DNA from: Solirubrobacter pauli
Lineage (GTDB): Bacteria > Actinomycetota > Thermoleophilia > Solirubrobacterales > Solirubrobacteraceae
Direction: 5' to 3'
DNA length: 64,000 bases
Assembly (NCBI RefSeq): GCF_003633755.1
Contig: NZ_RBIL01000002.1
Coordinates: forward strand, 1,612,001 to 1,676,000
The notes beneath the pieces are model-generated. The model was not told the DNA's origin and made no database searches. It saw only the letters and a program-made list of their open reading frames with translations. Shown piece by piece: positions 1 to 64,000 of this stretch; the first letter of the stretch is position 1, and every line of letters starts with the position of its first letter. The position numbers and the translations under genes are program-made.

Positions 1-553
1 GGCCGCTGGGCGGGGCCCAGTTGGACGGAGGCGGCGCCGACGGGCCGGTGGGCGGCGGCGCGGACGCCGCGCCCGCGAGCGGGTCGCCGTGCGCGACCGG
101 CGGCGGCGCGGGCGTCGCCAGCGGGTCGCCCGAGGCCGGGGACGGCGTCGGCGGGCCGGAGTAGCCCGTCGGGATGCCTGGGGAGTGCGGCGGCGCGGGC
201 GGCGGCGGCGGGGTGCTGTGCCCCGGCGGCGGCCACGCGGGGCTCTGGGACTGGCCGGGCCAGGCCGGGCCGCCCGCGAGCGGGTCGCCGTGCGGTGCGG
301 GCGCCGCGGGGTCCGGGACCGGGCCGGGCGTGGCCGGCGGACCCGGGTGCGGACCCGCGAGCGGATCACCGTGCGGCGGCGACGCCGACTGCTGCGGCGG
401 GATCGGACGACCGTGCTTGTCGTACTCGACGTACCCGCCCGGCTGCTGCGGACCAGGCCGGGAAGCGCCCTGCTGGTTGATCTGGGACTGCACCTCGTCG
501 AGCTTGGTCTGCGCCTGCTCGGCGAGCTTCTTGGCCTTGTCAAGGAAGCCCAT
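1..553 (-). CDS. Proline-rich hypothetical protein, N-terminal part (3' end outside window)
   Basis: The reading frame is open from an ATG at 553 to the window edge, giving 184 residues with no stop seen. The first ~28 residues (starting MGFLDKAKKLAEQAQTKLDE) form a charged amphipathic helix. A long Pro/Gly/Ala/Ser-rich region follows, with the heptad HGDPLAG three times (encoded near 70-96, 270-296 and 352-376) and a variant SGDPLAT near 115-137. No signal peptide is visible. Such an N-terminus followed by a disordered linker is common in actinobacterial proteins that end in a short SHOCT-like or zinc-ribbon domain, but that end is not in the window. There is no strong ribosome site before the ATG. 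The plus-strand frames here are GC-rich shadows. Function unknown. Confidence 0.7.
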   Translation of the reverse strand, partial: MGFLDKAKKLAEQAQTKLDEVQSQINQQGASRPGPQQPGGYVEYDKHGRPIPPQQSASPPHGDPLAGPHPGPPATPGPVPDPAAPAPHGDPLAGGPAWPGQSQSPAWPPPGHSTPPPPPAPPHSPGIPTGYSGPPTPSPASGDPLATPAPPPVAHGDPLAGAASAPPPTGPSAPPPSNWAPPSG

Positions 554-952
554 GGCACGACGGTACCCGGTTCGGGCGTGTGCTCGCGTGGTGCTAACCG
601 GCGTCTCTTGTGGCCGAGCCGCGTGGAGCTCAGCTCGGGTGGCGGGCGTCGGGCTTCATCGCGCCGGGGAGCACACCGGCCTGGGCTGGTCAAGCCGGCC
701 GGGACCGGCGAGCCCCCGCGCGGGGTCAACCCGCGCTCACGGGCTCAGCCGCACTGAACGATCACTTTCCCACCTGTGCGGTGGAAAAGTGAACACTCGC
801 GCGACGCGCGGCCCGCGCGCGGGCGCACCCGGCGCAAGCCGCTCACCCGCACAAGAGCGCGCCGCCCGACGGGGTGCTCCCGAACCACGCCAGGCACCGG
901 CGCGCGCCACCCGCACTGAACTCCACGGGTGACGCGCTCCGGGTACGTGGTG
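554..952. other. 399-nt intergenic region
   Basis: This gap lies between the start of the Pro-rich gene and the stop of the first chemoreceptor gene, both on the minus strand. I see no convincing gene. Its one clear structure is the hairpin at 763-791. It probably holds the promoter of the Pro-rich gene and the terminator of nothing obvious on the plus strand. Confidence 0.6.
763..791. other. Near-perfect inverted repeat (12-bp arms)
   Basis: CACTTTCCCACC (763-774) and GGTGGAAAAGTG (780-791) pair over 12 positions with one mismatch around a 5-nt loop. It is AT-richer than its surroundings and has no following T-tract, so an operator is as likely as a terminator. Confidence 0.55.
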
Positions 953-2776
953 CTAGGCCGCCGTGAGGCGGAAGTGCCCGACCAGCGCCTCGAGGCGCTC
1001 GGCGGTGATGGCCAGCTCGGCCGCGCTGGAGGCGATCTCCTGCGTCGACGCGCTGGTCTCCTGGGTGGAGGCGGAGACCTGCTCGGCGGAGGCGGAGGAC
1101 TCCTCGGCGACGGAGGCGATCTCGGCGATCTCGTCCTGGGTGCGCTCCGAGTCGGCGGAGATCTGCTCGCTGGCGGCGGCGATCTCGGCGACGCGCTCGG
1201 CCATCGAGGCGACGGCCACGTCGATGCGCTGGAAGGCGTCGCGGGTCTGCTGGACGGTGACGACGCCGTCCTCGGTGCGGCGGGCGCCTTCCTCGACGAC
1301 GATGACGACGGAGTTGGTCTCGGTCTGCATCTCGCCGATCAGGCTGGAGATCTGCGAGGCGGCCGCCTGGGACTCCTCGGCCAGCTTGCGGACCTCTTCG
1401 GCGACGACGGCGAAGCCCTTGCCCTGCTCGCCCGCGCGGGCAGCCTCGATGGCCGCGTTGAGCGCCAGGAGGTTGGTCTGCTCGGCGATGCCGGTGATCG
1501 TGTCGACGATGCCGCCGATGCGCTCGGAGCGCTGGGCGAGGCCCTCGATCGCGGTCGTGATCTCGCGCGAGGCGTCGGCGACGTGCTGGATGGCGTCCGT
1601 GGCCTGCTCGGCCGCGGCGACGCCGTGACGGGCGACCTCGCCCGCGTCACCGGCGACGGTGGCGGCCTCGGACGCGGCCGTCGAGGACGCGCGCGCGGCG
1701 CGGGTGGTCTCCAGCGCGGTGTCGCGCGCGGTCTCGACCATGCGGACCTGGCGCTCGGCGCCCTGGGCCACGTCGCCCACGGCGGACGCGATCTCGGTGA
1801 CGGCGCGGCCGGCCTCCTCGGAGGTGGACGCCATCTGCTGCGACGCGGAGGCAACGCTGCCGGCGCTCGCGCTGACGTCGCCGACCACGCGCTCGAGGTC
1901 CACGACCAGCCGCTGCATGGCGACGCCGAGCAGGTCGCGCTCGGAGCGCGGCTTCGGCTCCACCGTCAGGTCGCCCGCGGCGACGCGCTCGGCGACCTCG
2001 GCCTGCTCGCGCAGGTAGTCGAGCATGTTGTCGAACGACTGCGCCATCGCGCCCAGCTCGTCACGGTTCTTGACGGTGATCGTCTGGTCGACGTCGCCCT
2101 CGGCGATGCCGTCGGCGGCGCGCTGCATCTCACGGACCGGGCCGACGATCGACCGCGTGATCAGCCACGCGATGCCGAGCGCGACCAGCGCGCCGATCAC
2201 GCCGAGGATGATCAGCTGCGTGCGCGCGCCCGCGTACGCCGAGTCCTGCTCGTTCTTGGCGTCCTTCACGAACTTCTCGGTGTCGGCGAAGATCGCCGCG
2301 TAGGACTCGCGGAAGCCGTCGAACGCCTCCTTGCCCTCGCCGATGCGCGCCTGCGCCTCGGCCTGCCCCTTCGGCCCGGACTGCACCAACGCGATCTGCG
2401 ACTCGAAGTACTTCTGCAGCGCGTCGATCTGCGGCCTGGCCTTGTCGACCAGCCCGGCCATGATCGGGTGCTTCGCGAGCAGCGGCTCCATCAGCTTCAG
2501 GTCGTCCTGGATGCCCTTGCGCCCCGCCTTGTACGGATCAAGGCTCGACTCGTCGCCCGTGACGAGGTACCCGCGCACGCCGGTCTCCTGGTTGACCATC
2601 TGGGTCAGCAGGTCCTGGGCCGCCGCCTTCAATGGGATGGCGTCCTCGACGTACGTGTTCTGAGCATTCTCGTTGACGGAGCCGGCGGAGCGAACGCCGA
2701 CGATGACTGCGCCGGCCAGGATGAGGAGCACGGCGCCGAAGCCGGCCAGCAGCTTCGTGCGGATGGTGAGGGACAA
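953..2776 (-). CDS. Methyl-accepting chemotaxis protein with CHASE3-like sensor
   Basis: A transmembrane chemoreceptor of 607 residues. TM1 lies at about 9-28. A helical extracytoplasmic sensor at about 35-185 carries the CHASE3-type signature [13 protein letters not shown] (62-74). TM2 is at about 187-207, followed by a HAMP domain to about 262 and a long coiled-coil signalling domain. The highly conserved tip has the [20 protein letters not shown] type sequence that binds CheA/CheW. The start is TTG, chosen because GGAG lies 8 nt upstream and TM1 follows at the usual distance. The next gene upstream is a second receptor sharing only the signalling half, so the sensors diverged after duplication or were swapped. 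No che genes are in the window. Ligand unknown. Confidence 0.93.
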
Positions 2777-2883
2777 AGGGTCTCCAGGGGAGCGGTTTAC
2801 ACGGTTCGCTCACCGTGATCGCCCGGGCAACATCCGCTTTCCATCCCGTAAACGTCAAGGTTTCATCAAGAACCCCGGAAACG

Positions 2884-2914
2884 GGAACGGCCCGCCGATC
2901 GGGCGGGCCGTTCC
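2884..2914 (-). terminator. Strong GC hairpin between the two chemoreceptor genes
   Basis: A perfect 13-bp stem (GGAACGGCCCGCC / GGCGGGCCGTTCC) with a 5-nt loop lies 46 nt past the stop of the upstream chemoreceptor gene. There is no U-tract, as is usual in this group. It probably separates the two receptor genes into different transcripts. Confidence 0.65.
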
Positions 2915-2959
2915 GTGCGCGGGTCTGCGGACCCGATCGAGACCCGCGCGCCCTCCGAC

Positions 2960-4792
2960 TCAGGCGGCGACGGTGAAGCGCGCGACGAGCGAGTTCAGGT
3001 GCTCGGCCGTCCCGGACAGCGTCTGCGCCGACGCGGCGATCTCCTGCGCCGACGCGCTCGTCTGCTGCGTGGAGGCCGACACCTGCTCGGCCGACGCGCT
3101 GGACTCCTCGGCCACCGCGGCGACGTCGACGACCTCGTGCTCCGCGCGCGACGCCTCATGCGTGATCTGGTCCACGGCGGTGCTGATCTCGCCGACCCGC
3201 GCGGCCATGTCCTCGACGGCCGTGCCGATCGCCTCGAACGCCTCCCGCGTCCGCTCGACCGTCGCCACGCCGTCCTGCGTGCGCTGCGTGCCGTCGCTCA
3301 CCACGCCGACCACGCGCGCCGTCTCGGCCTGCATCTCGCCGATCAGGCCCGAGATCTCGGCGGCCGCGTTCCGCGACTCCTCGGCCAGCTTGCGCACCTC
3401 CTCGGCCACGACCGCGAAGCCGCGCCCCTGCTCGCCGGCGCGCGCGGCCTCGATCGCCGCGTTGAGCGCGAGCAGGTTGGTCTGCTCGGCCAGCCCGGTG
3501 ATCGTGCCGACGATCCCGCCGATCCGCTCGCTGCGGGCGGTCAGGGAGTCGATGGCCGTGCCGACCGCCGCCGACGACTCGGCGACCTCGCGCATCGCGG
3601 CGCTGGCGGACTCGGCGGCGCTGACGCCCTCCACGGCGACGGCGCGCGCATCGTCGGCGGCCTGCGCGGTCTCGTTGGCGACCGCGGCGCTCGTCTCGGC
3701 CGACCGGGCGGCGCCCTGGACGGCCTCACGCGCAGCTTCGACCCCGCGGACCTGGCGCTCGGCGCCGTGCGCGACCTCGGTCACGGCCGCGGCGATCTCC
3801 GAGACCGCACGGCCCGTGTCCTCCGACGTGGCCGCCATCTGCTGCGAGGCGGCGGCGACCGTCGCCGCCTGCTCGGCCATCTCGGCGACCGTGTCGGCCA
3901 GCTGCGCGCGCATGGTGTTGTAGGCCTCGACGGACGCCACCGTGTAGTTGCGGATCGCGCCGACGGCCTCGGCGACGTCGCCGATCTCGTCGCCCGACGT
4001 GCGGTGCAGCTCCGGCGTCACCGGCACCACCTCGACCGTCAGGTCACCCTTCGCGACCCGGCCGAGCGCGTGGGCCAGGTCCGTCGCGCAGTTGTCGCGC
4101 AGCATGTTCAGGCGGTGCAGGATCTCGTTGACGGCCTTGGTGATCCGCCCCGAGAACCAGAAGGCGAGCGCGAACCCGATCACCAGCGCCGCGCCGATCA
4201 GCAGCAGCGAGCGCGTGACGGCCGCGGAGGCCGTCGAGGTGATGTTCGCGTTGGTCTGCGCGGCGAGCTTGACCTCCGCGTCGAACAGGCGCGTGAAGCT
4301 CGCCGTGACCTTCGCCGCGGCGGGGACGGCCTCGGCCGTGTTGAGCGCGTACGCCTCCGGCTCACGGCCGGCCGCCGAGAGCTCCAGGACGCGGCCGCGG
4401 ATCGCGCGGTAGGCCGCGATGTCGGATTCCAGCGTCGTCAGCTCGGCGCTCAGCTCGCCCTTGCCGGCGAGCGCCGGAGCCACCGCGGCGAGGCGCTTGT
4501 CGATGCCCGCGGCGTTGCGCTTGAGCGCGGCCTCGACCTCCGCCTTGGCGGCCGGCGTCGTCTCGAGCAGGTGGTTGTTCACGAACGCGCGGTTCTCGTT
4601 GAACGTCGCGCGGGCCGTGCCCAGCTGCGACAGCGGCTGCACGGACTGCTCGTACAGCGCGTCCGAGTCCGCGTTCGCGGAGCGGATGTCGCTGATGCCG
4701 AACGCGCCGACGGTGCCGGTGAAGGCCAGCAGGACGGCCGAGCCGGCCAGCAGCTTGCTGCGTACGCCGAAGCGGGTGGGGAGGAAAGACAA
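2960..4792 (-). CDS. Methyl-accepting chemotaxis protein with four-helix-bundle-type sensor
   Basis: A second chemoreceptor of 610 residues. TM1 is at about 13-31 and an Ala/Glu-rich helical periplasmic-type domain at about 35-205 resembles the 4HB_MCP class. TM2 lies at about 213-233, followed by HAMP and a signalling domain with the same [20 protein letters not shown] tip as its neighbour. The start is TTG, with GGAG 8 nt upstream. That ribosome site sits in the 3' arm of a leader hairpin (4798-4839), which may control translation. It is probably an independent unit, since a strong hairpin follows its stop. The stimulus cannot be told from sequence. Confidence 0.93.
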
Positions 4793-4797
4793 GGGAA

Positions 4798-4839
4798 GGG
4801 CTCCTACAGGTGATCGGGTTACCTGCGGTATCGGAGCCC
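4798..4839 (-). promoter_or_regulatory. Leader hairpin sequestering a chemoreceptor ribosome-binding site
   Basis: On the minus strand GGGCTCC (4839-4833) can pair with GGAGCCC (4804-4798). Inside lies a second helix, CAGGT (4825-4821) with ACCTG (4811-4807). The GGAG of the outer 3' arm is the ribosome-binding site of the chemoreceptor gene, 8 nt before its TTG. I do not recognise a known riboswitch class. Two nested helices with an asymmetric internal loop fit a translational switch or an RNA thermometer. Confidence 0.5.
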
Positions 4840-4859
4840 TCCCTCAAGCCGAGGTCGGG

Positions 4860-4875
4860 CAAAGCTCAAGCTTTG
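4860..4875. terminator. Perfect palindrome over the LigD-like gene stop codon
   Basis: CAAAGCT and AGCTTTG form 7-bp arms around CA and include the TGA stop of the LigD-like gene. It could be part of a terminator or an operator upstream of the chemoreceptor gene. There is no U-tract. Confidence 0.35.
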
Positions 4876-5759
4876 ACCAAGTCCCGCGGCAAAGTGGCTG
4901 CGTGCGCGCCAATCTCGGCCCACGGGTCCCCCACCGCGGCCATCCGCGCCGCCATCGTGCGGAGCGTGAAGGCGTGCGGCGTCAAGCTCGCGTCGGCGAC
5001 CTCGTCCCAGGTCACCGGCGCGGAGACCGGCGCGCCGGCGAGCGCGCGCACGGCGTACGGCGCGACCAGCGTCTGCCCGTAGGTGTTGCGCGCGACGTCG
5101 ACGAGGATCCGCCCCTCGCGCTTCTCCTTGCGCCACTCGGTCGTGAGCGTGTCGGCGTGCTCGGCGGCCACGCGGTCGGCGAGGATCTGCGACGCCGCGC
5201 GGACCTCGTCGGCGTTCCGGGTGCGCTTGAGCGGTGCGACCACGTGGATCCCGCGCGAGCCGCTGAGCTTCGCGAACGGCACGAGCCCCACGTCCCGCAG
5301 CCGGTCACGCAGCGCGAGCGCGGCCCGGCGGATCTCGTCGAAGTCGTCCCCGCTCGGGTCCAGGTCGAACACGAGCCGGTCCGGCCGCTCCCGGCGGTCG
5401 CAGCGCGCGTTCCAGACGTGCGGCGTGACGCAGTTCTGCTGCGCGAGCCAGCGCAGCGTCTCCGCGTCGTTGATCATCCCGTGCGTGATGTCCCCGCCCT
5501 TGCGGCGCGAGACCTCGCAGCGGGCGACCCACTCCGGCGCGCCCTTCGGCAGCGACTGCTGGACGACGACGTCGTGGGCGATGCCCCGGTTCCACCGCCA
5601 CAGGTTCATCGGCCGGTCGCGCACGTGCGGGAGCATCACGTCGGCCACCCGCTCGTAGTAGTCCGCGAGATCCGCTTTGGTGATGCCGTCCGCGGGGAAC
5701 AACACCTTGTCGGGATTGGACAGCGGAACTCTCACCGGTGTGGACCGCTTAGGAGCCAT
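4866..5759 (-). CDS. Stand-alone LigD-type polymerase/primase domain protein
   Basis: A 297-residue protein matching the polymerase domain of bacterial NHEJ ligase D (archaeo-eukaryotic primase fold), which fills gaps and adds nucleotides at double-strand breaks. Visible motifs are the metal-binding FDLDP (D132, D134), the nucleotide-binding SGSRGIHV (166-173) and a third acidic residue in ILVDVARN (D221). Neither ligase nor phosphoesterase domain is fused, and no ku gene is in the window. I chose ATG 5759 because GAGGA lies 9 nt upstream and family homology begins just after it (PVRVPLSNPDKVLFP). An in-frame start at 5852 would run deep into the divergent gene. The ATG overlaps the ATG of the divergent gene within the tetranucleotide CATG. 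Confidence 0.88.
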   Translation of the reverse strand: MAPKRSTPVRVPLSNPDKVLFPADGITKADLADYYERVADVMLPHVRDRPMNLWRWNRGIAHDVVVQQSLPKGAPEWVARCEVSRRKGGDITHGMINDAETLRWLAQQNCVTPHVWNARCDRRERPDRLVFDLDPSGDDFDEIRRAALALRDRLRDVGLVPFAKLSGSRGIHVVAPLKRTRNADEVRAASQILADRVAAEHADTLTTEWRKEKREGRILVDVARNTYGQTLVAPYAVRALAGAPVSAPVTWDEVADASLTPHAFTLRTMAARMAAVGDPWAEIGAHAATLPRDLVKA

Positions 5760-7101
5760 GCGCAGGATCCTCGCATTTGCGATGGTCTCCGCGTGGGCGC
5801 TCGCCTGCAGCTCCGCCTCGGCGTCCACGGTCACGTCGAAGGTCGAGAGCATCCCCGACCAGCGCCAGGTCGCTTACCGGCACACGCTCACACTCACCGC
5901 CGCTCCCGGCGAGCGCAACGACGTCGAGATCCTGCCGGACGTCGACGCCGGGCTCGTGCGGCTCCGGGATGCCGCCGGTCTGACGCCGACGCCGCCCTGC
6001 GTCGCGCAGGACCCGACCACGGTCGCCTGCCCGCTGCAGGGGTATCCGAAGGTCGTCGCCTACCTCGGTGACGGCGATGATCGCTTCCGCAACGCGCGCG
6101 TCCCACCGTCCTCGGTCCCGGGTGTGGTGCATGGCGGGGCGGGGGACGACATGCTCGAAGACCGGGAAGGCACGGTGCTCGGCGGTCCGGGCAGCGACGT
6201 GCTGAGGGGCGCGATCCTCGACTACTCCGACGAGCCGCAAGGGGTGACCGTCGATCTTGGCGCGGGCGTGTCCGGCGCGGCCGGCGACCGGGACCTGCTC
6301 CTCCTGACCGCCGGCACCGCGGTGCGGGTCGTCGGCAGCCCCGGCCCGGACGTCACCCGGGGTGGGCACGACGTCCTGCGGGTCGAGAGCGGCGCGGGCG
6401 ACGACGTCGTCCACGGTGGCCGACTCGGCAACGACCTCAACGGCGGCCCCGGCGCTGACCGGCTGATCGGCGACGACGACGCCGACCTCCTGCAGGGCGG
6501 CCCCGGCGACGATCGCCTGGAAGGCGGCCGTGGGCGCGACGCGCTGTTCGGTGAGAGCTGGGCGCAGTACATCAGCCAGGTCTCGTCCGGCCCGTACGGG
6601 CGTACGCCGGACCTCGGCGAGACCGGCGACGACGTGCTCGACGGCGGTCCCGACCGCGACTCGCTCAACGGCGGGCCGGGCCGCGACCGCCTGCTCGCCC
6701 GCGACGGCGCGGCCGACGCGGAGGTGATCTGCTCCTCGACGCGGTTGCAGGGCGACACCGCGGTCGTCGACCGCCAGGACGACGCGTCCAACTGCCGCCA
6801 CGTCGACCGAGCGCGCGCCAACCGGCTCGAGCTCTACGGCCTCCTGCGCTCCGGCCCGCGCGAGCTCCGCCTGCTGGTCTCCTGCCCGCGCGGCGCCGCG
6901 CCCCGCGCCTGTCGCGGCCGCCTGCGGCTCGCGCATGAGGGTGCGGTCGTGAGCCGCCGGTCCATCGCCATCAAGCCCGGCCGGCGCGTGCGCGTGCCGC
7001 TCCGTCTCCGCGACGCCGATCGCCGCCTCGGCTACGGCGTCGTGCTGATGCTCGCTACGGGGAAGGCGTTGCGCGCCGACTACGACGGAGCGCGTCCGTG
7101 A
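5758..7101 (+). CDS. Secreted RTX-like calcium-repeat protein
   Basis: A 447-residue exported protein. The signal peptide MRRILAFAMVSAWALACSSA ends near residue 22. The middle (about 125-330) has degenerate RTX/hemolysin-type nonapeptides such as GGPGSDVLRG, GGPGADRLIG and GGPGDDRLEG, which in this family bind calcium in a parallel beta-roll. The last ~80 residues are basic and beta-rich and may attach to the cell surface. I chose the ATG at 5758 because the signal peptide begins there. The AGGAG directly before it leaves only 2 nt, so initiation may be weak or the true start slightly different. Its 3' end overlaps the convergent small gene by 47 nt. No catalytic domain is seen. Confidence 0.85.
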   Translation: MRRILAFAMVSAWALACSSASASTVTSKVESIPDQRQVAYRHTLTLTAAPGERNDVEILPDVDAGLVRLRDAAGLTPTPPCVAQDPTTVACPLQGYPKVVAYLGDGDDRFRNARVPPSSVPGVVHGGAGDDMLEDREGTVLGGPGSDVLRGAILDYSDEPQGVTVDLGAGVSGAAGDRDLLLLTAGTAVRVVGSPGPDVTRGGHDVLRVESGAGDDVVHGGRLGNDLNGGPGADRLIGDDDADLLQGGPGDDRLEGGRGRDALFGESWAQYISQVSSGPYGRTPDLGETGDDVLDGGPDRDSLNGGPGRDRLLARDGAADAEVICSSTRLQGDTAVVDRQDDASNCRHVDRARANRLELYGLLRSGPRELRLLVSCPRGAAPRACRGRLRLAHEGAVVSRRSIAIKPGRRVRVPLRLRDADRRLGYGVVLMLATGKALRADYDGARP

Positions 7102-7366
7102 AGCGCTTCGGGACGCGCGGGTCCTCCCCGCCCTCCCACAGCGTGATCACGATCAGCTCGCCGCGCGGCTTGTCCTCGATGCAGATGTAGACGAGCTCGC
7201 CGTCCTCGAGGTCCCGGACCAGCAGCGCGCCGCGCGAGCCCGGCTCGACGCGTCCCGCGTCGACCGCCCGCGAGACGCGGCCCGTCACTTCCAGCTTGGG
7301 ATCGAGCGCGCCTCGGACGCGCTGGAGGTATCGCTCGGCCGCGTGGTCGGTTACGGCTACCAGCAC
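7055..7366 (-). CDS. Hypothetical protein, 103 aa
   Basis: A small soluble protein with a GTG start, opening MLVAVTDHAAERYLQRVRG and rich in Arg, Glu and Asp. The centre alternates strands (GALLVRDLEDGELVYICIED, IVITLWEGG) and the tail is basic. The opening resembles DUF4258-like or toxin-like small folds (H-x2-ER-x2-QR), but I do not recognise the family with confidence. It is convergent with the RTX-like gene, overlapping it by 47 nt, and lies 157 nt upstream of the dapB stop codon. The amino-acid composition looks like a real protein, not a GC-rich shadow, hence the call. Confidence 0.6.
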   Translation of the reverse strand: MLVAVTDHAAERYLQRVRGALDPKLEVTGRVSRAVDAGRVEPGSRGALLVRDLEDGELVYICIEDKPRGELIVITLWEGGEDPRVPKRFTDALRRSRRATPSP

Positions 7367-7523
7367 GGCCGCCTCGGGCCTCGGCGGATCGCTGGTGGCA
7401 GCAACGGTCGTCGCTGCCGGTGCGCGCAGGCCGCTCGCATACTGGTGGTACGTGTGCGGCCGGTGCGTGCCGGCAGCGGCGGGCGGGGCCCGCCAGAATC
7501 CGTCGAGGTCCGGGGCGGCCGTG

Positions 7524-8180
7524 CTAGGGCCACAAGAGCTTCTCGAGCCCGATCACGGGAGACTCGGGCAGCTCGGCCACCTTGCGGATCGCCAGCAGGA
7601 CGCCGGGCATGAAGCTCGTGCGGTCGGTCGTGACGTGGCGCAGGGTGAGGGTCTGGGCGACATCGCCGAAGATCACGTCCTGGTCGGCGACGACGCCGGG
7701 CAGGCGGACCGAGTGGATCGGCACGTCGCCGTCCATCAGCTCCGCGGTGCGGGCGGCGGTGCCGGACGGCGCGTCGACCTTCGCGGGATGGTGGTACTCG
7801 ATGATCTCGGCACGGTCCATGATCTTCGACGCCTCGGCGGCGAAGCGCATCATCAGCACCGCGCCGATCGCGAAGTTCGGGGCGGCGAAGACCTTGCCCG
7901 GCGTGCCTTCGACGGCACGCCGCAGGTCCTCCTCACGCCAGCCGGTCGCGCCGATGACGACGTGCACGCCGGCCGCGGTGGCCTGCGTGATGTTGCCCAG
8001 CACCTGGTCGGGGAGCGTGAAGTCGACGAGCACGTCGGTGCCGTCGAGCACGTCGGCGACCGAGGTGCCGAGCGACGGGTCGGCGCGGCCGACGAGCTCC
8101 ATGTCGTCGGCGCCGTCGACCGCGGCGCACGTCGTCGCGCCCATGCGTCCCGCGGCGCCCGCCACCGCCACGCGGATCAT
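7524..8180 (-). CDS. dapB: 4-Hydroxy-tetrahydrodipicolinate reductase
   Basis: Reduces 4-hydroxy-tetrahydrodipicolinate with NAD(P)H in lysine and diaminopimelate synthesis. The N-terminal Rossmann motif is VAVAGAAGRMG. The substrate-binding, catalytic segment is EIIEYHHPAKVDAPSGTA, with the His pair, Lys and SGTA typical of DapB. A C-terminal HSVRLPG segment is also conserved. At 218 residues it is shorter than most family members (about 245-270), with the loss in the helix between SGTA and HSVRLPG. ATG 8180 is chosen because it overlaps the stop of the M16 gene (ATGA), pointing to translational coupling. It is last in the pnp-M16-dapB run. Confidence 0.93.
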   Translation of the reverse strand: MIRVAVAGAAGRMGATTCAAVDGADDMELVGRADPSLGTSVADVLDGTDVLVDFTLPDQVLGNITQATAAGVHVVIGATGWREEDLRRAVEGTPGKVFAAPNFAIGAVLMMRFAAEASKIMDRAEIIEYHHPAKVDAPSGTAARTAELMDGDVPIHSVRLPGVVADQDVIFGDVAQTLTLRHVTTDRTSFMPGVLLAIRKVAELPESPVIGLEKLLWP

Positions 8181-9466
8181 CAGGCGGCCAGCTTGGACTC
8201 GTCGCCCGCGACGCCCTGCACGGCGGCGCAGAACTTGTCCTCGTCCGGCCCGATGCCGGCCGCGGACAGGCGTCCCGGCGCCCACAGGTCGTCCACCAGC
8301 GAGCGCATGTCGTCCATCGTGACGGCGTCGATGCGCTCCATGACCTCGTCGGTCTCCAGCAGCGGCAGGCCGAACAGCAGCGAGCCGCCGAGGCGATGCA
8401 TGCGCGCGCCCGTCGACTCCATGCCGAGCACGACCCGCGCCTTGACGTTCTCGCGTGCACGCACGAGCTCCTCCTCAGTCGCCGGCTGCTCGCGCAGGCG
8501 CTCGAGCTCGTCGCTGACGACCTTCATCGCCTCGACGAGGTTGTCCGGACGGGTGCCGACGTACAGGCCGACCTGGCCCGTGTCGGCGTACTGCCCGGTG
8601 AACGAGTAGACGCTGTACGCCAGCCCGCGCTCCTCGCGCACGGCCTGGAAGAGCCGTGAGCTGGACAGGCCGCCGAAGATCGCGTCCAGCACGCGCGCGG
8701 CGAACCGGCGCTCGTCCCCGCGCTGCAGGCCGAGGCCGCCGAGCGTGACGTGCACCTGCTCGGTGTCCTTGCGCACGAAGCGCACGGTCGCCCGCGGGTC
8801 GGCCGGGGCGGGCTCGATGCCCGGCGCGGCCTCGATGCCGTCGTGCGTATGGGCGGTGCGCTGCGCGAGCTCGACGATCGCGTCGTGATCCACGGACCCG
8901 GCCGCGGCGATCACGACGTTGCCGGGCACGTAGCGGCGCTTGTGGAACTCGGCGATGACGTCGATCGGCGTGTCGCGGATCACCGGCGCGCGGCCGATGA
9001 TCGGCCGCCCGAGCGGGTGGTCGCCGAAGACGGCCTCGCCCAGGACGTCGAACACGGTGTCCTGGGGATCGTCCTCGTACATCGCGATCTCCTCGAGCAC
9101 GACCTCGCGCTCGGGATCGACGTCCTGGTAGGCGGGACGCCAGACCATGTCGGCCATGACGTCGAACGCCGCCGGCAGGTGCTGGTCGAGCATCCGCGCG
9201 TAGACCGCGGTGCTCTCCTTGTCCGTGCCGGCGTTCAGCTCGGCGCCCATGCCGTCGAAGAGCTTGTCGATCTCCGCCGAGGCGTAGCGATCGGTGCCCT
9301 TGAACAGCAGGTGCTCCAGGAAGTGGCTGAGCCCGGCCTCCGCGACGGATTCACCGCGCGAGCCGGTGTGCACGAAGAAGCCGAGGGCGGCGGACCGCAC
9401 GGAGGGCATGGCCTCCGTGACGACCCGCAGCCCGCTCTCGAGCTCCGTGATGCGATGGCCGGGCAA
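8180..9466 (-). CDS. M16 family zinc metallopeptidase (mitochondrial-processing-peptidase type)
   Basis: A 428-residue pitrilysin-clan peptidase with the inverted zinc motif HFLEH (H48, E51, H52) and the downstream Glu in VVLEEIAMYEDDP (about 125). The C-terminal half is the usual second, non-catalytic M16 repeat. Actinobacterial genomes often have this gene between pnp and dapB, as here, though its physiological substrate is unclear. No signal peptide is visible, so it is cytoplasmic. The start is TTG, 5 nt after the pnp stop, chosen because the opening HRITELESGLRVVTE aligns with the usual family N-terminus. No ribosome site is visible, so coupling to pnp is likely. Confidence 0.93.
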   Translation of the reverse strand: MPGHRITELESGLRVVTEAMPSVRSAALGFFVHTGSRGESVAEAGLSHFLEHLLFKGTDRYASAEIDKLFDGMGAELNAGTDKESTAVYARMLDQHLPAAFDVMADMVWRPAYQDVDPEREVVLEEIAMYEDDPQDTVFDVLGEAVFGDHPLGRPIIGRAPVIRDTPIDVIAEFHKRRYVPGNVVIAAAGSVDHDAIVELAQRTAHTHDGIEAAPGIEPAPADPRATVRFVRKDTEQVHVTLGGLGLQRGDERRFAARVLDAIFGGLSSSRLFQAVREERGLAYSVYSFTGQYADTGQVGLYVGTRPDNLVEAMKVVSDELERLREQPATEEELVRARENVKARVVLGMESTGARMHRLGGSLLFGLPLLETDEVMERIDAVTMDDMRSLVDDLWAPGRLSAAGIGPDEDKFCAAVQGVAGDESKLAA

Positions 9467-9471
9467 GTGGG

Positions 9472-11784
<2,313 letters not shown>

Positions 11785-11854
11785 ATGTCCCTTTCTCTGC
11801 CCCGCCTCGGAAGTCGGCGGAGTCCTCTGCATCGTCTTGACGCTTCGGTAGTCG

Positions 11855-11883
11855 TTGACATGCATGTTAGTAAGGGCTTACGC
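11855..11883 (+). promoter_or_regulatory. Possible promoter of the reductase gene
   Basis: In the 130-nt divergent gap between pnp and the plus-strand reductase gene there is a perfect TTGACA (11855-11860). A weak TTACGC (11878-11883) lies 17 nt downstream, leaving about a 25-nt leader before the ATG. The -10 match is poor. The pnp promoter must lie in the same gap but I cannot place it. Confidence 0.35.
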
Positions 11884-11914
11884 GTGTAGCGCTGCCGGGT
11901 AGGGTCTGCCGCCA

Positions 11915-13006
11915 ATGGCTGATCGCATCGTCGTCTTCGGGGCCACGGGGTACACGGGCGAGCTGATCGCCTCGCGATTGGCGGCCGCCGGAGCCCGCCC
12001 GGTTCTCGCCGGGCGCTCGGAACGCCGGCTGTCAGCGCTCGCCGAGCGGTTGGGCGGACTGGACTGGGTGCGTGCCGACGCAATGCGCCAGAACACGGTG
12101 TTCGATCTGGTCGGCCCGGGCGACGTGCTGATCTCCACCGTCGGGCCGTTCGCGAAGTGGGGCCTCCCCGCCGCGCGTGCCGCCGTCGCCGCGGGCTGCA
12201 CCTACATCGACACGACGGGCGAGCCGGAGTTCGTCCGGACGCTCTTCGAGGAGCTCGACGGACCGGCGCGGCGCTCGGGCGCACGGCTGATCCCGTCGCT
12301 GTCGTACGAGTTCGCGGCCGGCTCGCTCGCCGGTGCGCTGGCGCTCGAGGAGGCCGGCGAGGACGCCGTGCGCGTGGACATCGGCTACTACGCGATCGGC
12401 GGCGGCCCGAACTCGCTCTCGGCCGGCACGCGCGAGTCGCTGGTCGGCATCGTCCTGGGCGACCACTTCGCCTACCGCGACGGCACCGTCCGCGGCGTGC
12501 GCGCCGCCGAGCGCGTGCGGTCGTTCCGCGTGGCCGGCAAGTCCCGCGAGGCGTTCTCGCTCGGTGGCGCGGAGCACTACGCGCTGCCCGCGTCGTTCGC
12601 GGGGCTGCGCGAGGTCAACGTGTACACGGGCTGGTTCGGGCCGTTGTCCCGTGCCGTCCAGGCCGGCTCGATCGCGGGGACGGTCGTGCAGCGGGTGCCG
12701 TTGGTGCGCCCGACCATGAAGTGGTGGGGTGAGCGGGCCGTGTCACTGGTCGGCGCACCCGACCGTGGGACGACGCCCGACGGCGTGCGGTCGTGGATCG
12801 CGGCGGAGGCGCTGTCGGCGTCAGGCGACGTGCTCGCGCGCGTGGACCTCGCCGGCGCGGACGGGTACGACTTCACCGCGTCCCTGGTCGCGTGGGCCGC
12901 GCAGCGCTCGGTCGAAGGCGCGGGCGTGCTCGGGTCGGTGCAGGCGTACGGGCTCGAGGCGCTGGAGCGCGGGGCCCTCGACGCAGGCCTCGAGCGCGCC
13001 CGGTAG
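11915..13006 (+). CDS. Saccharopine dehydrogenase-like NAD(P)-binding reductase
   Basis: A 363-residue protein with an N-terminal Rossmann motif, VVFGATGYTGELIA (6-19), characteristic of the saccharopine dehydrogenase-like superfamily that includes mycobacterial trans-acting enoyl reductases. Further family features are the ISTVGPF segment and the AGCTYIDTTGE strand-turn, which line the cofactor cleft. The C-terminal half is the alpha/beta dimerisation domain. Predicted cytosolic or membrane-associated. The substrate cannot be inferred: lysine metabolism is unlikely without neighbours, and a lipid reductase role is possible. It stands alone, divergent from pnp, and starts the block of genes inserted between pnp and rpsO. 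Confidence 0.82.
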   Translation: MADRIVVFGATGYTGELIASRLAAAGARPVLAGRSERRLSALAERLGGLDWVRADAMRQNTVFDLVGPGDVLISTVGPFAKWGLPAARAAVAAGCTYIDTTGEPEFVRTLFEELDGPARRSGARLIPSLSYEFAAGSLAGALALEEAGEDAVRVDIGYYAIGGGPNSLSAGTRESLVGIVLGDHFAYRDGTVRGVRAAERVRSFRVAGKSREAFSLGGAEHYALPASFAGLREVNVYTGWFGPLSRAVQAGSIAGTVVQRVPLVRPTMKWWGERAVSLVGAPDRGTTPDGVRSWIAAEALSASGDVLARVDLAGADGYDFTASLVAWAAQRSVEGAGVLGSVQAYGLEALERGALDAGLERAR

Positions 13007-13035
13007 CGGATTCCGTTGCCAAACCGGGTAAGCGT

Positions 13036-14946
13036 GTGCCCGTGAAGCACGCCGTCCTCACCCTCGCCCTCTTCCTCGCCGTCGCCACGTCGGCTGACGC
13101 CGCGTCCTACGCCGGCAAGCCGATCAAGCAGGACGGCTTCCAGCTTCCGGCCAAGGTCACCGGACCCGACCTGCAGCTCGCCATCAACGGCCGCTTCGCG
13201 ACGCGCTTCTGGCCCGGCGCCAACCTCGGCGCCACCGTGCCGGGGCACTCGCCCGGCGAACTCGCGCCGACGCGCAAGGACTACGACCGCTGGCTGGACG
13301 GCATGCAGGCCATGGGGGTCCGGGTGGTGCGGGTCTACACGATCCTCAAGCCGCGGTTCTACGAGGCGCTCGCGGCGCACAACCGCCGGCACCCGAAGAC
13401 GCCGCTGTACTTCCTCCAGGGCGTCTGGATCCCGGAGGAGGCGTTCCTGCGCACGCAGAACGCGTACGACGCGCAGGTGACGGCGGAGTTCGACCGGGAG
13501 ATCGCCGACGCGGTCGCCGTCGTGCACGGCGACGCGACCCTGAAGGCCCGCCGCGGGCACGCGAGCGGGCGCTACCGGACGGACGTGTCACGGTGGCTGC
13601 TGGCGTGGTCGCCGGGCGTGGAGTGGGACCCCGACGCCGTGGTCAACACGGACGCGGTCAACGCGGGTGCGCCGGCGCACGCCGGGCGGTACATCGAGTC
13701 CGTGCCCGGGGCGACGCCGATGGAGAGCTGGATCGCCGCGCGGCTGGACCATCTCGCCACGCTCGAAGCGCGGCGTGGGTGGAGTCGCCCGGTGACGTTC
13801 ACGAACTGGCTGACGGTCGATCCGCTCGAGCATCCGCTGGAGCCGCTGGACGCCGAGGACAAGGTGAGCGTCGACGCGACGCACCTGCGCGCCACCGCCG
13901 CGTGGCCGGCGGGGTTCTTCGCCTCCTACCACGCGTACCCCTACTACCCCGACTTCCTGCGGCTGGAGTACGCCGGTGGGCGCCCGTCGCCGTACGCCGC
14001 GTACCTGCGCCAGCTGCGCGCGCACCACGCCGGGCAGGCCGTGATGGTCACGGAGTTCGGCGTGCCGAGCGGGCTCGGCGCCGCGCATCGCGGGCCGCTG
14101 GGCCGCGACCAGGGCGATCACGACGAGCGCGAGGCCGCGCGCATCGACGCGTCGATGCTGCGCGAGATCGAGCAGGAGGGCTACACGGGCGGGATCCTGT
14201 TCGAGTGGACCGACGAGTGGTTCAAGCGCACGTGGAACACGCAGGACCTCGCGCAGCCCGTCGACCGCCGGGCGCTCTGGCACAACGTGCTCACCAACGA
14301 GACGCAGTTCGGGGTCGTCGCGACCGAGCCGGGCCGCACGCCGCTCGTCACGCTCGACGGGCGCACGAAGGAATGGGGCCGCGCGACGATCAAGCACGAC
14401 GCCGCCTACCTGTACCTGCGCGCGCGGACCCCGAGCACGATCGACATCGACGTCCGGCCCGGCGGCGGGCCGGACCTGCGCGTGGTGCTCGGCCCGGGCC
14501 GCAAGGCGCGCTTCGAGCAGCCCAACGCCGCCGACCCGATCCCGAGCGTGTTCGGCGTCGGCCAGCGCAGCGAGCCGTGGGTCTCCCCCCGCCTCATCCT
14601 CAGCCGGCCGCTGACGATCCCGACCACGGGCGAGCAGCTTCCGCCCGAGTTCCTGGACCTCGGGACCGTGCGCTGGGGCGGTAGCGACGCACGCCGGCTC
14701 GTCGCGGGCTCCGGACGCAACGTCGAGCTGCGGATCCCATGGATGCTGCTCGGCTTCGCGGACCCGTCGTCACGGCGCGTGTTCACGCCCGACCCGACCG
14801 GGGGCGTCAGCTTCCGCACGGTCAGCGGGATCGAGGTCGACGGGCGCCGCTACACGTGGTCGAGCTGGAACCGCGTCGCCTGGCACGAGCGCCGCAAGGC
14901 GGGCTGGAGCACGCTCAAGTCCGCGTTCGCGAGAGCCGCGCGCTGA
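13036..14946 (+). CDS. Secreted glycoside-hydrolase-like protein
   Basis: About 636 residues with a signal peptide (VKHAVLTLALFLAVATSADA). The next ~400 residues look like a TIM-barrel glycosidase: MGVRVVRVYTIL, FLQGVWIPEE, a conserved FTNWLTVDPLEHP, FFASYHAYPYYPDF, VMVTEFGVPSGLG with a candidate catalytic Glu, and GGILFEWTDEWFKRTW with a second Glu. The last ~200 residues are a beta-rich domain resembling a carbohydrate-binding or DOMON-like fold. No glycoside hydrolase family can be assigned. I chose GTG 13036 because GGG lies 7 nt upstream; GTG 13042 is nearly as good. The gene lies 29 nt after the reductase. Confidence 0.8.
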   Translation: MPVKHAVLTLALFLAVATSADAASYAGKPIKQDGFQLPAKVTGPDLQLAINGRFATRFWPGANLGATVPGHSPGELAPTRKDYDRWLDGMQAMGVRVVRVYTILKPRFYEALAAHNRRHPKTPLYFLQGVWIPEEAFLRTQNAYDAQVTAEFDREIADAVAVVHGDATLKARRGHASGRYRTDVSRWLLAWSPGVEWDPDAVVNTDAVNAGAPAHAGRYIESVPGATPMESWIAARLDHLATLEARRGWSRPVTFTNWLTVDPLEHPLEPLDAEDKVSVDATHLRATAAWPAGFFASYHAYPYYPDFLRLEYAGGRPSPYAAYLRQLRAHHAGQAVMVTEFGVPSGLGAAHRGPLGRDQGDHDEREAARIDASMLREIEQEGYTGGILFEWTDEWFKRTWNTQDLAQPVDRRALWHNVLTNETQFGVVATEPGRTPLVTLDGRTKEWGRATIKHDAAYLYLRARTPSTIDIDVRPGGGPDLRVVLGPGRKARFEQPNAADPIPSVFGVGQRSEPWVSPRLILSRPLTIPTTGEQLPPEFLDLGTVRWGGSDARRLVAGSGRNVELRIPWMLLGFADPSSRRVFTPDPTGGVSFRTVSGIEVDGRRYTWSSWNRVAWHERRKAGWSTLKSAFARAAR

Positions 14947-14967
14947 GCGCGGCCGTACTCGCGGCAG

Positions 14968-15429
14968 ATGTTCCGACACCACGTCATCCGCCGCGAGCAG
15001 CGCGTCCTGGGCGATCCCGACACCGTCTTCGGGTTCTTCGCGGACGCGGGCAACCTCGAGTCGATCACGCCGCCCTGGCTGTCCTTCCACATCGTCACGC
15101 CGCGCCCGATCGAGATGCGCCAGGGAGCGCTGATCGAGTACCGGCTCAAGCTGCACGGGCTGCCGATCAGCTGGCTGACGCGGATCGACGAGTGGGTGCC
15201 GGGCGTGCGCTTCGTCGACGCGCAGATCCACGGGCCGTACGCGCTCTGGCACCACACGCACGAGTTCGAGGCGGACGGCGACGGCACGATCGTCCGTGAC
15301 ACCGTCCGCTACGCGCTCCCCTACGGAGTCCTCGGTGGGCTCGCGCACCTCGCGTTCGTCCACCGCGACCTCGAGCGGATCTTCGACTACCGGACCGTGA
15401 GCTTGCCTTCCATGCCCTCGGCACGGTGA
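14968..15429 (+). CDS. SRPBCC (START/Bet v1-like) family protein
   Basis: A 153-residue soluble protein of the SRPBCC fold, a deep hydrophobic pocket that binds lipids, polyketides or other ligands. Family marks are the opening with DPDTVFGFFADAGNLESITPP, the central WLTRIDEWVPGVRFVD, the GPYALWHHTHEFEADGDG turn and the C-terminal helix after VRYALPYG. Related proteins are annotated as cyclases/dehydrases or ligand-binding proteins, often beside oxidoreductases. It starts 21 nt after the secreted hydrolase gene. The last 43 nt overlap the convergent cupredoxin gene tail-to-tail. Substrate unknown. Confidence 0.85.
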   Translation: MFRHHVIRREQRVLGDPDTVFGFFADAGNLESITPPWLSFHIVTPRPIEMRQGALIEYRLKLHGLPISWLTRIDEWVPGVRFVDAQIHGPYALWHHTHEFEADGDGTIVRDTVRYALPYGVLGGLAHLAFVHRDLERIFDYRTVSLPSMPSAR

Positions 15430-15827
15430 TTGCCGACCGGGCAGTAGAACGTGTACTCGCCCGGCTTCAGGTCGACCGTGATCGGCTTCGCGTCCCCGCC
15501 GGTGACGGTCTCCGTCTCGCCGCCGTCGACGCCTTCGATGTCGACGGCGTGCGGCACCTGCGACGGGTTGGCGAACTCGATGGTGGTCTCGCCGGCGTCC
15601 GCCGTCAGCTCGGTCTTGGTGAACTTCAGCGCCCCGCTGGGATCGGCTTCGACCTTCAACGTCGCGCCGCCCGTGGCGGCCTCGGTGGCGGCCTCGGTCG
15701 GGGCCTCGGTGGGCGCTTCGGTGGCGGCTTCGGTGGCCGCGGGGGTCGCGGCGGGCTCTTCGTCGTCACCGCCGCAAGCGGCGAACACCAGCGCGGCACT
15801 CGCCGCGATCACTGCGATACGTCTCAT
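15387..15827 (-). CDS. Cupredoxin-domain lipoprotein
   Basis: A 146-residue lipoprotein. The signal ends in the lipobox VFAAC with Cys18. A linker of about 35 residues follows, built of ATEA/PTEA repeats, then a plastocyanin/azurin-like domain. All four type-1 copper ligands are visible: H93 (VPHAVD), C129 (TFYCP), H134 (GNHRAEGM) and M139. It is expected to be membrane-anchored outside the cell and to carry electrons or bind copper. ATG 15827 is chosen because the signal peptide starts there. It lies 31 nt past the anti-sigma gene stop on the same strand, so it may belong to that transcript. Confidence 0.9.
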   Translation of the reverse strand: MRRIAVIAASAALVFAACGGDDEEPAATPAATEAATEAPTEAPTEAATEAATGGATLKVEADPSGALKFTKTELTADAGETTIEFANPSQVPHAVDIEGVDGGETETVTGGDAKPITVDLKPGEYTFYCPVGNHRAEGMEGKLTVR

Positions 15828-15858
15828 GGCTTGGGGTACGCAGCGCGCCCGGTGAGGT

Positions 15859-16563
15859 TCAGGAGATCTTCGCCCGCAGGATGTCGATGTCCTCGACACG
15901 CCCGCCGGAGTGGTGCGCCCGGCGCACGATCCGCAGCGACTCGTACTGGCCACGCTTGACGGCGCTGGTGAGGATCACGTACCCGTTGCCCTGCGGGTCG
16001 ACCGTGAACGTGCCGGCGCTCGCGCTCCAGCCCTTGGCGTCGCAGAAGACCTCGTAGATGTCCTGCGGCCCGCCCGGCAGGTCGTAGACCCACAGGCGCA
16101 CGACCGTGCCCTCGGTGGTGGTGCGCAGCCCGGCGCGCGCGGTGCCGTTCTGCGCCGCGGGGCCGATCGGCTGCAGGACGAGCCGGTACTGGCTCGCCGG
16201 CCGGCCGCCGTCGCGCTCGAAGTTGAACCCGAGGACCAGCGCGGCCACGGCCACCGCGGCGCCCACGACGGCGGCCGGCAGCGCGATCGCGATCCGCGGT
16301 CGCCAGCGCCGGCGCGGCGGTGTCTGGGGCTCGCGCTCGCGCGCGAACCGGTCCAGCAGGCGTTCCTCGATCGCGGGTGGGAGCGGTTCCTCGTCGGCGC
16401 CGGTCGCCACGGCCAGGTCCAGCAACGCGGGCAGCCCGGCGAGCTCCGCGTGGGTCGCGGCGCACTCGGAGCACTCCTTCAGGTGCGCGGCCACCCGCCG
16501 CGCCTGCTCCATGTCGAGCGAGCCCAGCACGTAGGCGCCGATGTCCTCGTGGACGTGCGTCAC
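15859..16563 (-). CDS. Anti-sigma factor (zinc-finger, RskA-like)
   Basis: A 234-residue single-pass membrane anti-sigma factor. The N-terminal ZAS domain has the zinc motif H27-x3-C31-x2-C34 in AAHLKECSEC. A Pro/Arg linker is followed by a TM helix at about 102-124 (IALPAAVVGAAVAVAALVLG). The outer domain of about 110 residues is beta-rich with the RskA-type stretch LWVYDLPGGPQDIYEVFCDA. It should hold the adjacent ECF sigma factor at the membrane until a signal triggers release or proteolysis. The GTG start overlaps the sigma stop as GTGA, showing translational coupling and supporting this start over longer frames. Confidence 0.92.
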   Translation of the reverse strand: MTHVHEDIGAYVLGSLDMEQARRVAAHLKECSECAATHAELAGLPALLDLAVATGADEEPLPPAIEERLLDRFAREREPQTPPRRRWRPRIAIALPAAVVGAAVAVAALVLGFNFERDGGRPASQYRLVLQPIGPAAQNGTARAGLRTTTEGTVVRLWVYDLPGGPQDIYEVFCDAKGWSASAGTFTVDPQGNGYVILTSAVKRGQYESLRIVRRAHHSGGRVEDIDILRAKIS

Positions 16564-17126
16564 GCACGCACCCCCATCTCTTCCAAGACCAGCCGCAGGG
16601 AGCGCAGCGCGTACCAGGTGCGGCTCTTGACCGTCCCCTCGGGCAACTCGAGCTGCTGGCTGATCTCCCGCACCGACAGTCCTTGGACATGGGCGAGGCG
16701 GATCACCTGACGGTGCTCGGGCGTGAGCTTCTCGATCGCGGTGGCCACCTGCCAACCAAGCATGGCGCGTTCGATCGAGAGGCCTTCGGGGTCCTGCTCG
16801 TCGCGGGGCTCGTGCAACGCCAGCGACGGGCGCACCGCGGCGCGCCGGCGATGGTCGATGATCGCGTGCCGCGCGATCTGGTAGAGCCACGTGCGGACGC
16901 TGCCGCGCGACGGGTCGTAGCTGTCGGCGTGCCGCCAGGCGCGCGTGAAGACCTCCTGCACGACCTCTTCGGCCGTGCCGCGGTCCCCCAGCGCGTTCAG
17001 CGTGAAGCCGAACAGCTCGCCGGCGTACGCCCGGTAGAGCGCACGCAGCGACTCGCCGGTGGCGTCCGACGAGATGCGGGCGAGCAGTTGAGCGTCCGTT
17101 GACATCGACCTCGGGTCATTACGCAC
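16560..17126 (-). CDS. ECF-family RNA polymerase sigma factor
   Basis: A 188-residue two-domain ECF sigma factor. Region 2 contains GTAEEVVQEVFTRAWRHAD and SVRTWLYQIARHAIIDHRRR. Region 4 is LTPEHRQVIRLAHVQGLSVR followed by the recognition helix LPEGTVKSRTWYALRSLR. The closest match is the SigK/SigL-like group that pairs with RskA-type anti-sigma factors, and such a gene follows directly. I chose GTG 17126 because a perfect AGGAGG lies 7 nt upstream. The ATG at 17105 has only 3 nt between GAGG and itself. The target promoters are unknown; the cupredoxin gene downstream of the anti-sigma factor is a natural candidate. Confidence 0.95.
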   Translation of the reverse strand: MRNDPRSMSTDAQLLARISSDATGESLRALYRAYAGELFGFTLNALGDRGTAEEVVQEVFTRAWRHADSYDPSRGSVRTWLYQIARHAIIDHRRRAAVRPSLALHEPRDEQDPEGLSIERAMLGWQVATAIEKLTPEHRQVIRLAHVQGLSVREISQQLELPEGTVKSRTWYALRSLRLVLEEMGVRA

Positions 17127-17209
17127 CGGTCCGCCTCCTGGTTCGGTGCATGGCGTGACCGATCGTTCCAACCTTCGGGTCCCGTCCGCCATAGGACAAT
17201 GGTCCCGGC

Positions 17210-17238
17210 GAACATAAAGGCCCAGGGCCTTTATGTTC
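17210..17238. terminator. Perfect 14-bp palindrome over the DsbA-like gene stop
   Basis: GAACATAAAGGCCC (17210-17223) and GGGCCTTTATGTTC (17225-17238) are exact inverted repeats around one base. As RNA it would fold as a 12-bp stem with a 5-nt loop. It contains the TAA stop of the DsbA-like gene at its edge, so it most likely terminates the rpsO-peroxiredoxin-DsbA transcript before the sigma gene. Confidence 0.7.
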
Positions 17239-17686
17239 CGAGCGCGGCCAGCACGTCGCGGCCCGGGTGCAGCACGCCGTCGAGGAACGCGGACGGCGTC
17301 GTGACGACACCGCAGCTCACGCCGGCGCGGAAGGACGCCTTCACGCGGGCGAGGACGGCCGCGGAGCGGCGGGCGGCGTCGAACGCCTCCACGTCGAGGC
17401 CCAGGGATTCGGCGCGGGACCAGAGGTGCGGGTCCTCGAGGCGGCCCTGGTCGGCGAACAGCGCGTCGTGCATGGGCCAGAACGCGCCCTGCTCGGCGGC
17501 CGCCTCAGCCGCGCAGGCGGCCGGCCAGGCACGCGGGTGCGAGGAGCGCACCGGGAAGTGCCGGAAGCACACCCGCACGTCCAGCTCCGCGAGCCGCTGG
17601 TCGAGCACCGCGCAGAACGGGCACTCGTAGTCGCCGTAGACGATCACCAGGCGACCGTCCCCGCGCACATGGTCATCCGGCCCCAC
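17231..17686 (-). CDS. DsbA-like thioredoxin-fold protein
   Basis: A thioredoxin-fold disulfide oxidoreductase of about 151 residues with the active site CPFC (C22, C25 in VIVYGDYECPFC), the long helical insertion typical of DsbA, and the cis-Pro loop TTPSAFLDG. No signal peptide is seen, so a cytosolic role, perhaps reducing the neighbouring peroxiredoxin, is plausible. The start is uncertain. The family-like sequence PLAPVGPDDHVRG begins before the first usable codon, GTG 17686. An AGGAG at 17724-17728 precedes a CTG at 17719, which may be the real, rare start. It lies just downstream of the peroxiredoxin gene. Confidence 0.83.
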   Translation of the reverse strand: MGPDDHVRGDGRLVIVYGDYECPFCAVLDQRLAELDVRVCFRHFPVRSSHPRAWPAACAAEAAAEQGAFWPMHDALFADQGRLEDPHLWSRAESLGLDVEAFDAARRSAAVLARVKASFRAGVSCGVVTTPSAFLDGVLHPGRDVLAALGT

Positions 17687-17726
17687 CGGGGCCAGCGGGG
17701 ACGAGCCGAGGTCGCTCAGAGGGCTC

Positions 17727-18173
17727 CTACAGCGCGTCGAAGATGAGGTTGGCGCCCGGGAGGACGCCGGGGTTCTCGGCCTGGTGGCTCCAGCGCACCG
17801 TGCCGTCCGGGTCGACGATGACGAGTGCGCGCTCCGCGAACCCACCCTCGTGGTAGACGCCGAACGCGCGGCAGGTCGCGCCCTTGGGCTCGAAGTCCGA
17901 GAGCTGCTGGATCTCGACGCCCAGCTGCTGCTTGAACGCGGACTGCGAGGGCGACGCGTCGCACGACACTCCGTAGAGCGTCGCGCCGCGTGCGGTGAAG
18001 TCTTCCAGCAGGTCGTTGTAGACCGACAGCTGGTCCGTGCAGACCGGCGAGAAGGCGAACGGGTAGAAGACGAGCACCGACGTACGCCCGAGCAGGTGCT
18101 CGCGCGTAAACGGCTCTCCCTCTTCCGTCCTCAGCGTGAAGTCGGGCGCGGGTTGGCCGGCCTCGACTACCAC
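17727..18173 (-). CDS. Peroxiredoxin (AhpE/Bcp-like)
   Basis: A 148-residue thiol peroxidase. The peroxidatic cysteine is C45 in FSPVCTDQL, following the FYPFAF strand of the AhpC-TSA family. There is one more Cys in GVSCDASP (the position of family resolving or structural cysteines) and one in GATCRAFGVYHEGG. It should reduce hydrogen peroxide or organic peroxides in the cytoplasm with electrons from a thioredoxin-like partner, for which the DsbA-like protein encoded next is a candidate. The start is GTG, 11 nt after rpsO, probably in one transcript with rpsO. Confidence 0.93.
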   Translation of the reverse strand: MVVEAGQPAPDFTLRTEEGEPFTREHLLGRTSVLVFYPFAFSPVCTDQLSVYNDLLEDFTARGATLYGVSCDASPSQSAFKQQLGVEIQQLSDFEPKGATCRAFGVYHEGGFAERALVIVDPDGTVRWSHQAENPGVLPGANLIFDAL

Positions 18174-18184
18174 GCCAGCCCTAC

Positions 18185-18454
18185 CTAGCGGCGCAGGCCG
18201 AGCTCGCGGATGAGCGAGCGGTAGCCCTCGAGGTCGTTCTTCTGGAGGTAGTTCAGGAAACGACGGCGGCGACCGACGAGCATCAGAAGGCCCCGGCGCG
18301 AGTGGTGGTCATGCTTGTGTTCGCGCAGGTGCTCCGTCAGGTGGTTGATGCGATGCGTAAGCAGCGCCACCTGGACCTCGGTCTTGCCGGTGTCGTTCTC
18401 GTCCTTGCCGAACCGCGAGATGATCTCGCGCTTTTGCTCTGCGGTCATGCTCAT
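18185..18454 (-). CDS. rpsO: 30S ribosomal protein S15
   Basis: An 89-residue S15, the 16S rRNA central-domain binder. It shows the family core [20 protein letters not shown], the loop [19 protein letters not shown] and the end [12 protein letters not shown]. Two ATGs are possible (18454, 18448). The first overlaps the stop of the upstream GGDEF gene as ATGA. No ribosome-binding sequence precedes either, so translation probably depends on coupling to the GGDEF gene. In most bacteria rpsO sits directly before pnp. Here a block of unrelated genes separates them. Confidence 0.97.
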
Positions 18455-19341
18455 GTGCGGTCGTGCAGAGTAGCAGCCAGCACGCGGTCACGCCCGGCGT
18501 CTTTCGCTGCGTACAGCGCCTCGTCCGCGCGGGCGAGCAACGTCTCGGGTGTCTCCCCGTCCTCCCAGGTCGCGATCCCGATGCTCACGGTGATCGGAAC
18601 GGGCGTCGGCGCGGCCGCCACTTCCTCGCGCATGCGCTCTGCGGCGTGCATCGCGGCGTCGCCGTCGGTGTCGGGCAGCAGGACGAGGAACTCCTCGCCG
18701 CCGAGCCGGCCGAGCTGGTCCTCCTGACGCAGGTGCGTGCCCATGGCGTGGGCGGCGGCCACCAGCACCTCGTCGCCGACCTTGTGCCCGTGCGTGTCGT
18801 TGACGCGCTTGAAGTGGTCGATGTCGCAGACCGCGACCGAGAGCGGGTGGCCGTGACGGCGGGCGCCGGAGACCATCCCCGCGAGCTGGGTGAGGATGGC
18901 GCGGCGGTTCGAGAGCCCGGTGAGCGCGTCCTCGCGCAGGAGCGCCTCCAGGCGGGCGCCCTGGGCGACCAGCTCGTGCTGGAGCTCCTTCGTGCGCGCG
19001 GCGGCCTCCACGCGGGTGAGCACCTCCCCGTCGGCGACCGGCTCGATCAGGTAGTCCTGCACGCCACGCCGCATGCCCTCCACCGCCGCGTCCGGCGACA
19101 GCTCGGGGCGTTCGATCAGGAGGATCGCGGTGCCGTAGGCCACGGGGTCGGACTTGATGTCGCAGACCAGGTCGCCGCTGATGTCGGTGTGGATGAGCGC
19201 CACGTCGGGCTCCCACGCCCGGCAGTGCGCGAGCGCGGCGACAGGATCATCCGTCTCGCGTACGTCGTGCCCGGCGGCGGCCAGGACCCGTGCGATCCGG
19301 CGGCGCTTCGGGGTCAAGGCATGGGCCAGCAGCACCCGCAT
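18451..19341 (-). CDS. Diguanylate cyclase with degenerate receiver domain
   Basis: A 296-residue protein. Residues about 1-115 have a receiver-like fold, but the phosphorylation residues are missing: the acidic pair is replaced (VLLAHALTP), His stands at the usual Asp position (VALIHTDIS), and the conserved Lys is Glu (DYLIEPV). Residues about 130-290 form a complete GGDEF domain with an intact GGEEF active site and the inhibitory RxxD site (RQED) five residues before it. It should make cyclic di-GMP with product inhibition. It lies after ribF, separated by a hairpin, and its stop overlaps the rpsO start. That position, directly before and overlapping a ribosomal gene, is unusual. Confidence 0.92.
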
Positions 19342-19344
19342 GTT

Positions 19345-19387
19345 CGTTCGTTACCCCGTTGACGCCGAGTCAAGACTCGGACGAACG
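19345..19387 (-). terminator. Hairpin between ribF and the GGDEF gene
   Basis: CCGAGTC (19365-19371) and GACTCGG (19374-19380) are perfect arms around AA. They sit within a wider pair CGTTCG (19345-19350) / CGAACG (19382-19387). It lies in the 54-nt gap after the ribF stop and probably ends the long rimP-ribF transcript, although no U-tract is present. Confidence 0.55.
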
Positions 19388-19395
19388 GCTACTTG

Positions 19396-20274
19396 TCAGA
19401 CCAAGCGCGCGATCTCGTCCACGTCACGGTGCATCTGCTCGATCAGCGCCTCCGCCGAGTCGAAGCGCTTCTCGCCCCGGATCCGGTCCACGAACTGCAG
19501 CCGCAGCTCGCGGTCGTAGAGGTCGCCGTCGAAGTCGAGCAGGAACGCCTCGACGAGCAGCCCGCGCCCGGTCACGAACGTCGGACGCACGCCGATCGAC
19601 ACCGCCGCTGTCCACTCCCCCATCCCGGGCACGATCGCGCGGCACGCGTAGATGCCGTGGTCGGGCACCGCGAGCGTCGGGTCGGGCACGAGGTTCGCGG
19701 TCGGGAAGCCGAGCGTGCGGCCGCGCTTGTCGCCGTGGGCGACGATCCCGCGCGTCTCGAACGGCGCGCCGAGGAAGCGCCCGGCCTCGGCGACCTGCCC
19801 GCCGGCGACGAGCCCGCGAATGTGCGTCGAGGAGACGATCTCCCCGTCGAGCTCGACCATGTCGGTCACGCGCGTAGAGAACGCGGCCTGCTCGCTCAGC
19901 AGCGCCGCGTCGCCGCGTGCGCGGTTGCCGAAGCGGAAGTTCTCGCCCACGGACACCCAGGTGGCACCGAGTCGCTCGATCAGCTCGTGGTCGATGAACT
20001 CCTGTGCCGTCTGCCCCATCCGCGCCCCGTCGAACGGGACCACGATCAGCTCCTCGACCCCGAGCCCGGCGATCAGGTCGGCCTTCTGCGCGAGCGTCGT
20101 CAGCAGCTTGGGCGCGGCCTCCGGCGCCACCACCGTGCGCGGGTGCGGCTCGAAGGTGAGGACGCTGTCGGCGCCGTCGATCACGGCCCGGTGGCCGACG
20201 TGGACGCCGTCGAACTCGCCGACGGCAAGCCGGCGCTCGCGACGGTCGGCATCTGGCAGCCAGGTCGTCTTCAC
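19396..20274 (-). CDS. ribF: Bifunctional riboflavin kinase / FAD synthetase
   Basis: Makes FMN and then FAD from riboflavin. The 292 residues have the N-terminal adenylyltransferase domain with GEFDGVHVGHRAVI (the common form has GNFDG, so Asn is Glu here) and SSTHIRGLVAGG. The C-terminal kinase domain has HGDKRGRTLGFPTANL. The start is GTG 20274, overlapping the truB stop as GTGA. It is the last gene of the run beginning at rimP, in the conserved order truB-ribF. No FMN riboswitch is visible, which fits its position inside an operon. Confidence 0.96.
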   Translation of the reverse strand: MKTTWLPDADRRERRLAVGEFDGVHVGHRAVIDGADSVLTFEPHPRTVVAPEAAPKLLTTLAQKADLIAGLGVEELIVVPFDGARMGQTAQEFIDHELIERLGATWVSVGENFRFGNRARGDAALLSEQAAFSTRVTDMVELDGEIVSSTHIRGLVAGGQVAEAGRFLGAPFETRGIVAHGDKRGRTLGFPTANLVPDPTLAVPDHGIYACRAIVPGMGEWTAAVSIGVRPTFVTGRGLLVEAFLLDFDGDLYDRELRLQFVDRIRGEKRFDSAEALIEQMHRDVDEIARLV

Positions 20275-21059
20275 GCCCGGAAGCCTACGACGGGCTTCAG
20301 GAGGTCGTTCTCACGCGGCTCCGCGAGCGCGATCAGTCCGTCCTCGTCGCGCAGGCGGACGGTGCCGTGCGCGCTGCCCGGGACGGCGACGCCGTGGGCG
20401 GCCTTCGCGGCCGCCTCGCCGGTGAGCTCCACCGCGGGCATGAACGCCAGCGCGTCGTCCAGGGAGATCAGGCGCTCCTCGGACGCGTCGGCGACGTCGA
20501 AGTCGCCGATCCGCGTGCGCCGGAGCTCGACGCAGTACGCGTCGCCCAGCTCCATGATCAGCGACCGCACGTACGTCCCCGACGAGCACTCGATCACGAA
20601 CGCCGCGCGGTCCTCCGTGCGCCACTCGCAGTCGAAGCGCGCGACGAACACCTGGCGTTCGGGGATCTCGACCGTCTCCCCCGCGCGGGCGAGCGCGTAA
20701 GCGCGCTTCCCGCCGATCTTGACGGCGCTGTAGGCGGGCGGACGCTGCGTGATGACGCCGGTCGGCAGGTGCAGCTCGCCGGGCATGTCCCCCGGCTCGA
20801 TCTCGCCCTCCGGATCACCGGTCGTGGACGTGTAGCCGAGCCGCGCGACGGTCTCGTAGCGCTTCGGTTGCGCCATCAGGAACCGCTGCACGCGCGTGGC
20901 GCGCCCGACCAGGATCAGCAGCAGCCCGGTCGCGAACGGGTCCAGCGTGCCCGCGTGCCCGACCTTGGTGCCCTTCGGCAGCCCGCGTCGGATCCGGGCC
21001 ACCACGTCGTGTGACGTGACCCCGGCGGGCTTGTCGACCAGCAGTACTCCGTCGTTCAT
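20271..21059 (-). CDS. truB: tRNA pseudouridine(55) synthase
   Basis: Forms pseudouridine 55 in the T-loop of tRNAs. The 262 residues include the N-terminal LLVDKPAGVTSHDVV, the catalytic Asp in GHAGTLDPFATGLLL, and the QRPPAYSAVKIGGKRAY and SSGTYVRSL motifs. The C-terminal PUA-like domain is short. ATG 21059 is chosen because homology begins there (MNDGVLLVDKPAG). It lies 5 nt after the nrnA stop. The neighbours rbfA, nrnA and ribF match the usual bacterial ribosome-maturation operon. Confidence 0.96.
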   Translation of the reverse strand: MNDGVLLVDKPAGVTSHDVVARIRRGLPKGTKVGHAGTLDPFATGLLLILVGRATRVQRFLMAQPKRYETVARLGYTSTTGDPEGEIEPGDMPGELHLPTGVITQRPPAYSAVKIGGKRAYALARAGETVEIPERQVFVARFDCEWRTEDRAAFVIECSSGTYVRSLIMELGDAYCVELRRTRIGDFDVADASEERLISLDDALAFMPAVELTGEAAAKAAHGVAVPGSAHGTVRLRDEDGLIALAEPRENDLLKPVVGFRA

Positions 21060-21064
21060 GGCGA

Positions 21065-22051
21065 TCAGAGCTGCTGGGCGAGCTGTTCCCGCAGGAACGA
21101 GACCAACTCGGGGAACTCGAGCTCGGTGGAGAAGCCGGCCGCGCGGCGATGGCCACCGCCGCCGCCCGCCCGCGCGATCGCGGAGACGTCCACGCGGTCG
21201 TCGGTGGCGCGCAGGGAGACCTTGCGCGTGCCGCTGCCGCCCAGCTGCTCGCGCACGAGGCCCGCGACCGCGGTGCCCTCGACGGAGCGCAAGTGGTCCA
21301 CGACGCCCTCGGAGAAGGACTCGTCGGCGCCGGCCACGCGGTAGTCGTCGGCGGTGAGCTGCGTGACGGTCAGCAGGCCGCCGTCGAAGCGCTCGACGTT
21401 CGTCAGGCCGCGCGCCAGCAGCACGAGCTTGCCGTGCGGGACGCCCTCGTAGAGGTGCCGGTAGATCTCGTGCGGCTGCAGGCCGTTCGCGATCAGCTCC
21501 GCGGCCATCTCGTGCGCGCGCGGGCCGGTGTTCTCGTACATGAAGCGGCCGGTGTCCGTGACCAGGCCGACGTAGAGCGCGTCCGCCACCGCGGTGGACA
21601 CCTCGACGCCCAGCCCGTGCGCGAGGTCCCAGACCATCTCGGCCGTGCACGAGGAGTGCGGGTCGACGTGGTTGATCGCGCCGAAGCGGGTGTTGTCGTG
21701 GTGGTGGTCGACGTTGACCACCAGTTGCGCGCCCGCGTCGCCGACCGGCGAGCGGTCGATGTTGCCGCAGTCGAGGAAGATCAGGACGCGCTCGCTCAGG
21801 TCGGCGGGCGGCTCGGTGACGAGGCCGTCGAGCTCGATGAAGCGGTACTCGTACGGCAGCGGGAACTCCTCGGCGGGCAGGAACGCCAACGCGTCCTTGC
21901 CCAGGGCCGCCAGCACGCCCTGCATGGCCGCGAGCGAGCCGACGGCGTCGCCGTCCGGGCGCTCGTGCGTCGTCAGGCAGAACCGCTCGTGTCCGCGGAT
22001 CGCCTGCAACACCTCGTCCCGCGCCGATCGCGACCCGTTCGATCCCCCCAT
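21065..22051 (-). CDS. nrnA: DHH-family nanoRNase / pAp phosphatase
   Basis: A 328-residue DHH/DHHA1 phosphoesterase. The metal-binding motifs are HERPDGDAVGS, FLDCGN, VNVDHHHDN (the DHH signature) and GLVTDTGRF. The C-terminal DHHA1 motif is GGGGHRRAAG. Members degrade short oligoribonucleotides and often dephosphorylate 3'-phosphoadenosine 5'-phosphate. The gene sits between rbfA and truB, the normal actinobacterial place. The ATG overlaps the rbfA stop by one base (TGATG). The symbol follows family convention. Confidence 0.93.
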   Translation of the reverse strand: MGGSNGSRSARDEVLQAIRGHERFCLTTHERPDGDAVGSLAAMQGVLAALGKDALAFLPAEEFPLPYEYRFIELDGLVTEPPADLSERVLIFLDCGNIDRSPVGDAGAQLVVNVDHHHDNTRFGAINHVDPHSSCTAEMVWDLAHGLGVEVSTAVADALYVGLVTDTGRFMYENTGPRAHEMAAELIANGLQPHEIYRHLYEGVPHGKLVLLARGLTNVERFDGGLLTVTQLTADDYRVAGADESFSEGVVDHLRSVEGTAVAGLVREQLGGSGTRKVSLRATDDRVDVSAIARAGGGGGHRRAAGFSTELEFPELVSFLREQLAQQL

Positions 22052-22395
22052 CAGGACGGGTCTTCCTGATCGAGAATCTCTGTAATCCGCATTCCGCGCT
22101 CCGGCGTGTCGTCGTAGACGAACTGCAGCTGCGGCGTGTTCTTCATCCGCAGCTCGGACCCGACGCGGCGCTGGAGGAAACCGTGTGCGCTGTCGAGCGC
22201 CTGCAACGTCCGCCGGCGCTCGCCGGGGTTGCCGAGCACCGACACGAAAACGCGGGCATGGCGAATGTCAGGCGATGTCTCGACTGCGGTCACGGTGACG
22301 AATCCGACCCTCGGGTCCTTCAGCTCTGTGGTGATCGCGGCGGACAAGACCTCCCTCACGGCCTCGTTGACCCGACGCATCCGATCGGAGGTCAT
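22051..22395 (-). CDS. rbfA: Ribosome-binding factor A
   Basis: A 114-residue KH-fold protein required for late 30S maturation. It shows the family pattern RMRRVNEAVREVLSAAITTEL, KDPRVGFVTVTAVETSPDIR and the end with ELRMKNTPQLQFVYDDTPERG. The ATG overlaps the stop of the DUF503 gene as ATGA. It lies in the conserved infB-DUF503-rbfA order. Confidence 0.96.
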   Translation of the reverse strand: MTSDRMRRVNEAVREVLSAAITTELKDPRVGFVTVTAVETSPDIRHARVFVSVLGNPGERRRTLQALDSAHGFLQRRVGSELRMKNTPQLQFVYDDTPERGMRITEILDQEDPS

Positions 22396-22691
22396 CCTAG
22401 TGACTCCAGGTCTTCCCAGGATGCGAGCCGGTATTCAAGGCGAACCCCCTGTGGGAATCGGCCGTCCAGCGCACGCTGGATGGTGTCGACGGTGTGCTCG
22501 GCGAGCGTCACGGAGCGGGCCGCGATCGCGACCGCGAGCGTCGAACGCTGCCAGGAATCTTGGTGAGCCACTTCAGCCACGGAAACGTGTAGGCGCTCCC
22601 GGAGGAGCGCCTTTACGCGGTTGAGCTCGGCTCGCTTGCCCTTCAGCGAGCCGACCTCCGGAAAGAACAGATGCACGCGCATGAGAACCAC
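22392..22691 (-). CDS. DUF503 (YlxP-like) family protein
   Basis: A small ribosome-operon protein of about 99 residues with the DUF503 core EVGSLKGKRAELNRVKALL, VSVAEVAHQDSWQRSTLAVA and a Leu-rich C-terminal helix. A role in RNA binding or ribosome assembly is suspected for the family but not established. The start is ambiguous: GTG 22691 has GGAAGAG 9 nt upstream and fits the family N-terminus, while ATG 22682 lacks spacing. It lies between infB and rbfA, its usual place. Confidence 0.87.
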   Translation of the reverse strand: MVLMRVHLFFPEVGSLKGKRAELNRVKALLRERLHVSVAEVAHQDSWQRSTLAVAIAARSVTLAEHTVDTIQRALDGRFPQGVRLEYRLASWEDLESLG

Positions 22692-22716
22692 GTACGCGTG
22701 CTCTTCCACGATCGTC

Positions 22717-25077
22717 TTAGGAGAGCTTGCGCTCCACCTGTCGGGTCTCGTAGACCTCCAGCGTGTCGCCCTGCTGCACGTTCTGGAAGTTGGCGAGCAC
22801 GATGCCGCACTCGAAGCCCGTGAGGACCTCGCGCACGTCCTCGTTGAAGCGACGCAGCGAGCCGATCTCGCCGTCGTGCACGACCGAGCCGTCACGGATC
22901 ACGCGCACCTTCGCGCCGCGCGTGACCTTGCCGTCGGTGACCATGCAGCCGGCGATGATGCCGATCTTGGACGCGCGGAACGTCTCGCGCACCTCGACCG
23001 TGCCGACGATGTCCTCGACGGTCTCCGGCGCGAGCATGCCCTCCATGGCGTCACGGAGCTCTTCGATCGCGCGGTAGATGATCGAGTACGTGCGGATCTC
23101 GACGCCCTCACGCTGGGCGAGCAGCGCCGCCTCGCCGACCGGGCGGACGTTGAAGCCGATCACGATCGCCTCGGACGCCGCCGCCAGGTTGATGTCGGAC
23201 TCGGTGATGCCGCCGACGCCCGAGTGCACGATCTGCACCAGGATCTCGTCCTGCGGCAGCTTGGCGATCTCGTCCTCGAACGCTTCCAGGGAACCGGAGA
23301 CGTCCGCCTTGATGACGACGCCGAGCTCCTTCTGACCGCCCTGCTGGTCGAACAGCTTCGCCAGCGAGAACTTGATGCCGCCACGCCGCGCCTGCGCCTC
23401 CTGCTTGAGGCGGTGGGCACGCTCGCCGGCGATCTGACGCGCCTTGCGGTCGTTCTCGACGACGCGCACGAACTCGCCCGCCTCCGGGACCGTGTCGAAG
23501 CCGAGGACCTCGACCGGCTCGGCCGGGGTCGCCGTCTTGACGCGCTTGCCCTTGTAGTCCGACATCGCCCGCACGCGGCCCCAGTGGGCGCCCGCGACGA
23601 TGGCGTCGCCGATCTTGAGCGTGCCGCGCTGGACCAGGACGGTCACGACGGCGCCACGGCCCGGGTCGAGCTTGGACTCGATCACCGTGCCGGACGCATC
23701 GGCGTCCGGGTTGGCGGTGAGCTCCTCGATCTCGGCCGTCAGCAGCAGGCCCTCGAGCAGGTCGTCGAGACCGGCATGGGTCTTGGCCGACACGTCCACG
23801 AACATCGTGTCCCCGCCCCACTCCTCCGGCTGGAGGCCGAGCTGGGTCATCTCCGTACGGACGCGGTCGGGCTGCGCGCCCTCCTTGTCGATCTTGTTGA
23901 CCGCCACGACGATCGGCACGTCGGCCGCCTTCGCGTGGTCGACGGCCTCGCGGGTCTGCGGGCGCACGCCGTCGTCGGCGGCGACCACGATCACGGCGAT
24001 GTCCGTCGCCTCGGCACCACGGGCACGCATGGCGGTGAACGCCTCGTGGCCCGGGGTGTCCAGGAACGTGATGACCTTGTCGTTCTTGTGGACCTGGTAC
24101 GCGCCGATGTGCTGCGTGATGCCACCGGCCTCGCCCGCGGCCACCTCGGACTCGCGGATCGCGTCCAGCAGCGACGTCTTGCCGTGGTCGACGTGACCCA
24201 TGATCGTGATCACCGGCGGACGCGGCTCGAGATCCTCGTCCTCGTCCTCGTACGTCGGGTCCGCGTTCGCGTCCTCGGCGGCCGTGACGATCTCGATCTG
24301 CTTCTCGAACTCGTCGGCGAGCACCTGGATCGCCTCGTCGGTCAGCGTCTGCGTCAGGGTCGCCATCTCGCCGAGGCCCATCAGCTTCTTGATGACCTCC
24401 GGCACGGGCACGCCCAGGTACTCCGCGACGTCCTTGACGGTCGACCCGGAGTTGACGCGGATGACGTCAGCCTTCAGCGAGCTGGTGTCCTGCGCGACGG
24501 GCTCTTCGTAGGTACCGCGACGGCGACGGCCACCGCGACGGCGCGGCGGACGGTTGGGACCGCCAGGGCCACCGGGACCGCCGGGACGGCCAGGGCCGCC
24601 GCCGGGACCGCCGGGGCCGCCGGGGCCGCCCGGACGGCGCGAGGCCTGCGAGTCGATGACGACGCGGCGAACGCCGCCGCCGCCGGGACCCCGGTCTCCC
24701 TGAAGGCTGGTACGGGAAGGACGGCGCTGCTGGTCGCGGCCACCGGGGCCTTGACCGTCGCGGGCGCCGGGCTTGGGCTTGGGCTTCGCCTTCGGCTTGG
24801 GCGGAGCGATGTTCTCCGCGCGCGGGGCGCGGGCCGTGCCGTGGCCGAAGCCGGCACGGGCCTGCAGCGGCTGGGCCGGCGGCTTCTTGGCGACAGCGCC
24901 GTTGGCAGCGGCGGCCTTGGGCTTGGGCTTACCGGTGAGCGCAGCGTCGGCGAGCTTCTCGTCCACGGCGGTCGCGGCAGCCTTCACGTCAAGTCCGTAC
25001 GCATTCAGGCGCTTGATGACCTCCGGGAGAGGCATCGAATATTGCTTGGCTAGCTCGTGGACGCGCTTCTTGGCCAT
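22717..25077 (-). CDS. infB: Translation initiation factor IF-2
   Basis: A 786-residue GTPase that places initiator tRNA on the 30S subunit. The N-terminus has the IF2N domain ([20 protein letters not shown]). A Pro/Gly/Arg-rich linker of about 160 residues ([18 protein letters not shown] type) follows, then a second IF2N. The G domain has [20 protein letters not shown] and the SAK motif, followed by domains II, III and the initiator-tRNA-binding C2. ATG 25077 is chosen because IF2N starts there. The 5' end overlaps the end of the YlxR frame by 28 nt. It is in the standard nusA-ylxR-infB order. Confidence 0.98.
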
Positions 25078-25364
25078 GTTTGGGTTAAGTCTACGGTTTC
25101 CTGTGAGAGGGACACGGGCGCGCGGAACGCGCGGTTGAAGGCACGACGGGCTGTCGCGGCTTCGAAGCAGTCGCGGACTGGATGCAGCCAGGCGCCCCGA
25201 CCTGGCAGGGACGCGCGAGGATCCGGCACCGCGCAACCGTCCACGTTAGCGAAGCGCAGCAATCGAGCCCGTGGCTCGACCGCTCCGCAGCCCACGCAAC
25301 GGCGCCGAGGCCCCGCCTCGAGCTCGGACGCTCGGGGCGGGGCGGCGGTGCTGCTCGGCTTGGA
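25050..25364 (-). CDS. ylxR: YlxR (DUF448) family protein, start codon unclear
   Basis: Between nusA and infB a frame encodes a YlxR-type nucleic-acid-binding protein: RRRCVGCGAVEPRARLLRFA, DPRASLPGRGAWLHPVRDC and an Ala/Arg-rich C-terminal helix, ending 28 nt inside infB. I can find no ATG, GTG, TTG or CTG in this frame between the last part of nusA and the conserved RRRCVGCG. The first candidate, the GTG inside CVGCG, would cut the conserved motif. The frame is +1 relative to the nusA end, so the real start, or a frameshift from nusA, is unresolved. The 5' limit given here is only approximate. Confidence 0.72.
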   Translation of the reverse strand, partial: SKPSSTAAPPRASELEAGPRRRCVGCGAVEPRARLLRFANVDGCAVPDPRASLPGRGAWLHPVRDCFEAATARRAFNRAFRAPVSLSQETVDLTQTWPRSASTS

Positions 25365-25365
25365 A

Positions 25366-26637
<1,272 letters not shown>

Positions 26638-26642
26638 AGGCC

Positions 26643-27059
26643 TCAGTCTCCCACGAGATTCGAACGGTGGATGTCGGCGTAGGCGATCGACACGACGCCG
26701 GTCGACGCGGCAACGGTGACCGTGTCGTCGGTGGCGTTCAGCAACTCGCCGGTGAACGTCTTGTGGCCGTCCTTGGCCTCCCGCGTGCGGACCTTCGCCT
26801 TGCGCCCGACGTAGCGGCGGAAGTGCTCCGGCTTCGAGAGCGGGCGCTGCGTCCCCGGGCTGGAGACCTCGAGCGCGTAACGCTCGCGGAGCTCCGGCAG
26901 CTGGAGGGTCACGCGCTCGCACAGGTCGAGCGACACGCCCTGCGGATGGTCGATGAAGAGGCGAACAAGGTCGCCTCCGACGACCTCGGCGAGCAGCACC
27001 TCGACCTCAGGTTCCGTCTCCGCCAGACGGGCCTCGATCTCGGCCTGGATATTGCTCAT
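26643..27059 (-). CDS. rimP: Ribosome maturation factor RimP
   Basis: A 138-residue 30S maturation factor. The N-terminal domain has VEVLLAEVVGGDLVRLFIDH and the conserved ALEVSSPGTQRPLSKPEHF. The C-terminal SH3-like domain includes FTGELLNATDDTVTV. ATG 27059 has a strong GGGAGGTGAC site directly before it. It heads the run through ribF and is preceded by a structured leader ending in an intrinsic terminator-like hairpin. Confidence 0.96.
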   Translation of the reverse strand: MSNIQAEIEARLAETEPEVEVLLAEVVGGDLVRLFIDHPQGVSLDLCERVTLQLPELRERYALEVSSPGTQRPLSKPEHFRRYVGRKAKVRTREAKDGHKTFTGELLNATDDTVTVAASTGVVSIAYADIHRSNLVGD

Positions 27060-27077
27060 GTCACCTCCCTTATTCAT

Positions 27078-27103
27078 AAAAAAAGCGGGCTCTTCGCCCG
27101 CTT
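27078..27103 (-). terminator. Intrinsic terminator or attenuator in the rimP leader
   Basis: On the minus strand AAGCGGGC (27103-27096), a 5-nt loop and GCCCGCTT (27090-27083) form an 8-bp stem followed directly by T residues down to 27078. It lies only about 20 nt before the rimP start. It can end the upstream operon, and could also act as an attenuator for rimP-nusA-infB. It is one of the few hairpins in this window with a real U-tract. Confidence 0.82.
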
Positions 27104-27106
27104 CCC

Positions 27107-27165
27107 AAAGTGGCCTACCGGCCGCGAAAAGCTTGTCCGTTCAGGTTAGCAGCGGACGCCACTTT
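27107..27165 (-). ncRNA. Structured leader element upstream of rimP
   Basis: Directly after the TPR gene stop, AAAGTGGC (minus, from 27165) pairs with GCCACTTT (ending 27107), 8 bp exact. Inside, GTCCG (27157-27153) pairs with CGGAC (27139-27135), and a GC-rich bulge region follows. The element ends just before the terminator hairpin, a layout typical of attenuation leaders. I do not recognise a known class. Confidence 0.5.
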
Positions 27166-27524
27166 CAGGCTGCATTGCGCGCACGATCCCGGTAGATCGC
27201 GTAGTCGCGGCGGCGGGGGTTCATGTTGGCGGCGAGCGTGAGCGGCTTGCGGGCCTCGCGGTTGCGCCCCAGCTGCATCAGGCTGCGGCCGAGGCAGAAC
27301 AGCGCGTAGTCGTTCGTGGGCGCGCGGTCGACGACCGCCTCGAACTCCGCGCGGGCCGGCTCGTAGTTGCCGGAGCGGTAGTACGCCCGGCCGAGCGCCT
27401 CGCGGATCGAGGTCTTCTCCGGGTCCAGGTCGCGCGCCTTCTGCAGCGGGACCGTGGCCTGGTGGAAGTGCCCATCCTCCAGCAGCGCCATTCCTCGCTG
27501 GTAGAGGTCATAGACATCGTCCAT
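27165..27524 (-). CDS. Tetratricopeptide-repeat protein
   Basis: A 119-residue all-helical protein of about three TPR units, opening MDDVYDLYQRGMALLEDGHF. Repeats are visible in AREALGRAYYRSGNYEPA-type spacing (Gly8, Ala20, Pro32 pattern) and in ALFCLGRSLMQLGRNREARK. There is no signal peptide. It lies 17 nt after the transglutaminase gene on the same strand and is the last gene before the rimP leader terminator, so it likely acts as a scaffold in the MoxR/DUF58/transglutaminase system, or is simply cotranscribed. Confidence 0.88.
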   Translation of the reverse strand: MDDVYDLYQRGMALLEDGHFHQATVPLQKARDLDPEKTSIREALGRAYYRSGNYEPARAEFEAVVDRAPTNDYALFCLGRSLMQLGRNREARKPLTLAANMNPRRRDYAIYRDRARNAA

Positions 27525-27541
27525 CCCCTGGATTGTAGGCC

Positions 27542-29809
27542 TCAGCGGGGCGGCAGGGCCCACCAGGCGCGCAGGCGGCCGAGCACGCCTCCTCCCCGTG
27601 CGAGCTCGGACCGCAGGCCGCGCCGCTGCGCGCGCGTCGGGCGCGCCGGCTCGTCGCGGTAGCGGCTCTCGCGGAGCGCCCGGATGTACCCGGCGGCTTC
27701 CGGCGTGCGCTGGCCGAAGCGCAGCTCGAGCGCGTGCAGCGTCGTGCCCGTCGCCGGCACGCGGCGGGTGCGCTTGAGGGCGCGCTCGAGCTCCGACAGC
27801 GCGGGCGGCGCGCCGGCGCGCCAGCGACGGACGGCGACCGCGGCCAGCGCGACCACGGCCAGGCCGGCGAGCACGAGCAGCGCGTAGTGCCACCACGGGC
27901 GTGCCTCCTCGGCGACCGCGACGCCGCCGCCGCGGTCCTCGAGCGGGTCGGCCAGCGTGAGCGGCGCGCCGGTCGGCGACGAGCTGCCGCTGACCGACGC
28001 CGCGTCCGCGGGCTGGCTGCGCGCGGGGCTGGCGGCGGGGGTCGGGTCGAACGTCAGCCAGCCGTAGCCCGGGTAGTAGGCCTCGACCCACGAGTGCGCG
28101 TCGAAGTCGCGGACGACGTACTCACCGGTCTTGGTGTCGGTGGCACCGGTCGAGAAGCCGGTCGCGACCCGCGCGGGGATGCCGGCCATCCGCAGCAGCA
28201 GCGCCATCGCGCCCGAGTACTGCTGGCAGTAGCCCTGGCGGGCGTCGAACAGGAAGCCCTCGAGCGTGTGCGCCTCCGGCGGCGGGGTCTCGCTGTAGGT
28301 GAAGCGCGTCGTGTCTCCGAGGTAGGCGAGCACGCGCTGGACGTAGTCCTCCGGCGTGTCGGCGCCGTTGGCGAGCTCGCGCGCGAGGTCGTAGGTGCGC
28401 TTCAGCCCGGCCTGCTCGAGCAGGCCCATCGGGTTGCCGAAGGTGCCCTCGCGCGTGAAGAGGTCGTCCGGGTCCTCGCCGAAGAACGGGAAGCGGATGA
28501 AGTTGCGCGGTGAGCCGGTGACGGTGGGGTCGGCGGTGACGATCGCCGTGTACTCCTGCAGCGACTCGTCGTAGTCCGTGCTCGCGCGGCGGCGCTGGTT
28601 CTCGGTCGGGCGTGGCGTGTAGACCTCGGCCGTGTACGCGTCACCGCGGCGCAGCGTGCGCGGCGCGACGTACAGCCCGTCCAGCGTCGGCAGGTCGTCC
28701 AGCCGCGGGATGTCGACGTCGAACGCGTAGCCGGCCGTGATGAACCGGTCGGTGCGCAGGTTGCGGATGGAGACCTTGATCTTCTGGGTCGAGCGCTTGA
28801 CGAGCCGCGGGTCGTCGTCGGGCACGTCGGGCGTCGTCGAGCCCATCCGGCTGCGCACCCACTTCTCGCCGTCGAAGATGTCGAGGTTCTCGGCCTTCCA
28901 GTACGCGGGCTTCTGCGCCGCGACCCGCAGCAGCTCGCGGCCGTCGCGCGGCCAGTGGAGGCCGTCGTAGCTGTGCTCCCAGCTGAACGTGGTCGACTTG
29001 GAGGTCGACGTCTCCGCCGCCCACGTCTCGTAGTCGAACCACGGCTGGTCGCGGTTGAGCACCGGCGCCGCCGCGAACGCGACCAGGGTGGTGACGAGCG
29101 CGAGGACGCCCGCCATCAGCGCATCCGTCCGGCGCAGCTTTTCCAGGCGCAGGAACGCGACCATCAGCAGCGTGAAGAGCGCGCCGCGCAGGAACTCGTG
29201 CTCCATCACCAGCGCGACCACCGGCACCACGTAGAGCGTCATCAGCGCGAGCAGCGCGAGGCCCGGGAACCCGAGCTTGCTGCGGCGCGGCCAGAACGCC
29301 AGCACCGCGGCCAACGCGACGAGCGCGGAGCCGCCGAGCGGGATGACCGTGCGCACCCAGTCGTCGAGCCCGCGGTAGGGCACGCGGATGCCCGGCAGGT
29401 CCGAGAGCGCTCGCGAGATCCCGCCGGCGAGCTCTCCCCACCCGGTCGGCAGGACCAGCTCGTCCGCCACCCGCCCGGCCAGCAGCATCAGCGCGGCGAT
29501 CGGGACGAGCGCGGCGATCGCCCCGAGCGTCCGCGCCTTCGTCGTCGGCAGCCGCCCGGCCGCGAGCATCAGCCCGGCCGCCACCAGCCCGACGAGCGCG
29601 ACGAGCCAGCCGCGGCCCGTCTCGGCCGGCTCGAGCAGCTGCATCCAGTGCAGCGACCCCCAGGCGACGAGCGCGAGGAACGGCAGCAGCCGCGCGACCG
29701 CCACCGGCAACACCGGCGTGCCCGCGCCGGCACGGACGCGCGGCGCCGGCGCGGAGACGGGCCGCGCGACGACGGCGGGATCGCGGTGCGCGGGGATGGC
29801 CGCGCTCAC
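27542..29809 (-). CDS. TgpA-like membrane transglutaminase-domain protein
   Basis: A 755-residue membrane protein. The N-terminal third (about 30-240) contains six or so TM helices of the DUF3488/TgpA_N type. A periplasmic-type region follows with a papain-like transglutaminase core showing Cys in QGYCQQYSGAMALLLRMAGI, His in DFDAHSWVEAY and Asp in WLTFDPTP. One more TM (about 640-660) and a basic cytosolic tail with DUF4129-like character complete it. Such proteins sit with MoxR and DUF58 genes and are thought to modify or cleave extracytoplasmic peptides. The ATG overlaps the stop of the repeat protein gene (ATGA). Confidence 0.92.
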   Translation of the reverse strand: MSAAIPAHRDPAVVARPVSAPAPRVRAGAGTPVLPVAVARLLPFLALVAWGSLHWMQLLEPAETGRGWLVALVGLVAAGLMLAAGRLPTTKARTLGAIAALVPIAALMLLAGRVADELVLPTGWGELAGGISRALSDLPGIRVPYRGLDDWVRTVIPLGGSALVALAAVLAFWPRRSKLGFPGLALLALMTLYVVPVVALVMEHEFLRGALFTLLMVAFLRLEKLRRTDALMAGVLALVTTLVAFAAAPVLNRDQPWFDYETWAAETSTSKSTTFSWEHSYDGLHWPRDGRELLRVAAQKPAYWKAENLDIFDGEKWVRSRMGSTTPDVPDDDPRLVKRSTQKIKVSIRNLRTDRFITAGYAFDVDIPRLDDLPTLDGLYVAPRTLRRGDAYTAEVYTPRPTENQRRRASTDYDESLQEYTAIVTADPTVTGSPRNFIRFPFFGEDPDDLFTREGTFGNPMGLLEQAGLKRTYDLARELANGADTPEDYVQRVLAYLGDTTRFTYSETPPPEAHTLEGFLFDARQGYCQQYSGAMALLLRMAGIPARVATGFSTGATDTKTGEYVVRDFDAHSWVEAYYPGYGWLTFDPTPAASPARSQPADAASVSGSSSPTGAPLTLADPLEDRGGGVAVAEEARPWWHYALLVLAGLAVVALAAVAVRRWRAGAPPALSELERALKRTRRVPATGTTLHALELRFGQRTPEAAGYIRALRESRYRDEPARPTRAQRRGLRSELARGGGVLGRLRAWWALPPR

Positions 29810-30240
29810 GACACGGCCTCCACGAGGGGCGACGCGGCGAAGGGCAGCGCGAGCGGCGCGAGCGGCGCGGCGGCGAGCCGCGGGGGCGGCGCGAGCGGCG
29901 CGGCGACGGGCGGCGCGAGCGGCGCGGCGGCGAGCCGCGGGGGCGGCGCGAGCGACGCGGCGACGGGCGGCGCGAGCGGCGCGGCGGCGAGCCGCGGGGG
30001 CGGCGCGAGCGACGCGGCGACGGGCGGCGCGAGCGGCGCGGCGGCGAGCCGCGGGGGCGGCGCGAGCGACGCGGCGACGGGCGGCGCGAGCGGCGCGGCG
30101 GCGAGCCGCGGGGGCGGCGCGAGCGACGCGGCGGCGAGCCGCGGGGGCGGCGCGAGCGACGCGGCGACGGGCGGCGCGAGCGGGGCCGCGGCGAGCGGGG
30201 CCGCGGCTCGGCGGACGCGCGGCGCGGCCGCCGTGCTCAT
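29806..30240 (-). CDS. Low-complexity 19-residue-repeat protein
   Basis: A 144-residue protein opening MSTAAAPRVRRAAAPLAAAP and made almost only of Ala, Pro, Leu, Arg, Val and Ser. The unit APLAPPVAASLAPPPRLAA (19 residues, 57 bp) is repeated about five times, followed by a short unique end, PLALPFAASPLVEAVS. I accept it as a gene because its ATG overlaps the DUF58 stop and its stop overlaps the transglutaminase start, both as ATGA, so it is coupled on both sides. The repeat is open in several frames and this coupling is what selects the frame. The domain class is unrecognised; an unfolded Pro-rich linker or envelope-spanning peptide is possible. Confidence 0.65.
   Translation of the reverse strand: MSTAAAPRVRRAAAPLAAAPLAPPVAASLAPPPRLAAASLAPPPRLAAAPLAPPVAASLAPPPRLAAAPLAPPVAASLAPPPRLAAAPLAPPVAASLAPPPRLAAAPLAPPVAAPLAPPPRLAAAPLAPLALPFAASPLVEAVS
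29850..30182. repeat. 57-bp GC-rich coding minisatellite
   Basis: The marker GAGCCGCGG recurs at 29875, 29932, 29989, 30046 and 30103, exactly 57 bp apart, and again at 30136 after a shortened 33-bp unit. Copies are nearly identical, so recent expansion or gene conversion is likely. The period is divisible by three and keeps the frame open. There are no unique spacers, so it is not a CRISPR array. Confidence 0.95.
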
Positions 30241-31337
30241 GCGGCGCCCTCGAGGGCGGCGACCGCGGCGCCGCCCGAGTGGCGGCCGGCCGGGTAGCCG
30301 TAGCAACCCGCGACCTCGAGCAGGGGGCGGCGGCCGCCCATCTGGCCCGGGACGACCATCAGGCAGCCGCCCGGGGTGCGGCCCAGGCCGCGCGGGGCGC
30401 GGTCGACAACGCGTGCGGCGACGTAGATCACCAGGCCGCGGCGGTTCTGGGCGGCGGCCAGTGACGGGCCGACGTCCTCGCCGAGGAGCGCGAGGCGGAC
30501 GTGCAGCGGCGGCCAGGTGGCCATGTCCGGCTCGATCACGGCCGCGCGACGGTCGCCCGGCAGCAGCAACGAGCAGCCCGTGCGCTTGGCGAAGTAGACG
30601 GCCAGCGAGGTCGCGGCCCGGACGGCGGCGTCGAGGTGCTCGGGCTCGGCGGGCGCGCGCGGGTCGAGGATCACGATCGGGCGCGAGTCGGCCTCGGAGA
30701 TCAGCTTGCGCTCCATCAGGCCGGCGCCGCGCGCGAACGACTGCCAGTGGATGCGCGAGGCGGGCGAGCCCTCACGCCAGGGCCGCAGGCCGTCGACCTC
30801 GGTCTCCGCCGCCGCGAGCAGCGAGGCGCGGGCGTGCGCCGGGGTCGCGTCTCCCCCGCCCGCGGTGACGCTCACCGGGAAGACCCGCGGCAGGACGAGC
30901 ACCTCGTCGGTGGCGGGGCCGGTGATCACGCGCTGGGCGAGCCCGAACGGGTCGCGCAGGACCAGGGCGGGGGGCGGGAGCTTGCGCCGGCCGCGCCGTC
31001 CGAAGGTGACCTCGATCCGCACGCGCGCCTGCCGGCGCGCGGCCGGGAGCCGCAGCGGCTCGGGCAGCAGCGGCTCGTCGATCCAGCCCGGCGGCAGCGG
31101 GAAGCGCCCCGCATGCGCGAACAGCTTGACCTGCAGCGGCTGATCCTCGACGACCGAGCGGGCACCGATCTCACGCGTGAGCTTCGCGCCCATCGAGCCG
31201 ACACCGATCCAGATCAGCGCGCCCGCCCCGAGGAGCAGGAGCGCGGCGCCCGTCACGTACAGCGGCTCGGCGTCGAACGTGCCCGCCACGATCAGCAGGA
31301 CCGCTCCGAGCGCCGCGCAGCCGAGAGCGGAGCGCAC
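30237..31337 (-). CDS. DUF58 domain-containing membrane protein
   Basis: A 366-residue protein with two N-terminal TM helices (about 5-20 and 28-48), then a beta-rich region (LRLPAARRQARVRIEVTFGR) and the DUF58 core GLRPWREGSPASRIHWQSFARGAGLMERKL, in which the R-x-IHW motif is diagnostic. A von Willebrand-A-like domain follows. DUF58 proteins work with MoxR ATPases, and the moxR gene lies 9 nt upstream. The 3' end overlaps the repeat-protein start. A role in envelope peptide or protein handling is inferred from the cluster only. Confidence 0.92.
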   Translation of the reverse strand: MRSALGCAALGAVLLIVAGTFDAEPLYVTGAALLLLGAGALIWIGVGSMGAKLTREIGARSVVEDQPLQVKLFAHAGRFPLPPGWIDEPLLPEPLRLPAARRQARVRIEVTFGRRGRRKLPPPALVLRDPFGLAQRVITGPATDEVLVLPRVFPVSVTAGGGDATPAHARASLLAAAETEVDGLRPWREGSPASRIHWQSFARGAGLMERKLISEADSRPIVILDPRAPAEPEHLDAAVRAATSLAVYFAKRTGCSLLLPGDRRAAVIEPDMATWPPLHVRLALLGEDVGPSLAAAQNRRGLVIYVAARVVDRAPRGLGRTPGGCLMVVPGQMGGRRPLLEVAGCYGYPAGRHSGGAAVAALEGAA

Positions 31338-31346
31338 GACCGCTCC

Positions 31347-32321
31347 CTAGAGCGCCGGGACGGCGGCGATCGCGTCCCGGATGATCTCCGAGCGCTGCAC
31401 GCCGGCGGCCTCCGGGGCGAGCATGATCCGGTGCGAGAGCACGGGGTCGGCCAGCGCCTGCACGTCGTCGGGCAGCGCGTGGTCGCGCCCGTGCACCAGC
31501 GCGCGGGCCTTCGCGGCGCGCAGCAGCATCAGGCCGGCGCGCGGGGAGGCGCCGAGCTCGGTGCGGTCGTCGTCGCGGGTCCGGCGCAGCAGGGTGACGA
31601 TGTACTCGCGCAGGGCGCGCGACGCGTGCACGCGGTGCGCGGTCTCGACGGCGTCGACGATCTCGGCGCGGTCGGCGACCGGCTCGAGGTCCATCACGCG
31701 GTCGTGCGACTCGTGCCCCATGAGCATCCCGGCCTCCTCGGCGGCGGTCGGGTAGCCGAGCGAGAGGCGGACCATGAAGCGGTCGACCTGCGCCTCGGGC
31801 AGCGGGTAGGTGCCCTCGTACTCGACCGGGTTCTGCGTCGCGAACACCAGGAACGGGCGCGCGAGCTCGTGCGACATGGCCTCGACCGTGACCTGGCGCT
31901 CCTGCATGCATTCGAGGAGGCCCGACTGGGTCTTGGGCGACGCGCGGTTGACCTCGTCCACCAGCACGACGTTGGCGAAGATCGGGCCCGGGCGGAACTC
32001 GAAGCGCGACTCGCGCTGGTTGTAGATCTGCGTGCCGATGATGTCCGCCGGGAGCAGGTCCGCCGTGCACTGCACGCGCGCGAACTGGCAGTCGATCGAG
32101 CGCGAGAGCGCGCGCGCCAGCGCGGTCTTGCCCACCCCCGGGTAGTCCTCGACCAGGATGTGCCCCTCGCTGAGCATCGTCACGGTCACGTGCTCGAGGA
32201 CCTCGTCACGGACCTGGACCGCCTTGCGGATGTTCTCCGTGATGCGGCGCGCGACGGATACCGCGGTGTCGATCTCCGCCTGCGCCAGGCGCTCGGGGAC
32301 GGCTTCCTCGAGGGGTTCCAT
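31347..32321 (-). CDS. MoxR-family AAA+ ATPase
   Basis: A 324-residue AAA+ ATPase. Walker A is YPGVGKTALARAL, Walker B is VVLVDEVNRASPKTQSGLLE, and the sensor region ATQNPVEYEGTYPLPEAQVDR with the MoxR-typical RFMVRLSLGYP is present. MoxR proteins act as chaperone-like partners of VWA/DUF58 proteins. The ATG directly follows the coaBC stop with no gap, so the system is expressed from the rpoZ-coaBC transcript. DUF58, repeat protein, transglutaminase and TPR genes follow in one run. Confidence 0.95.
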   Translation of the reverse strand: MEPLEEAVPERLAQAEIDTAVSVARRITENIRKAVQVRDEVLEHVTVTMLSEGHILVEDYPGVGKTALARALSRSIDCQFARVQCTADLLPADIIGTQIYNQRESRFEFRPGPIFANVVLVDEVNRASPKTQSGLLECMQERQVTVEAMSHELARPFLVFATQNPVEYEGTYPLPEAQVDRFMVRLSLGYPTAAEEAGMLMGHESHDRVMDLEPVADRAEIVDAVETAHRVHASRALREYIVTLLRRTRDDDRTELGASPRAGLMLLRAAKARALVHGRDHALPDDVQALADPVLSHRIMLAPEAAGVQRSEIIRDAIAAVPAL

Positions 32322-33575
32322 TCAGCGGACCTTTGTGTCGTTTGATGAAGAGCGGCTCAAGACGGAATCCAAGATGGCGGCCGCGACCGCGTCCTTGGAC
32401 GTCTTCGGGACGTGATGCTCGCCGTCGGCCGTGACGATCCACACCTCGTTGTCCGCGGCGTCGAACCCGATGCCGGCACCGCTCACGTCATTCACGACGA
32501 CGGCATCCAACTTCTTGCGCTCGAGCTTGGAGCGACCGTAAGCGAGTGCACCGTCACCGTGCTCGGCGGCGAACCCGACGAGCAGCTGGCCGGGGCGACG
32601 ACGATCCGCGAGCGAGGAGAGCACGTCCGTTGTACGGACGAGCCGCAGATTCAGTTCCGCGCCCGTCTGGTCCTTCTTGAGCTTGCCGCCGTGGGCTTCC
32701 TCGGGCCGGTAGTCGGCGACCGCGGCGGCCATGATCAGCACGTCGCACGCGTCGAAGCGCTCGGAGCACGCGTCGGCGAGCTGAGCGGCGGTCGTCACGT
32801 CCACATACTCGATCCCCGGCGCGCGCGGGAGCGACACGTTCGCCGCCACGACGGTGACGTTGGCGCCGCGGCGCTTGGCCGCCTCGGCGAGCGCGAACCC
32901 CATCCGGCCCGACGAGCGGTTGCCGATGAAGCGCACGGCGTCGATCGGCTCGCGCGTACCGCCCGCGCTGATCAACACGCGCAGCCCGTCCAGCGCGCCC
33001 CCACCCGCCAGCACGTCCTCGACCGCGGCGAGCAGCTCCGGCGGCTCGGGCAGGCGCCCCACCCCGAACTCCCCGGGCGAACCCAGCGGTCCGACGCCGG
33101 GCTCGAGCACCGTGACCCCGCGCGCGCGAAGCGTCGCGAGGTTCGCCTGCGTGGCGGGATGCTCGTACATCGCGTTGTTCATGGCCGGAGCGACGATCAG
33201 CGGTCGCTTGCAGGCCAGCGCCGCGGCGGTCAGCAGGTTGTCGGCGAGGCCGTTCGCCAGCTTGGCCAGCGTCTCGGCCGTGGCGGGCGCGATCAGGTAC
33301 GCGTCCGCGCGCTCGACCAGCGCCAGGTGCGAGAGCGGAGCGTGCTCAGGCAGCGGGTCGCCGGGGAAGACGCCGCGGAGCGGGTCCGGCTCCCACTCGG
33401 TGATGAGCACGGGCGCGCCGGTGATGCCGGCGAACGAGGCCGGCCCGACGAAGCGCGTGGCCGCCTCAGTCTGCACCACGCGCACGCTGTGGCCGGCCTT
33501 CAGGGCCAGCCGCGTGAACTCGAGCGCCTTGTAGGCCGCGATCCCACCGCACACACCGAGGAGGATGCGCGGCAT
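32322..33575 (-). CDS. coaBC: Bifunctional phosphopantothenoylcysteine decarboxylase / phosphopantothenate-cysteine ligase
   Basis: Catalyses two steps of coenzyme A synthesis. The N-terminal flavin-dependent CoaC half (about 1-180) shows LGVCGGIAAYKALEFTRLAL, the His-containing loop PEHAPLSHLAL and the PAMNNAMYEHPATQANL motif. The C-terminal CoaB half has VLISAGGTREPIDAVRFIGN, SSGRMGFALAE and KLKKDQTGAELNLRLVRTTD. Length (417) is normal. It follows rpoZ by 8 nt, in the conserved actinobacterial order, and directly abuts moxR downstream. Confidence 0.97.
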   Translation of the reverse strand: MPRILLGVCGGIAAYKALEFTRLALKAGHSVRVVQTEAATRFVGPASFAGITGAPVLITEWEPDPLRGVFPGDPLPEHAPLSHLALVERADAYLIAPATAETLAKLANGLADNLLTAAALACKRPLIVAPAMNNAMYEHPATQANLATLRARGVTVLEPGVGPLGSPGEFGVGRLPEPPELLAAVEDVLAGGGALDGLRVLISAGGTREPIDAVRFIGNRSSGRMGFALAEAAKRRGANVTVVAANVSLPRAPGIEYVDVTTAAQLADACSERFDACDVLIMAAAVADYRPEEAHGGKLKKDQTGAELNLRLVRTTDVLSSLADRRRPGQLLVGFAAEHGDGALAYGRSKLERKKLDAVVVNDVSGAGIGFDAADNEVWIVTADGEHHVPKTSKDAVAAAILDSVLSRSSSNDTKVR

Positions 33576-33583
33576 GGGCGCTC

Positions 33584-33811
33584 CTAGCGGTAGCGGTACG
33601 CGACCTTGCCGGTCGCGACTTCCTCGAGCGCGATCGTCAGGTAGTTCTTCGACGCGGTGTCCACCATCGGGGGCGGGAACTCCTCGAACGTGCCCTCACC
33701 CAGGTTGTGGTAGTACGAGTTGATCTGCCGCGCGCGCTTGGCGGCGACGATCACGCTCGCGTACGGGGAGTCGACATGCTCGAGAAGGCGGTCTACGCGC
33801 GGAGAAATCAC
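33584..33811 (-). CDS. rpoZ: RNA polymerase omega subunit
   Basis: A 75-residue omega subunit that assists assembly of core RNA polymerase. It has the conserved VDSPYASVIVAAKRARQIN and the C-terminal YLTIALEEVATGKVAYRYR. The start is GTG. In actinobacteria gmk usually precedes rpoZ, but here a four-gene block on the other strand separates them. The rpoZ start is overlapped by 36 nt by the divergent first beta-propeller gene, so its promoter must lie inside that gene. Confidence 0.95.
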   Translation of the reverse strand: MISPRVDRLLEHVDSPYASVIVAAKRARQINSYYHNLGEGTFEEFPPPMVDTASKNYLTIALEEVATGKVAYRYR

Positions 33812-35023
33812 ACCGCCATTCTAGCTGCGGCGATCCTCCTCATGTGCAGCACTTCCGCGAGCGCCGCGGACGTGCTGCGCGTCGGGTTGCGCGAGGAGGT
33901 CCACGGGCTGCTGGCGGGGCCGGACGGCGGCGCGTACGCGCAGGTCGAGCGCCCGGGCGGCAAGACGGACGTCGCGCGCGTGCTGCCGGACGGGCGCACC
34001 GTGCTCGCGCGCGGGTTCCCGCTCCTCGACGGCGGCGCGCTCGGCCCCGACGGGAGCGCCTGGTACGGCGGTGACCGGCGCTCGCGGCTCGTGCGGGTGG
34101 ACCCGGCCGGGACCGCGCACACCGTCGCGGTCCCCGAGCCGGGGCTCCTGGCCCCACTCGCGAGCGCGCCCGACGGCACCCTGTGGGGGCCGAGCGAGGA
34201 GGCGGAGACGCTCACCCGCCTCGGCCCCGACGGCCGGCTCGAGCAGACCGCGAGCGGCCACGATCCCTGCTCCCCGCGCGGGCTGGACCGGCCGCCGCTC
34301 GTCCGCGCCGCCGACGGCGCGCTCTGGCTCGCGGACGAGTGCCGCGTCCTCACCCGCGACGGCGTGGTCGTCGAGCTGCCCGGCGGTGCCGACGCGCTGG
34401 CGGCCGATCCCACCGGCGGCGTCTGGGTGCTGCAGGGCGACGGGTACCCGTACGAAGTCGTGCACGTGACCGCCGACGGCCGGCTTCTGGCGACGACGTT
34501 GCCCCGCGGCAGCGCGAGCGACATCGCCGCGGCGCCCGACGGCAGCGTCTGGGTCGCGTTCCGCCGCTGCACCGTCACCCGCGTGGGCGCCGACGGGCAG
34601 GTCACCAACGTGCCGGCGCCGCTCGCCGCCAAGGAGCTCGCCTTCGACGGCACCGGGCAGCTGTGGCTCGCGAACCGGGCCCGGCTCGCCCGCGGGCTCG
34701 ACGGCACCTGCGACGGCTCGGCACCGCGGGTGCGCGTCCCCCGGCGGACGTCGCTCGCCGCCCTGCGCCGCGGCATCCCGGTCACGGTGAGCGGCCGCGC
34801 GCACGTGACGGCCTACACGACCGCCGACGTGAAGGAGCCGGCCTTCAGCGCGACGCCGACCACGCGGACCCTCCCACGCGCCGGCCGGTTCCGTGCTCGG
34901 GTGGCCTACTCCGAGCGCCGCCAGATCGAACGATCGCCGACGACGGTCAGGGTCGTCGTGTCCGTGACCGATGACGAAGGGAATGAGGAAGGACACGAGT
35001 TCCGGGTGCGCGTGACCCGATGA
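33776..35023 (+). CDS. Secreted beta-propeller protein A (virginiamycin B lyase/NHL-like)
   Basis: A 415-residue exported protein, first of four tandem paralogues. The signal peptide runs from ATG 33776 to ILLMCSTSASA, with a basic n-region, and GGGGAG lies 5 nt upstream. Residues about 31-310 form six or seven blades of a Vgb/NHL-like beta-propeller marked by D-G-x-x-W repeats (GPDGSAWYG, APDGTLWGP, AADGALWLA, APDGSVWVA). After a conserved CDGSAPRVRV there is a beta-rich domain of about 100 residues ending DEGNEEGHEFRVRVTR. Lyase activity is not implied, since catalytic residues cannot be assigned. The start overlaps divergent rpoZ by 36 nt. Confidence 0.85.
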   Translation: MLEKAVYARRNHTAILAAAILLMCSTSASAADVLRVGLREEVHGLLAGPDGGAYAQVERPGGKTDVARVLPDGRTVLARGFPLLDGGALGPDGSAWYGGDRRSRLVRVDPAGTAHTVAVPEPGLLAPLASAPDGTLWGPSEEAETLTRLGPDGRLEQTASGHDPCSPRGLDRPPLVRAADGALWLADECRVLTRDGVVVELPGGADALAADPTGGVWVLQGDGYPYEVVHVTADGRLLATTLPRGSASDIAAAPDGSVWVAFRRCTVTRVGADGQVTNVPAPLAAKELAFDGTGQLWLANRARLARGLDGTCDGSAPRVRVPRRTSLAALRRGIPVTVSGRAHVTAYTTADVKEPAFSATPTTRTLPRAGRFRARVAYSERRQIERSPTTVRVVVSVTDDEGNEEGHEFRVRVTR

Positions 35024-36234
35024 GAGCCCTCGCGGTCGCGGCCGCGCTCAGTGCCCCGTTCGGGGGCTCCGTGTCCCAGCTCAACGTCGCCCCTGACGGG
35101 GCAGCGTGGGTCATGGAGGCCAACGGGAACCGTCAGCGCGCGCTGCGCATCACGCCGGACGGCGCGGTCCGCGCGACGACGCTCGAGACCTACGCCGCGA
35201 CGACGACGATCGGCGCCGACGGCCAGCTCTGGTTCATCGACTACCAGAACACCCTGCACCGCATCGACGCCGGCGGGACCGTCACGCGTGTGCGTGACGG
35301 CGACGGGGACCAAGCGCAGCGTGACGTGCCCTCGAGCCTCGTGAGCGGACCGGACGGCGCGCTCTGGACGATGACCCGCGGCCGTCGGCCGGCTCTCCTG
35401 CGCTTCACGACCGACGGACCCGCGCAGCAGACGCCGCTGGAGCTGTCCGCGTGCGACACCCCGCTGGACCTCGGCGACCTCACCCGGGCCACCGACGGAG
35501 CCGTGTGGGCGTCGGACGCGGGCTGCGACCGGCTCGTGCGGATCGCACCGACCAGCGAGGCCCGCACCGTGGTCTTGCCGCCCGTCCTCGGCGTGCACGG
35601 GCTCGCCGCGGACGCCACCGGCGGGATCTGGTTCGGCGCGTCGACGTCGCTGGGTGGGCACGTGGACGCGGACGGCCGGATGACGTTCCTGCCGCCACGT
35701 CCGTTCGACAGCAGCCGCGAGCCCACGGCGATCGCCGTCGCCCCGGACGGCCGGCCGTGGTTCGCGACGGGGAGCTGTCGCCTGCTGCGCGTGAACGCGG
35801 CGGGCGGCGTCGAGAGCCGCCGCGCGCCGATCCCGGCGCGTGAGCTCGCGTTCGACGCCGGCGGCGGCCTGTGGCTCGCGAGCGAGCGACGCGTCGCCCG
35901 CGGCGATGCCCCCACCGACGACTGCGACGACCGACCGCCAGCCGCCCGCATCCGCGTGGACGGAACGATCAGGCGCGGCGTCCGGGTCACCGTCGACGAA
36001 GACGCCCGAGGGTCCGCGACGCTCGCCCTCCTCCCCGGCGGGCGCTCGAGACACGCTCGGCTCGGGCCGGATCGCCAGTTCCGGATCCGGGGCGCTCGCG
36101 GCGGCACGCTGCGGCTGAAGACGCCGCGTCGGTGGCACATCGAGCGCGGCGACGTGATCCACGTCGGCGTCTATCTTCGCGACGAGGACGACAACGAGGA
36201 CATGCGTTACGCCGAGTTCCGCGTGACGCGCTGA
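35020..36234 (+). CDS. Secreted beta-propeller protein B
   Basis: A 404-residue paralogue of the flanking genes. The start region (MRALAVAAALSAPFGGSVSQ) is a short, poor signal peptide, unlike the others, so export may be weak or the protein may use a different start. The propeller blades include APDGAAWVM, GADGQLWFI, GPDGALWTM, ATDGAVWAS and APDGRPWFA. The linker DCDDRPPAARI and the C-terminal strand-rich domain ending DEDDNEDMRYAEFRVTR match the family. The ATG overlaps the stop of gene A (ATGA). Confidence 0.83.
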   Translation: MRALAVAAALSAPFGGSVSQLNVAPDGAAWVMEANGNRQRALRITPDGAVRATTLETYAATTTIGADGQLWFIDYQNTLHRIDAGGTVTRVRDGDGDQAQRDVPSSLVSGPDGALWTMTRGRRPALLRFTTDGPAQQTPLELSACDTPLDLGDLTRATDGAVWASDAGCDRLVRIAPTSEARTVVLPPVLGVHGLAADATGGIWFGASTSLGGHVDADGRMTFLPPRPFDSSREPTAIAVAPDGRPWFATGSCRLLRVNAAGGVESRRAPIPARELAFDAGGGLWLASERRVARGDAPTDDCDDRPPAARIRVDGTIRRGVRVTVDEDARGSATLALLPGGRSRHARLGPDRQFRIRGARGGTLRLKTPRRWHIERGDVIHVGVYLRDEDDNEDMRYAEFRVTR

Positions 36235-36260
36235 CGCGCGTTCCGGGTACGACGGCTCCG

Positions 36261-37490
36261 GTGAGAGCCTTCTGCACGATCATCGCCCTCTTAGCGCTCG
36301 CGGCTCCCGCGCACGCTGCCGACCTCCGCGTCGGCCTGAAGTCGTCCGTCCGGCAGCTGATCGTCGGACCGGACGGTGGTGCCTGGGCGCACGTGAGCGC
36401 CACGCGGAGCTCGCGCGTGGTGCGCATCACGCCGCAGGGCGCCCAGCGTTCGACGCGGACATCGGCGTACGTGGGTGGCGGGCTCGGGCCGGACGGGCGG
36501 GCGTGGCTGCTCGACGGTCCCGACCTGCTGCGGATCGACGGCAACGGCCTCGCGACCCGCACGCCGGTCGCGGCCGGCTATGACGAGCTCGTCACCGCCC
36601 CGGACGGCACGGCGTGGGTGTTCGACGGCGAGAACGGCGCGCGCCTTGCGGCCGACGGCACGGCGCAGCCACTGGACCTCGCCATCCCCGGCTGTCCGAA
36701 GGCGTATCCGCACGGGCTGACACGTGCGGCTGACGGCGCGATCTGGTTCTACGCCTCCCACTGCGGCTTCGTCCGCGTCCCGCCGGGCGGCACGCCGACG
36801 GTCGTCGCGAACCCCGACGAGGCGGGGACGATCCTTGCCCCCGACGCCCACGGCGGCATCTGGTTCTCCGTCCACATCGGCCCGGGCGGCGGGCACGTCG
36901 ACACGAGCGGGCGCGTGACCCTGCTCAAGCGGCCCGGACACCTCGGCACCCGGGACGTCGCGGTCGCTCCGGACGGCAGCGCCTACTACGCCACCGGGCA
37001 GTGCTTCCTCACGCGCGCGGCCGCGGACGGGCGCGTCAGCCGGCATCCGATCGCGGTCCCGGCCACCCTCGTCGACTTCGACGCGGCGGGCGGCCTGTGG
37101 CTCGCGACCCCGTCCCGCGTGCGCCACACCACGCTCGACGCCCCGGCCGCGGGCTGCGACGACACGCCGCCGACCGTGCGGATCGTGCCCGATCCGGCCA
37201 AACCCGTCAGCCTGGCCGCGCTGCGTCGCCAGGGCGGCTTCAAGCTCACGGTCGGGGAGCCGTTCCAGGTCGAGGCGTACGTGTTCGACGGCCCGGGTGA
37301 CTACAGCTTCGGGCACGTGTACACGTCCGTCACCGCCCGCGGCGGACGGACCGTGCGGATGGCCCTCGACGTGGACGAGCTGCGTGACCTCGCCCGCCAA
37401 CGGGACGAGCCGCTGGCGCTGGTGGGGACGGTGCGCGACCGCGAGGGCAACGAGGGCGGCTTCGAGCACGAGCTAAGGCTGAAGCCATGA
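36261..37490 (+). CDS. Secreted beta-propeller protein C
   Basis: A 409-residue paralogue with a clean signal peptide (VRAFCTIIALLALAAPAHA, GTG start). The mature protein opens ADLRVGLKSSVRQLIVGPDG, almost like gene A (ADVLRVGLREEVHGLLAGPDG). Blades include GPDGRAWLL, APDGTAWVF, AADGAIWFY and APDGSAYYA. The conserved GCDDTPPTVRIV linker precedes the C-terminal domain, which starts SLAALRRQGGFKLTV and ends REGNEGGFEHELRLKP. It lies 26 nt after gene B. Confidence 0.86.
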   Translation: MRAFCTIIALLALAAPAHAADLRVGLKSSVRQLIVGPDGGAWAHVSATRSSRVVRITPQGAQRSTRTSAYVGGGLGPDGRAWLLDGPDLLRIDGNGLATRTPVAAGYDELVTAPDGTAWVFDGENGARLAADGTAQPLDLAIPGCPKAYPHGLTRAADGAIWFYASHCGFVRVPPGGTPTVVANPDEAGTILAPDAHGGIWFSVHIGPGGGHVDTSGRVTLLKRPGHLGTRDVAVAPDGSAYYATGQCFLTRAAADGRVSRHPIAVPATLVDFDAAGGLWLATPSRVRHTTLDAPAAGCDDTPPTVRIVPDPAKPVSLAALRRQGGFKLTVGEPFQVEAYVFDGPGDYSFGHVYTSVTARGGRTVRMALDVDELRDLARQRDEPLALVGTVRDREGNEGGFEHELRLKP

Positions 37491-38719
37491 AGGTGCTCGC
37501 CACGATCGTCGCCTCCCTGGTCCTGGCCGCGCCCGCCCAGGCGCAGGACGTCTTCCGGCTGGGCCTCGGCGACAGCCTGGACACGGTCCTCACCACCCCC
37601 GACGGGGGCGCATGGGCGAGCGTCTGGACCCGTGACGGCGTCGAGATCCGCCGCGTGGCGCCCGACGGGACCGTGCGCACGACGCCCGCGCTACCGCCGC
37701 TCAACGCGCTCGTCCTCGGCCCCGACGGACTGCCGTGGCTGCTGTCCGGGATCTCGATCGAGCGCGTCGACGCCGCGGGGGCGCTGACCACCGTCGCCGC
37801 GGACGCGTTCGGCTCCGCGCTCGCCACCGGCCCCGACGGGACGGGCTGGATGCAGACGGAGGAGGACCAGATCCAGCACGTCGCGCCGGACGGCACCATC
37901 ACCACCGCCGACGTCACCGTGCCCGGCTGCGCGTACTTCCGCGTGGAGACTCTGGCGCGCGCCAGCGACGACGCGATGTGGTTCTTCGCGAGCGGCTGCG
38001 GCGTCGTCCGCTGGCCCCGCGGCGGCACGCCCGCCGTGATCGCTCAGTCGGCCGACTACGTCCAGCGCCTGGTGCCCGACGCGACCGGCGGCATGTGGTT
38101 CAGCTCGTCGTACGCGCCCGGTGGCGGCCACATCGCCGCCGACGGCCGCACCCTCCGGCTGCGCGGGATCGAGCGCACGTACGACGTCGCCGTCGCGCCC
38201 GACGGCACCGCCTGGTTCACGACCGGCCGCTGCCGCCTCGCCCGCGCGAACGCCGACCGCTCCGTCTCGCTGATCCCGACCTCGATCCCCGCCCACGAGG
38301 TCGAGCTCACGCCGGACGGCGGGATCTGGCTCGGCAGCCGGGGCCGACTCCAACGGACGACGCTGGGCGCTGCCGTGGCCCCGGGCTGCGACTCCACCCC
38401 GCCGAAGGTCACGCTCACGCCCAGGCCCGGCAAGCGCTTCACGCTCGCGGCGCTGCGCCGCAACCGCGGCCTCACGATCACGGTCCGCGAGCCGTTCGCG
38501 CTCCAGGCCGCGTTCGTCGACGGCGACGGCGAGCCGTTCCGGCGCGCCGCGAAAGTCGTCGCGGCTCCCCGCGGCGGCAGCGTGAAGCTGCGGCTCAGCC
38601 CCGCGGAGCTGCGCCGGCTGGCACGGAGCAAACGCCCCGCCGTCAGGCTGTGGGGCGATCTGCGGGACCGCGAGGGCAACTACCTCGACCTCGAGCGGGA
38701 GCTGCGGGTCAGGCGCTAG
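37487..38719 (+). CDS. Secreted beta-propeller protein D
   Basis: A 410-residue paralogue, last of the four. The signal peptide is MKVLATIVASLVLAAPAQA and the mature start QDVFRLGLGDSLDTVLTTPDG. Blades include GPDGLPWLL, GPDGTGWMQ, ASDDAMWFF and APDGTAWFT. The linker GCDSTPPKVTLT and the C-terminal end REGNYLDLERELRVRR follow the family. The ATG overlaps the stop of gene C (ATGA). The last 4 nt overlap the convergent gmk gene. Confidence 0.86.
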   Translation: MKVLATIVASLVLAAPAQAQDVFRLGLGDSLDTVLTTPDGGAWASVWTRDGVEIRRVAPDGTVRTTPALPPLNALVLGPDGLPWLLSGISIERVDAAGALTTVAADAFGSALATGPDGTGWMQTEEDQIQHVAPDGTITTADVTVPGCAYFRVETLARASDDAMWFFASGCGVVRWPRGGTPAVIAQSADYVQRLVPDATGGMWFSSSYAPGGGHIAADGRTLRLRGIERTYDVAVAPDGTAWFTTGRCRLARANADRSVSLIPTSIPAHEVELTPDGGIWLGSRGRLQRTTLGAAVAPGCDSTPPKVTLTPRPGKRFTLAALRRNRGLTITVREPFALQAAFVDGDGEPFRRAAKVVAAPRGGSVKLRLSPAELRRLARSKRPAVRLWGDLRDREGNYLDLERELRVRR

Positions 38720-39270
38720 GCGACGCCGCGGACGATCCGCTCGAGCGCGGAGACCGCGTCGTCGAGGCGGTCGTTCTCGACCACGTGCGCGAACTCGTGC
38801 TGCGCTTCCAGCTCGGCCTTGGCGACCGCGAGCCGGCGCTCGATCTCGTCCTTGGCGTCCGTCCCGCGGCCGACGAGGCGCAGGCGCAGCGTCTCCTCGT
38901 TCGGCGGGGCGATGAAGATCCGCACGGCGTCCGGCAGGGTCTGGGCGATCTGGCGCGCGCCCTGCACCTCGATCTCGAGCACGACGCTGTGATCGGCCGC
39001 GACGCGCTTCTCCAGCTCGGAGCGCAGCGTCCCGTAGCGGCGGCCGGAGTACTCGGCGTGCTCGACGAAGTCGCCTTCGACGACGCGACGGTCGAACTCC
39101 ACGTCGTCCAGGAAGTGGTAGTGCACCCCGGGCTCCTCCCCCGGCCGCGGCGAGCGCGTGGTGGCGGAGACGGCGAGCTCCAGATCCGGCATGCGCTCCA
39201 GGAGCGTGCGGATCAGCGTGCCCTTCCCGACCCCCGAGGGGCCGGTGATGACGAAGACCTTGCCCGGCAC
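38716..39270 (-). CDS. gmk: Guanylate kinase
   Basis: Phosphorylates GMP to GDP. The 184 residues show the P-loop FVITGPSGVGKGTLIRTLL, the GMP-binding STTRSPRPGEEPGVHYHFL segment and the VVLEIEVQGARQI region. The GTG start directly abuts the mihF stop. In the usual actinobacterial order rpoZ would follow, but the four beta-propeller genes come between. Confidence 0.96.
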   Translation of the reverse strand: MPGKVFVITGPSGVGKGTLIRTLLERMPDLELAVSATTRSPRPGEEPGVHYHFLDDVEFDRRVVEGDFVEHAEYSGRRYGTLRSELEKRVAADHSVVLEIEVQGARQIAQTLPDAVRIFIAPPNEETLRLRLVGRGTDAKDEIERRLAVAKAELEAQHEFAHVVENDRLDDAVSALERIVRGVA

Positions 39271-39615
39271 CTAGCGGCGCAGCATGGAGATCAGCTCAGC
39301 GCGCTGGCGCTCTGAGAGACCACCGATGGTCTTCGAAGGTGAGATCCGGCAGACCTGCAAGACCTTGTTCACCTTTACGCGTCCGTACTTCGGGACGGCC
39401 AGGAGCATGTCGAACACCTTGGCGGTCTCGATGTACTCGGGAGGCTCCATCAGAAGCAGGTGGATGCTGGCCCGTCCAGCCTTGAGGTCACGCTTCAAAG
39501 ACGCGCGCTTGGTCCGGATCTCGTTCGCGCGCTGGAGTGCCTCCATGCGCTGGACGAGGGAACGCTCAGGGGCAGCCGTGGTGGGCTTGGCGGGCGTCTT
39601 CGTCGCTGGCGGCAT
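39271..39615 (-). CDS. mihF: Actinobacterial integration host factor
   Basis: A 114-residue nucleoid protein of the mIHF family, unrelated to proteobacterial IHF. The N-terminal ~30 residues are a Pro/Thr/Ala-rich lead (MPPATKTPAKPTTAAPERSL), followed by the helical RASLKRDLKAGRASIHLLL and the helix-two-turn-helix core VPKYGRVKVNKVLQVCRISP with the conserved KTIGGLSERQR end. ATG 39615 gives a normal family length. The DNA upstream is an unusual 238-nt region rich in hairpins. It is next to gmk, as expected. Confidence 0.94.
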   Translation of the reverse strand: MPPATKTPAKPTTAAPERSLVQRMEALQRANEIRTKRASLKRDLKAGRASIHLLLMEPPEYIETAKVFDMLLAVPKYGRVKVNKVLQVCRISPSKTIGGLSERQRAELISMLRR

Positions 39616-39853
39616 GGGCGGCGAGTCTACAGCGCTGGGAGCCGCCGACAAGGGTCCTGACAGAAACATCGCTTCACCTGAACTTGAGGTTCAATCCTTC
39701 GAGGGGTGTGGCATAGCAAGTCCTGCGTTTGCAGGACTTTTCCCTGGACCAATGTTCGGGCACGGACCGACCGTCCAGGTAGGCCTGGACCGGTGGTCGA
39801 GCTGGAGCTGCGCCCGCACGCAGTTCAGTACGGGCGCACTCTAGCCCATCGAT
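39616..39853 (-). ncRNA. Hairpin-rich leader/spacer between carB and mihF
   Basis: This gap has four separable inverted repeats. Proceeding in the minus direction they are GCGCCCG/CGGGCGC (39837-39810, loop 14 nt, probably the carB terminator), GTCCAGG (39790-39784), CCTGGAC (39779-39773) and GTCCAGG (39749-39743), where the middle arm can pair with either flank, and AAGTCCTGC/GCAGGACTT (39739-39718). The three-arm arrangement allows two mutually exclusive folds upstream of mihF. No ORF is supported. A small RNA or an attenuating leader is possible. Confidence 0.45.
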
Positions 39854-42905
<3,052 letters not shown>

Positions 42906-42913
<8 letters not shown>

Positions 42914-44005
42914 GCGCGGCCTCGAACAGCGCGATGAACTCGTCGAAGAGCCCGAGGGAGTCGTTCGGGCCGGGGCCGGCCTCGGGGTGGTACTGCACGC
43001 AGCCGGCGGGAACGTCGAGCAGGCGGATCCCCTCGATGGTGTTGTCGTAGAGGTTCACGTGGGTGAGCTGGGCGGCGCCGAGCTCGGACTCGATGATCTC
43101 CCCCGGCGTGCCCGCGACCGCGAAGCCGTGGTTCTGGGAGGTGATCGCGATCCGGCCGGTCCGCAGGTCCTTGACCGGGTGGTTGGCGCCGCGGTGGCCG
43201 AACGGGAGCTTGAACGTCTCAAGGCCGGCAGCGCGCGAGAGCAGCTGGTGGCCGAGGCAGATGCCGAACACCGGCTTGGTGCTCAGCAGCGTCTTGATGT
43301 TCTCGACGATGTAGTCCAGCGCGGCCGGGTCGCCCGGACCCGGGACGAGGAAGAACCCATCCGGGTCGGCCTTCAGGAGATCCTCGGCGGACGTCGTGCA
43401 CGGGTAGATCTCGAGCGTCGCGCCGCGGGAGGTGAAGTTGCGGATGATCGAGCGCTTGATGCCCGTGTCCAGCGCGACGATGCGCGGGCCGTCGCCCTCG
43501 CCCGCGAAGATCGTGGGCTTGGCGATCGTCACCTCGCGCGCGAGGTCGCGGCCGACCATGCTCGGCTCGGCGGCGATCCGCTCGCGCGCCTCGTTCACGG
43601 GCACGTCGGCGGTGAAGATGCCGCCGCGCATCGAGCCCGCGGTGCGGATGTGGCGGACGAGCGCGCGCGTGTCCACGCCCGCGATGCCCGGGATGCCGTT
43701 GGCCTTGAGCCAGCTCAGCCAGCCCTGCTCGGCGGCCGGCGCGTCGTCGTAGTCGACCGCGGCGCGCATGATCGCCCCGCCCGCGTGGATGCGGTCGGAC
43801 TCCATGAACTGCTCGCTGACGCCGTAGTTGCCGACGTGCGCGGTGGTGAAGGTGATCAGCTGGCGCGCGAAGCTCGGGTCGGTCATCGACTCCTGGTAGC
43901 CCGACATGCCGGTCGTGAAGACGACCTCGCCAGTGGTCGAGACGGGCGCGCCGACGGACTCGCCGTCGAAGCGCGTGCCGTCTTCCAGTAGGACGTAGGC
44001 GCTGC

Positions 44006-44009
<4 letters not shown>
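42906..44009 (-). CDS. carA: Carbamoyl-phosphate synthase small subunit
   Basis: The glutaminase subunit, 367 residues. The N-terminal CPSase domain has the [20 protein letters not shown] segment. The class I glutamine amidotransferase domain has the nucleophile in [13 protein letters not shown] and the His/Glu pair in [12 protein letters not shown], with NHGFAV in between. ATG 44009 overlaps the pyrC stop as ATGA. It supplies ammonia to CarB, encoded next. Confidence 0.97.
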
Positions 44010-45313
<1,304 letters not shown>

Positions 45314-45319
45314 GAAGTC

Positions 45320-46252
45320 CTAGGCGGGAACGGCGGTCGTGATGGCGGGCTTCGGCGCGTTGCGGCCCGTCAGAAGGTCATAGAGCACGGCCATGCGGAC
45401 GACGACGCCCGCCTCGACCTGCTGGCCGATGACGGCCTGCGGCGAGTCGATGACCTCGGCGGCGAGCTCCACGCCGCGGTTGACCGGGCCGGGGTGCATG
45501 AGCACCTGGCGCGGGTGCAGCCGGCGGCCGTCGATCTGGTAGCGGGCCGCGTACTCGCGCAGCGACGGGACGAACGAGTCCGTCATCCGCTCGTTCTGCA
45601 TCCGCAGCGCGTAGACGACATCGGCCTCGGCCAGGTCGTCGAGGTCGTAGCGGACCTCGCACAGCGCCTCCATCCCGCGCGGGATCAGCGTCGGCGGGCC
45701 GGCGACCGTGACCTTCGCGCCCATCATCTGGAACGCGAGGATGCAGCTGCGGGCGACGCGCGAGTGGGTGATGTCGCCGACGATCCAGATGTTCGCGCCT
45801 TCGAGCGAACCGAGCCGCTCGCGCAGCGTGTAGACGTCGAGCAGCGCCTGGGTCGGGTGCTCGTGCTTGCCGTCGCCGGCGTTGACGACGCCGGCCGTGG
45901 TCCAGCCCGCGACCAGCTCGGCCGCGCCGACGAACGGCGTGCGGATGACGATCAGGTCCGGCCGGTAGGCGGACAGCGTCTGGACCGTGTCCTTGAGCGA
46001 CTCGCCCTTGTCCACAGCGCTGCCCGAGGCGGCGAAGTTGATCACGTCGGCGCTCAGCGACTTCGCGGCCAGCTCGAACGAGGAGCGCGTGCGCGTGCTC
46101 GACTCGTAGAACAGGTTCAGGACGCGACGGCCGCGCAGCGCGGGGACCTTCTTGATCTCGCGCTCGGAGACCTCGGTGAACGTCTTCGCCCGGTCCAGGA
46201 TCTGCTCGATGCCCTGGCGGTCGAGGTCGTTGATGGACAGCAGGTGCCGCAT
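45320..46252 (-). CDS. pyrB: Aspartate carbamoyltransferase catalytic subunit
   Basis: Second enzyme of pyrimidine synthesis, 310 residues. The carbamoyl-phosphate loop is FYESSTRTRSSFELAAK and the second signature HPTQALLDVYTL. The aspartate-binding loop PGPVNRGVELAAEVIDSPQ is complete. No pyrI regulatory subunit is present, as expected outside proteobacteria. The ATG overlaps the pyrR stop by one base (TGATG). Confidence 0.97.
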   Translation of the reverse strand: MRHLLSINDLDRQGIEQILDRAKTFTEVSEREIKKVPALRGRRVLNLFYESSTRTRSSFELAAKSLSADVINFAASGSAVDKGESLKDTVQTLSAYRPDLIVIRTPFVGAAELVAGWTTAGVVNAGDGKHEHPTQALLDVYTLRERLGSLEGANIWIVGDITHSRVARSCILAFQMMGAKVTVAGPPTLIPRGMEALCEVRYDLDDLAEADVVYALRMQNERMTDSFVPSLREYAARYQIDGRRLHPRQVLMHPGPVNRGVELAAEVIDSPQAVIGQQVEAGVVVRMAVLYDLLTGRNAPKPAITTAVPA

Positions 46253-46800
46253 CAGGCGAACGCCTCCTCGAGCTCGGTGATGGTGACCTCGTCGACGCCG
46301 TCGATCTCGGCGACGCGGACGTTGACGCGCTCGGCGCGCGCGGTCGGCAGGTTCTTGCCCACGTAGTCGGGGCGCAGCGGCAGCTCGCGATGGCCGCGGT
46401 CGGCCAGCACGGCGAGCTGGACGCGCTGCGGGCGCCCGTAGTCGAACAGCGCCTCGATCGCCGCCCGGACCGTGCGGCCCGTGTAGAGCACGTCGTCGAC
46501 GAGCACGACCGTGTAGTCCTCGAGCCGGAAGTCGAGGTTGGACGCGTTCACGTGCGGGTCGGGCCGGCGGCTGGCGATGTCGTCGCGGTAGAACGCGATG
46601 TCGATGTCGCCGAGCGGCACCTGCTGGTCGAGCAGGTCGCAGACGAGCTGGTGCAGGCGGTTCGCGAGGAACGCGCCGCGCCGGTGGATGCCCACGAGGG
46701 CGACCGGACGGCCGTTGTTCTTCTCGACGACCTCGTGCGCGATGCGTACGAGCGTGCGGCGGATGTCGTCCTCGTCGAGGACGATCTTGGGTTCTGACAC
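46252..46800 (-). CDS. pyrR: PyrR bifunctional regulator / uracil phosphoribosyltransferase
   Basis: A 182-residue phosphoribosyltransferase-fold RNA-binding regulator of the pyr operon. The PRPP loop is TVVLVDDVLYTGRTVRAAIE. The N-terminus has IRRTLVRIAHEVVEKN and LVGIHRRGAFLANRL. UMP-bound PyrR binds RNA loops in pyr leaders. The matching loop lies just upstream and covers the ribosome site of this GTG-started gene, so pyrR and, by polarity, pyrB-pyrC-carA-carB should be autoregulated at translation. Confidence 0.97.
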   Translation of the reverse strand: MSEPKIVLDEDDIRRTLVRIAHEVVEKNNGRPVALVGIHRRGAFLANRLHQLVCDLLDQQVPLGDIDIAFYRDDIASRRPDPHVNASNLDFRLEDYTVVLVDDVLYTGRTVRAAIEALFDYGRPQRVQLAVLADRGHRELPLRPDYVGKNLPTARAERVNVRVAEIDGVDEVTITELEEAFA

Positions 46801-46802
46801 GC

Positions 46803-46838
46803 GGTTCCTTCCTGGCCTCTCCGGACCGGGTTAAAGGG
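46803..46838 (-). promoter_or_regulatory. PyrR-binding RNA loop over the pyrR ribosome site
   Basis: Read on the minus strand the leader contains CCCUUUAA, then GGUCCGGAGAGGCC and AGGAAGG, matching the established PyrR-binding-loop consensus (UUUAA ... GUCC-GAGAGGCU ... GAAGG). The 5' CCUU and 3' AAGG close the stem. GGAAGG (46812-46807) is also the ribosome site, 6 nt before the GTG, so protein binding should block initiation, as known for mycobacterial pyrR. Confidence 0.88.
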
Positions 46839-46860
46839 ACGCCGTCAACCTAGCAGCGGC

Positions 46861-47799
46861 TCAGGACGCTTCCGGCTCGTACTTGACCAGCTGCGGCTCG
46901 CCACGCTCGGGGAACGGCACCTCGATCGCGTCGAAGTCGCGCGGCACGACGGTGTTCTCGAAGGTCGCGCGCGCCTCGTCACGGATCTCGCGCGGGAAGT
47001 AGCGCGTGGACAGGTGCGTGAGCGCGAGCAGCTTGACCTTCGCGTCGAGGGCGAGCCGGGCGGCCTGGGCGGCGGTGGAGTGGCCGGTCTCGCGCGCGCG
47101 GGCGCGCTCGTCCTCCAGGAACGTCGCCTCGTGGATCAGCACGTCGGCGCCGGCGGCGTAGACCTCGGTCGTCTGGCAGGGCATCGTGTCGCCGGAGTAG
47201 ACGATCCGGCGGCCGGGCCGGCCCTCGCCCATGACCTGGTCCGGCGTGACGCCGTCGACGGTCTCGCCGCGCTGGAGGCGGCCGAAGTCCGGGCCGGGCG
47301 TGACGCCGAGCTCGGTGGCGCGCTGCGCGTCGAAGCGGCCCGGGCGGTCGTCCTCGATCATCGCGTAGCCGAACGCCTCGACGCGGTGCTTGACCGGGAA
47401 GCCCTGGATGACGAACCCGTCGTAGCCGATCTCCTCGTGCGGGTCGAGGTCGCCGACGTCCAGCCGGTACTTCGTGCGGCCGATGATCGGCCGGATCACC
47501 TGCTGGAAGAGCGCCATGAAGCCGGGCGGGCCGAAGATCTCCAGCTGCGAGTCGCGGTCGCGCATGTCGAAGCTCTTGATCATCCCCGGCAGCCCGAGCC
47601 AGTGGTCCAGGTGCAGGTGGGTGATGAAGATCGCGTCCAGGTCCGGCAGCCCGACGCTCCGGAGCAGCTGGTGCTGGGTGCCCTCGCCGCAGTCGAACAG
47701 GATCCGCTCGCCGCCCGCGCGCAGCAGGATCGCGGGCAGCCCGCGCTTGGGCGTGGGCACCGAGCCCGCGGTGCCCGCGAAGAGGAGCGACAGATCCAT
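46861..47799 (-). CDS. rnz: Ribonuclease Z
   Basis: A 312-residue metallo-beta-lactamase endonuclease that trims tRNA 3' ends. Zinc ligands are visible in FITHLHLDHWLGLPG, and VYSGDTMPC, LIHEATFLEDE and LTHLSTRYFP match the family's later motifs. The flexible exosite arm, with the GxP-rich stretch FGPPGFMALFQQVI, is present. The stop lies 60 nt before the pyrR start, so read-through into the pyr operon is possible. The ATG is preceded by no obvious promoter that I can assign. Confidence 0.95.
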   Translation of the reverse strand: MDLSLLFAGTAGSVPTPKRGLPAILLRAGGERILFDCGEGTQHQLLRSVGLPDLDAIFITHLHLDHWLGLPGMIKSFDMRDRDSQLEIFGPPGFMALFQQVIRPIIGRTKYRLDVGDLDPHEEIGYDGFVIQGFPVKHRVEAFGYAMIEDDRPGRFDAQRATELGVTPGPDFGRLQRGETVDGVTPDQVMGEGRPGRRIVYSGDTMPCQTTEVYAAGADVLIHEATFLEDERARARETGHSTAAQAARLALDAKVKLLALTHLSTRYFPREIRDEARATFENTVVPRDFDAIEVPFPERGEPQLVKYEPEAS

Positions 47800-47824
47800 C
47801 GGCCCGCGAGGCTAGCTGACGCCC

Positions 47825-47841
47825 GGCGCCCCATCGGCGCC
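47825..47841. terminator. GC hairpin after the LysR-type gene
   Basis: GGCGCC (47825-47830) and GGCGCC (47836-47841) pair around CCATC, beside further GGGGCCCC sequence. It lies in the 96-nt gap between the LysR-type gene stop and rnz start, and could be a terminator. No U-tract. Confidence 0.35.
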
Positions 47842-47895
47842 CCGGGGCCCCTGGTCCCCGCGGTCTGCACAACGCTGCCCGACGGGCAGGGGCGC

Positions 47896-48810
47896 TCAGG
47901 CGGCGCGCAGCTCGGGACGCGGCGTGCGCCGCGCGTAGTCGATCGCGACCTTCAGGAACGCGCTGCCCGCGGGCGACTGCCGGCGCGCGGCGCGCCACAC
48001 CAGCGCCACCGGCCACGTCAGCGCGTCGGGGCCGAACGGGCGCAGCTCGATCGGCGGGCCGGGCTGCTCGGCCACGGACCGCGGGATCACCGCCACGCCC
48101 AGCCCGCTGCTGGCGAGCGCGCGGACGGCCGCCATCTCGGTGCAGATGAACGCGTTGCGCGGCTGCAGGCCGCGGGCGGCCATCTTGCGCTCCAGGCGCA
48201 GCCGCATCGCGGAGTTCTCGCGGTAGGCGACGAGGTCGGTCGAGGCGACGTCCTCGAAGCTCACCGCGCGCTTGCCGGCCAGCGCGTGGTCGGCGGGCAG
48301 CGCGACCACCAGCTCGTCCTGGAAGACCAGCTCGGCCTGGAACTCGTCGCCGATCGCGTCCGGGTCGTGCGCGATGAACGCGCAGTCCAGCTCGTCGCCG
48401 CGGAGCGCCGCGAACGTGTCGTCCTGCGTGCCCTCGGTCATGTGGATCGCGACCCCGGGGTGCGCGGCCCGGAAGTCGGCGAGCATCGTGAACAGGTCGT
48501 ATTGACCGGTCGGGTACAGGCCGCCGATCCGCAGCTCGCCCGTGAGCAGCCCGGTGATCTGCTCGAGCTCGTCCTGCAGCCGGTCGACCTCCGCGAGCGC
48601 GCGCTGCGCGTAGCCGAGGATCACGCGGCCCTCGGCCGTCAGCTCCACGCGCCGGCTCGTGCGGTGGAACACGTCGACCCCGAGCTCGGCCTCCAACCGC
48701 CGGATCTGCTGGGACACCGCGGACTGCGTGAGGAAGAGCTCCTCGCCGGCCTTGGTCAGCGAGCGGTGGCGGGCGACGGCTTCGACGGTTCGCAGGTGGC
48801 GGAGCTCCAT
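47896..48810 (-). CDS. LysR-family transcriptional regulator
   Basis: A 304-residue LTTR. The N-terminal winged helix has MELRHLRTVEAVARHRSLTK and AGEELFLTQSAVSQQIRRLE, and the linker helix leads into a periplasmic-binding-like effector domain (about 90-290). ATG 48810 matches the normal LysR start; the frame extends further up without homology. It lies 58 nt downstream of the MFS gene on the same strand, not divergent from a target as is usual, so the genes it controls are unknown. Confidence 0.93.
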   Translation of the reverse strand: MELRHLRTVEAVARHRSLTKAGEELFLTQSAVSQQIRRLEAELGVDVFHRTSRRVELTAEGRVILGYAQRALAEVDRLQDELEQITGLLTGELRIGGLYPTGQYDLFTMLADFRAAHPGVAIHMTEGTQDDTFAALRGDELDCAFIAHDPDAIGDEFQAELVFQDELVVALPADHALAGKRAVSFEDVASTDLVAYRENSAMRLRLERKMAARGLQPRNAFICTEMAAVRALASSGLGVAVIPRSVAEQPGPPIELRPFGPDALTWPVALVWRAARRQSPAGSAFLKVAIDYARRTPRPELRAA

Positions 48811-48868
48811 GGATCCATCGTGCCAGCGCCGGCAGCCCAAGTCGAACTCATGGTTCTGCTGGCAGCCA

Positions 48869-50053
48869 TCAGCCCAGCTGATGCCTGTGCGACAGCCGGA
48901 CCAGGAGGTAGACGCCGGTCGCGCCGCACACGGCGGCCTGCGTGAGCAGCAGCAGGCGGTAGTCGAGCAGCGCCACCAGGCCCGCGCCGAGCGCGATCCC
49001 GAGCGTCTGCGGCAGCCCGAGCGCGAACTCGCTGGCGGCGTAGGTCCGGCCCTGCAGCGGCCCGGGCGTCGACCGCTGGATCAGCGTGACCATGCCGATG
49101 ATCATCCACGGCACGCCGAAGTTGAAGAGGATCTTCCCGGCGATGATCACGGCGGCGAAGGAGTCCATCATCAGCAGGCAGCCGATGGCGAAGATCGTCA
49201 TGCCGAGCGCCGTCAGCGCGGTCTCGCCGCGACGCCGCATGACGGTCGAGGCCGTCAGCGCGCCGGCGATCGCCCCGACGCCGCCGATCGCCATCAGCAC
49301 GCCGTAGAACGAGTCCGGCTGGCCGAGCGCGCGCGGGATCTCGAAGATCACCGTCTCGCCGAAGCCCATCACGAGCATCCCCGCCGCCATGCCCAGCACC
49401 AGCCGCTTGAGCTCGGGGACGCGGGCGATCTGGCGCGCGCCCGCCGCGATCTCGTGCAGCCAGTGCCCGGTGCTCGGCTCCGGCCGGGGCTCGCGCAGCC
49501 GGAGCGCCACGAGCGCGCCGGTGGCGAGCAGGAACGTGGTGGCGTCGAGGATCGCCACGGCGCCGCCGCCCGCGACGGCGTACAGCCCGGCGCCCGCGAC
49601 CGGCGCGACCAGCCGCAGCGCCTCGCGCACGGTCTGCAGCGCCGCGTTGGCCGACGGCAGCAGCTCGCCCGGCACCAGCGTGACCAGCAGCGCCGACTGC
49701 CCGGCGGCGAGCACGACGTAGGACGTGCCGTATACGAACGCGACGGCGTAGATGATCCACACGTCGCCCGCGTCCCGGACCAGCAGGAGCGGGAGCACCG
49801 ACAGCGCCGTCAGCGGGTTGACCACCATCAGCAGCGTGCGGCGGCGCATCCGGTCCACCAGCAGGCCGCCGAGCGGCGACAGCAGGCCGGGCGCGACGAT
49901 GCACAGGAACACGAGCCCGGCCGCCGAGCTCGAGCCCGTCAGCTCCTTCACCCACAGCCCGAGCGCGAGCCACAGTGCGGTGTCGCCGAGCAGGCTCAGC
50001 GACTGGCCGGCGAGGAACAGCCGCGCGTCGCGGTGGGCCAGCAGGCGTCTCAT
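48869..50053 (-). CDS. MFS transporter (drug-exporter-like)
   Basis: A 394-residue major facilitator with twelve predicted TM helices. The N-terminal DARLFLAGQSLSLLGDTALW and the loop-2-3 motif GGLLVDRMRRRTLLMV are typical of the MFS_3/enterobactin-exporter-like group. Efflux of a small toxic molecule or siderophore is a reasonable guess. The ATG overlaps the stop of the ArsR-like regulator (ATGA), so regulator and pump are one operon and the pump is probably its target. Confidence 0.92.
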   Translation of the reverse strand: MRRLLAHRDARLFLAGQSLSLLGDTALWLALGLWVKELTGSSSAAGLVFLCIVAPGLLSPLGGLLVDRMRRRTLLMVVNPLTALSVLPLLLVRDAGDVWIIYAVAFVYGTSYVVLAAGQSALLVTLVPGELLPSANAALQTVREALRLVAPVAGAGLYAVAGGGAVAILDATTFLLATGALVALRLREPRPEPSTGHWLHEIAAGARQIARVPELKRLVLGMAAGMLVMGFGETVIFEIPRALGQPDSFYGVLMAIGGVGAIAGALTASTVMRRRGETALTALGMTIFAIGCLLMMDSFAAVIIAGKILFNFGVPWMIIGMVTLIQRSTPGPLQGRTYAASEFALGLPQTLGIALGAGLVALLDYRLLLLTQAAVCGATGVYLLVRLSHRHQLG

Positions 50054-50616
50054 ACGCGGTAGGAGAACGTCAGGAGCTCGACGCGCTCGGCGTCCTGCGG
50101 CGTGCTGTCGGTGCGCACGCGGCGCTCGCCGAACCGCTGGAGCATCAGCTCGACGATCTCGTCGCCGAGCGCCTGCAGCTCCTCCGCGGTGAGGTAGAGC
50201 CCCATCTGGTTCCAGCCGAGGGCGTTGCGCCACTCGCGCGGCTGCGAGCGGTTCTCCTCGAGCCCCTCCTCCGCGCGCGCCAGGTACCGCTGCGTCATCG
50301 TGCGGCTCAGCTCCCGGGCGGCGGTCGCCGTCTCCGGGTCGTCGTGCACCTCGCTGAAGCTCATGCCGAGGTACTTGCGCTTCCACGGCCGACGTCGCCC
50401 GGTGCCGCCCCCGGCCTCCTCGACGTAGCCGTACTTGGCCAGCTGGCGCAGGTGGAACGAGGCGTTCGCCGGGCTCTCCCCCACGATCTCCCCGGCCTCG
50501 GTGGCGGTCAGCTGCCCGTGGATCGTGAGCGCCTCCAGCAGCGCGATCCGGACCGGATGCGCGAGCGCACGCATCGCCTTCGGGTCGGTGACCTCGGGCA
50601 TCCTGTCGAAAGCCAT
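50050..50616 (-). CDS. ArsR-like winged-helix regulator
   Basis: A 188-residue repressor-type protein. The wHTH runs DPKAMRALAHPVRIALLEAL, then LTATEAGEIVGESPANASFH and LRQLAKYGYVEEA, an HTH_20/ArsR arrangement without the metal-binding Cys motif. The C-terminal half is helical and may bind a ligand. It overlaps the MFS gene. Two TCGAAAG-type inverted repeats lie 3-55 nt upstream of its ATG and are likely operators for self-regulation. Confidence 0.92.
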   Translation of the reverse strand: MAFDRMPEVTDPKAMRALAHPVRIALLEALTIHGQLTATEAGEIVGESPANASFHLRQLAKYGYVEEAGGGTGRRRPWKRKYLGMSFSEVHDDPETATAARELSRTMTQRYLARAEEGLEENRSQPREWRNALGWNQMGLYLTAEELQALGDEIVELMLQRFGERRVRTDSTPQDAERVELLTFSYRV

Positions 50617-50618
50617 GT

Positions 50619-50634
50619 TTCGAAAGGTATCTTG
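50619..50634. promoter_or_regulatory. Imperfect operator half-site pair upstream of the ArsR-like gene
   Basis: TTCGAAAGGTATCTTG lies just before the ATG and matches the better operator at 50654-50671 in its TCGAAAG-x4-CTT part. Also nearby is another TCGAAAG inside the gene start. Probable second binding site for the regulator. Confidence 0.4.
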
Positions 50635-51117
50635 CTATGTGAGCCGGATCAAGTCGAAAGTGATCTTTCGATCCTCGATCCGCGCCAGCCCCAGCGTGTG
50701 GTGCGGCTGGCGGCGCTTGTCGGTCGGCGACCCCGGGTTGAAGATCTGGAAGCCGTCCGCCCCGGTCTCGTGCAGCGGGATGTGGCTGTGCCCGAAGACC
50801 ACCGCGTCCTCGTCGGGGAAGCGCCGTCGCATGCGCGCGAGCCGCCCGGAGGCCGGCCCGGCGTCGTGCACCATCCCGATCCGCACCCCCGCGAGCTCGA
50901 GGGTGCGCTGCAGCGGCAGCCGGGCCCGCAGCCACGCGTCGTCGACATTCCCGCACACCGCGTGCACCGGCGGCCCGAGCGCCTGCAGCTCTTCCAGCAC
51001 CGACCGCTCCATGAAGTCCCCCGCGTGCAGGATCGCGTCCGCACCGACCAGGTGCTCGACCGGAAGCCGCCGCCGCCCGCGCGGCATGTGGGTGTCGGAG
51101 ATCACCGCGAGGAGCAT
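50635..51117 (-). CDS. YfcE/MJ0936-like metallophosphodiesterase
   Basis: A 160-residue calcineurin-like phosphoesterase. Metal-binding motifs are ISDTHMPRG, LHAGDF, CGNVDD, MVHDAG and VFGHSHIPLH, and the end has the NPGSPTDKRR loop of the YfcE group. Natural substrates of this family are unclear, often assayed as phosphodiesters. ATG 51117 is chosen as the family start (MLLAVISDTH). Its 3' end holds the operator of the next gene. It is the upstream neighbour of the ArsR-MFS pair, 18 nt away. Confidence 0.92.
   Translation of the reverse strand: MLLAVISDTHMPRGRRRLPVEHLVGADAILHAGDFMERSVLEELQALGPPVHAVCGNVDDAWLRARLPLQRTLELAGVRIGMVHDAGPASGRLARMRRRFPDEDAVVFGHSHIPLHETGADGFQIFNPGSPTDKRRQPHHTLGLARIEDRKITFDLIRLT
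50654..50671. promoter_or_regulatory. Perfect operator-like inverted repeat
   Basis: TCGAAAG-TGAT-CTTTCGA is a perfect 7-bp dyad with a 4-bp spacer, typical of winged-helix dimers. It lies 38 nt upstream of the ArsR-like gene start, inside the end of the phosphodiesterase gene. Confidence 0.6.
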
Positions 51118-51144
51118 CTCGGCCGCTAAGCTACCTCGCCCCGA

Positions 51145-51217
<73 letters not shown>

Positions 51218-52585
51218 TCAGGTGGATCGCCGTCGTGCGTGCAGCACGCCGCCGGCCGCGCCGAGTACCGCGCCGCCGACGAGGAAGATCCCGAACGCCG
51301 AGCCGTCGCCGGCGTCACCGTGGTAGAGGCCGCCCGCGAGGACGAGCGCGACGGCCATGGTGAGCGCCCACGCCGGGCCGGTGATCGCGCCCCACGCCGC
51401 CGCGCGTTGGAGCGTGCCGGCCCCCGCGGAGCGGGCGGCCGCGACGCCGGCGGCGACCGCGCCGGCGATCATCAGCGCGAGCAGGAGCGTGACCGCGGGC
51501 CAGAAGACGGCCGCGGGCAGCCGGTCGGCGTAGGAGAAGATCCGGAAGGCGCCGTCGGAGCCGGGGACGCGCTCGGGCGCGTCGACGGGGAACGGGAGGC
51601 CGAGCGCGCTGGTGGCGTCGGGGCGGAACAGCACGCCGGCGCTCAGGGCGGTGAGGTTCACGCCGTGGTCGACGGCGTAGGTGGCTTCCTCGATCAGCGC
51701 AGTGGCGGTGCCGCGGCCTTCGCGGACGCCGCCCGCGTCGGCGCCGACCTGCACGAGCCAGCCGACCAGCGCCACGACCGTGCAGACCGCCAGCACCGCC
51801 GCGAGCGGGCGCAGCGTGGACAGGGCGGCGGCGAGCGCGCGGGCGGCGGCCGGCGGCAGCGCCACCAGCTCGCGCAACGGCAGCACGCCGGCCGTGCCGA
51901 TCAGCGCGCCGACGAGACCCCAGAGGACGCCGAGCGCGAACGCGTTGCCGGGGGGCGGCGACACGGCGGTGAGCTCCGTCTTGCCACCGAGGAGGGCGAA
52001 GACGCACATAAGCACGCCGAACGGCAGGGCGACGAGCAGTGCCCAGCCGAAGCGGGCGAGCGGCGGTGCACCCTCGGTGCGGTGCAGCTGGCTGCGCACC
52101 GCGAGCGCGAGCGCCGTGAGCGGGACGGCCAGCAGGATCAGCGGGTGCAGGCGGCGGCTGCCGGCGAGCAGCGTGTCGCTGCGGTCGACCATCGGCGCGA
52201 GCAGCGTGCCGACCGCCTGCCGGAACGTCTCGGTCGGCAGCGACGTGCCGATGCCGACGCTCCCGATCAGCGAGTTGTCGGGGGTGACGAGGGCGATCAG
52301 CAGCCCCGCCAGCAGCACCACGCCCGCCGCGATCGCGGCCGCGATCCCGGCCGCCACGGCCGCCGCGCGCGCCAGGCCTTCGACCGGAGGCCCGGAAGCG
52401 GGTGGGGTGCTGTCCGGCGCCGGGACCGCGCGGATCACGGCGGCCGTCGGGAACGTCGGCGCCGGGCGGTCCTCGTCGTGGTCCGGGAGGTCGAACTCGT
52501 CCTGCCGCGCGCCGCACGACGGGCAGACGTATGCGCGCGCGCTGAGTCGCGTGCCGCAGCTGGGGCAGAAGTTCACGTCGGTCAA
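51218..52585 (-). CDS. Zinc-ribbon polytopic membrane protein
   Basis: A 455-residue protein. The N-terminus is a zinc ribbon with C7, C10, C21 and C24 (NFCPSCGTRL, VCPSCGARQ), then an acidic/Pro linker. About eight TM helices follow from residue ~85 on (AAAVAAGIAAAIAAGVVLLA and others), with extracytoplasmic loops such as GREGRGTATALIEEATYAVD. The start is TTG 52585 with GGGAA 5 nt upstream; GTG 52576 is an alternative. Zinc-ribbon plus TM proteins of this sort are common in actinobacteria and mostly uncharacterised. Its stop abuts the tRNA-Arg gene. Confidence 0.8.
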   Translation of the reverse strand: MTDVNFCPSCGTRLSARAYVCPSCGARQDEFDLPDHDEDRPAPTFPTAAVIRAVPAPDSTPPASGPPVEGLARAAAVAAGIAAAIAAGVVLLAGLLIALVTPDNSLIGSVGIGTSLPTETFRQAVGTLLAPMVDRSDTLLAGSRRLHPLILLAVPLTALALAVRSQLHRTEGAPPLARFGWALLVALPFGVLMCVFALLGGKTELTAVSPPPGNAFALGVLWGLVGALIGTAGVLPLRELVALPPAAARALAAALSTLRPLAAVLAVCTVVALVGWLVQVGADAGGVREGRGTATALIEEATYAVDHGVNLTALSAGVLFRPDATSALGLPFPVDAPERVPGSDGAFRIFSYADRLPAAVFWPAVTLLLALMIAGAVAAGVAAARSAGAGTLQRAAAWGAITGPAWALTMAVALVLAGGLYHGDAGDGSAFGIFLVGGAVLGAAGGVLHARRRST

Positions 52586-52639
52586 AAGGGTTCCCGGTTG
52601 CCTCCCGAGCGCTGAGTGGATATCACTTGCGCCCGCCGG

Positions 52640-53455
52640 ATGCGCGTCTTCGTCATCAGCGATATGGAGGGCGTGGCCGGGATCTGCCGCTGGGATCAGG
52701 TGATGGCCGGCGCGCCCGGGTACGAGGAGGGCCGCCTCCTCTACACCGAGGAGCTCAACGCGGCCGTACGCGGCGCGTTCGCCGCGGGCGCCACCGAGGT
52801 GGTCGTGATGGACTGCCACGGCGCGGGAGGCGACCGGTCGTTCAACTCGCTCGTGCCCGACCGGCTGGACCCGCGGGCGGAGTTCGTCGTGCAGACGCGC
52901 TGGACGGAGTACACCGGCTTCCTCGAGCAGGGCTGCGACGCCGCGCTGCTCGTCGGCCAGCACGCGATGGCGGGCGCCGAGCGCGGCGTGCTCTCGCACA
53001 CGGTCAGCTCCACCAACTGGCACGCGCTCTTCTTCAACGGCGTCGAGGTCGGCGAAGTCGGCATCAACGCCGCGCTGTGCGGCACCTGGGGCGCGCCGAT
53101 CGCCCTGGTCACGGGCGACGACGTCGTCTGCGCGGAGGCCGCCGCCCTGCTCGGCCCGGGCCTGCAGACCCTGACGGTCAAGACGGGGCTCGGCCGCTTC
53201 AGCGCCCGCCACCACTCCCCCGCGCGCGCCCGCGCCGACATCGAGCAGGCCACCCGCGCGGCGCTCGAGGACGTCACGCGCGCCCCGGTCTACGAGCCCG
53301 GGGCGCCGTGCACGATCACGGTCGAGCTCAACACCGCCGACCAGGCGGACCCGTACCGCAACCGCCCCGACGTGACCGTCACCGGCCCGCGGACGATCGA
53401 GGCGACCGCGGGCACGTGGTGGGAGGCCTGGCGGGCGATCTACCTCGCCCGCTGA
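52640..53455 (+). CDS. M55-family D-aminopeptidase (DppA-like)
   Basis: A 271-residue zinc peptidase. The motif ISDMEGVAGICRWDQV holds the first metal ligands (D8, E10), and MDCHGAGGD, LLVGQHAMAG and the C-terminal catalytic-region KTGLGRFSARHHSP follow the DppA pattern. DppA releases D-amino acids from D-Ala-containing peptides, usually during wall turnover. ATG 52640 is chosen because family homology starts there. It is divergent from the zinc-ribbon membrane gene (54-nt gap). No transporter partner is next to it. Confidence 0.92.
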   Translation: MRVFVISDMEGVAGICRWDQVMAGAPGYEEGRLLYTEELNAAVRGAFAAGATEVVVMDCHGAGGDRSFNSLVPDRLDPRAEFVVQTRWTEYTGFLEQGCDAALLVGQHAMAGAERGVLSHTVSSTNWHALFFNGVEVGEVGINAALCGTWGAPIALVTGDDVVCAEAAALLGPGLQTLTVKTGLGRFSARHHSPARARADIEQATRAALEDVTRAPVYEPGAPCTITVELNTADQADPYRNRPDVTVTGPRTIEATAGTWWEAWRAIYLAR

Positions 53456-53548
53456 GCCCCGGCGTGCGCGCCACGCGCGATCGCTGGTGGTCGTCAGGCG
53501 TCGATCGGCGGCCGCCAGAATCGTGCGGGGGTGCGCATGCCGGGGCTC

Positions 53549-55063
53549 TCAGCAGCCTTCCAGCTTGGCGCGGTAGTACCAGACGCTGTAGTCCTCGCGG
53601 ATCAGCGTGAGCGTCATCGGCCGGCAGTCGGCGGGCGCGTCCAGCGCCGTGTAGACCGACAGCGTGTCGAAGCTCGGCCCGTCGAACATCGTGCCGCCGG
53701 TCTGGCGCACCTTCTCGCAGCCGAGCAGCGCGCCCGCCCCGAAGCGGTGCCCGCACTCGGTCACGGTGCCGGGCGCGCGGAACCAGAAGCCGCGCAGGCC
53801 GCCGCAGCCCTCGGCGGTCGCACCGGCGATGTCGCCCTCGTCGTTCCAGAGGCCCAGCGCGATCTTGCAGGACGCCGGGGCGAGCACCTCGGAGCTCTCG
53901 GACGTGTCCGTCGTCGACGTGCAGCCCGGGTCGGGATCGACGGCGGCATCCGCGAAGTGGTCGTCGACCATGCCGTCGCCGTCGTCGTCGACGCCGTTCG
54001 AGCACGCCGGTGCGTCGCTGCCCGTCTTGCAGCGCGCGATCGGCCCGTACAGCTCGGCGACCTCGCCGCCGGGACGGTAGAGGGCGATCGTCACCTTGCG
54101 CGCGCAGCTCGCAGGGCCGGTGAGGGTGAGGTTCATGTCCGCGGTGTCGACGGCCGGCCCGGTCGCGACGCCGTAGCCGCCGGACGTGGTGCAGGTCCAG
54201 CCGGGACCGCCGGTGAAGACCTCGCACGCGGCGACGCCCGGCGCGGCGTCCACGCGCACCTTCGTGAACTGGCCGCAGCGGTTGATGCCGACGCCCAGCC
54301 CCTTCGTGCTCTCACCCATGCCGGCGCCTGAGCCGTTCTGAAGGCACTCGGCGGACACGTCGACCTCGCCCGTCTCCGACGCGTCGTTGCCGTCGGCGCA
54401 GCCCGGGTCCTCGGCGTCGACCTGGCCGTCGCGGTCGTCGTCGGCACCGTTCGCGCACGGCTTGCCGGGCGGCGGTGGGGTCGGGGTCGGGGCCGGGGTC
54501 GAGCGCGCGGGCGGCGCGGCGATCCGCCCGCCGGTCGCCGGCGCGGCCGGCCCGGCACCGGGCGCGGGCGGCGCGGGCGCGGGCGCGGCGCCCAGCCCGA
54601 GTTGCGTGAGCACCGCCGCGGCGTCGGCCGGCGCCGGCTTGCCGCAGAGCTTCGCGGCCAGCACGCCGGCGAGGCCCTTCACGTCCGCCTTGCCCGCGAG
54701 GCGCTTGGCGAGCCGCTTGTCGAGGCCCGAGCAGGCGGGCGCCTTGCCGCCGCCGTCGAGCGCGGCCGCCACGGTCTTCAACCCCGTGACCTTGCCCTTG
54801 AGCGTGAGCACGACCTTGCCGCCGGCGGCCACGCCGCGCGGGCGCACGACCGCCACCGCGAGCTTGTCGCCCTTGACACCTCCGGCCACCGTGACGCCCG
54901 CCGGCGCGGACTTGACCTTCACGCTCTTGACGCCGCCCGCGAAGGTCACGGCGACCTGGCCTTCGGCGGGCAGCGGGAGCGACTTCGTGGCCGCGTGCGC
55001 GGCCGAGCCGGATATCAGCAGGACGCCCAGTGTCAGGAAGAGGAGCCGGAGAGCGGGGAGCAT
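53549..55063 (-). CDS. Secreted Cys-rich protein with DDDxDG calcium-type motifs
   Basis: A 504-residue exported protein. The signal peptide MLPALRLLFLTLGVLLISGS... starts at ATG 55063; ATG 55084 is also in frame. After an Ala/Gly/Lys-rich beta domain (about 25-120) comes a Pro/Ala/Gly linker (PAPAPPAPGAGPAAPATGG). Two calcium-type modules, CANGADDDRDGQVDAEDPGC and CSNGVDDDGDGMVDDH, are each followed by a beta-rich Cys-containing domain (ECLQNG..., ASCKIALGLWNDEGDI). The DxDxDG pattern resembles thrombospondin type 3 repeats. The role is probably cell-surface, otherwise unknown. Confidence 0.82.
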   Translation of the reverse strand: MLPALRLLFLTLGVLLISGSAAHAATKSLPLPAEGQVAVTFAGGVKSVKVKSAPAGVTVAGGVKGDKLAVAVVRPRGVAAGGKVVLTLKGKVTGLKTVAAALDGGGKAPACSGLDKRLAKRLAGKADVKGLAGVLAAKLCGKPAPADAAAVLTQLGLGAAPAPAPPAPGAGPAAPATGGRIAAPPARSTPAPTPTPPPPGKPCANGADDDRDGQVDAEDPGCADGNDASETGEVDVSAECLQNGSGAGMGESTKGLGVGINRCGQFTKVRVDAAPGVAACEVFTGGPGWTCTTSGGYGVATGPAVDTADMNLTLTGPASCARKVTIALYRPGGEVAELYGPIARCKTGSDAPACSNGVDDDGDGMVDDHFADAAVDPDPGCTSTTDTSESSEVLAPASCKIALGLWNDEGDIAGATAEGCGGLRGFWFRAPGTVTECGHRFGAGALLGCEKVRQTGGTMFDGPSFDTLSVYTALDAPADCRPMTLTLIREDYSVWYYRAKLEGC

Positions 55064-55084
55064 GGCGGGCGACGCTACGGTCAT

Positions 55085-55214
55085 GGCCCACCCGGCGCAT
55101 CGGGGATCTCCCTAGGAGCGGTGTTGAGCGACCTCCACGCTCATTTACCTCTAATCCGATCGGGTTTATGTATTTATCTCCCTCGTCCGTTTGCCATCGA
55201 GGGGGTCAACCATC
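55085..55214. promoter_or_regulatory. Divergent promoter region of secreted proteins
   Basis: The 130-nt gap holds the only AT-rich stretch nearby (55141-55180, with TTTATGTATTTATC), likely the start region of the M14 gene and perhaps of the divergent gene. No clear -35/-10 pair could be set. Confidence 0.4.
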
Positions 55215-58200
55215 TTGCGCACCCGCGCACTCGCGGCGTCCGCCGCCGTATTCCTGCTGTCCGCGAGCCCGGCGCTCGCGGCCGGCCCGCCCGACGAGAA
55301 GCTGCAGCCGTACGAGGCGACCGTGTCGCACGCGCAGGCCGGCATCGTCGCCGACTCGGGGATCGAGCTCGACCACGCCGGCTTCAAGGCCGGCGTCCTC
55401 GGCGAGCAGAAGCTCGAGATCGCCGTCACCAAGACCCAGGCCGCCGCGCTGGAGGCCCAGGGCGTCGAGCTGACCGCCCAGCAGCTCGACAAGCCGGGCG
55501 TCGTCGCCACCGGCGGCGACAGCCCCAACCCGTACTACGACGTCTTCCGCTCCTACTCGGAGCCCGGCGGCATCGCGGACGAGCTGCGCGCCGAGGCCGC
55601 CGCCAACAAGGACGTGGCCAAGGTCGTCGAGATCGGCAAGTCGCTGCTCGGCAAGCCGATCCTCGCCATCAAGATCACCGACGACGCGCGCAACGTCGCC
55701 GACGGCACGCGCCCGTCGGTGCTCTTCGGCGCCGTCAACCACGCCCGCGAGTGGATCGCGGCCGAGGTCGCCCGCCGCGAGGCGAAGTGGTTCCTCGAGC
55801 ACAAGCGGGACGCACGCGTCGCCGAGCTGCTCAAGACGACCGAGATCTGGGTGCTGCCCGTCTTCAACCCGGACGGCTACGACTACACGTTCACCTGCGG
55901 CACCGGCGCGGCGGTCGCGCTCTGCGGCCCGGGCGCGGCGAGCTCCAACCGCCTGTGGCGCAAGACGCTGCGCGACAACAACAACGACGGCATCTACGGC
56001 AACGCCGGCGACGGCGTCGACCCGAACCGCAACTTCCCGGAGCAGTGGGCGCTCGACAACGAGGGCTCCAGCCCGACGCCGTCGGCCGAGGACTACCGCG
56101 GCCCGTACGCGAACTCCGAGCCCGAGAACGCGGCGTACGACCGCTTCCTGAAGAAGATCAAGCCGGTCTACAACCTCAACTACCACTCGGCCGCGCAGCT
56201 GCTGAACGCCTCCTTCGGCTTCATCACCAACCGCCCGTCCGACGACGACACCCTCTCGCGCGCGCTCAGCGGCACCGACGGCGACGCCGCGGTCGACCCG
56301 TACACGCCGCAGCAGGCGTCCGAGCTCTACGTCACCCACGGTGAGACCGTCGACTGGGCGTACCTGCAGCACGGCACGATCGGCTTCACGCCCGAGCTGG
56401 ACACGGCCGCCACCGCGGGCGCGTCGGGCAGCTCGTTCGTCTTCCCGGACGACGAGACCAAGGTCCGCGCCGTCTTCGACAAGAACCTCGACCTGGCGCT
56501 GAACCTGGTCAACTCGGCGACGCACCCGGACCGGCCGTCGAACTTCACGCAGGACCCGGCGGAGTACCAGGTCAAGCCGACGGTCGACATCCAGCCGACC
56601 AAGTTCGACGTCTCCTACGGCGGCCCGCAGATCGTCGAGGCCGTCGTGCGCCGCTCGCTCGGCAACGTCGACGTCTCGGCCACGATCTCCGGCCCGGGCG
56701 GCACCTCGCGCTCGCAGCTGCTGCGCGCCACGCCCTACCTCGGCGGCGAGCGCTACGGCGACGTCCCGGGCACGTACTTCCAGCGCGTCCGCGTGACGCT
56801 GCCGGAGAACTGGAACACGGCCGCCGCGCCGCGGGTGCCGACGGTCGGTGACACGGTCGCCGTCACCGTCCGCGCGGGCGGGCAGCAGCAGCGCTTCTCC
56901 TACCGGATCGCCTCGACGCAGCAGGACAAGACCAAGAAGCGCGTGCTCGTGGTCGCGGCCGAGGACTACACCGGCACCTCGCCGAACCGCAAGGCCGGCT
57001 ACGCCACCGCGCCGCGCTACCTGCAGCAGCACGTGGACGCGCTGAAGGCCGCCGGGTACGAGGTCGACACGTTCAACACCGACGCGCCGCCGCTGAACGC
57101 CGCCGGCGTCGCGGGCCAGCGCAACCCCACGTTCCTCGGCGTCTTCTCGCACTTCGACGCCGTCGACTACTACACGGGCGACGACTACGTCCCGCAGGAG
57201 CCCGCTGAGACCAACCCGCGCTACCTGAGCACGGCGACGGCCTTCACCGGCTCCAACGTGGTCGCCTCGTGGGCGGTCAAGGGTTGGTTCGAGCTGCGCG
57301 ACTACCTCAACGAGGGCGGCAAGGCGGTCCTCGACGGGCGCAACGCCAACGTCACGTTCGCGTCCACCAGCACGAGCCTGACCGCGTACTCGAGCTTCCA
57401 GTTCTACGCGGACCCGCTGTACGGCTTCAACTACCCGCCCAACGGCGGCGGCGACGACGACCGTCCGGGCACGGCCTACCTGCGCCCGCACGACGTCAAC
57501 AACGACATCGAGCAGTACTTCTTCGGCGTCGGCTCGCGGGCCGGCGGTTACGGCTCGACCACCTACAACGCCGCGCCGGTCGGCCCGGTCGGGAACGGCA
57601 TCTTCGCCGGCGTGGCGCCGTTCAGCGTCGACACGGCGGCGGGCGACGACCCGAACACCGACGCGGCCGGCACCACCGCGGTCCCGCGCGCGAAGTCGGT
57701 CACGCGCCTGCGCACGCTGTCGAGCATCACCTCGCAGCAGCCACTGCGCCAGGAGCGCGCCGAGCTCGACGTCCAGACGACGCCGGCCCAGGCCGCCAAC
57801 GGCGGCGTGGCCGTGTCCACCCGCGACACGATCACGTTCGGCTTCGGCCTCGAGCAGGTCGACCAGGCGACGCGCGAGACGCTCGTGGCGCGTGCCTTCA
57901 GCTACCTGCTGCCGACCGACGCCGACACGACGGCTCCGGTGGGCGACTTCACCTACCCGGCGGCCAACGCCTCGATCGGCTCCAACAGCCCGGTCGACGC
58001 CGAGGTCCAGGGCTACGACGAGCGCGGTGACGTCAAGGAGGCCCGCTACTACGTCAACGGCACCCTGATCACGACCGACAGGTCGTTCCCGTTCCAGTTC
58101 CGCTACTGGCCGACGGCCGCGCAGTCGGGCACGACGCTCACGCTCAAGGCCGAGCTCGAGGACAAGGCGGGCAACGTCAAGGCGATCGAGCGCCCGGTGC

Positions 58201-58937
58201 GCATCGTCGCCGAGACGCGGCTCGTCGAGGCGCCCCTGCCGGCGAACGCGCCGACGCTCAGCGGGTCGCCGACGGTCGGCTCCGCGCTGACCGTGGTCAA
58301 CGGCGGCTTCCTCAACAACCCCGCCTCGACGACGGTGCAGTGGCTGCGTGACGGCGACGTGATCGCCGGCGCGTCGCAGTCGAGCTACACGCTCACCGCC
58401 GGTGACCTCGGGCACCTGGTGAGCGCCCGCATCACCGCCAGCAACACGGCGGGTGACGCGGACGCGACGACCAAGGGCCTGTACGTGTCCGCGGCGTCGA
58501 GCGGTGCGCAGGGTCCGCAGGGCCCCGCCGGCCCGACGGGTCCCGCGGGTCCGACCGGTGCCACCGGCGCGACGGGCGCCACCGGCCCCACGGGGGCGAC
58601 GGGTGCCACCGGCCCCGCGGGTCCGACCGGCGCCACCGGCCCGGCCGGCCCGAAGGGTGACAAGGGCGAGAAGGGCGACACGCCGAACGTGCGCGTCACC
58701 TGCGACCTGTCCTCGGACGGACGCTCGATCGTCTGCACGATCACGGCGGTCTCCCCCGCGACGAGCAGCGCGAAGCTGTCCGGCACGGCGAAGATCTCCG
58801 GCGCGAAGACCACGAAGCGCTGGAGCGGCAAGGGCCGCGTGAAGGTCACGCTGAAGTCGGCCAAGCGCCTCAAGAGGGCGCCCAAGGTCGTCATCAAGGT
58901 CGGCGAGACCTCGAAGACGGTCCAGGCCAAGCGGTAG
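55215..58937 (+). CDS. Secreted M14 zinc carboxypeptidase with collagen-like tail
   Basis: A 1240-residue exported protein. The signal peptide is [20 protein letters not shown]. The M14 domain has zinc ligands H176 and E179 (NHAREW) and H324 (NYHSAAQ), with the catalytic Glu E394 in GFTPELDT. Several beta-rich modules follow. An Ig-like domain at about 1015-1090 ([18 protein letters not shown]) is followed by Gly-x-y triplets ([16 protein letters not shown] type, about 1097-1160) like bacterial collagen. A basic C-terminus ends it. TTG 55215 is chosen for AGGGGG 9 nt upstream; TTG 55191 is possible. It probably degrades extracellular peptides while displayed on or released from the surface. 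Confidence 0.93.
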
Positions 58938-59096
58938 CTAGCTGCGCGGGCGGAAGCTCGCGTAGGCCCCGGAGTGGAACGCGGCGAAGGTCTTCGCCGC
59001 GTCCGGGGTCATCCCGAGATGCACGAGGTGGCGTGCCGCACCGCGATCGTCGAGCGGCGCGCCCTTCGGGTCTTTGTCCTGCTGGGGCTCCGTCAT
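58938..59096 (-). CDS. Small protein, 52 aa, DAxxTFxxFHxG family (copy 1)
   Basis: A short ORF opening MTEPQQDKDPKGAPLDDRGA with an acidic, Pro/Gln-rich start and a helical second half containing MTPDAAKTFAAFHSG (29-43). The second copy at 61812-61967 has MSLDALRTFLDFHTG at the same place: 8 of 15 positions are identical and 3 more similar. The stop directly abuts the stop of the M14 gene, and the start is divergent from the B12-sensor gene. No ribosome-binding site is visible upstream. I do not recognise the family. The conserved spacing in two separate loci is the evidence that it is real. Confidence 0.72.
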   Translation of the reverse strand: MTEPQQDKDPKGAPLDDRGAARHLVHLGMTPDAAKTFAAFHSGAYASFRPRS

Positions 59097-59144
59097 GTTT
59101 GTGACGTTACGGTGAACCGCTTCGGGAGGACACTGGCCAGAAGT

Positions 59145-59161
59145 CCGGAGTTATATTCCGG
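59145..59161. promoter_or_regulatory. -10 element flanked by an inverted repeat at the B12-sensor gene
   Basis: TTATAT (59151-59156) is a good -10 only 9 nt before the GTG, so the transcript would be nearly leaderless. It is flanked by CCGGA (59145-59149) and TCCGG (59157-59161), a perfect dyad that would place a repressor on the promoter. No clear -35 is seen. Confidence 0.5.
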
Positions 59162-59165
59162 GCGC

Positions 59166-59816
59166 GTGAGCCTGGACGAGCATCGCACCGACTTCCTCGA
59201 TGCCCTGCTGGCCCGGGATTCCGCGCGTGCCCGCGGGGTGGTGGAAGCGGCACTGGAGAACGGCACCCCGGTGCCGGACCTCTACCTGTCCGTGCTGGCG
59301 CCGGCGCTGCGTGAAGTCGGCCACCGCTGGGCGATGGGCGAGCTCAACGTCGCCGAGGAGCACTACGCGACCGCGATCGCGCAGTCGATCCTCGACGGGC
59401 TCTCGCGCCGGCTGCCGCGGGCGGAGCGGGACGGACGGCTCGCGGTGGTCACCGGCACGCCCGGTGAGCAGCACGCGCTCGGCGCGCGCATGGTCGGCGA
59501 CTTCCTCGAAGCGGACGGGTGGGAGGTGATCCAGCTCGGCCCCGGTGTGCCCGCCGAGGATCTGTTCGCGCTGGTCGAGCGCGAGCAGCCGGACCTGGTC
59601 GCGCTGTCGACCGCGACGGCCGGAGCGCTGGACGGTGTCGCCGAGGTCCTGGGCGGCCTCGCGCGGCTTTCGCCACGCCCGTTCGTCGTCGCGGGCGGGC
59701 AGGTGTGGACCGCGTCCACCCGTTCGACGGCGCTGGAGCTGGGGGCCGATCACGTCGAGCAGGACCCGCGGCAGCTCGTCGCCTACCTGTACGAGCGGAT
59801 CCCGCCACCCGGTTGA
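59166..59816 (+). CDS. Stand-alone cobalamin-binding sensor (CarH-like light/B12 domain)
   Basis: A 216-residue soluble protein. The N-terminal half is the helical B12-binding cap (Met-synthase-like), with W55 followed after nine residues by E65-H66 (RWAMGELNVAEEH). That W-x9-EH is the signature of CarH-type adenosylcobalamin photoreceptors. The C-terminal half is the Rossmann B12-binding domain with E101-x-H103-x-x-G106, in which His should coordinate cobalt. No MerR DNA-binding domain is fused, so it must signal through a partner. GTG 59166 has no ribosome site and sits 9 nt after a -10, consistent with leaderless expression. Confidence 0.88.
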   Translation: MSLDEHRTDFLDALLARDSARARGVVEAALENGTPVPDLYLSVLAPALREVGHRWAMGELNVAEEHYATAIAQSILDGLSRRLPRAERDGRLAVVTGTPGEQHALGARMVGDFLEADGWEVIQLGPGVPAEDLFALVEREQPDLVALSTATAGALDGVAEVLGGLARLSPRPFVVAGGQVWTASTRSTALELGADHVEQDPRQLVAYLYERIPPPG

Positions 59817-59849
59817 ATCGGGTGTGGATGGATATGGACATCCGTCCGC

Positions 59850-59878
59850 TTGTCTCACCTCTGACTCATCTGTAGCGT
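59850..59878 (+). promoter_or_regulatory. Promoter of the M1 peptidase gene
   Basis: TTGTCT (59850-59855), a 17-nt spacer and TAGCGT (59873-59878) match a housekeeping promoter (TTGnnn, TAnnnT). The start codon is 52 nt beyond the -10. Confidence 0.5.
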
Positions 59879-59930
59879 CGTGACCCTCTGGGCGTGCGGG
59901 GGTGCACGCATCCACGGATGGAGGGTTTGT

Positions 59931-61784
59931 ATGAGGGGTCGGCCTTTGGCCATCGTCGGAGGACTGCTGGCAGGCTTGGCGCTCAGCGCGCCGGCCTACG
60001 CGCAGCAGTTCAGCCCGGGCTCGCGGAGCCTCGGCGACCGTCTGATGCCCGCACTCGGCAACGGCGGCTACGACACGCTGCACTACACGAACACGTTCAA
60101 GTACGACCCCGCGGCGAACACGATGCTGCCGGGCTCGCAGACCGAGATCACGATCAAGGCGACGCAGAACCTGAGCGAGCTCGCGCTCGACCTGCGCGCG
60201 TACACGGTCTCCGAAGCCACGATCGACGGCATCGCCGCGGGCGTCGCGCGCGTGGGTGACAAGCTCGTCATCACACCGGCCGCCGGCATCGTCAACGGCC
60301 GCGAGTTCAAGCTGCTGATCAAGTTCTCCGGCACGCCGCTGGAGATCCAGGACCCCGACGGGTCGTTCGAGGGCTGGTCGCGGATCCCGACCGGTGGCTT
60401 CGTGGTCAACGAGCCGCAGGGCGCGATGGGGTGGTTCCCGTCGAACAACTACCCGTCCGACAAGGCGACGTACGACTTCTTCGTCACGATCCCGGCGACG
60501 CACACGTCGATGGCCAACGGCGAGCTCGCCGCGCGTACCGACAACGGCGACGGCACCACCACCTGGCACTGGTCGCTCGACTACCCGATGGCCACGTACC
60601 TGACGACGGCGACGGTCGGCGTGTTCGACTACCGCGAGTGGACCGGCTCGACCGCCAAGGGCAAGAGCGGCGACCCGCTGAAGGTGTACGACGCCTTCGA
60701 GGCCGCGCTCACCGAGGCGCAGCGCACCACGGCGCGCAACACCGCCAACCGCCAGGACGAGATCATCACGTGGATGGCCGGCCTGATCGGCCGCCCGTAC
60801 CCGTACGAGTCCCACGGCACGGTCCTGCACCGCACCTCGCTCGGCTACGCCCTCGAGTCGCAGACCAAGTCGCACTTCTCCGGCTCCTCGATCAACGTGG
60901 GCACCCTCGCGCACGAGATCGCGCATCAGTGGTTCGGCGACAGCGTCGGCCCGCAGACGTGGGAGGAGATCTGGTTCAACGAGGGCTGGGCCACCTGGTG
61001 GGCCTGGCACTTCGCGAACAAGCTCAACGGCAGCGCGACCACGACGGCGCAGCAGTTCACCAGCAACTACAACTCGACGTCGCAGCCCACGCGCTGGAAC
61101 GTCGCGCCGGCGGCGCTGGCGAGCGGGGCGAACCTGTTCGACACGTTCCCGGTCTACACGCGCCCGGCGCTGATGCTCGAGGCCTACCGGCAGATCGTCG
61201 GCGACGCCGCGTTCTACGGCTTCCAGCGCGCCCTGCTCGACGAGCACGGCTACGCGGACATCAACATCAACGAGTTCATCGCACTCGCCAAGAAGGTCGC
61301 GCAGCAGCAGGCGGGCTTCGAGGCGTCGAACCTGGCCAAGCTCGACACGTTCTTCACCCAGTGGCTGAAGACCCCGAGCAAGCCGACGATGACCCCGCAG
61401 GCGTTCTTCGCGAGCACGCCGGCCCCGGGGACGGTGTCCGGCACCGTGCCCGCGACGCTGGCGCTCACCCTGGGCGCGGTCCCGAGCCTCGGCTCGTTCC
61501 AGCCGGGCGTCGACCGCGAGTACACGGCCTCGACGAAGGCGACCGTCGTCAGCACCGCGGGCGACGCGACGCTGGCGGTCAGCGACCCCGGCCGCCTCAC
61601 CAACGGCGCGTTCACGCTGCCGGAGCCGCTGCGCGTCGAGCTCGGCAAGACGAGCTGGGCCGGCCCGGTCTCCAACGAGGAGGTCACCGTGACCTTCAAG
61701 CAGCTCATCAAGGCGACCGACGCCCTGCGGACCGGCGCCTACTCCAAGACGCTGACGTTCACGCTGTCGACGACCACGCCCTAG
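59931..61784 (+). CDS. Secreted M1-family metallopeptidase
   Basis: A 617-residue exported aminopeptidase-N-type peptidase. The signal peptide is MRGRPLAIVGGLLAGLALSA..PAYA. An N-terminal beta-domain follows, then the gluzincin core with H328-E-x-x-H332 (LAHEIAHQWFGDSVG) and the third ligand E351 (WFNEGWATWW). The family exopeptidase motif GxMEN is not clearly visible: QGAMGWFPSN occupies that region, so substrate recognition may differ. A C-terminal beta-domain (about 500-617) ends the protein. ATG 59931 has GGAGGG 5 nt upstream. Confidence 0.93.
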   Translation: MRGRPLAIVGGLLAGLALSAPAYAQQFSPGSRSLGDRLMPALGNGGYDTLHYTNTFKYDPAANTMLPGSQTEITIKATQNLSELALDLRAYTVSEATIDGIAAGVARVGDKLVITPAAGIVNGREFKLLIKFSGTPLEIQDPDGSFEGWSRIPTGGFVVNEPQGAMGWFPSNNYPSDKATYDFFVTIPATHTSMANGELAARTDNGDGTTTWHWSLDYPMATYLTTATVGVFDYREWTGSTAKGKSGDPLKVYDAFEAALTEAQRTTARNTANRQDEIITWMAGLIGRPYPYESHGTVLHRTSLGYALESQTKSHFSGSSINVGTLAHEIAHQWFGDSVGPQTWEEIWFNEGWATWWAWHFANKLNGSATTTAQQFTSNYNSTSQPTRWNVAPAALASGANLFDTFPVYTRPALMLEAYRQIVGDAAFYGFQRALLDEHGYADININEFIALAKKVAQQQAGFEASNLAKLDTFFTQWLKTPSKPTMTPQAFFASTPAPGTVSGTVPATLALTLGAVPSLGSFQPGVDREYTASTKATVVSTAGDATLAVSDPGRLTNGAFTLPEPLRVELGKTSWAGPVSNEEVTVTFKQLIKATDALRTGAYSKTLTFTLSTTTP

Positions 61785-61811
61785 GGATGCGCTGAGCCTG
61801 CGCCGCGGCCC

Positions 61812-61967
61812 CTACTCGGCGGGGTCGCGGCGCAGCGCGCGCCTGCCCGTGTGGAAGTCCAAGAACGTCCGCAAGGCGTCGAGGCTCATCTTCGTCAGCT
61901 CCGCGAGGCGCTCGGCATCGAGGTCGTCCTGCGGGGTGCCGTCCGGCTGGGGCTTCGGGGCGTCCAT
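61812..61967 (-). CDS. Small protein, 51 aa, DAxxTFxxFHxG family (copy 2)
   Basis: A short ORF opening MDAPKPQPDGTPQDDLDAER, again acidic and Pro-rich at the start, with MSLDALRTFLDFHTG (27-41) in the helical second half and a basic end (GRRALRRDPAE). It is a paralogue of the gene at 58938-59096. Like that copy it lies tail-to-tail with a secreted metallopeptidase (27 nt from the M1 stop) and is divergent from a small plus-strand gene. No strong ribosome site precedes the ATG. Function unknown. Confidence 0.72.
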   Translation of the reverse strand: MDAPKPQPDGTPQDDLDAERLAELTKMSLDALRTFLDFHTGRRALRRDPAE

Positions 61968-62018
61968 GTGCCCGGGTAATCGGCCGTTCCGTCCGAACCG
62001 CCGAATAGGTTCGCCCCC

Positions 62019-62333
62019 GTGGCCGCGATGACCATGTGCCCGCAGTGCGGGTCCACCTTCCTGCAGCCCTTGCGCTGCGAGGCCAAGGGCTCCGACGTCC
62101 TGCTCGTCGAGCTGCGCTGCTCCGAGTGCCAGACGTGGACCAAGGCGCCGCACACGCGCGCCGACATGAAGGAGCTGGACCGCCAGCAGGCCGAGTTCCG
62201 CGCCACGATCGTCGACGGCTACGAGCGCTCGGTCGCCGAGAGCATGGAGGCGCTCGCCACCTGCTTCGGGCACGCGCTCGAGCTCGACCTGGTCACGGCC
62301 GACGACTTTCGGCCGCGCACAGCCTCGGCCTAG
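62019..62333 (+). CDS. Small zinc-ribbon protein
   Basis: A 104-residue soluble protein. Residues 7-37 form a zinc ribbon with C7, C10 (MCPQCG) and C34, C37 (RCSECQ); C20 lies between. The rest is helical (RADMKELDRQQAEFRATIVD). The start is GTG 62019, or ATG 62028 or 62034. It is divergent from the second small-protein gene, 51 nt away. It could bind nucleic acid or a protein partner; no family is assigned. Confidence 0.75.
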   Translation: MAAMTMCPQCGSTFLQPLRCEAKGSDVLLVELRCSECQTWTKAPHTRADMKELDRQQAEFRATIVDGYERSVAESMEALATCFGHALELDLVTADDFRPRTASA

Positions 62334-62392
62334 ACCGTATGGACCGTCGTCCTGAGCGGCGGTCCTGTCCGGGTCGGGTGTGAGGGTCGGCA

Positions 62393-62413
62393 CCCGCGCA
62401 TGAGATGCGCGGG
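62393..62413. terminator. Perfect 9-bp hairpin downstream of the zinc-ribbon gene
   Basis: CCCGCGCAT, GAG, ATGCGCGGG. It follows the zinc-ribbon gene stop by about 60 nt and may terminate it, or belong to the IS110 remnant's end. Just after it GTCGAGG/CCTCGAC (62420-62440) forms a second hairpin. Confidence 0.5.
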
Positions 62414-62449
62414 TTGACCGTCGAGGATTGAGCCCTCGACGGGGACCGC

Positions 62450-62620
62450 AATCCTGGGGGTGCCCGGCAGCGACGACGCGGTGGCGTTCGCGGCCAGTCT
62501 GGGTGGGTCGGTGCGCGCGATGTATGAAGCCGGGCCGACCGGGTTCGTGTTGGCGCGCAAGCTGGCAGCTACGGGCGTGGATTGCCTGGTCTGTGCACCG
62601 GGACTGATTCCGCGGAGGCT
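62450..62620 (+). pseudogene. IS110-family transposase fragment
   Basis: The frame contains VPGSDDAVAFAASLGG, then RAMYEAGPTGFVLARKLAAT and GVDCLVCAPGLIPRR, which is the region following the RuvC-like start in IS110 transposases (motif YEAGPTG, and P-x-LIP-x-R). Neither the N-terminal DEDD segment nor the C-terminal transposase-20 part is present, so only about 55 residues of a roughly 400-residue protein remain. It marks a past insertion or recombination in this accessory region. Confidence 0.78.
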
Positions 62621-62753
62621 GGACGTCGTCGATCTCCGTCCATCAACGTCCGTGGGCAGATCACGTGGGGCGGCGTCCAGCGCGCGGCGCTGGTCTCCCC
62701 GCGTGTCGCGCGAGTGCCCCAGCGTCGCGGCCGGGACACTCGCGCCCCCAGGC

Positions 62754-63398
62754 TCAGCCTTCGGTCGTGGCGCTCGAGACCGTCCCCCACCGCGAGAGCT
62801 TCGCGTCCTTCGGAAGCGAGCTGAGGGGCATCAGAGCCAGGTCCGTCGACGTTCCGGCGATGACGTAGCGCACGCTGGCGGCCTCCGCCGGCGAGTGCCA
62901 CACGTTGCCCTGGACGGCGTGGGAGACGACCGAGCCGTCGGTCAGCGTGAACTCCACCTCTTTGACGGAGTCGGGCACCACGCCGAACGAGCTGCCGTAG
63001 GTCAACGTCGGGCTGCAGGTGATCCCGCCGGAGCCGTTGCCGAACTGGGTCACAAGACACGGCGTGGTCGACGATGGCACGATCGCCACCGAGCGCGTGT
63101 CGTCGCGATACACCACCCGCGCGTCCTCGAACCTGAGGCTCGGGTCCATTCCTGGGCCCTGCAGCCGGCGCGCCGCGGCCGGCGTGGCCCATCGCGAGAT
63201 GTCGTCGTCCGGCGTGGCCGGACGCTCCAGGACGGAGTAGCCATCCGCCGCCGCGGAGGCCGCGTTCCCGGCCCCCGCCGACGCCGCGGCGACCACGCGC
63301 GGCGCCGAGGCCGGACCGAGCAGAAAGTAGAGCGCCAGCAGCACGGCCAGGCCGACGGCCGCGCCCGCGGCACGTGTGAAGGAGTGCGAAGCGGTCAT
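62754..63398 (-). CDS. Exported or membrane-anchored hypothetical protein
   Basis: A 214-residue protein with an N-terminal hydrophobic segment (AAVGLAVLLALYFLLGPASA, about 11-32), either a signal anchor or an uncleaved signal. The rest (SVLERPATPDDDISRWATPA..., VAIVPSSTTPCLVTQFGNG, FTLTDGSVVSHAVQGNVWH) is beta-rich with a Cys pair in PCLVTQFGNGSGGITCSP. ATG 63398 has GGTGAT 6 nt upstream. It follows the small secreted protein gene by 5 nt on the same strand, so the two are probably an operon. No family recognised. Confidence 0.72.
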   Translation of the reverse strand: MTASHSFTRAAGAAVGLAVLLALYFLLGPASAPRVVAAASAGAGNAASAAADGYSVLERPATPDDDISRWATPAAARRLQGPGMDPSLRFEDARVVYRDDTRSVAIVPSSTTPCLVTQFGNGSGGITCSPTLTYGSSFGVVPDSVKEVEFTLTDGSVVSHAVQGNVWHSPAEAASVRYVIAGTSTDLALMPLSSLPKDAKLSRWGTVSSATTEG

Positions 63399-63403
63399 CT
63401 TGA

Positions 63404-63817
63404 TCACCAGTAGTAGATCGCCCAAGTGAAGTTGTCGTACGTCGTGCTGTTCGGGTTGTAGACAGCCCCGTGCCTCGAGGACGACGGGCCGTTGACGTTG
63501 TGCCAGAAGACGGTCTGGTTGCCTTGCGTGTAGCCGCAGACGGCATAGGTCATGCTGTTACCGCCGGAGAACGGCGTGGACGTGTAACCGCCCCAGCCGA
63601 GCCCGTATCCCGGACAGGCGGTGTGGTCGACGTCTGCGCCGCTGGACGAGATGTTCGTGTGCGCGGACGCGGACGCGTACGCGTTGCCGGCCGACAGTCC
63701 CTGGACACCCATGTAGGTGTCGAACGCCGCGGAAGCCGGAGCCGCGGCGACCACGGCCAGCAACGCCGAGGCGACGGCCGTGACGAGTACAGCTCGAAAG
63801 GGTGATAGCTGCGACAT
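63404..63817 (-). CDS. Small secreted Gly/Ser/Tyr-rich protein
   Basis: A 137-residue protein with a clear signal peptide (FRAVLVTAVASALLAVVAAA..PASA). The mature ~105 residues begin AFDTYMGVQGLSAGNAYASA and are rich in Gly, Ser, Asn, Tyr and Trp, with two cysteines (TACPGYGLGWGG, YAVCGYTQGN) that probably form one disulfide, ending DNFTWAIYYW. The composition fits a small beta-sandwich, an adhesin or an extracellular toxin or matrix component. I recognise no family. It is first in an operon with the membrane-anchored protein next to it. Confidence 0.75.
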   Translation of the reverse strand: MSQLSPFRAVLVTAVASALLAVVAAAPASAAFDTYMGVQGLSAGNAYASASAHTNISSSGADVDHTACPGYGLGWGGYTSTPFSGGNSMTYAVCGYTQGNQTVFWHNVNGPSSSRHGAVYNPNSTTYDNFTWAIYYW

Positions 63818-64000
63818 GTGTTGTGGGGCCTCGTTCTCAGTAGGAAGGAAACCTGGCGACGCCGCGTCCTCCTCGACGCGCCGTCCTGGACCAAGTCAGG
63901 AGACATCGGTCGCGTTGGGTTGTGCCGGGTGCCGCGTCGGGCGGGGCTCGTGGGTGTGAGCGAGCCCGCTCGACTCCCGCCTAACGACCGAAGGACGTCG
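63818..64000. other. Upstream region at the window edge
   Basis: The last 183 nt precede the small secreted gene and contain its promoter in some form; I see no clear -35/-10 pair. No gene with good features is visible, although one could begin beyond the edge. Confidence 0.5.

What the first reader, a model, noticed from the sequence alone, without database searches (positions are those of the whole stretch)
58938..61967. Two paralogous small proteins, each tail-to-tail with a secreted metallopeptidase
ORFs of 52 aa (58938-59096) and 51 aa (61812-61967) share an acidic Pro-rich start and the motif M[ST]xDAxx-TFxxFH[ST]G at the same position. Both lie on the minus strand, convergent with a secreted metallopeptidase (M14 with 0 nt between stops; M1 with 27 nt) and divergent from a small regulatory-type gene. 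Neither has a visible ribosome site. This repeated layout suggests a small-protein family tied to, or copied with, these loci. I know of no described family with this motif. A functional link to the peptidases is inference from position only.
Basis: partly seen in the sequence, partly recalled or inferred. Interest (0 to 1): 0.72.

Follow-up and report, generated by a model that had tools for sequence, protein, structure and literature searches.

The report
Solirubrobacter-only twin small-protein genes
Two related genes for proteins of about 50 amino acids are real and conserved, but were found only in the soil-bacterium genus Solirubrobacter; they stay next to two sensor-like genes rather than the peptidases, and their function is unknown.

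Summary
Both ORFs (smA 58938-59096, 52 aa; smB 61812-61967, 51 aa; minus strand) exist as described. They recur side by side in all 7 Solirubrobacter genomes held (6 species), are true paralogues (profile-profile E 6e-14) and evolve as coding sequence (dN/dS 0.16 and 0.51 in the closest pairs; in 19 of 20 pairwise tests at most 1 of 2000 shuffles kept the protein as well). Nothing convincing was found outside the genus, and no Pfam, NCBIfam or PHROGs family matches. The peptidase link fails: M14 is not beside smA in two species, M1 is not beside smB in two others, and both peptidases have relatives elsewhere without a small gene. The promoter-side neighbour is invariant: smA always diverges from a CarH-type B12-binding photosensor module lacking a DNA-binding domain, smB from a Zn-ribbon protein. 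The missing ribosome site is explained, for smA at least, by a probable leaderless promoter (invariant TANCGT 6-8 nt before ATG). The proteins probably form an acidic tail plus a helical hairpin and act as intracellular interaction modules (inference, about 0.3).

The parts
58938..59096 (-). smA: 52-aa small protein MTEPQQDKDPKGAPLDDRGAARHLVHLGMTPDAAKTFAAFHSGAYASFRPRS
   Evidence: ORF; orthologues in 6 Solirubrobacter species, frameshifted in S. deserti; coding-type substitution
61812..61967 (-). smB: 51-aa paralogue MDAPKPQPDGTPQDDLDAERLAELTKMSLDALRTFLDFHTGRRALRRDPAE
   Evidence: ORF; orthologues in 6 species; homologous to smA; the G137 copy has an AGGAGG before ATG
59097..59165 (.). 69-nt divergent promoter region smA / B12 gene. 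smA -10-like TAACGT ends 7 nt before ATG; B12 -10-like TATATT lies just before its GTG: both fit leaderless starts
   Evidence: TANCGT invariant in 6 of 6 species; a TANNNT hexamer at that spacing precedes 0.9% of ATGs in the window
59166..59816 (+). Stand-alone CarH-type B12-binding photosensor module (B12-binding_2 + B12-binding, no HTH), invariant divergent neighbour of smA
   Evidence: Pfam 4e-20 / 7e-15; NCBIfam CarH 2e-23, below cut-off; Wx9EH and ExHxxG in all 6 species
61968..62018 (.). 51-nt divergent promoter region smB / Zn-ribbon gene (about 75-90 nt in other species)
   Evidence: alignment of 6 species
62019..62333 (+). 104-aa Zn-ribbon + helical protein, invariant divergent neighbour of smB; relatives in 29 of 54 genera of the order
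55191..58937 (+). Secreted M14 carboxypeptidase with Big_7 and collagen-like repeats; tail-to-tail with smA here, not at this locus in 2 of 6 species
59880..61784 (+). Secreted M1 peptidase; tail-to-tail with smB here, not at this locus in 2 of 6 species

Best explanation
smA and smB are a genuine family of intracellular microproteins found only in Solirubrobacter, produced by one ancient duplication. smA, and probably smB, is transcribed as a leaderless mRNA from a divergent promoter region shared with a regulator-like gene (a DNA-binding-free CarH-type B12 sensor for smA, a Zn-ribbon protein for smB). Each protein has a flexible acidic/Pro-rich N-terminus and one two-helix hairpin around a conserved GM[ST]xDAxxT[FY]xxF[HVL][ST]G-like signature. 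Most likely the hairpin docks on an intracellular protein partner, so the protein works as a small adaptor or modulator. The adjacent peptidases are incidental convergent neighbours. Shown: existence, paralogy, purifying selection, restriction to the genus within what was searched, invariant promoter-side neighbours, variable peptidase side. Inferred: leaderless expression (about 0.8 for smA, 0.5 for smB), hairpin fold (0.7), adaptor role (0.3).
For: Both genes in 7 of 7 genus genomes. Homology to each other E 6e-14. Coding-type substitution: 19 of 20 pairwise tests at most 1 of 2000 shuffles, the other 27 of 2000; dN/dS 0.16 (smA) and 0.51 (smB) for the nearest species. B12 and Zn-ribbon neighbours in 6 of 6 species against peptidases in 4 of 6 each. 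Invariant TANCGT 6-8 nt before the smA ATG against 0.9% background. Leaderless mRNAs make up about a quarter of mycobacterial transcripts and encode many small proteins (PMC4633059). AlphaFold2: helices 17-26 and 31-42, pLDDT about 86 over residues 21-40, ends low.
Against: No expression data. smA is frameshifted in S. deserti CPCC 204708 (same lesion in two records of that strain), so it is not essential everywhere. smB promoter elements do not fit TANNNT. Nothing identifies a binding partner; pTM is 0.43 with 5 sequences. The constant divergent neighbour may only reflect a shared promoter region that tolerates no insertion.
Confidence: 0.6

Rival explanations
1. smA is the output or stabilising partner of the divergently encoded B12 photosensor module (and smB of the Zn-ribbon protein): light or B12 state controls binding of the small protein.
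For: smA-B12 and smB-ZnR head-to-head in 6 of 6 species while the other side changes; the B12 protein keeps Wx9EH and ExHxxG but has no output domain; B12-binding co-regulators acting on a separate transcription factor are known (SAerR/LAerR with CrtJ, PMC9144470, abstract seen).
Against: B12 and ZnR homologues outside the genus have no such small gene beside them; smA is broken in S. deserti while its B12 gene is intact; two paralogues would need two unrelated partners.
Confidence: 0.1
2. The small proteins serve the adjacent secreted peptidases (inhibitor, chaperone or regulator).
For: Tail-to-tail adjacency in the window.
Against: Adjacency absent in 2 of 6 species for each peptidase; M14 and M1 are unrelated; relatives of each peptidase elsewhere without a small gene; no signal peptide is visible in the small proteins while the peptidases are secreted.
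Confidence: 0.03
3. Not genes: chance ORFs in 72% GC DNA.
For: Long open frames are cheap at this GC; no Shine-Dalgarno in this genome.
Against: Protein-level conservation across 6 species, coding-type substitutions, paralogy, a Shine-Dalgarno in G137 smB.
Confidence: 0.03
4. The family arose as a broken-off C-terminal helical hairpin of a QOR2/NmrA-like SDR protein and may still bind as that hairpin does.
For: The genus profile weakly hits the C-terminus of such a protein (G000:C1:508260, E 0.07; EYTNGLVRATGMPEPVAAGYATFGTGARLG); hhalign score 16.25 reached by 8 of 600 column shuffles.
Against: hhalign probability only 1.1%; target picked after the fact; such E-values are expected by chance over the genomes searched.
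Confidence: 0.07

Closest known systems
Leaderless small proteins of mycobacteria (PMC4633059)
   Same: Small, no Shine-Dalgarno, start probably at the transcript 5' end, actinobacterial, lineage-restricted
   Different: Translation is supported experimentally there and only inferred here; those are many unrelated ORFs, this is one paralogous family conserved across a genus
CarH / light-responsive cobalamin-binding domains (PMC11796333)
   Same: The divergent neighbour of smA keeps GxxW, EH, the B12-ligating His and GxxxP in this genome
   Different: No MerR DNA-binding domain; smA itself is not a B12 protein
Small single-motif RsiG anti-sigma proteins of Thermoleophilia (PMC8325347)
   Same: Small helical regulatory proteins in the same class of bacteria
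   Different: smA/smB are predicted as a short hairpin, not a long coiled-coil helix; no resemblance to the RsiG c-di-GMP motif was noticed by eye (no formal comparison made)

Membership tests
Any Pfam / NCBIfam / PHROGs family | profile match above the curated cut-off (or a significant E-value) | tested here: not met
   none; best Pfam E 0.024-0.17, not significant
Leaderless gene | transcription start at the A of ATG | not testable with these tools
   needs TSS mapping; a -10-like hexamer at the right spacing is present for smA
Leaderless gene | no Shine-Dalgarno before the start | tested here: met
   read by eye: none before smA or smB in this genome; exceptions among orthologues: G137 smB (AGGAGG), and G137 smA has GAGGGA directly at the start
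CarH-type photosensor module (neighbour) | Wx9EH and B12-ligating ExHxxG | tested here: met
   6 of 6 species
CarH repressor (neighbour) | N-terminal MerR HTH; NCBIfam cut-off 400 bits | tested here: not met
   83 bits, aligned to CarH positions 85-270 only
Peptidase-linked small protein | conserved adjacency to peptidase genes | tested here: not met
QOR2/NmrA-like SDR fragment | significant profile-profile match | tested here: inconclusive

The most novel reading that the evidence does not exclude
smA is the missing output partner of a CarH-type B12 photoreceptor that lacks a DNA-binding domain, giving a two-gene, light-responsive adaptor switch; smB is the duplicate re-wired to a Zn-ribbon protein.
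Probability: 0.07. Interest if true: 0.65.

Novelty: new member of a known kind. Interest (0 to 1): 0.35.

Why it matters
It adds an undescribed, genus-restricted microprotein family with clear selection signals in an understudied class, and shows that the fixed neighbour of each copy is the promoter-side sensor-like gene, not the peptidase. This gives a concrete pair (smA plus an HTH-less B12 photosensor) to test for an interaction.

Tried and rejected
Peptidase link: rejected by synteny and peptidase relatives elsewhere. First hits in G056 and G107 were unrelated frames. Profile hits outside the genus with E 0.003-0.1: most of those were inspected; they lie in unrelated longer frames, or could not be located because the locus was cut short; none is convincing. 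PDB sequence and fold searches gave no significant match (best fold RuvA domain III, E 4.5, not meaningful). Divergent small ORFs beside B12/ZnR homologues in other genera: no ORF resembling the family was seen. SDR-fragment origin: weak lead only. Rfam on Zn-ribbon homologue loci with apparent in-frame stops: nothing; in those read out the stop sits at the C-terminal end of the protein.

Full report
Observation. Both ORFs are at the stated coordinates and strand, tail-to-tail with an M14 gene (0 nt) and an M1 gene (27 nt), and divergent from a B12-binding-domain gene and a Zn-ribbon gene. The two proteins align over 40 residues at 43% identity. In their own genome each finds the other at E about 0.012 and nothing better apart from itself.

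Conservation. A search of 146 genomes of the family found both genes in all six other genomes of the genus, side by side on one contig. The smA and smB orthologue sets match each other with hhalign E 6e-14, probability 98%, so they are paralogues. Over all eleven sequences the aligned invariant positions are M1, P10, M29, G43 and R49 of smA, with D32, T36 and F40 nearly invariant. Profile searches of 232 genomes of the order and a 399-genome sample of the class, and a scan of a collection of one genome for each of 84,980 species, found nothing convincing outside Solirubrobacter. The last scan used a single peptide pattern and returned three loci, so it is the least sensitive. Restriction to the genus therefore means 'in what was searched'.

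Coding status. For all pairs, substitutions were redistributed among like bases. In 19 of 20 comparisons at most 1 of 2000 shuffles preserved the protein as well as observed; the other gave 27 of 2000. The 20 pairs are not independent. dN/dS is 0.16 (smA) and 0.51 (smB) for the closest species; dS is likely underestimated at 72% GC, so ratios for distant pairs (up to 1.1) are not reliable. In G137 the smB start is preceded by AGGAGG, independent support for translation there. In CPCC 204708 smA carries a frameshift after ..NAAKT, seen in two records of that strain; the start region and neighbours are kept. smA is therefore either lost in that lineage or mis-sequenced twice.

No ribosome site. 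In smA the clearest invariant element near the start is TANCGT, ending 6-8 nt before the ATG in all six species. TANNNT at that spacing precedes 0.9% of ATGs in the window. This is what a leaderless actinobacterial promoter is expected to look like; [quoted passage not shown] That Solirubrobacter does the same is inference. The divergent B12 and Zn-ribbon genes also have TANNNT-like elements just before their GTG starts in this genome (sequence). For smB the conserved GCCGATnACC does not fit the consensus, so its leaderless status is less certain.

Neighbours. Within the genus the promoter-side neighbour never changes: smA-B12 and smB-ZnR are head-to-head in 6 of 6 species. The terminator side changes. 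In G138 and G133/G134 a codirectional secreted-protein gene replaces M14. In G136 and G137 a GNAT-like acetyltransferase (my reading of the sequence) lies where M1 is in the others. M1 and M14 relatives exist elsewhere in the genomes (M14 in all seven, M1 beyond the locus in five; in G133/G134 only the locus copy passed the cut-off), while the profile finds only the two small genes. The peptidase association is therefore incidental. The constancy of the head-to-head pairs may mean function, or merely that a short double promoter tolerates no insertion.

The B12 neighbour is a CarH-type sensing module: B12-binding_2 plus B12-binding, matching the NCBIfam CarH model from position 85 on, with no DNA-binding part. 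It keeps Wx9EH and ExHxxG in all six species. The published light-response signature is GxxW, EH, GxxH, GxxxP (PMC11796333). The GxxH glycine is kept in own, G135, G138 and G134 but not in G136 and G137. The Zn-ribbon neighbour belongs to a family present in 29 of 54 genera of the order. No small gene of this family was found beside either outside the genus, so the small genes are most simply an addition made in the Solirubrobacter lineage.

Structure and mechanism. With no signal peptide or catalytic signature visible and too few helices for a usual DNA-binding fold, an intracellular protein-protein interaction module is the most likely role. That step is inference. A weak resemblance to the C-terminal hairpin of a QOR2/NmrA-like SDR was followed and left open (8 of 600 shuffles score as high; hhalign probability 1.1%).

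Verdict. The proposed peptidase tie is not supported. Interest is moderate, because nothing yet shows what the proteins do.

Noticed in passing
59166-59816 +: Stand-alone CarH-type B12 photosensor module without DNA-binding domain, conserved at this locus in all Solirubrobacter genomes held.
   Followed up: partly
62019-62333 +: 104-aa Zn-ribbon plus helical C-terminus (relatives typically end in LIxPDDF) with no matching Pfam or NCBIfam model; relatives in 67 of 232 genomes of the order.
   Followed up: partly
55191-58937 +: M14 carboxypeptidase with a C-terminal Big_7 domain and a collagen-like GXY repeat block.
   Followed up: no
L030 around 11532-11690 and L031 around 8290-8446: smA of S. 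deserti CPCC 204708 carries a frameshift that joins its frame to the downstream secreted-protein gene; identical in two records of the strain.
   Followed up: partly
61968-62018: The smB-ZnR intergenic region is about 25-30 nt shorter in this genome and S. phytolaccae than in the other four species.
   Followed up: no

What the first reader, a model, noticed from the sequence alone, without database searches (positions are those of the whole stretch)
59145..59816. CarH-type B12 photosensor domain without a DNA-binding domain, on a nearly leaderless transcript
The protein has W-x9-EH in the helical cap and E-x-H-x-x-G in the B12 domain, the residues that define light-sensing adenosylcobalamin receptors, but no MerR domain. 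The -10 TTATAT is 9 nt from the GTG and lies between CCGGA and TCCGG, a dyad a repressor could use. A free-standing light/B12 module may act on a partner regulator by binding, as a new signalling arrangement. The neighbour is the divergent 52-aa protein gene, 69 nt away, a possible partner.
Basis: partly seen in the sequence, partly recalled or inferred. Interest (0 to 1): 0.62.

Follow-up and report, generated by a model that had tools for sequence, protein, structure and literature searches.

The report
Free-standing vitamin-B12 light-sensor protein
A soil bacterium carries a small protein that looks like the light-sensing vitamin-B12 part of the known CarH switch but without the DNA-binding part, so it probably passes its signal by touching another protein, whose identity is still unknown.

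Summary
The gene is 59166-59816 (+), 216 aa, GTG start; 59145 is the upstream dyad. It is a complete cobalamin-binding domain (CBD) with every motif of the published light-responsive signature and no MerR domain. It is not a truncated CarH: it lies in a free-standing CBD lineage (11 rows, support 100/98) apart from the MerR fusions. All 7 sampled Solirubrobacter genomes have it. CarH's light-state ligand His132 is Ala here, and 0 of 54 class CBDs with the W/EH motif have His there.

The near-leaderless promoter is plausible but ordinary: 12 of 71 gene starts share it. The dyad is not conserved. The 52-aa protein is a poor partner candidate: genus-only, frameshifted in S. deserti, absent from six genomes with clade CBDs.

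Most likely it is an adenosylcobalamin/green-light sensor acting by protein contact, as AerR and stand-alone photocobilins do. The best clue is a neighbouring lineage whose CBD genes sit beside SpoIIE, RsbW-like and STAS genes. The window protein's own partner is unknown.

The parts
59166..59816 (+). stand-alone cobalamin-binding domain protein, 216 aa, GTG start: four-helix cap (residues ~3-81) plus Rossmann domain (~92-211)
59319..59363 (+). cap motif G52-x-x-W55-x9-E65-H66; residue 56, equivalent to TtCarH His132, is Ala
59463..59552 (+). G100-E101-x-H103 (lower cobalt ligand, equivalent to TtCarH His177) and G125-x3-P129
   Evidence: signature from PMC11796333
59152..59157 (+). probable -10 element TATATT, 8 nt before GTG, giving a leader of about 0-2 nt
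   Evidence: TANNNT at 8-10 nt in 5 of 6 species (read); genome habit; no transcript data
59145..59161 (.). CCGGA/TCCGG dyad around the -10; probably not a functional operator
   Evidence: not conserved; such dyads are common by chance
58938..59096 (-). divergent 52-aa protein gene; neighbour, probably not a partner

Best explanation
The gene encodes a free-standing adenosylcobalamin (AdoCbl) photosensor. In the dark AdoCbl would sit between the helical cap and the Rossmann domain, with His103 below the cobalt and Trp55/Glu65 packing the adenosyl group. Green light would break the Co-C bond and leave aquo/hydroxocobalamin. With no His at position 56 there can be no CarH-style bis-His state, so the change is more likely a local rearrangement at the Glu65-His66 motif that alters a binding surface (as seen for CtMerR) than CarH's bis-His-driven tetramer collapse. 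With no output domain, the signal must leave through protein-protein contact with a regulator encoded elsewhere. Shown here: fold, motifs, conservation, stand-alone ancestry. Inferred: AdoCbl binding, light response, partner binding.
For: Pfam B12-binding and B12-binding_2. Nearest solved proteins by sequence are the light-responsive CBDs CtMerR, photocobilins and TtCarH; fold matches SasPcob Z 26.9, CtMerR 23.5, TtCarH 21.2. G52, W55, E65, H66, E101, H103, G125 and P129 are invariant in 17 of 17 aligned proteins, including the genome's own MerR-CBD. Four proteins with this signature were shown to bind AdoCbl and respond to green light (PMC11796333 sections 9-12). The gene is in 7 of 7 sampled Solirubrobacter genomes, under purifying selection. 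The genome has a cob(I)alamin adenosyltransferase. Contact signalling: 5 loci of related stand-alone CBDs have a SpoIIE-type gene next door; 4 of them also have an RsbW-like ATPase gene and a degenerate CBD-STAS gene (Pfam-confirmed for part of them, see full report). Stand-alone SasPcob activated a diguanylate cyclase in trans (PMC10979010, passages).
Against: No spectra, binding or expression data exist here. H132A in TtCarH nearly abolishes the structural response to light, so Ala56 could mean a B12 sensor with little light output. The window gene has no conserved functional neighbour. The SpoIIE/STAS lineage is not the query's own clade, and no such genes lie beside the window gene. TtCarH interface residues R176, D201 (recalled) and G160 fall on Q102, G127 and about P84 (read), so CarH's oligomer behaviour cannot be carried over.
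Confidence: 0.6

Rival explanations
1. It is a cobalamin-status sensor or B12 holder rather than a photoreceptor: it reports which B12 form is available, and light is incidental.
For: Ala56 matches TtCarH H132A, which shows minimal light-induced change. SAerR, also a stand-alone CBD, binds several cobalamins irrespective of light (PMC9144470, passages). A metF-like gene lies about 6 kb downstream.
Against: The full light-responsive signature is kept, and CtMerR (Arg at 132), SasPcob (Gln) and AbDPcob (Tyr) respond to green light without that His.
Confidence: 0.2
2. It pairs with the genome's full-length MerR-CBD (locus L002/L055) as a mixed oligomer and tunes it.
For: The window's genome has exactly one MerR-CBD besides the query and MetH; CarH works through CBD oligomers.
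Against: Three of seven Solirubrobacter genomes (G012, G033, G048) show only the stand-alone CBD at E<=1e-8, so a MerR-CBD is not obligatory; these three are drafts.
Confidence: 0.07
3. It signals through the divergently encoded 52-aa protein.
For: The 52-aa gene or its remnant lies upstream of the CBD gene in all 6 Solirubrobacter species seen.
Against: Not found in 57 of 57 non-Solirubrobacter genomes, six of which have clade CBDs; frameshifted in S. deserti with intact CBD; a paralog sits beside a zinc-ribbon gene; in G677 the gap to the CBD gene is 279 nt.
Confidence: 0.05
4. It is the corrinoid subunit of a methyl transfer system.
For: Shared fold: monomethylamine corrinoid protein 3ezx Z 23.2.
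Against: All methyltransferase corrinoid models score far below cut-off (for example TIGR02370 46.5 against 215.3 bits); the cap carries the W/EH motif; no methyltransferase partner gene was recognised in the called flanks.
Confidence: 0.04

Closest known systems
CarH / LitR (Thermus thermophilus; CBD of a MerR repressor)
   Same: Both CBD subdomains, GxxW-x9-EH, ExH, GxxxP
   Different: No MerR DNA-binding domain; Ala for His132; NCBIfam CarH model 83 bits against cut-off 400
CtMerR CBD (8jbs/8jbt)
   Same: Best sequence match in PDB and top Foldseek match; also lacks His132 and still responds to green light
   Different: CtMerR has a MerR domain and forms a dark tetramer
Photocobilins (SasPcob, AbDPcob)
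   Same: Highest structural Z (26.9); the stand-alone form activates a diguanylate cyclase in trans (PMC10979010, passages)
   Different: The query has no biliverdin-binding domain
AerR/PpaA and the AppA SCHIC domain
   Same: Stand-alone or tethered B12/heme fold acting on a separate repressor (CrtJ/PpsR; PMC9144470 passages); fold Z 20.6 and 19.6
   Different: Much weaker sequence similarity (7te2 E 9.2e-6); CrtJ/PpsR partner not looked for here

Membership tests
Light-responsive CBD (SignatureFinder signature, PMC11796333) | GxxW, EH, GxxH, GxxxP | tested here: met
   G52..W55, E65-H66, G100..H103, G125...P129; spacing as in TtCarH
Light-responsive CBD (SignatureFinder signature, PMC11796333) | AdoCbl binding and green-light photolysis | not testable with these tools
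   needs purified protein
CarH (NF052513) | N-terminal MerR DNA-binding domain | tested here: not met
   216 aa from the only supported start; only the two B12 domains match
CarH (NF052513) | score above the curated cut-off | tested here: not met
   83.2 against 400 bits
CarH (NF052513) | His132 for the bis-His light state | tested here: not met
   Ala56; 0 of 54 CBD rows with the W/EH motif have His there
Photocobilin | CBD | tested here: met
Photocobilin | biliverdin-binding globin-like domain | tested here: not met
   the protein ends with the CBD; modelled elements H3-15 to H201-211 account for its length
AerR | stand-alone CBD | tested here: met
AerR | CrtJ/PpsR partner | not tested
   the genome was not searched for CrtJ/PpsR
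AerR | N-terminal His as upper ligand (His10 of LAerR) | tested here: inconclusive
   His6 is present in all 6 Solirubrobacter species but lies in predicted helix 1; distance to cobalt not measured
Methyltransferase corrinoid protein | curated score | tested here: not met
   TIGR02370 46.5 against 215.3 bits; the other corrinoid models are also far below cut-off

The most novel reading that the evidence does not exclude
Solirubrobacteraceae have turned the CarH-type CBD into a freely diffusing light/B12 signal protein with several outputs. In one lineage a holo-CBD may hetero-oligomerise in the dark with a degenerate, signature-less CBD fused to a STAS domain, gating an RsbW-like kinase and a SpoIIE phosphatase, so that light controls a partner-switching stress pathway. 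In the window's own clade the CBD stands alone or carries a new 45-residue N-terminal extension (ribbon-helix-helix-like by eye only), and acts in trans on a distant target, with an upper-ligand chemistry other than CarH's bis-His.
Probability: 0.15. Interest if true: 0.68.

Novelty: new variant of a known kind. Interest (0 to 1): 0.4.

Why it matters
The light-responsive CBDs described in the papers read here are mostly fused to an output domain. A conserved lineage with the full signature and nothing else attached would show that the module works as a separate signal carrier. The linked SpoIIE/RsbW-like/STAS neighbourhoods make a B12/light input to partner switching directly testable. The lack of His132 across the sampled class also suggests that CarH's bis-His light state is not the general mechanism.

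Tried and rejected
Truncated CarH: rejected; the query is not inside the MerR-CBD group, and S. soli has no start codon upstream in the open frame. Dyad as operator: not supported. 52-aa protein as partner: weakened; its own model is poor (pLDDT 70, two helices). GNAT acetyltransferase as partner: it follows the CBD gene in S. soli (4-nt overlap) and G677 (5-nt gap), but no homolog was found in the window's genome (that call carried no positive control). Ribbon-helix-helix identity of the N-terminal extension in L046-L048: by eye only; no RHH_1 match at those places up to E 10, none in Pfam (one weak DUF2274 hit, E 0.042), none in PDB by profile. Literature: no paper in the held library has 'cobalamin-binding domain' + 'ribbon-helix-helix' + 'light', or 'B12-binding domain' + 'stand-alone' + 'photoreceptor' + 'MerR'; these are phrase searches, so weak. 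'Solirubrobacter' + 'cobalamin' + 'light' gave 4 papers, each naming the genus once (listing only).

Slips and dropped rows: one search read L048 in a wrong frame and was redone. The automatic MerR flag printed nothing, so its pattern failed; one search used a simpler pattern. One search left out 11 duplicate loci before its search; one search dropped 18 loci by name (duplicates plus L020, L027, L030) before the tree; one search dropped 14 duplicates. Four weak CBD rows were labelled STAS by score and locus.

Full report
WHAT IS THERE. The open reading frame is 59166-59816 on the plus strand: 216 aa with a GTG start. Pfam finds B12-binding_2 (residues 9-77, 55.5 bits) and B12-binding (93-196, 72.2 bits), both above cut-off, and nothing else. 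The start is well supported: alignment of Solirubrobacter species shows conservation beginning at this codon, and in S. soli no start codon lies upstream in the open frame.

STRUCTURE AND SIGNATURE. An AlphaFold2 model from 9 sequences has mean pLDDT 92 and pTM 0.87. Foldseek ranks CtMerR first, then the photocobilin SasPcob and TtCarH; VIA-align gives SasPcob Z 26.9, CtMerR 23.5, monomethylamine corrinoid protein 23.2, TtCarH 21.2 and AerR 20.6. The published light-responsive signature GxxW, EH, GxxH, GxxxP (PMC11796333; passages, abstract and outline, sections 9-12) is complete: GHRW, EH, GEQH, GPGVP. The signature residues are invariant in 17 of 17 aligned proteins. The residue matching TtCarH His132 is Ala56. 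Among 64 CBD rows from the class, 54 have GxxW-x9-EH; none of these has His there (Glu 26, Ala 18, Gln 6, Ser 2, Asp 1, Thr 1), and 49 of 64 have all four motifs at CarH spacing. In TtCarH, H132A binds AdoCbl normally, photolyses to a hydroxylated Co(III) form and mostly stays tetrameric (PMC10442372, passages); that paper notes an earlier report of disassembly. CtMerR (Arg at this place) monomerises anyway. So photochemistry is likely, a CarH-type bis-His switch through this residue is excluded, and the size of the structural response is open.

NOT A BROKEN CARH. A 61-row tree places the query in a clade of 11 rows (100/98): five Solirubrobacter proteins, three other stand-alone proteins and three with an N-terminal extension. 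All 26 MerR-CBD rows fall in a separate 27-row set with support 100/100 (the root is for drawing only). The window's genome has its own MerR-CBD (L002) and MetH besides the query. All 7 sampled Solirubrobacter genomes have the gene (63-100% identity); three of them (G012, G033, G048) have no other match at E<=1e-8. In the family sample of 61 genomes, matches at E 1e-40 or better were confined to genera g1, g3 and g9, 3 of 25. In the phylum sample 4 of 396 genomes matched at E<=1e-45, two of them outside the family. All ten pairwise dN/dS values among five species are 0.14-0.37. A cob(I)alamin adenosyltransferase gene is present, so AdoCbl can probably be made.

PROMOTER. TANNNT lies 8-10 nt before the start in 5 of 6 Solirubrobacter species (TATATT in three, TATGCT, TACCGT; S. 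soli has CATGCT) (read). Among 71 called genes in about 95 kb of this genome, 12 have TANNNT 5-10 nt before the start, while other distances are nearly empty. The query has no Shine-Dalgarno-like stretch; 18 of 71 genes do. Near-leaderless transcription is therefore likely, and ordinary here. The sigma-70 scan found nothing, which is uninformative for this group.

THE 52-AA PROTEIN. It or a remnant lies upstream of the CBD gene in all 6 Solirubrobacter species, but profile search found the family in only 4 of 61 family genomes, all Solirubrobacter; the six g3/g9 genomes with clade CBDs lack it (candidate lists were capped in some genomes). In S. deserti CPCC 204708 it is frameshifted; L035 and L036 are identical records of one strain, so this is one observation. 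A paralog lies at 61815-61967 beside a zinc-ribbon gene. A partnership is unlikely.

WHERE THE SIGNAL MIGHT GO. In related stand-alone CBDs the gene has telling neighbours. L039, L043, L049 and L050 have a SpoIIE-type gene (Pfam-confirmed in L039, L043, L049; L050 judged by likeness and position), an RsbW-like ATPase gene (Pfam-confirmed in L049, judged by eye in the others) and a protein with a degenerate CBD plus STAS (STAS by Pfam in L039, E 5.5e-5 but below cut-off; weak, E 0.13, in L050; no Pfam hit in L043; by likeness in L049). L040 (S. soli) has a Pfam-confirmed SpoIIE gene only. None of the degenerate CBDs has the W/EH motif. The photocobilin paper already predicted SasPcob links to STAS and SpoIIE from interaction networks (PMC10979010 section 9), so the theme is not wholly new; the gene clusters are independent support. 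In L053 a stand-alone CBD gene is divergent from a MerR gene without CBD. For the window's own clade no neighbour is shared: GNAT in two Solirubrobacter species, a luciferase-like monooxygenase in L042, urease-like and agmatine-deiminase-like genes by eye in L046-L048.

VERDICT. Real, conserved, and correctly read as a CarH-type sensor without a DNA-binding domain. It works, most likely, like AerR or a stand-alone photocobilin, but is not filed as a member of either: it has no biliverdin domain, and AerR's partner was not looked for. Interest is moderate because the partner is unknown and light output unproven.

Noticed in passing
L039:3490-7233; L043:9151-12785; L049:6665-10473; L050:6697-10639: Stand-alone CBD genes clustered with SpoIIE-type phosphatase, RsbW-like ATPase and a degenerate CBD-STAS protein: a possible light/B12-fed partner-switching module.
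   Followed up: partly
L046:8572-9390, L047:8802-9611, L048:8908-9732: CBD proteins of the query's clade with a conserved ~45-residue N-terminal extension, ribbon-helix-helix-like by eye but unmatched in Pfam or PDB.
   Followed up: partly
L053:1423-2611: A MerR regulator lacking a CBD is divergent from a stand-alone CBD gene: a possible split CarH.
   Followed up: partly
L055:7099-8625, L096:335-2097, L099:1345-2915: A fasciclin-like gene (by eye) is divergent from the full-length MerR-CBD gene in three Solirubrobacter genomes; a possible target of a CarH-like regulator.
   Followed up: no
window 61815-61967 and 58938-59096: Two paralogous ~50-aa proteins, found only in Solirubrobacter among 61 family genomes; two predicted helices, function unknown.
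   Followed up: partly
L054:2442-3335; L044:14975-15907: metF-like gene (by eye) about 6 kb from the clade CBD gene in both genus g1 and genus g3, on opposite relative strands.
   Followed up: no
window 55191-58937: 1248-aa M14 carboxypeptidase with a collagen-like repeat near its C-terminus.
   Followed up: no
window 59181-59183: His6, kept in all six Solirubrobacter species, could be an alternative upper cobalt ligand by analogy with LAerR His10; distance not measured.
   Followed up: no
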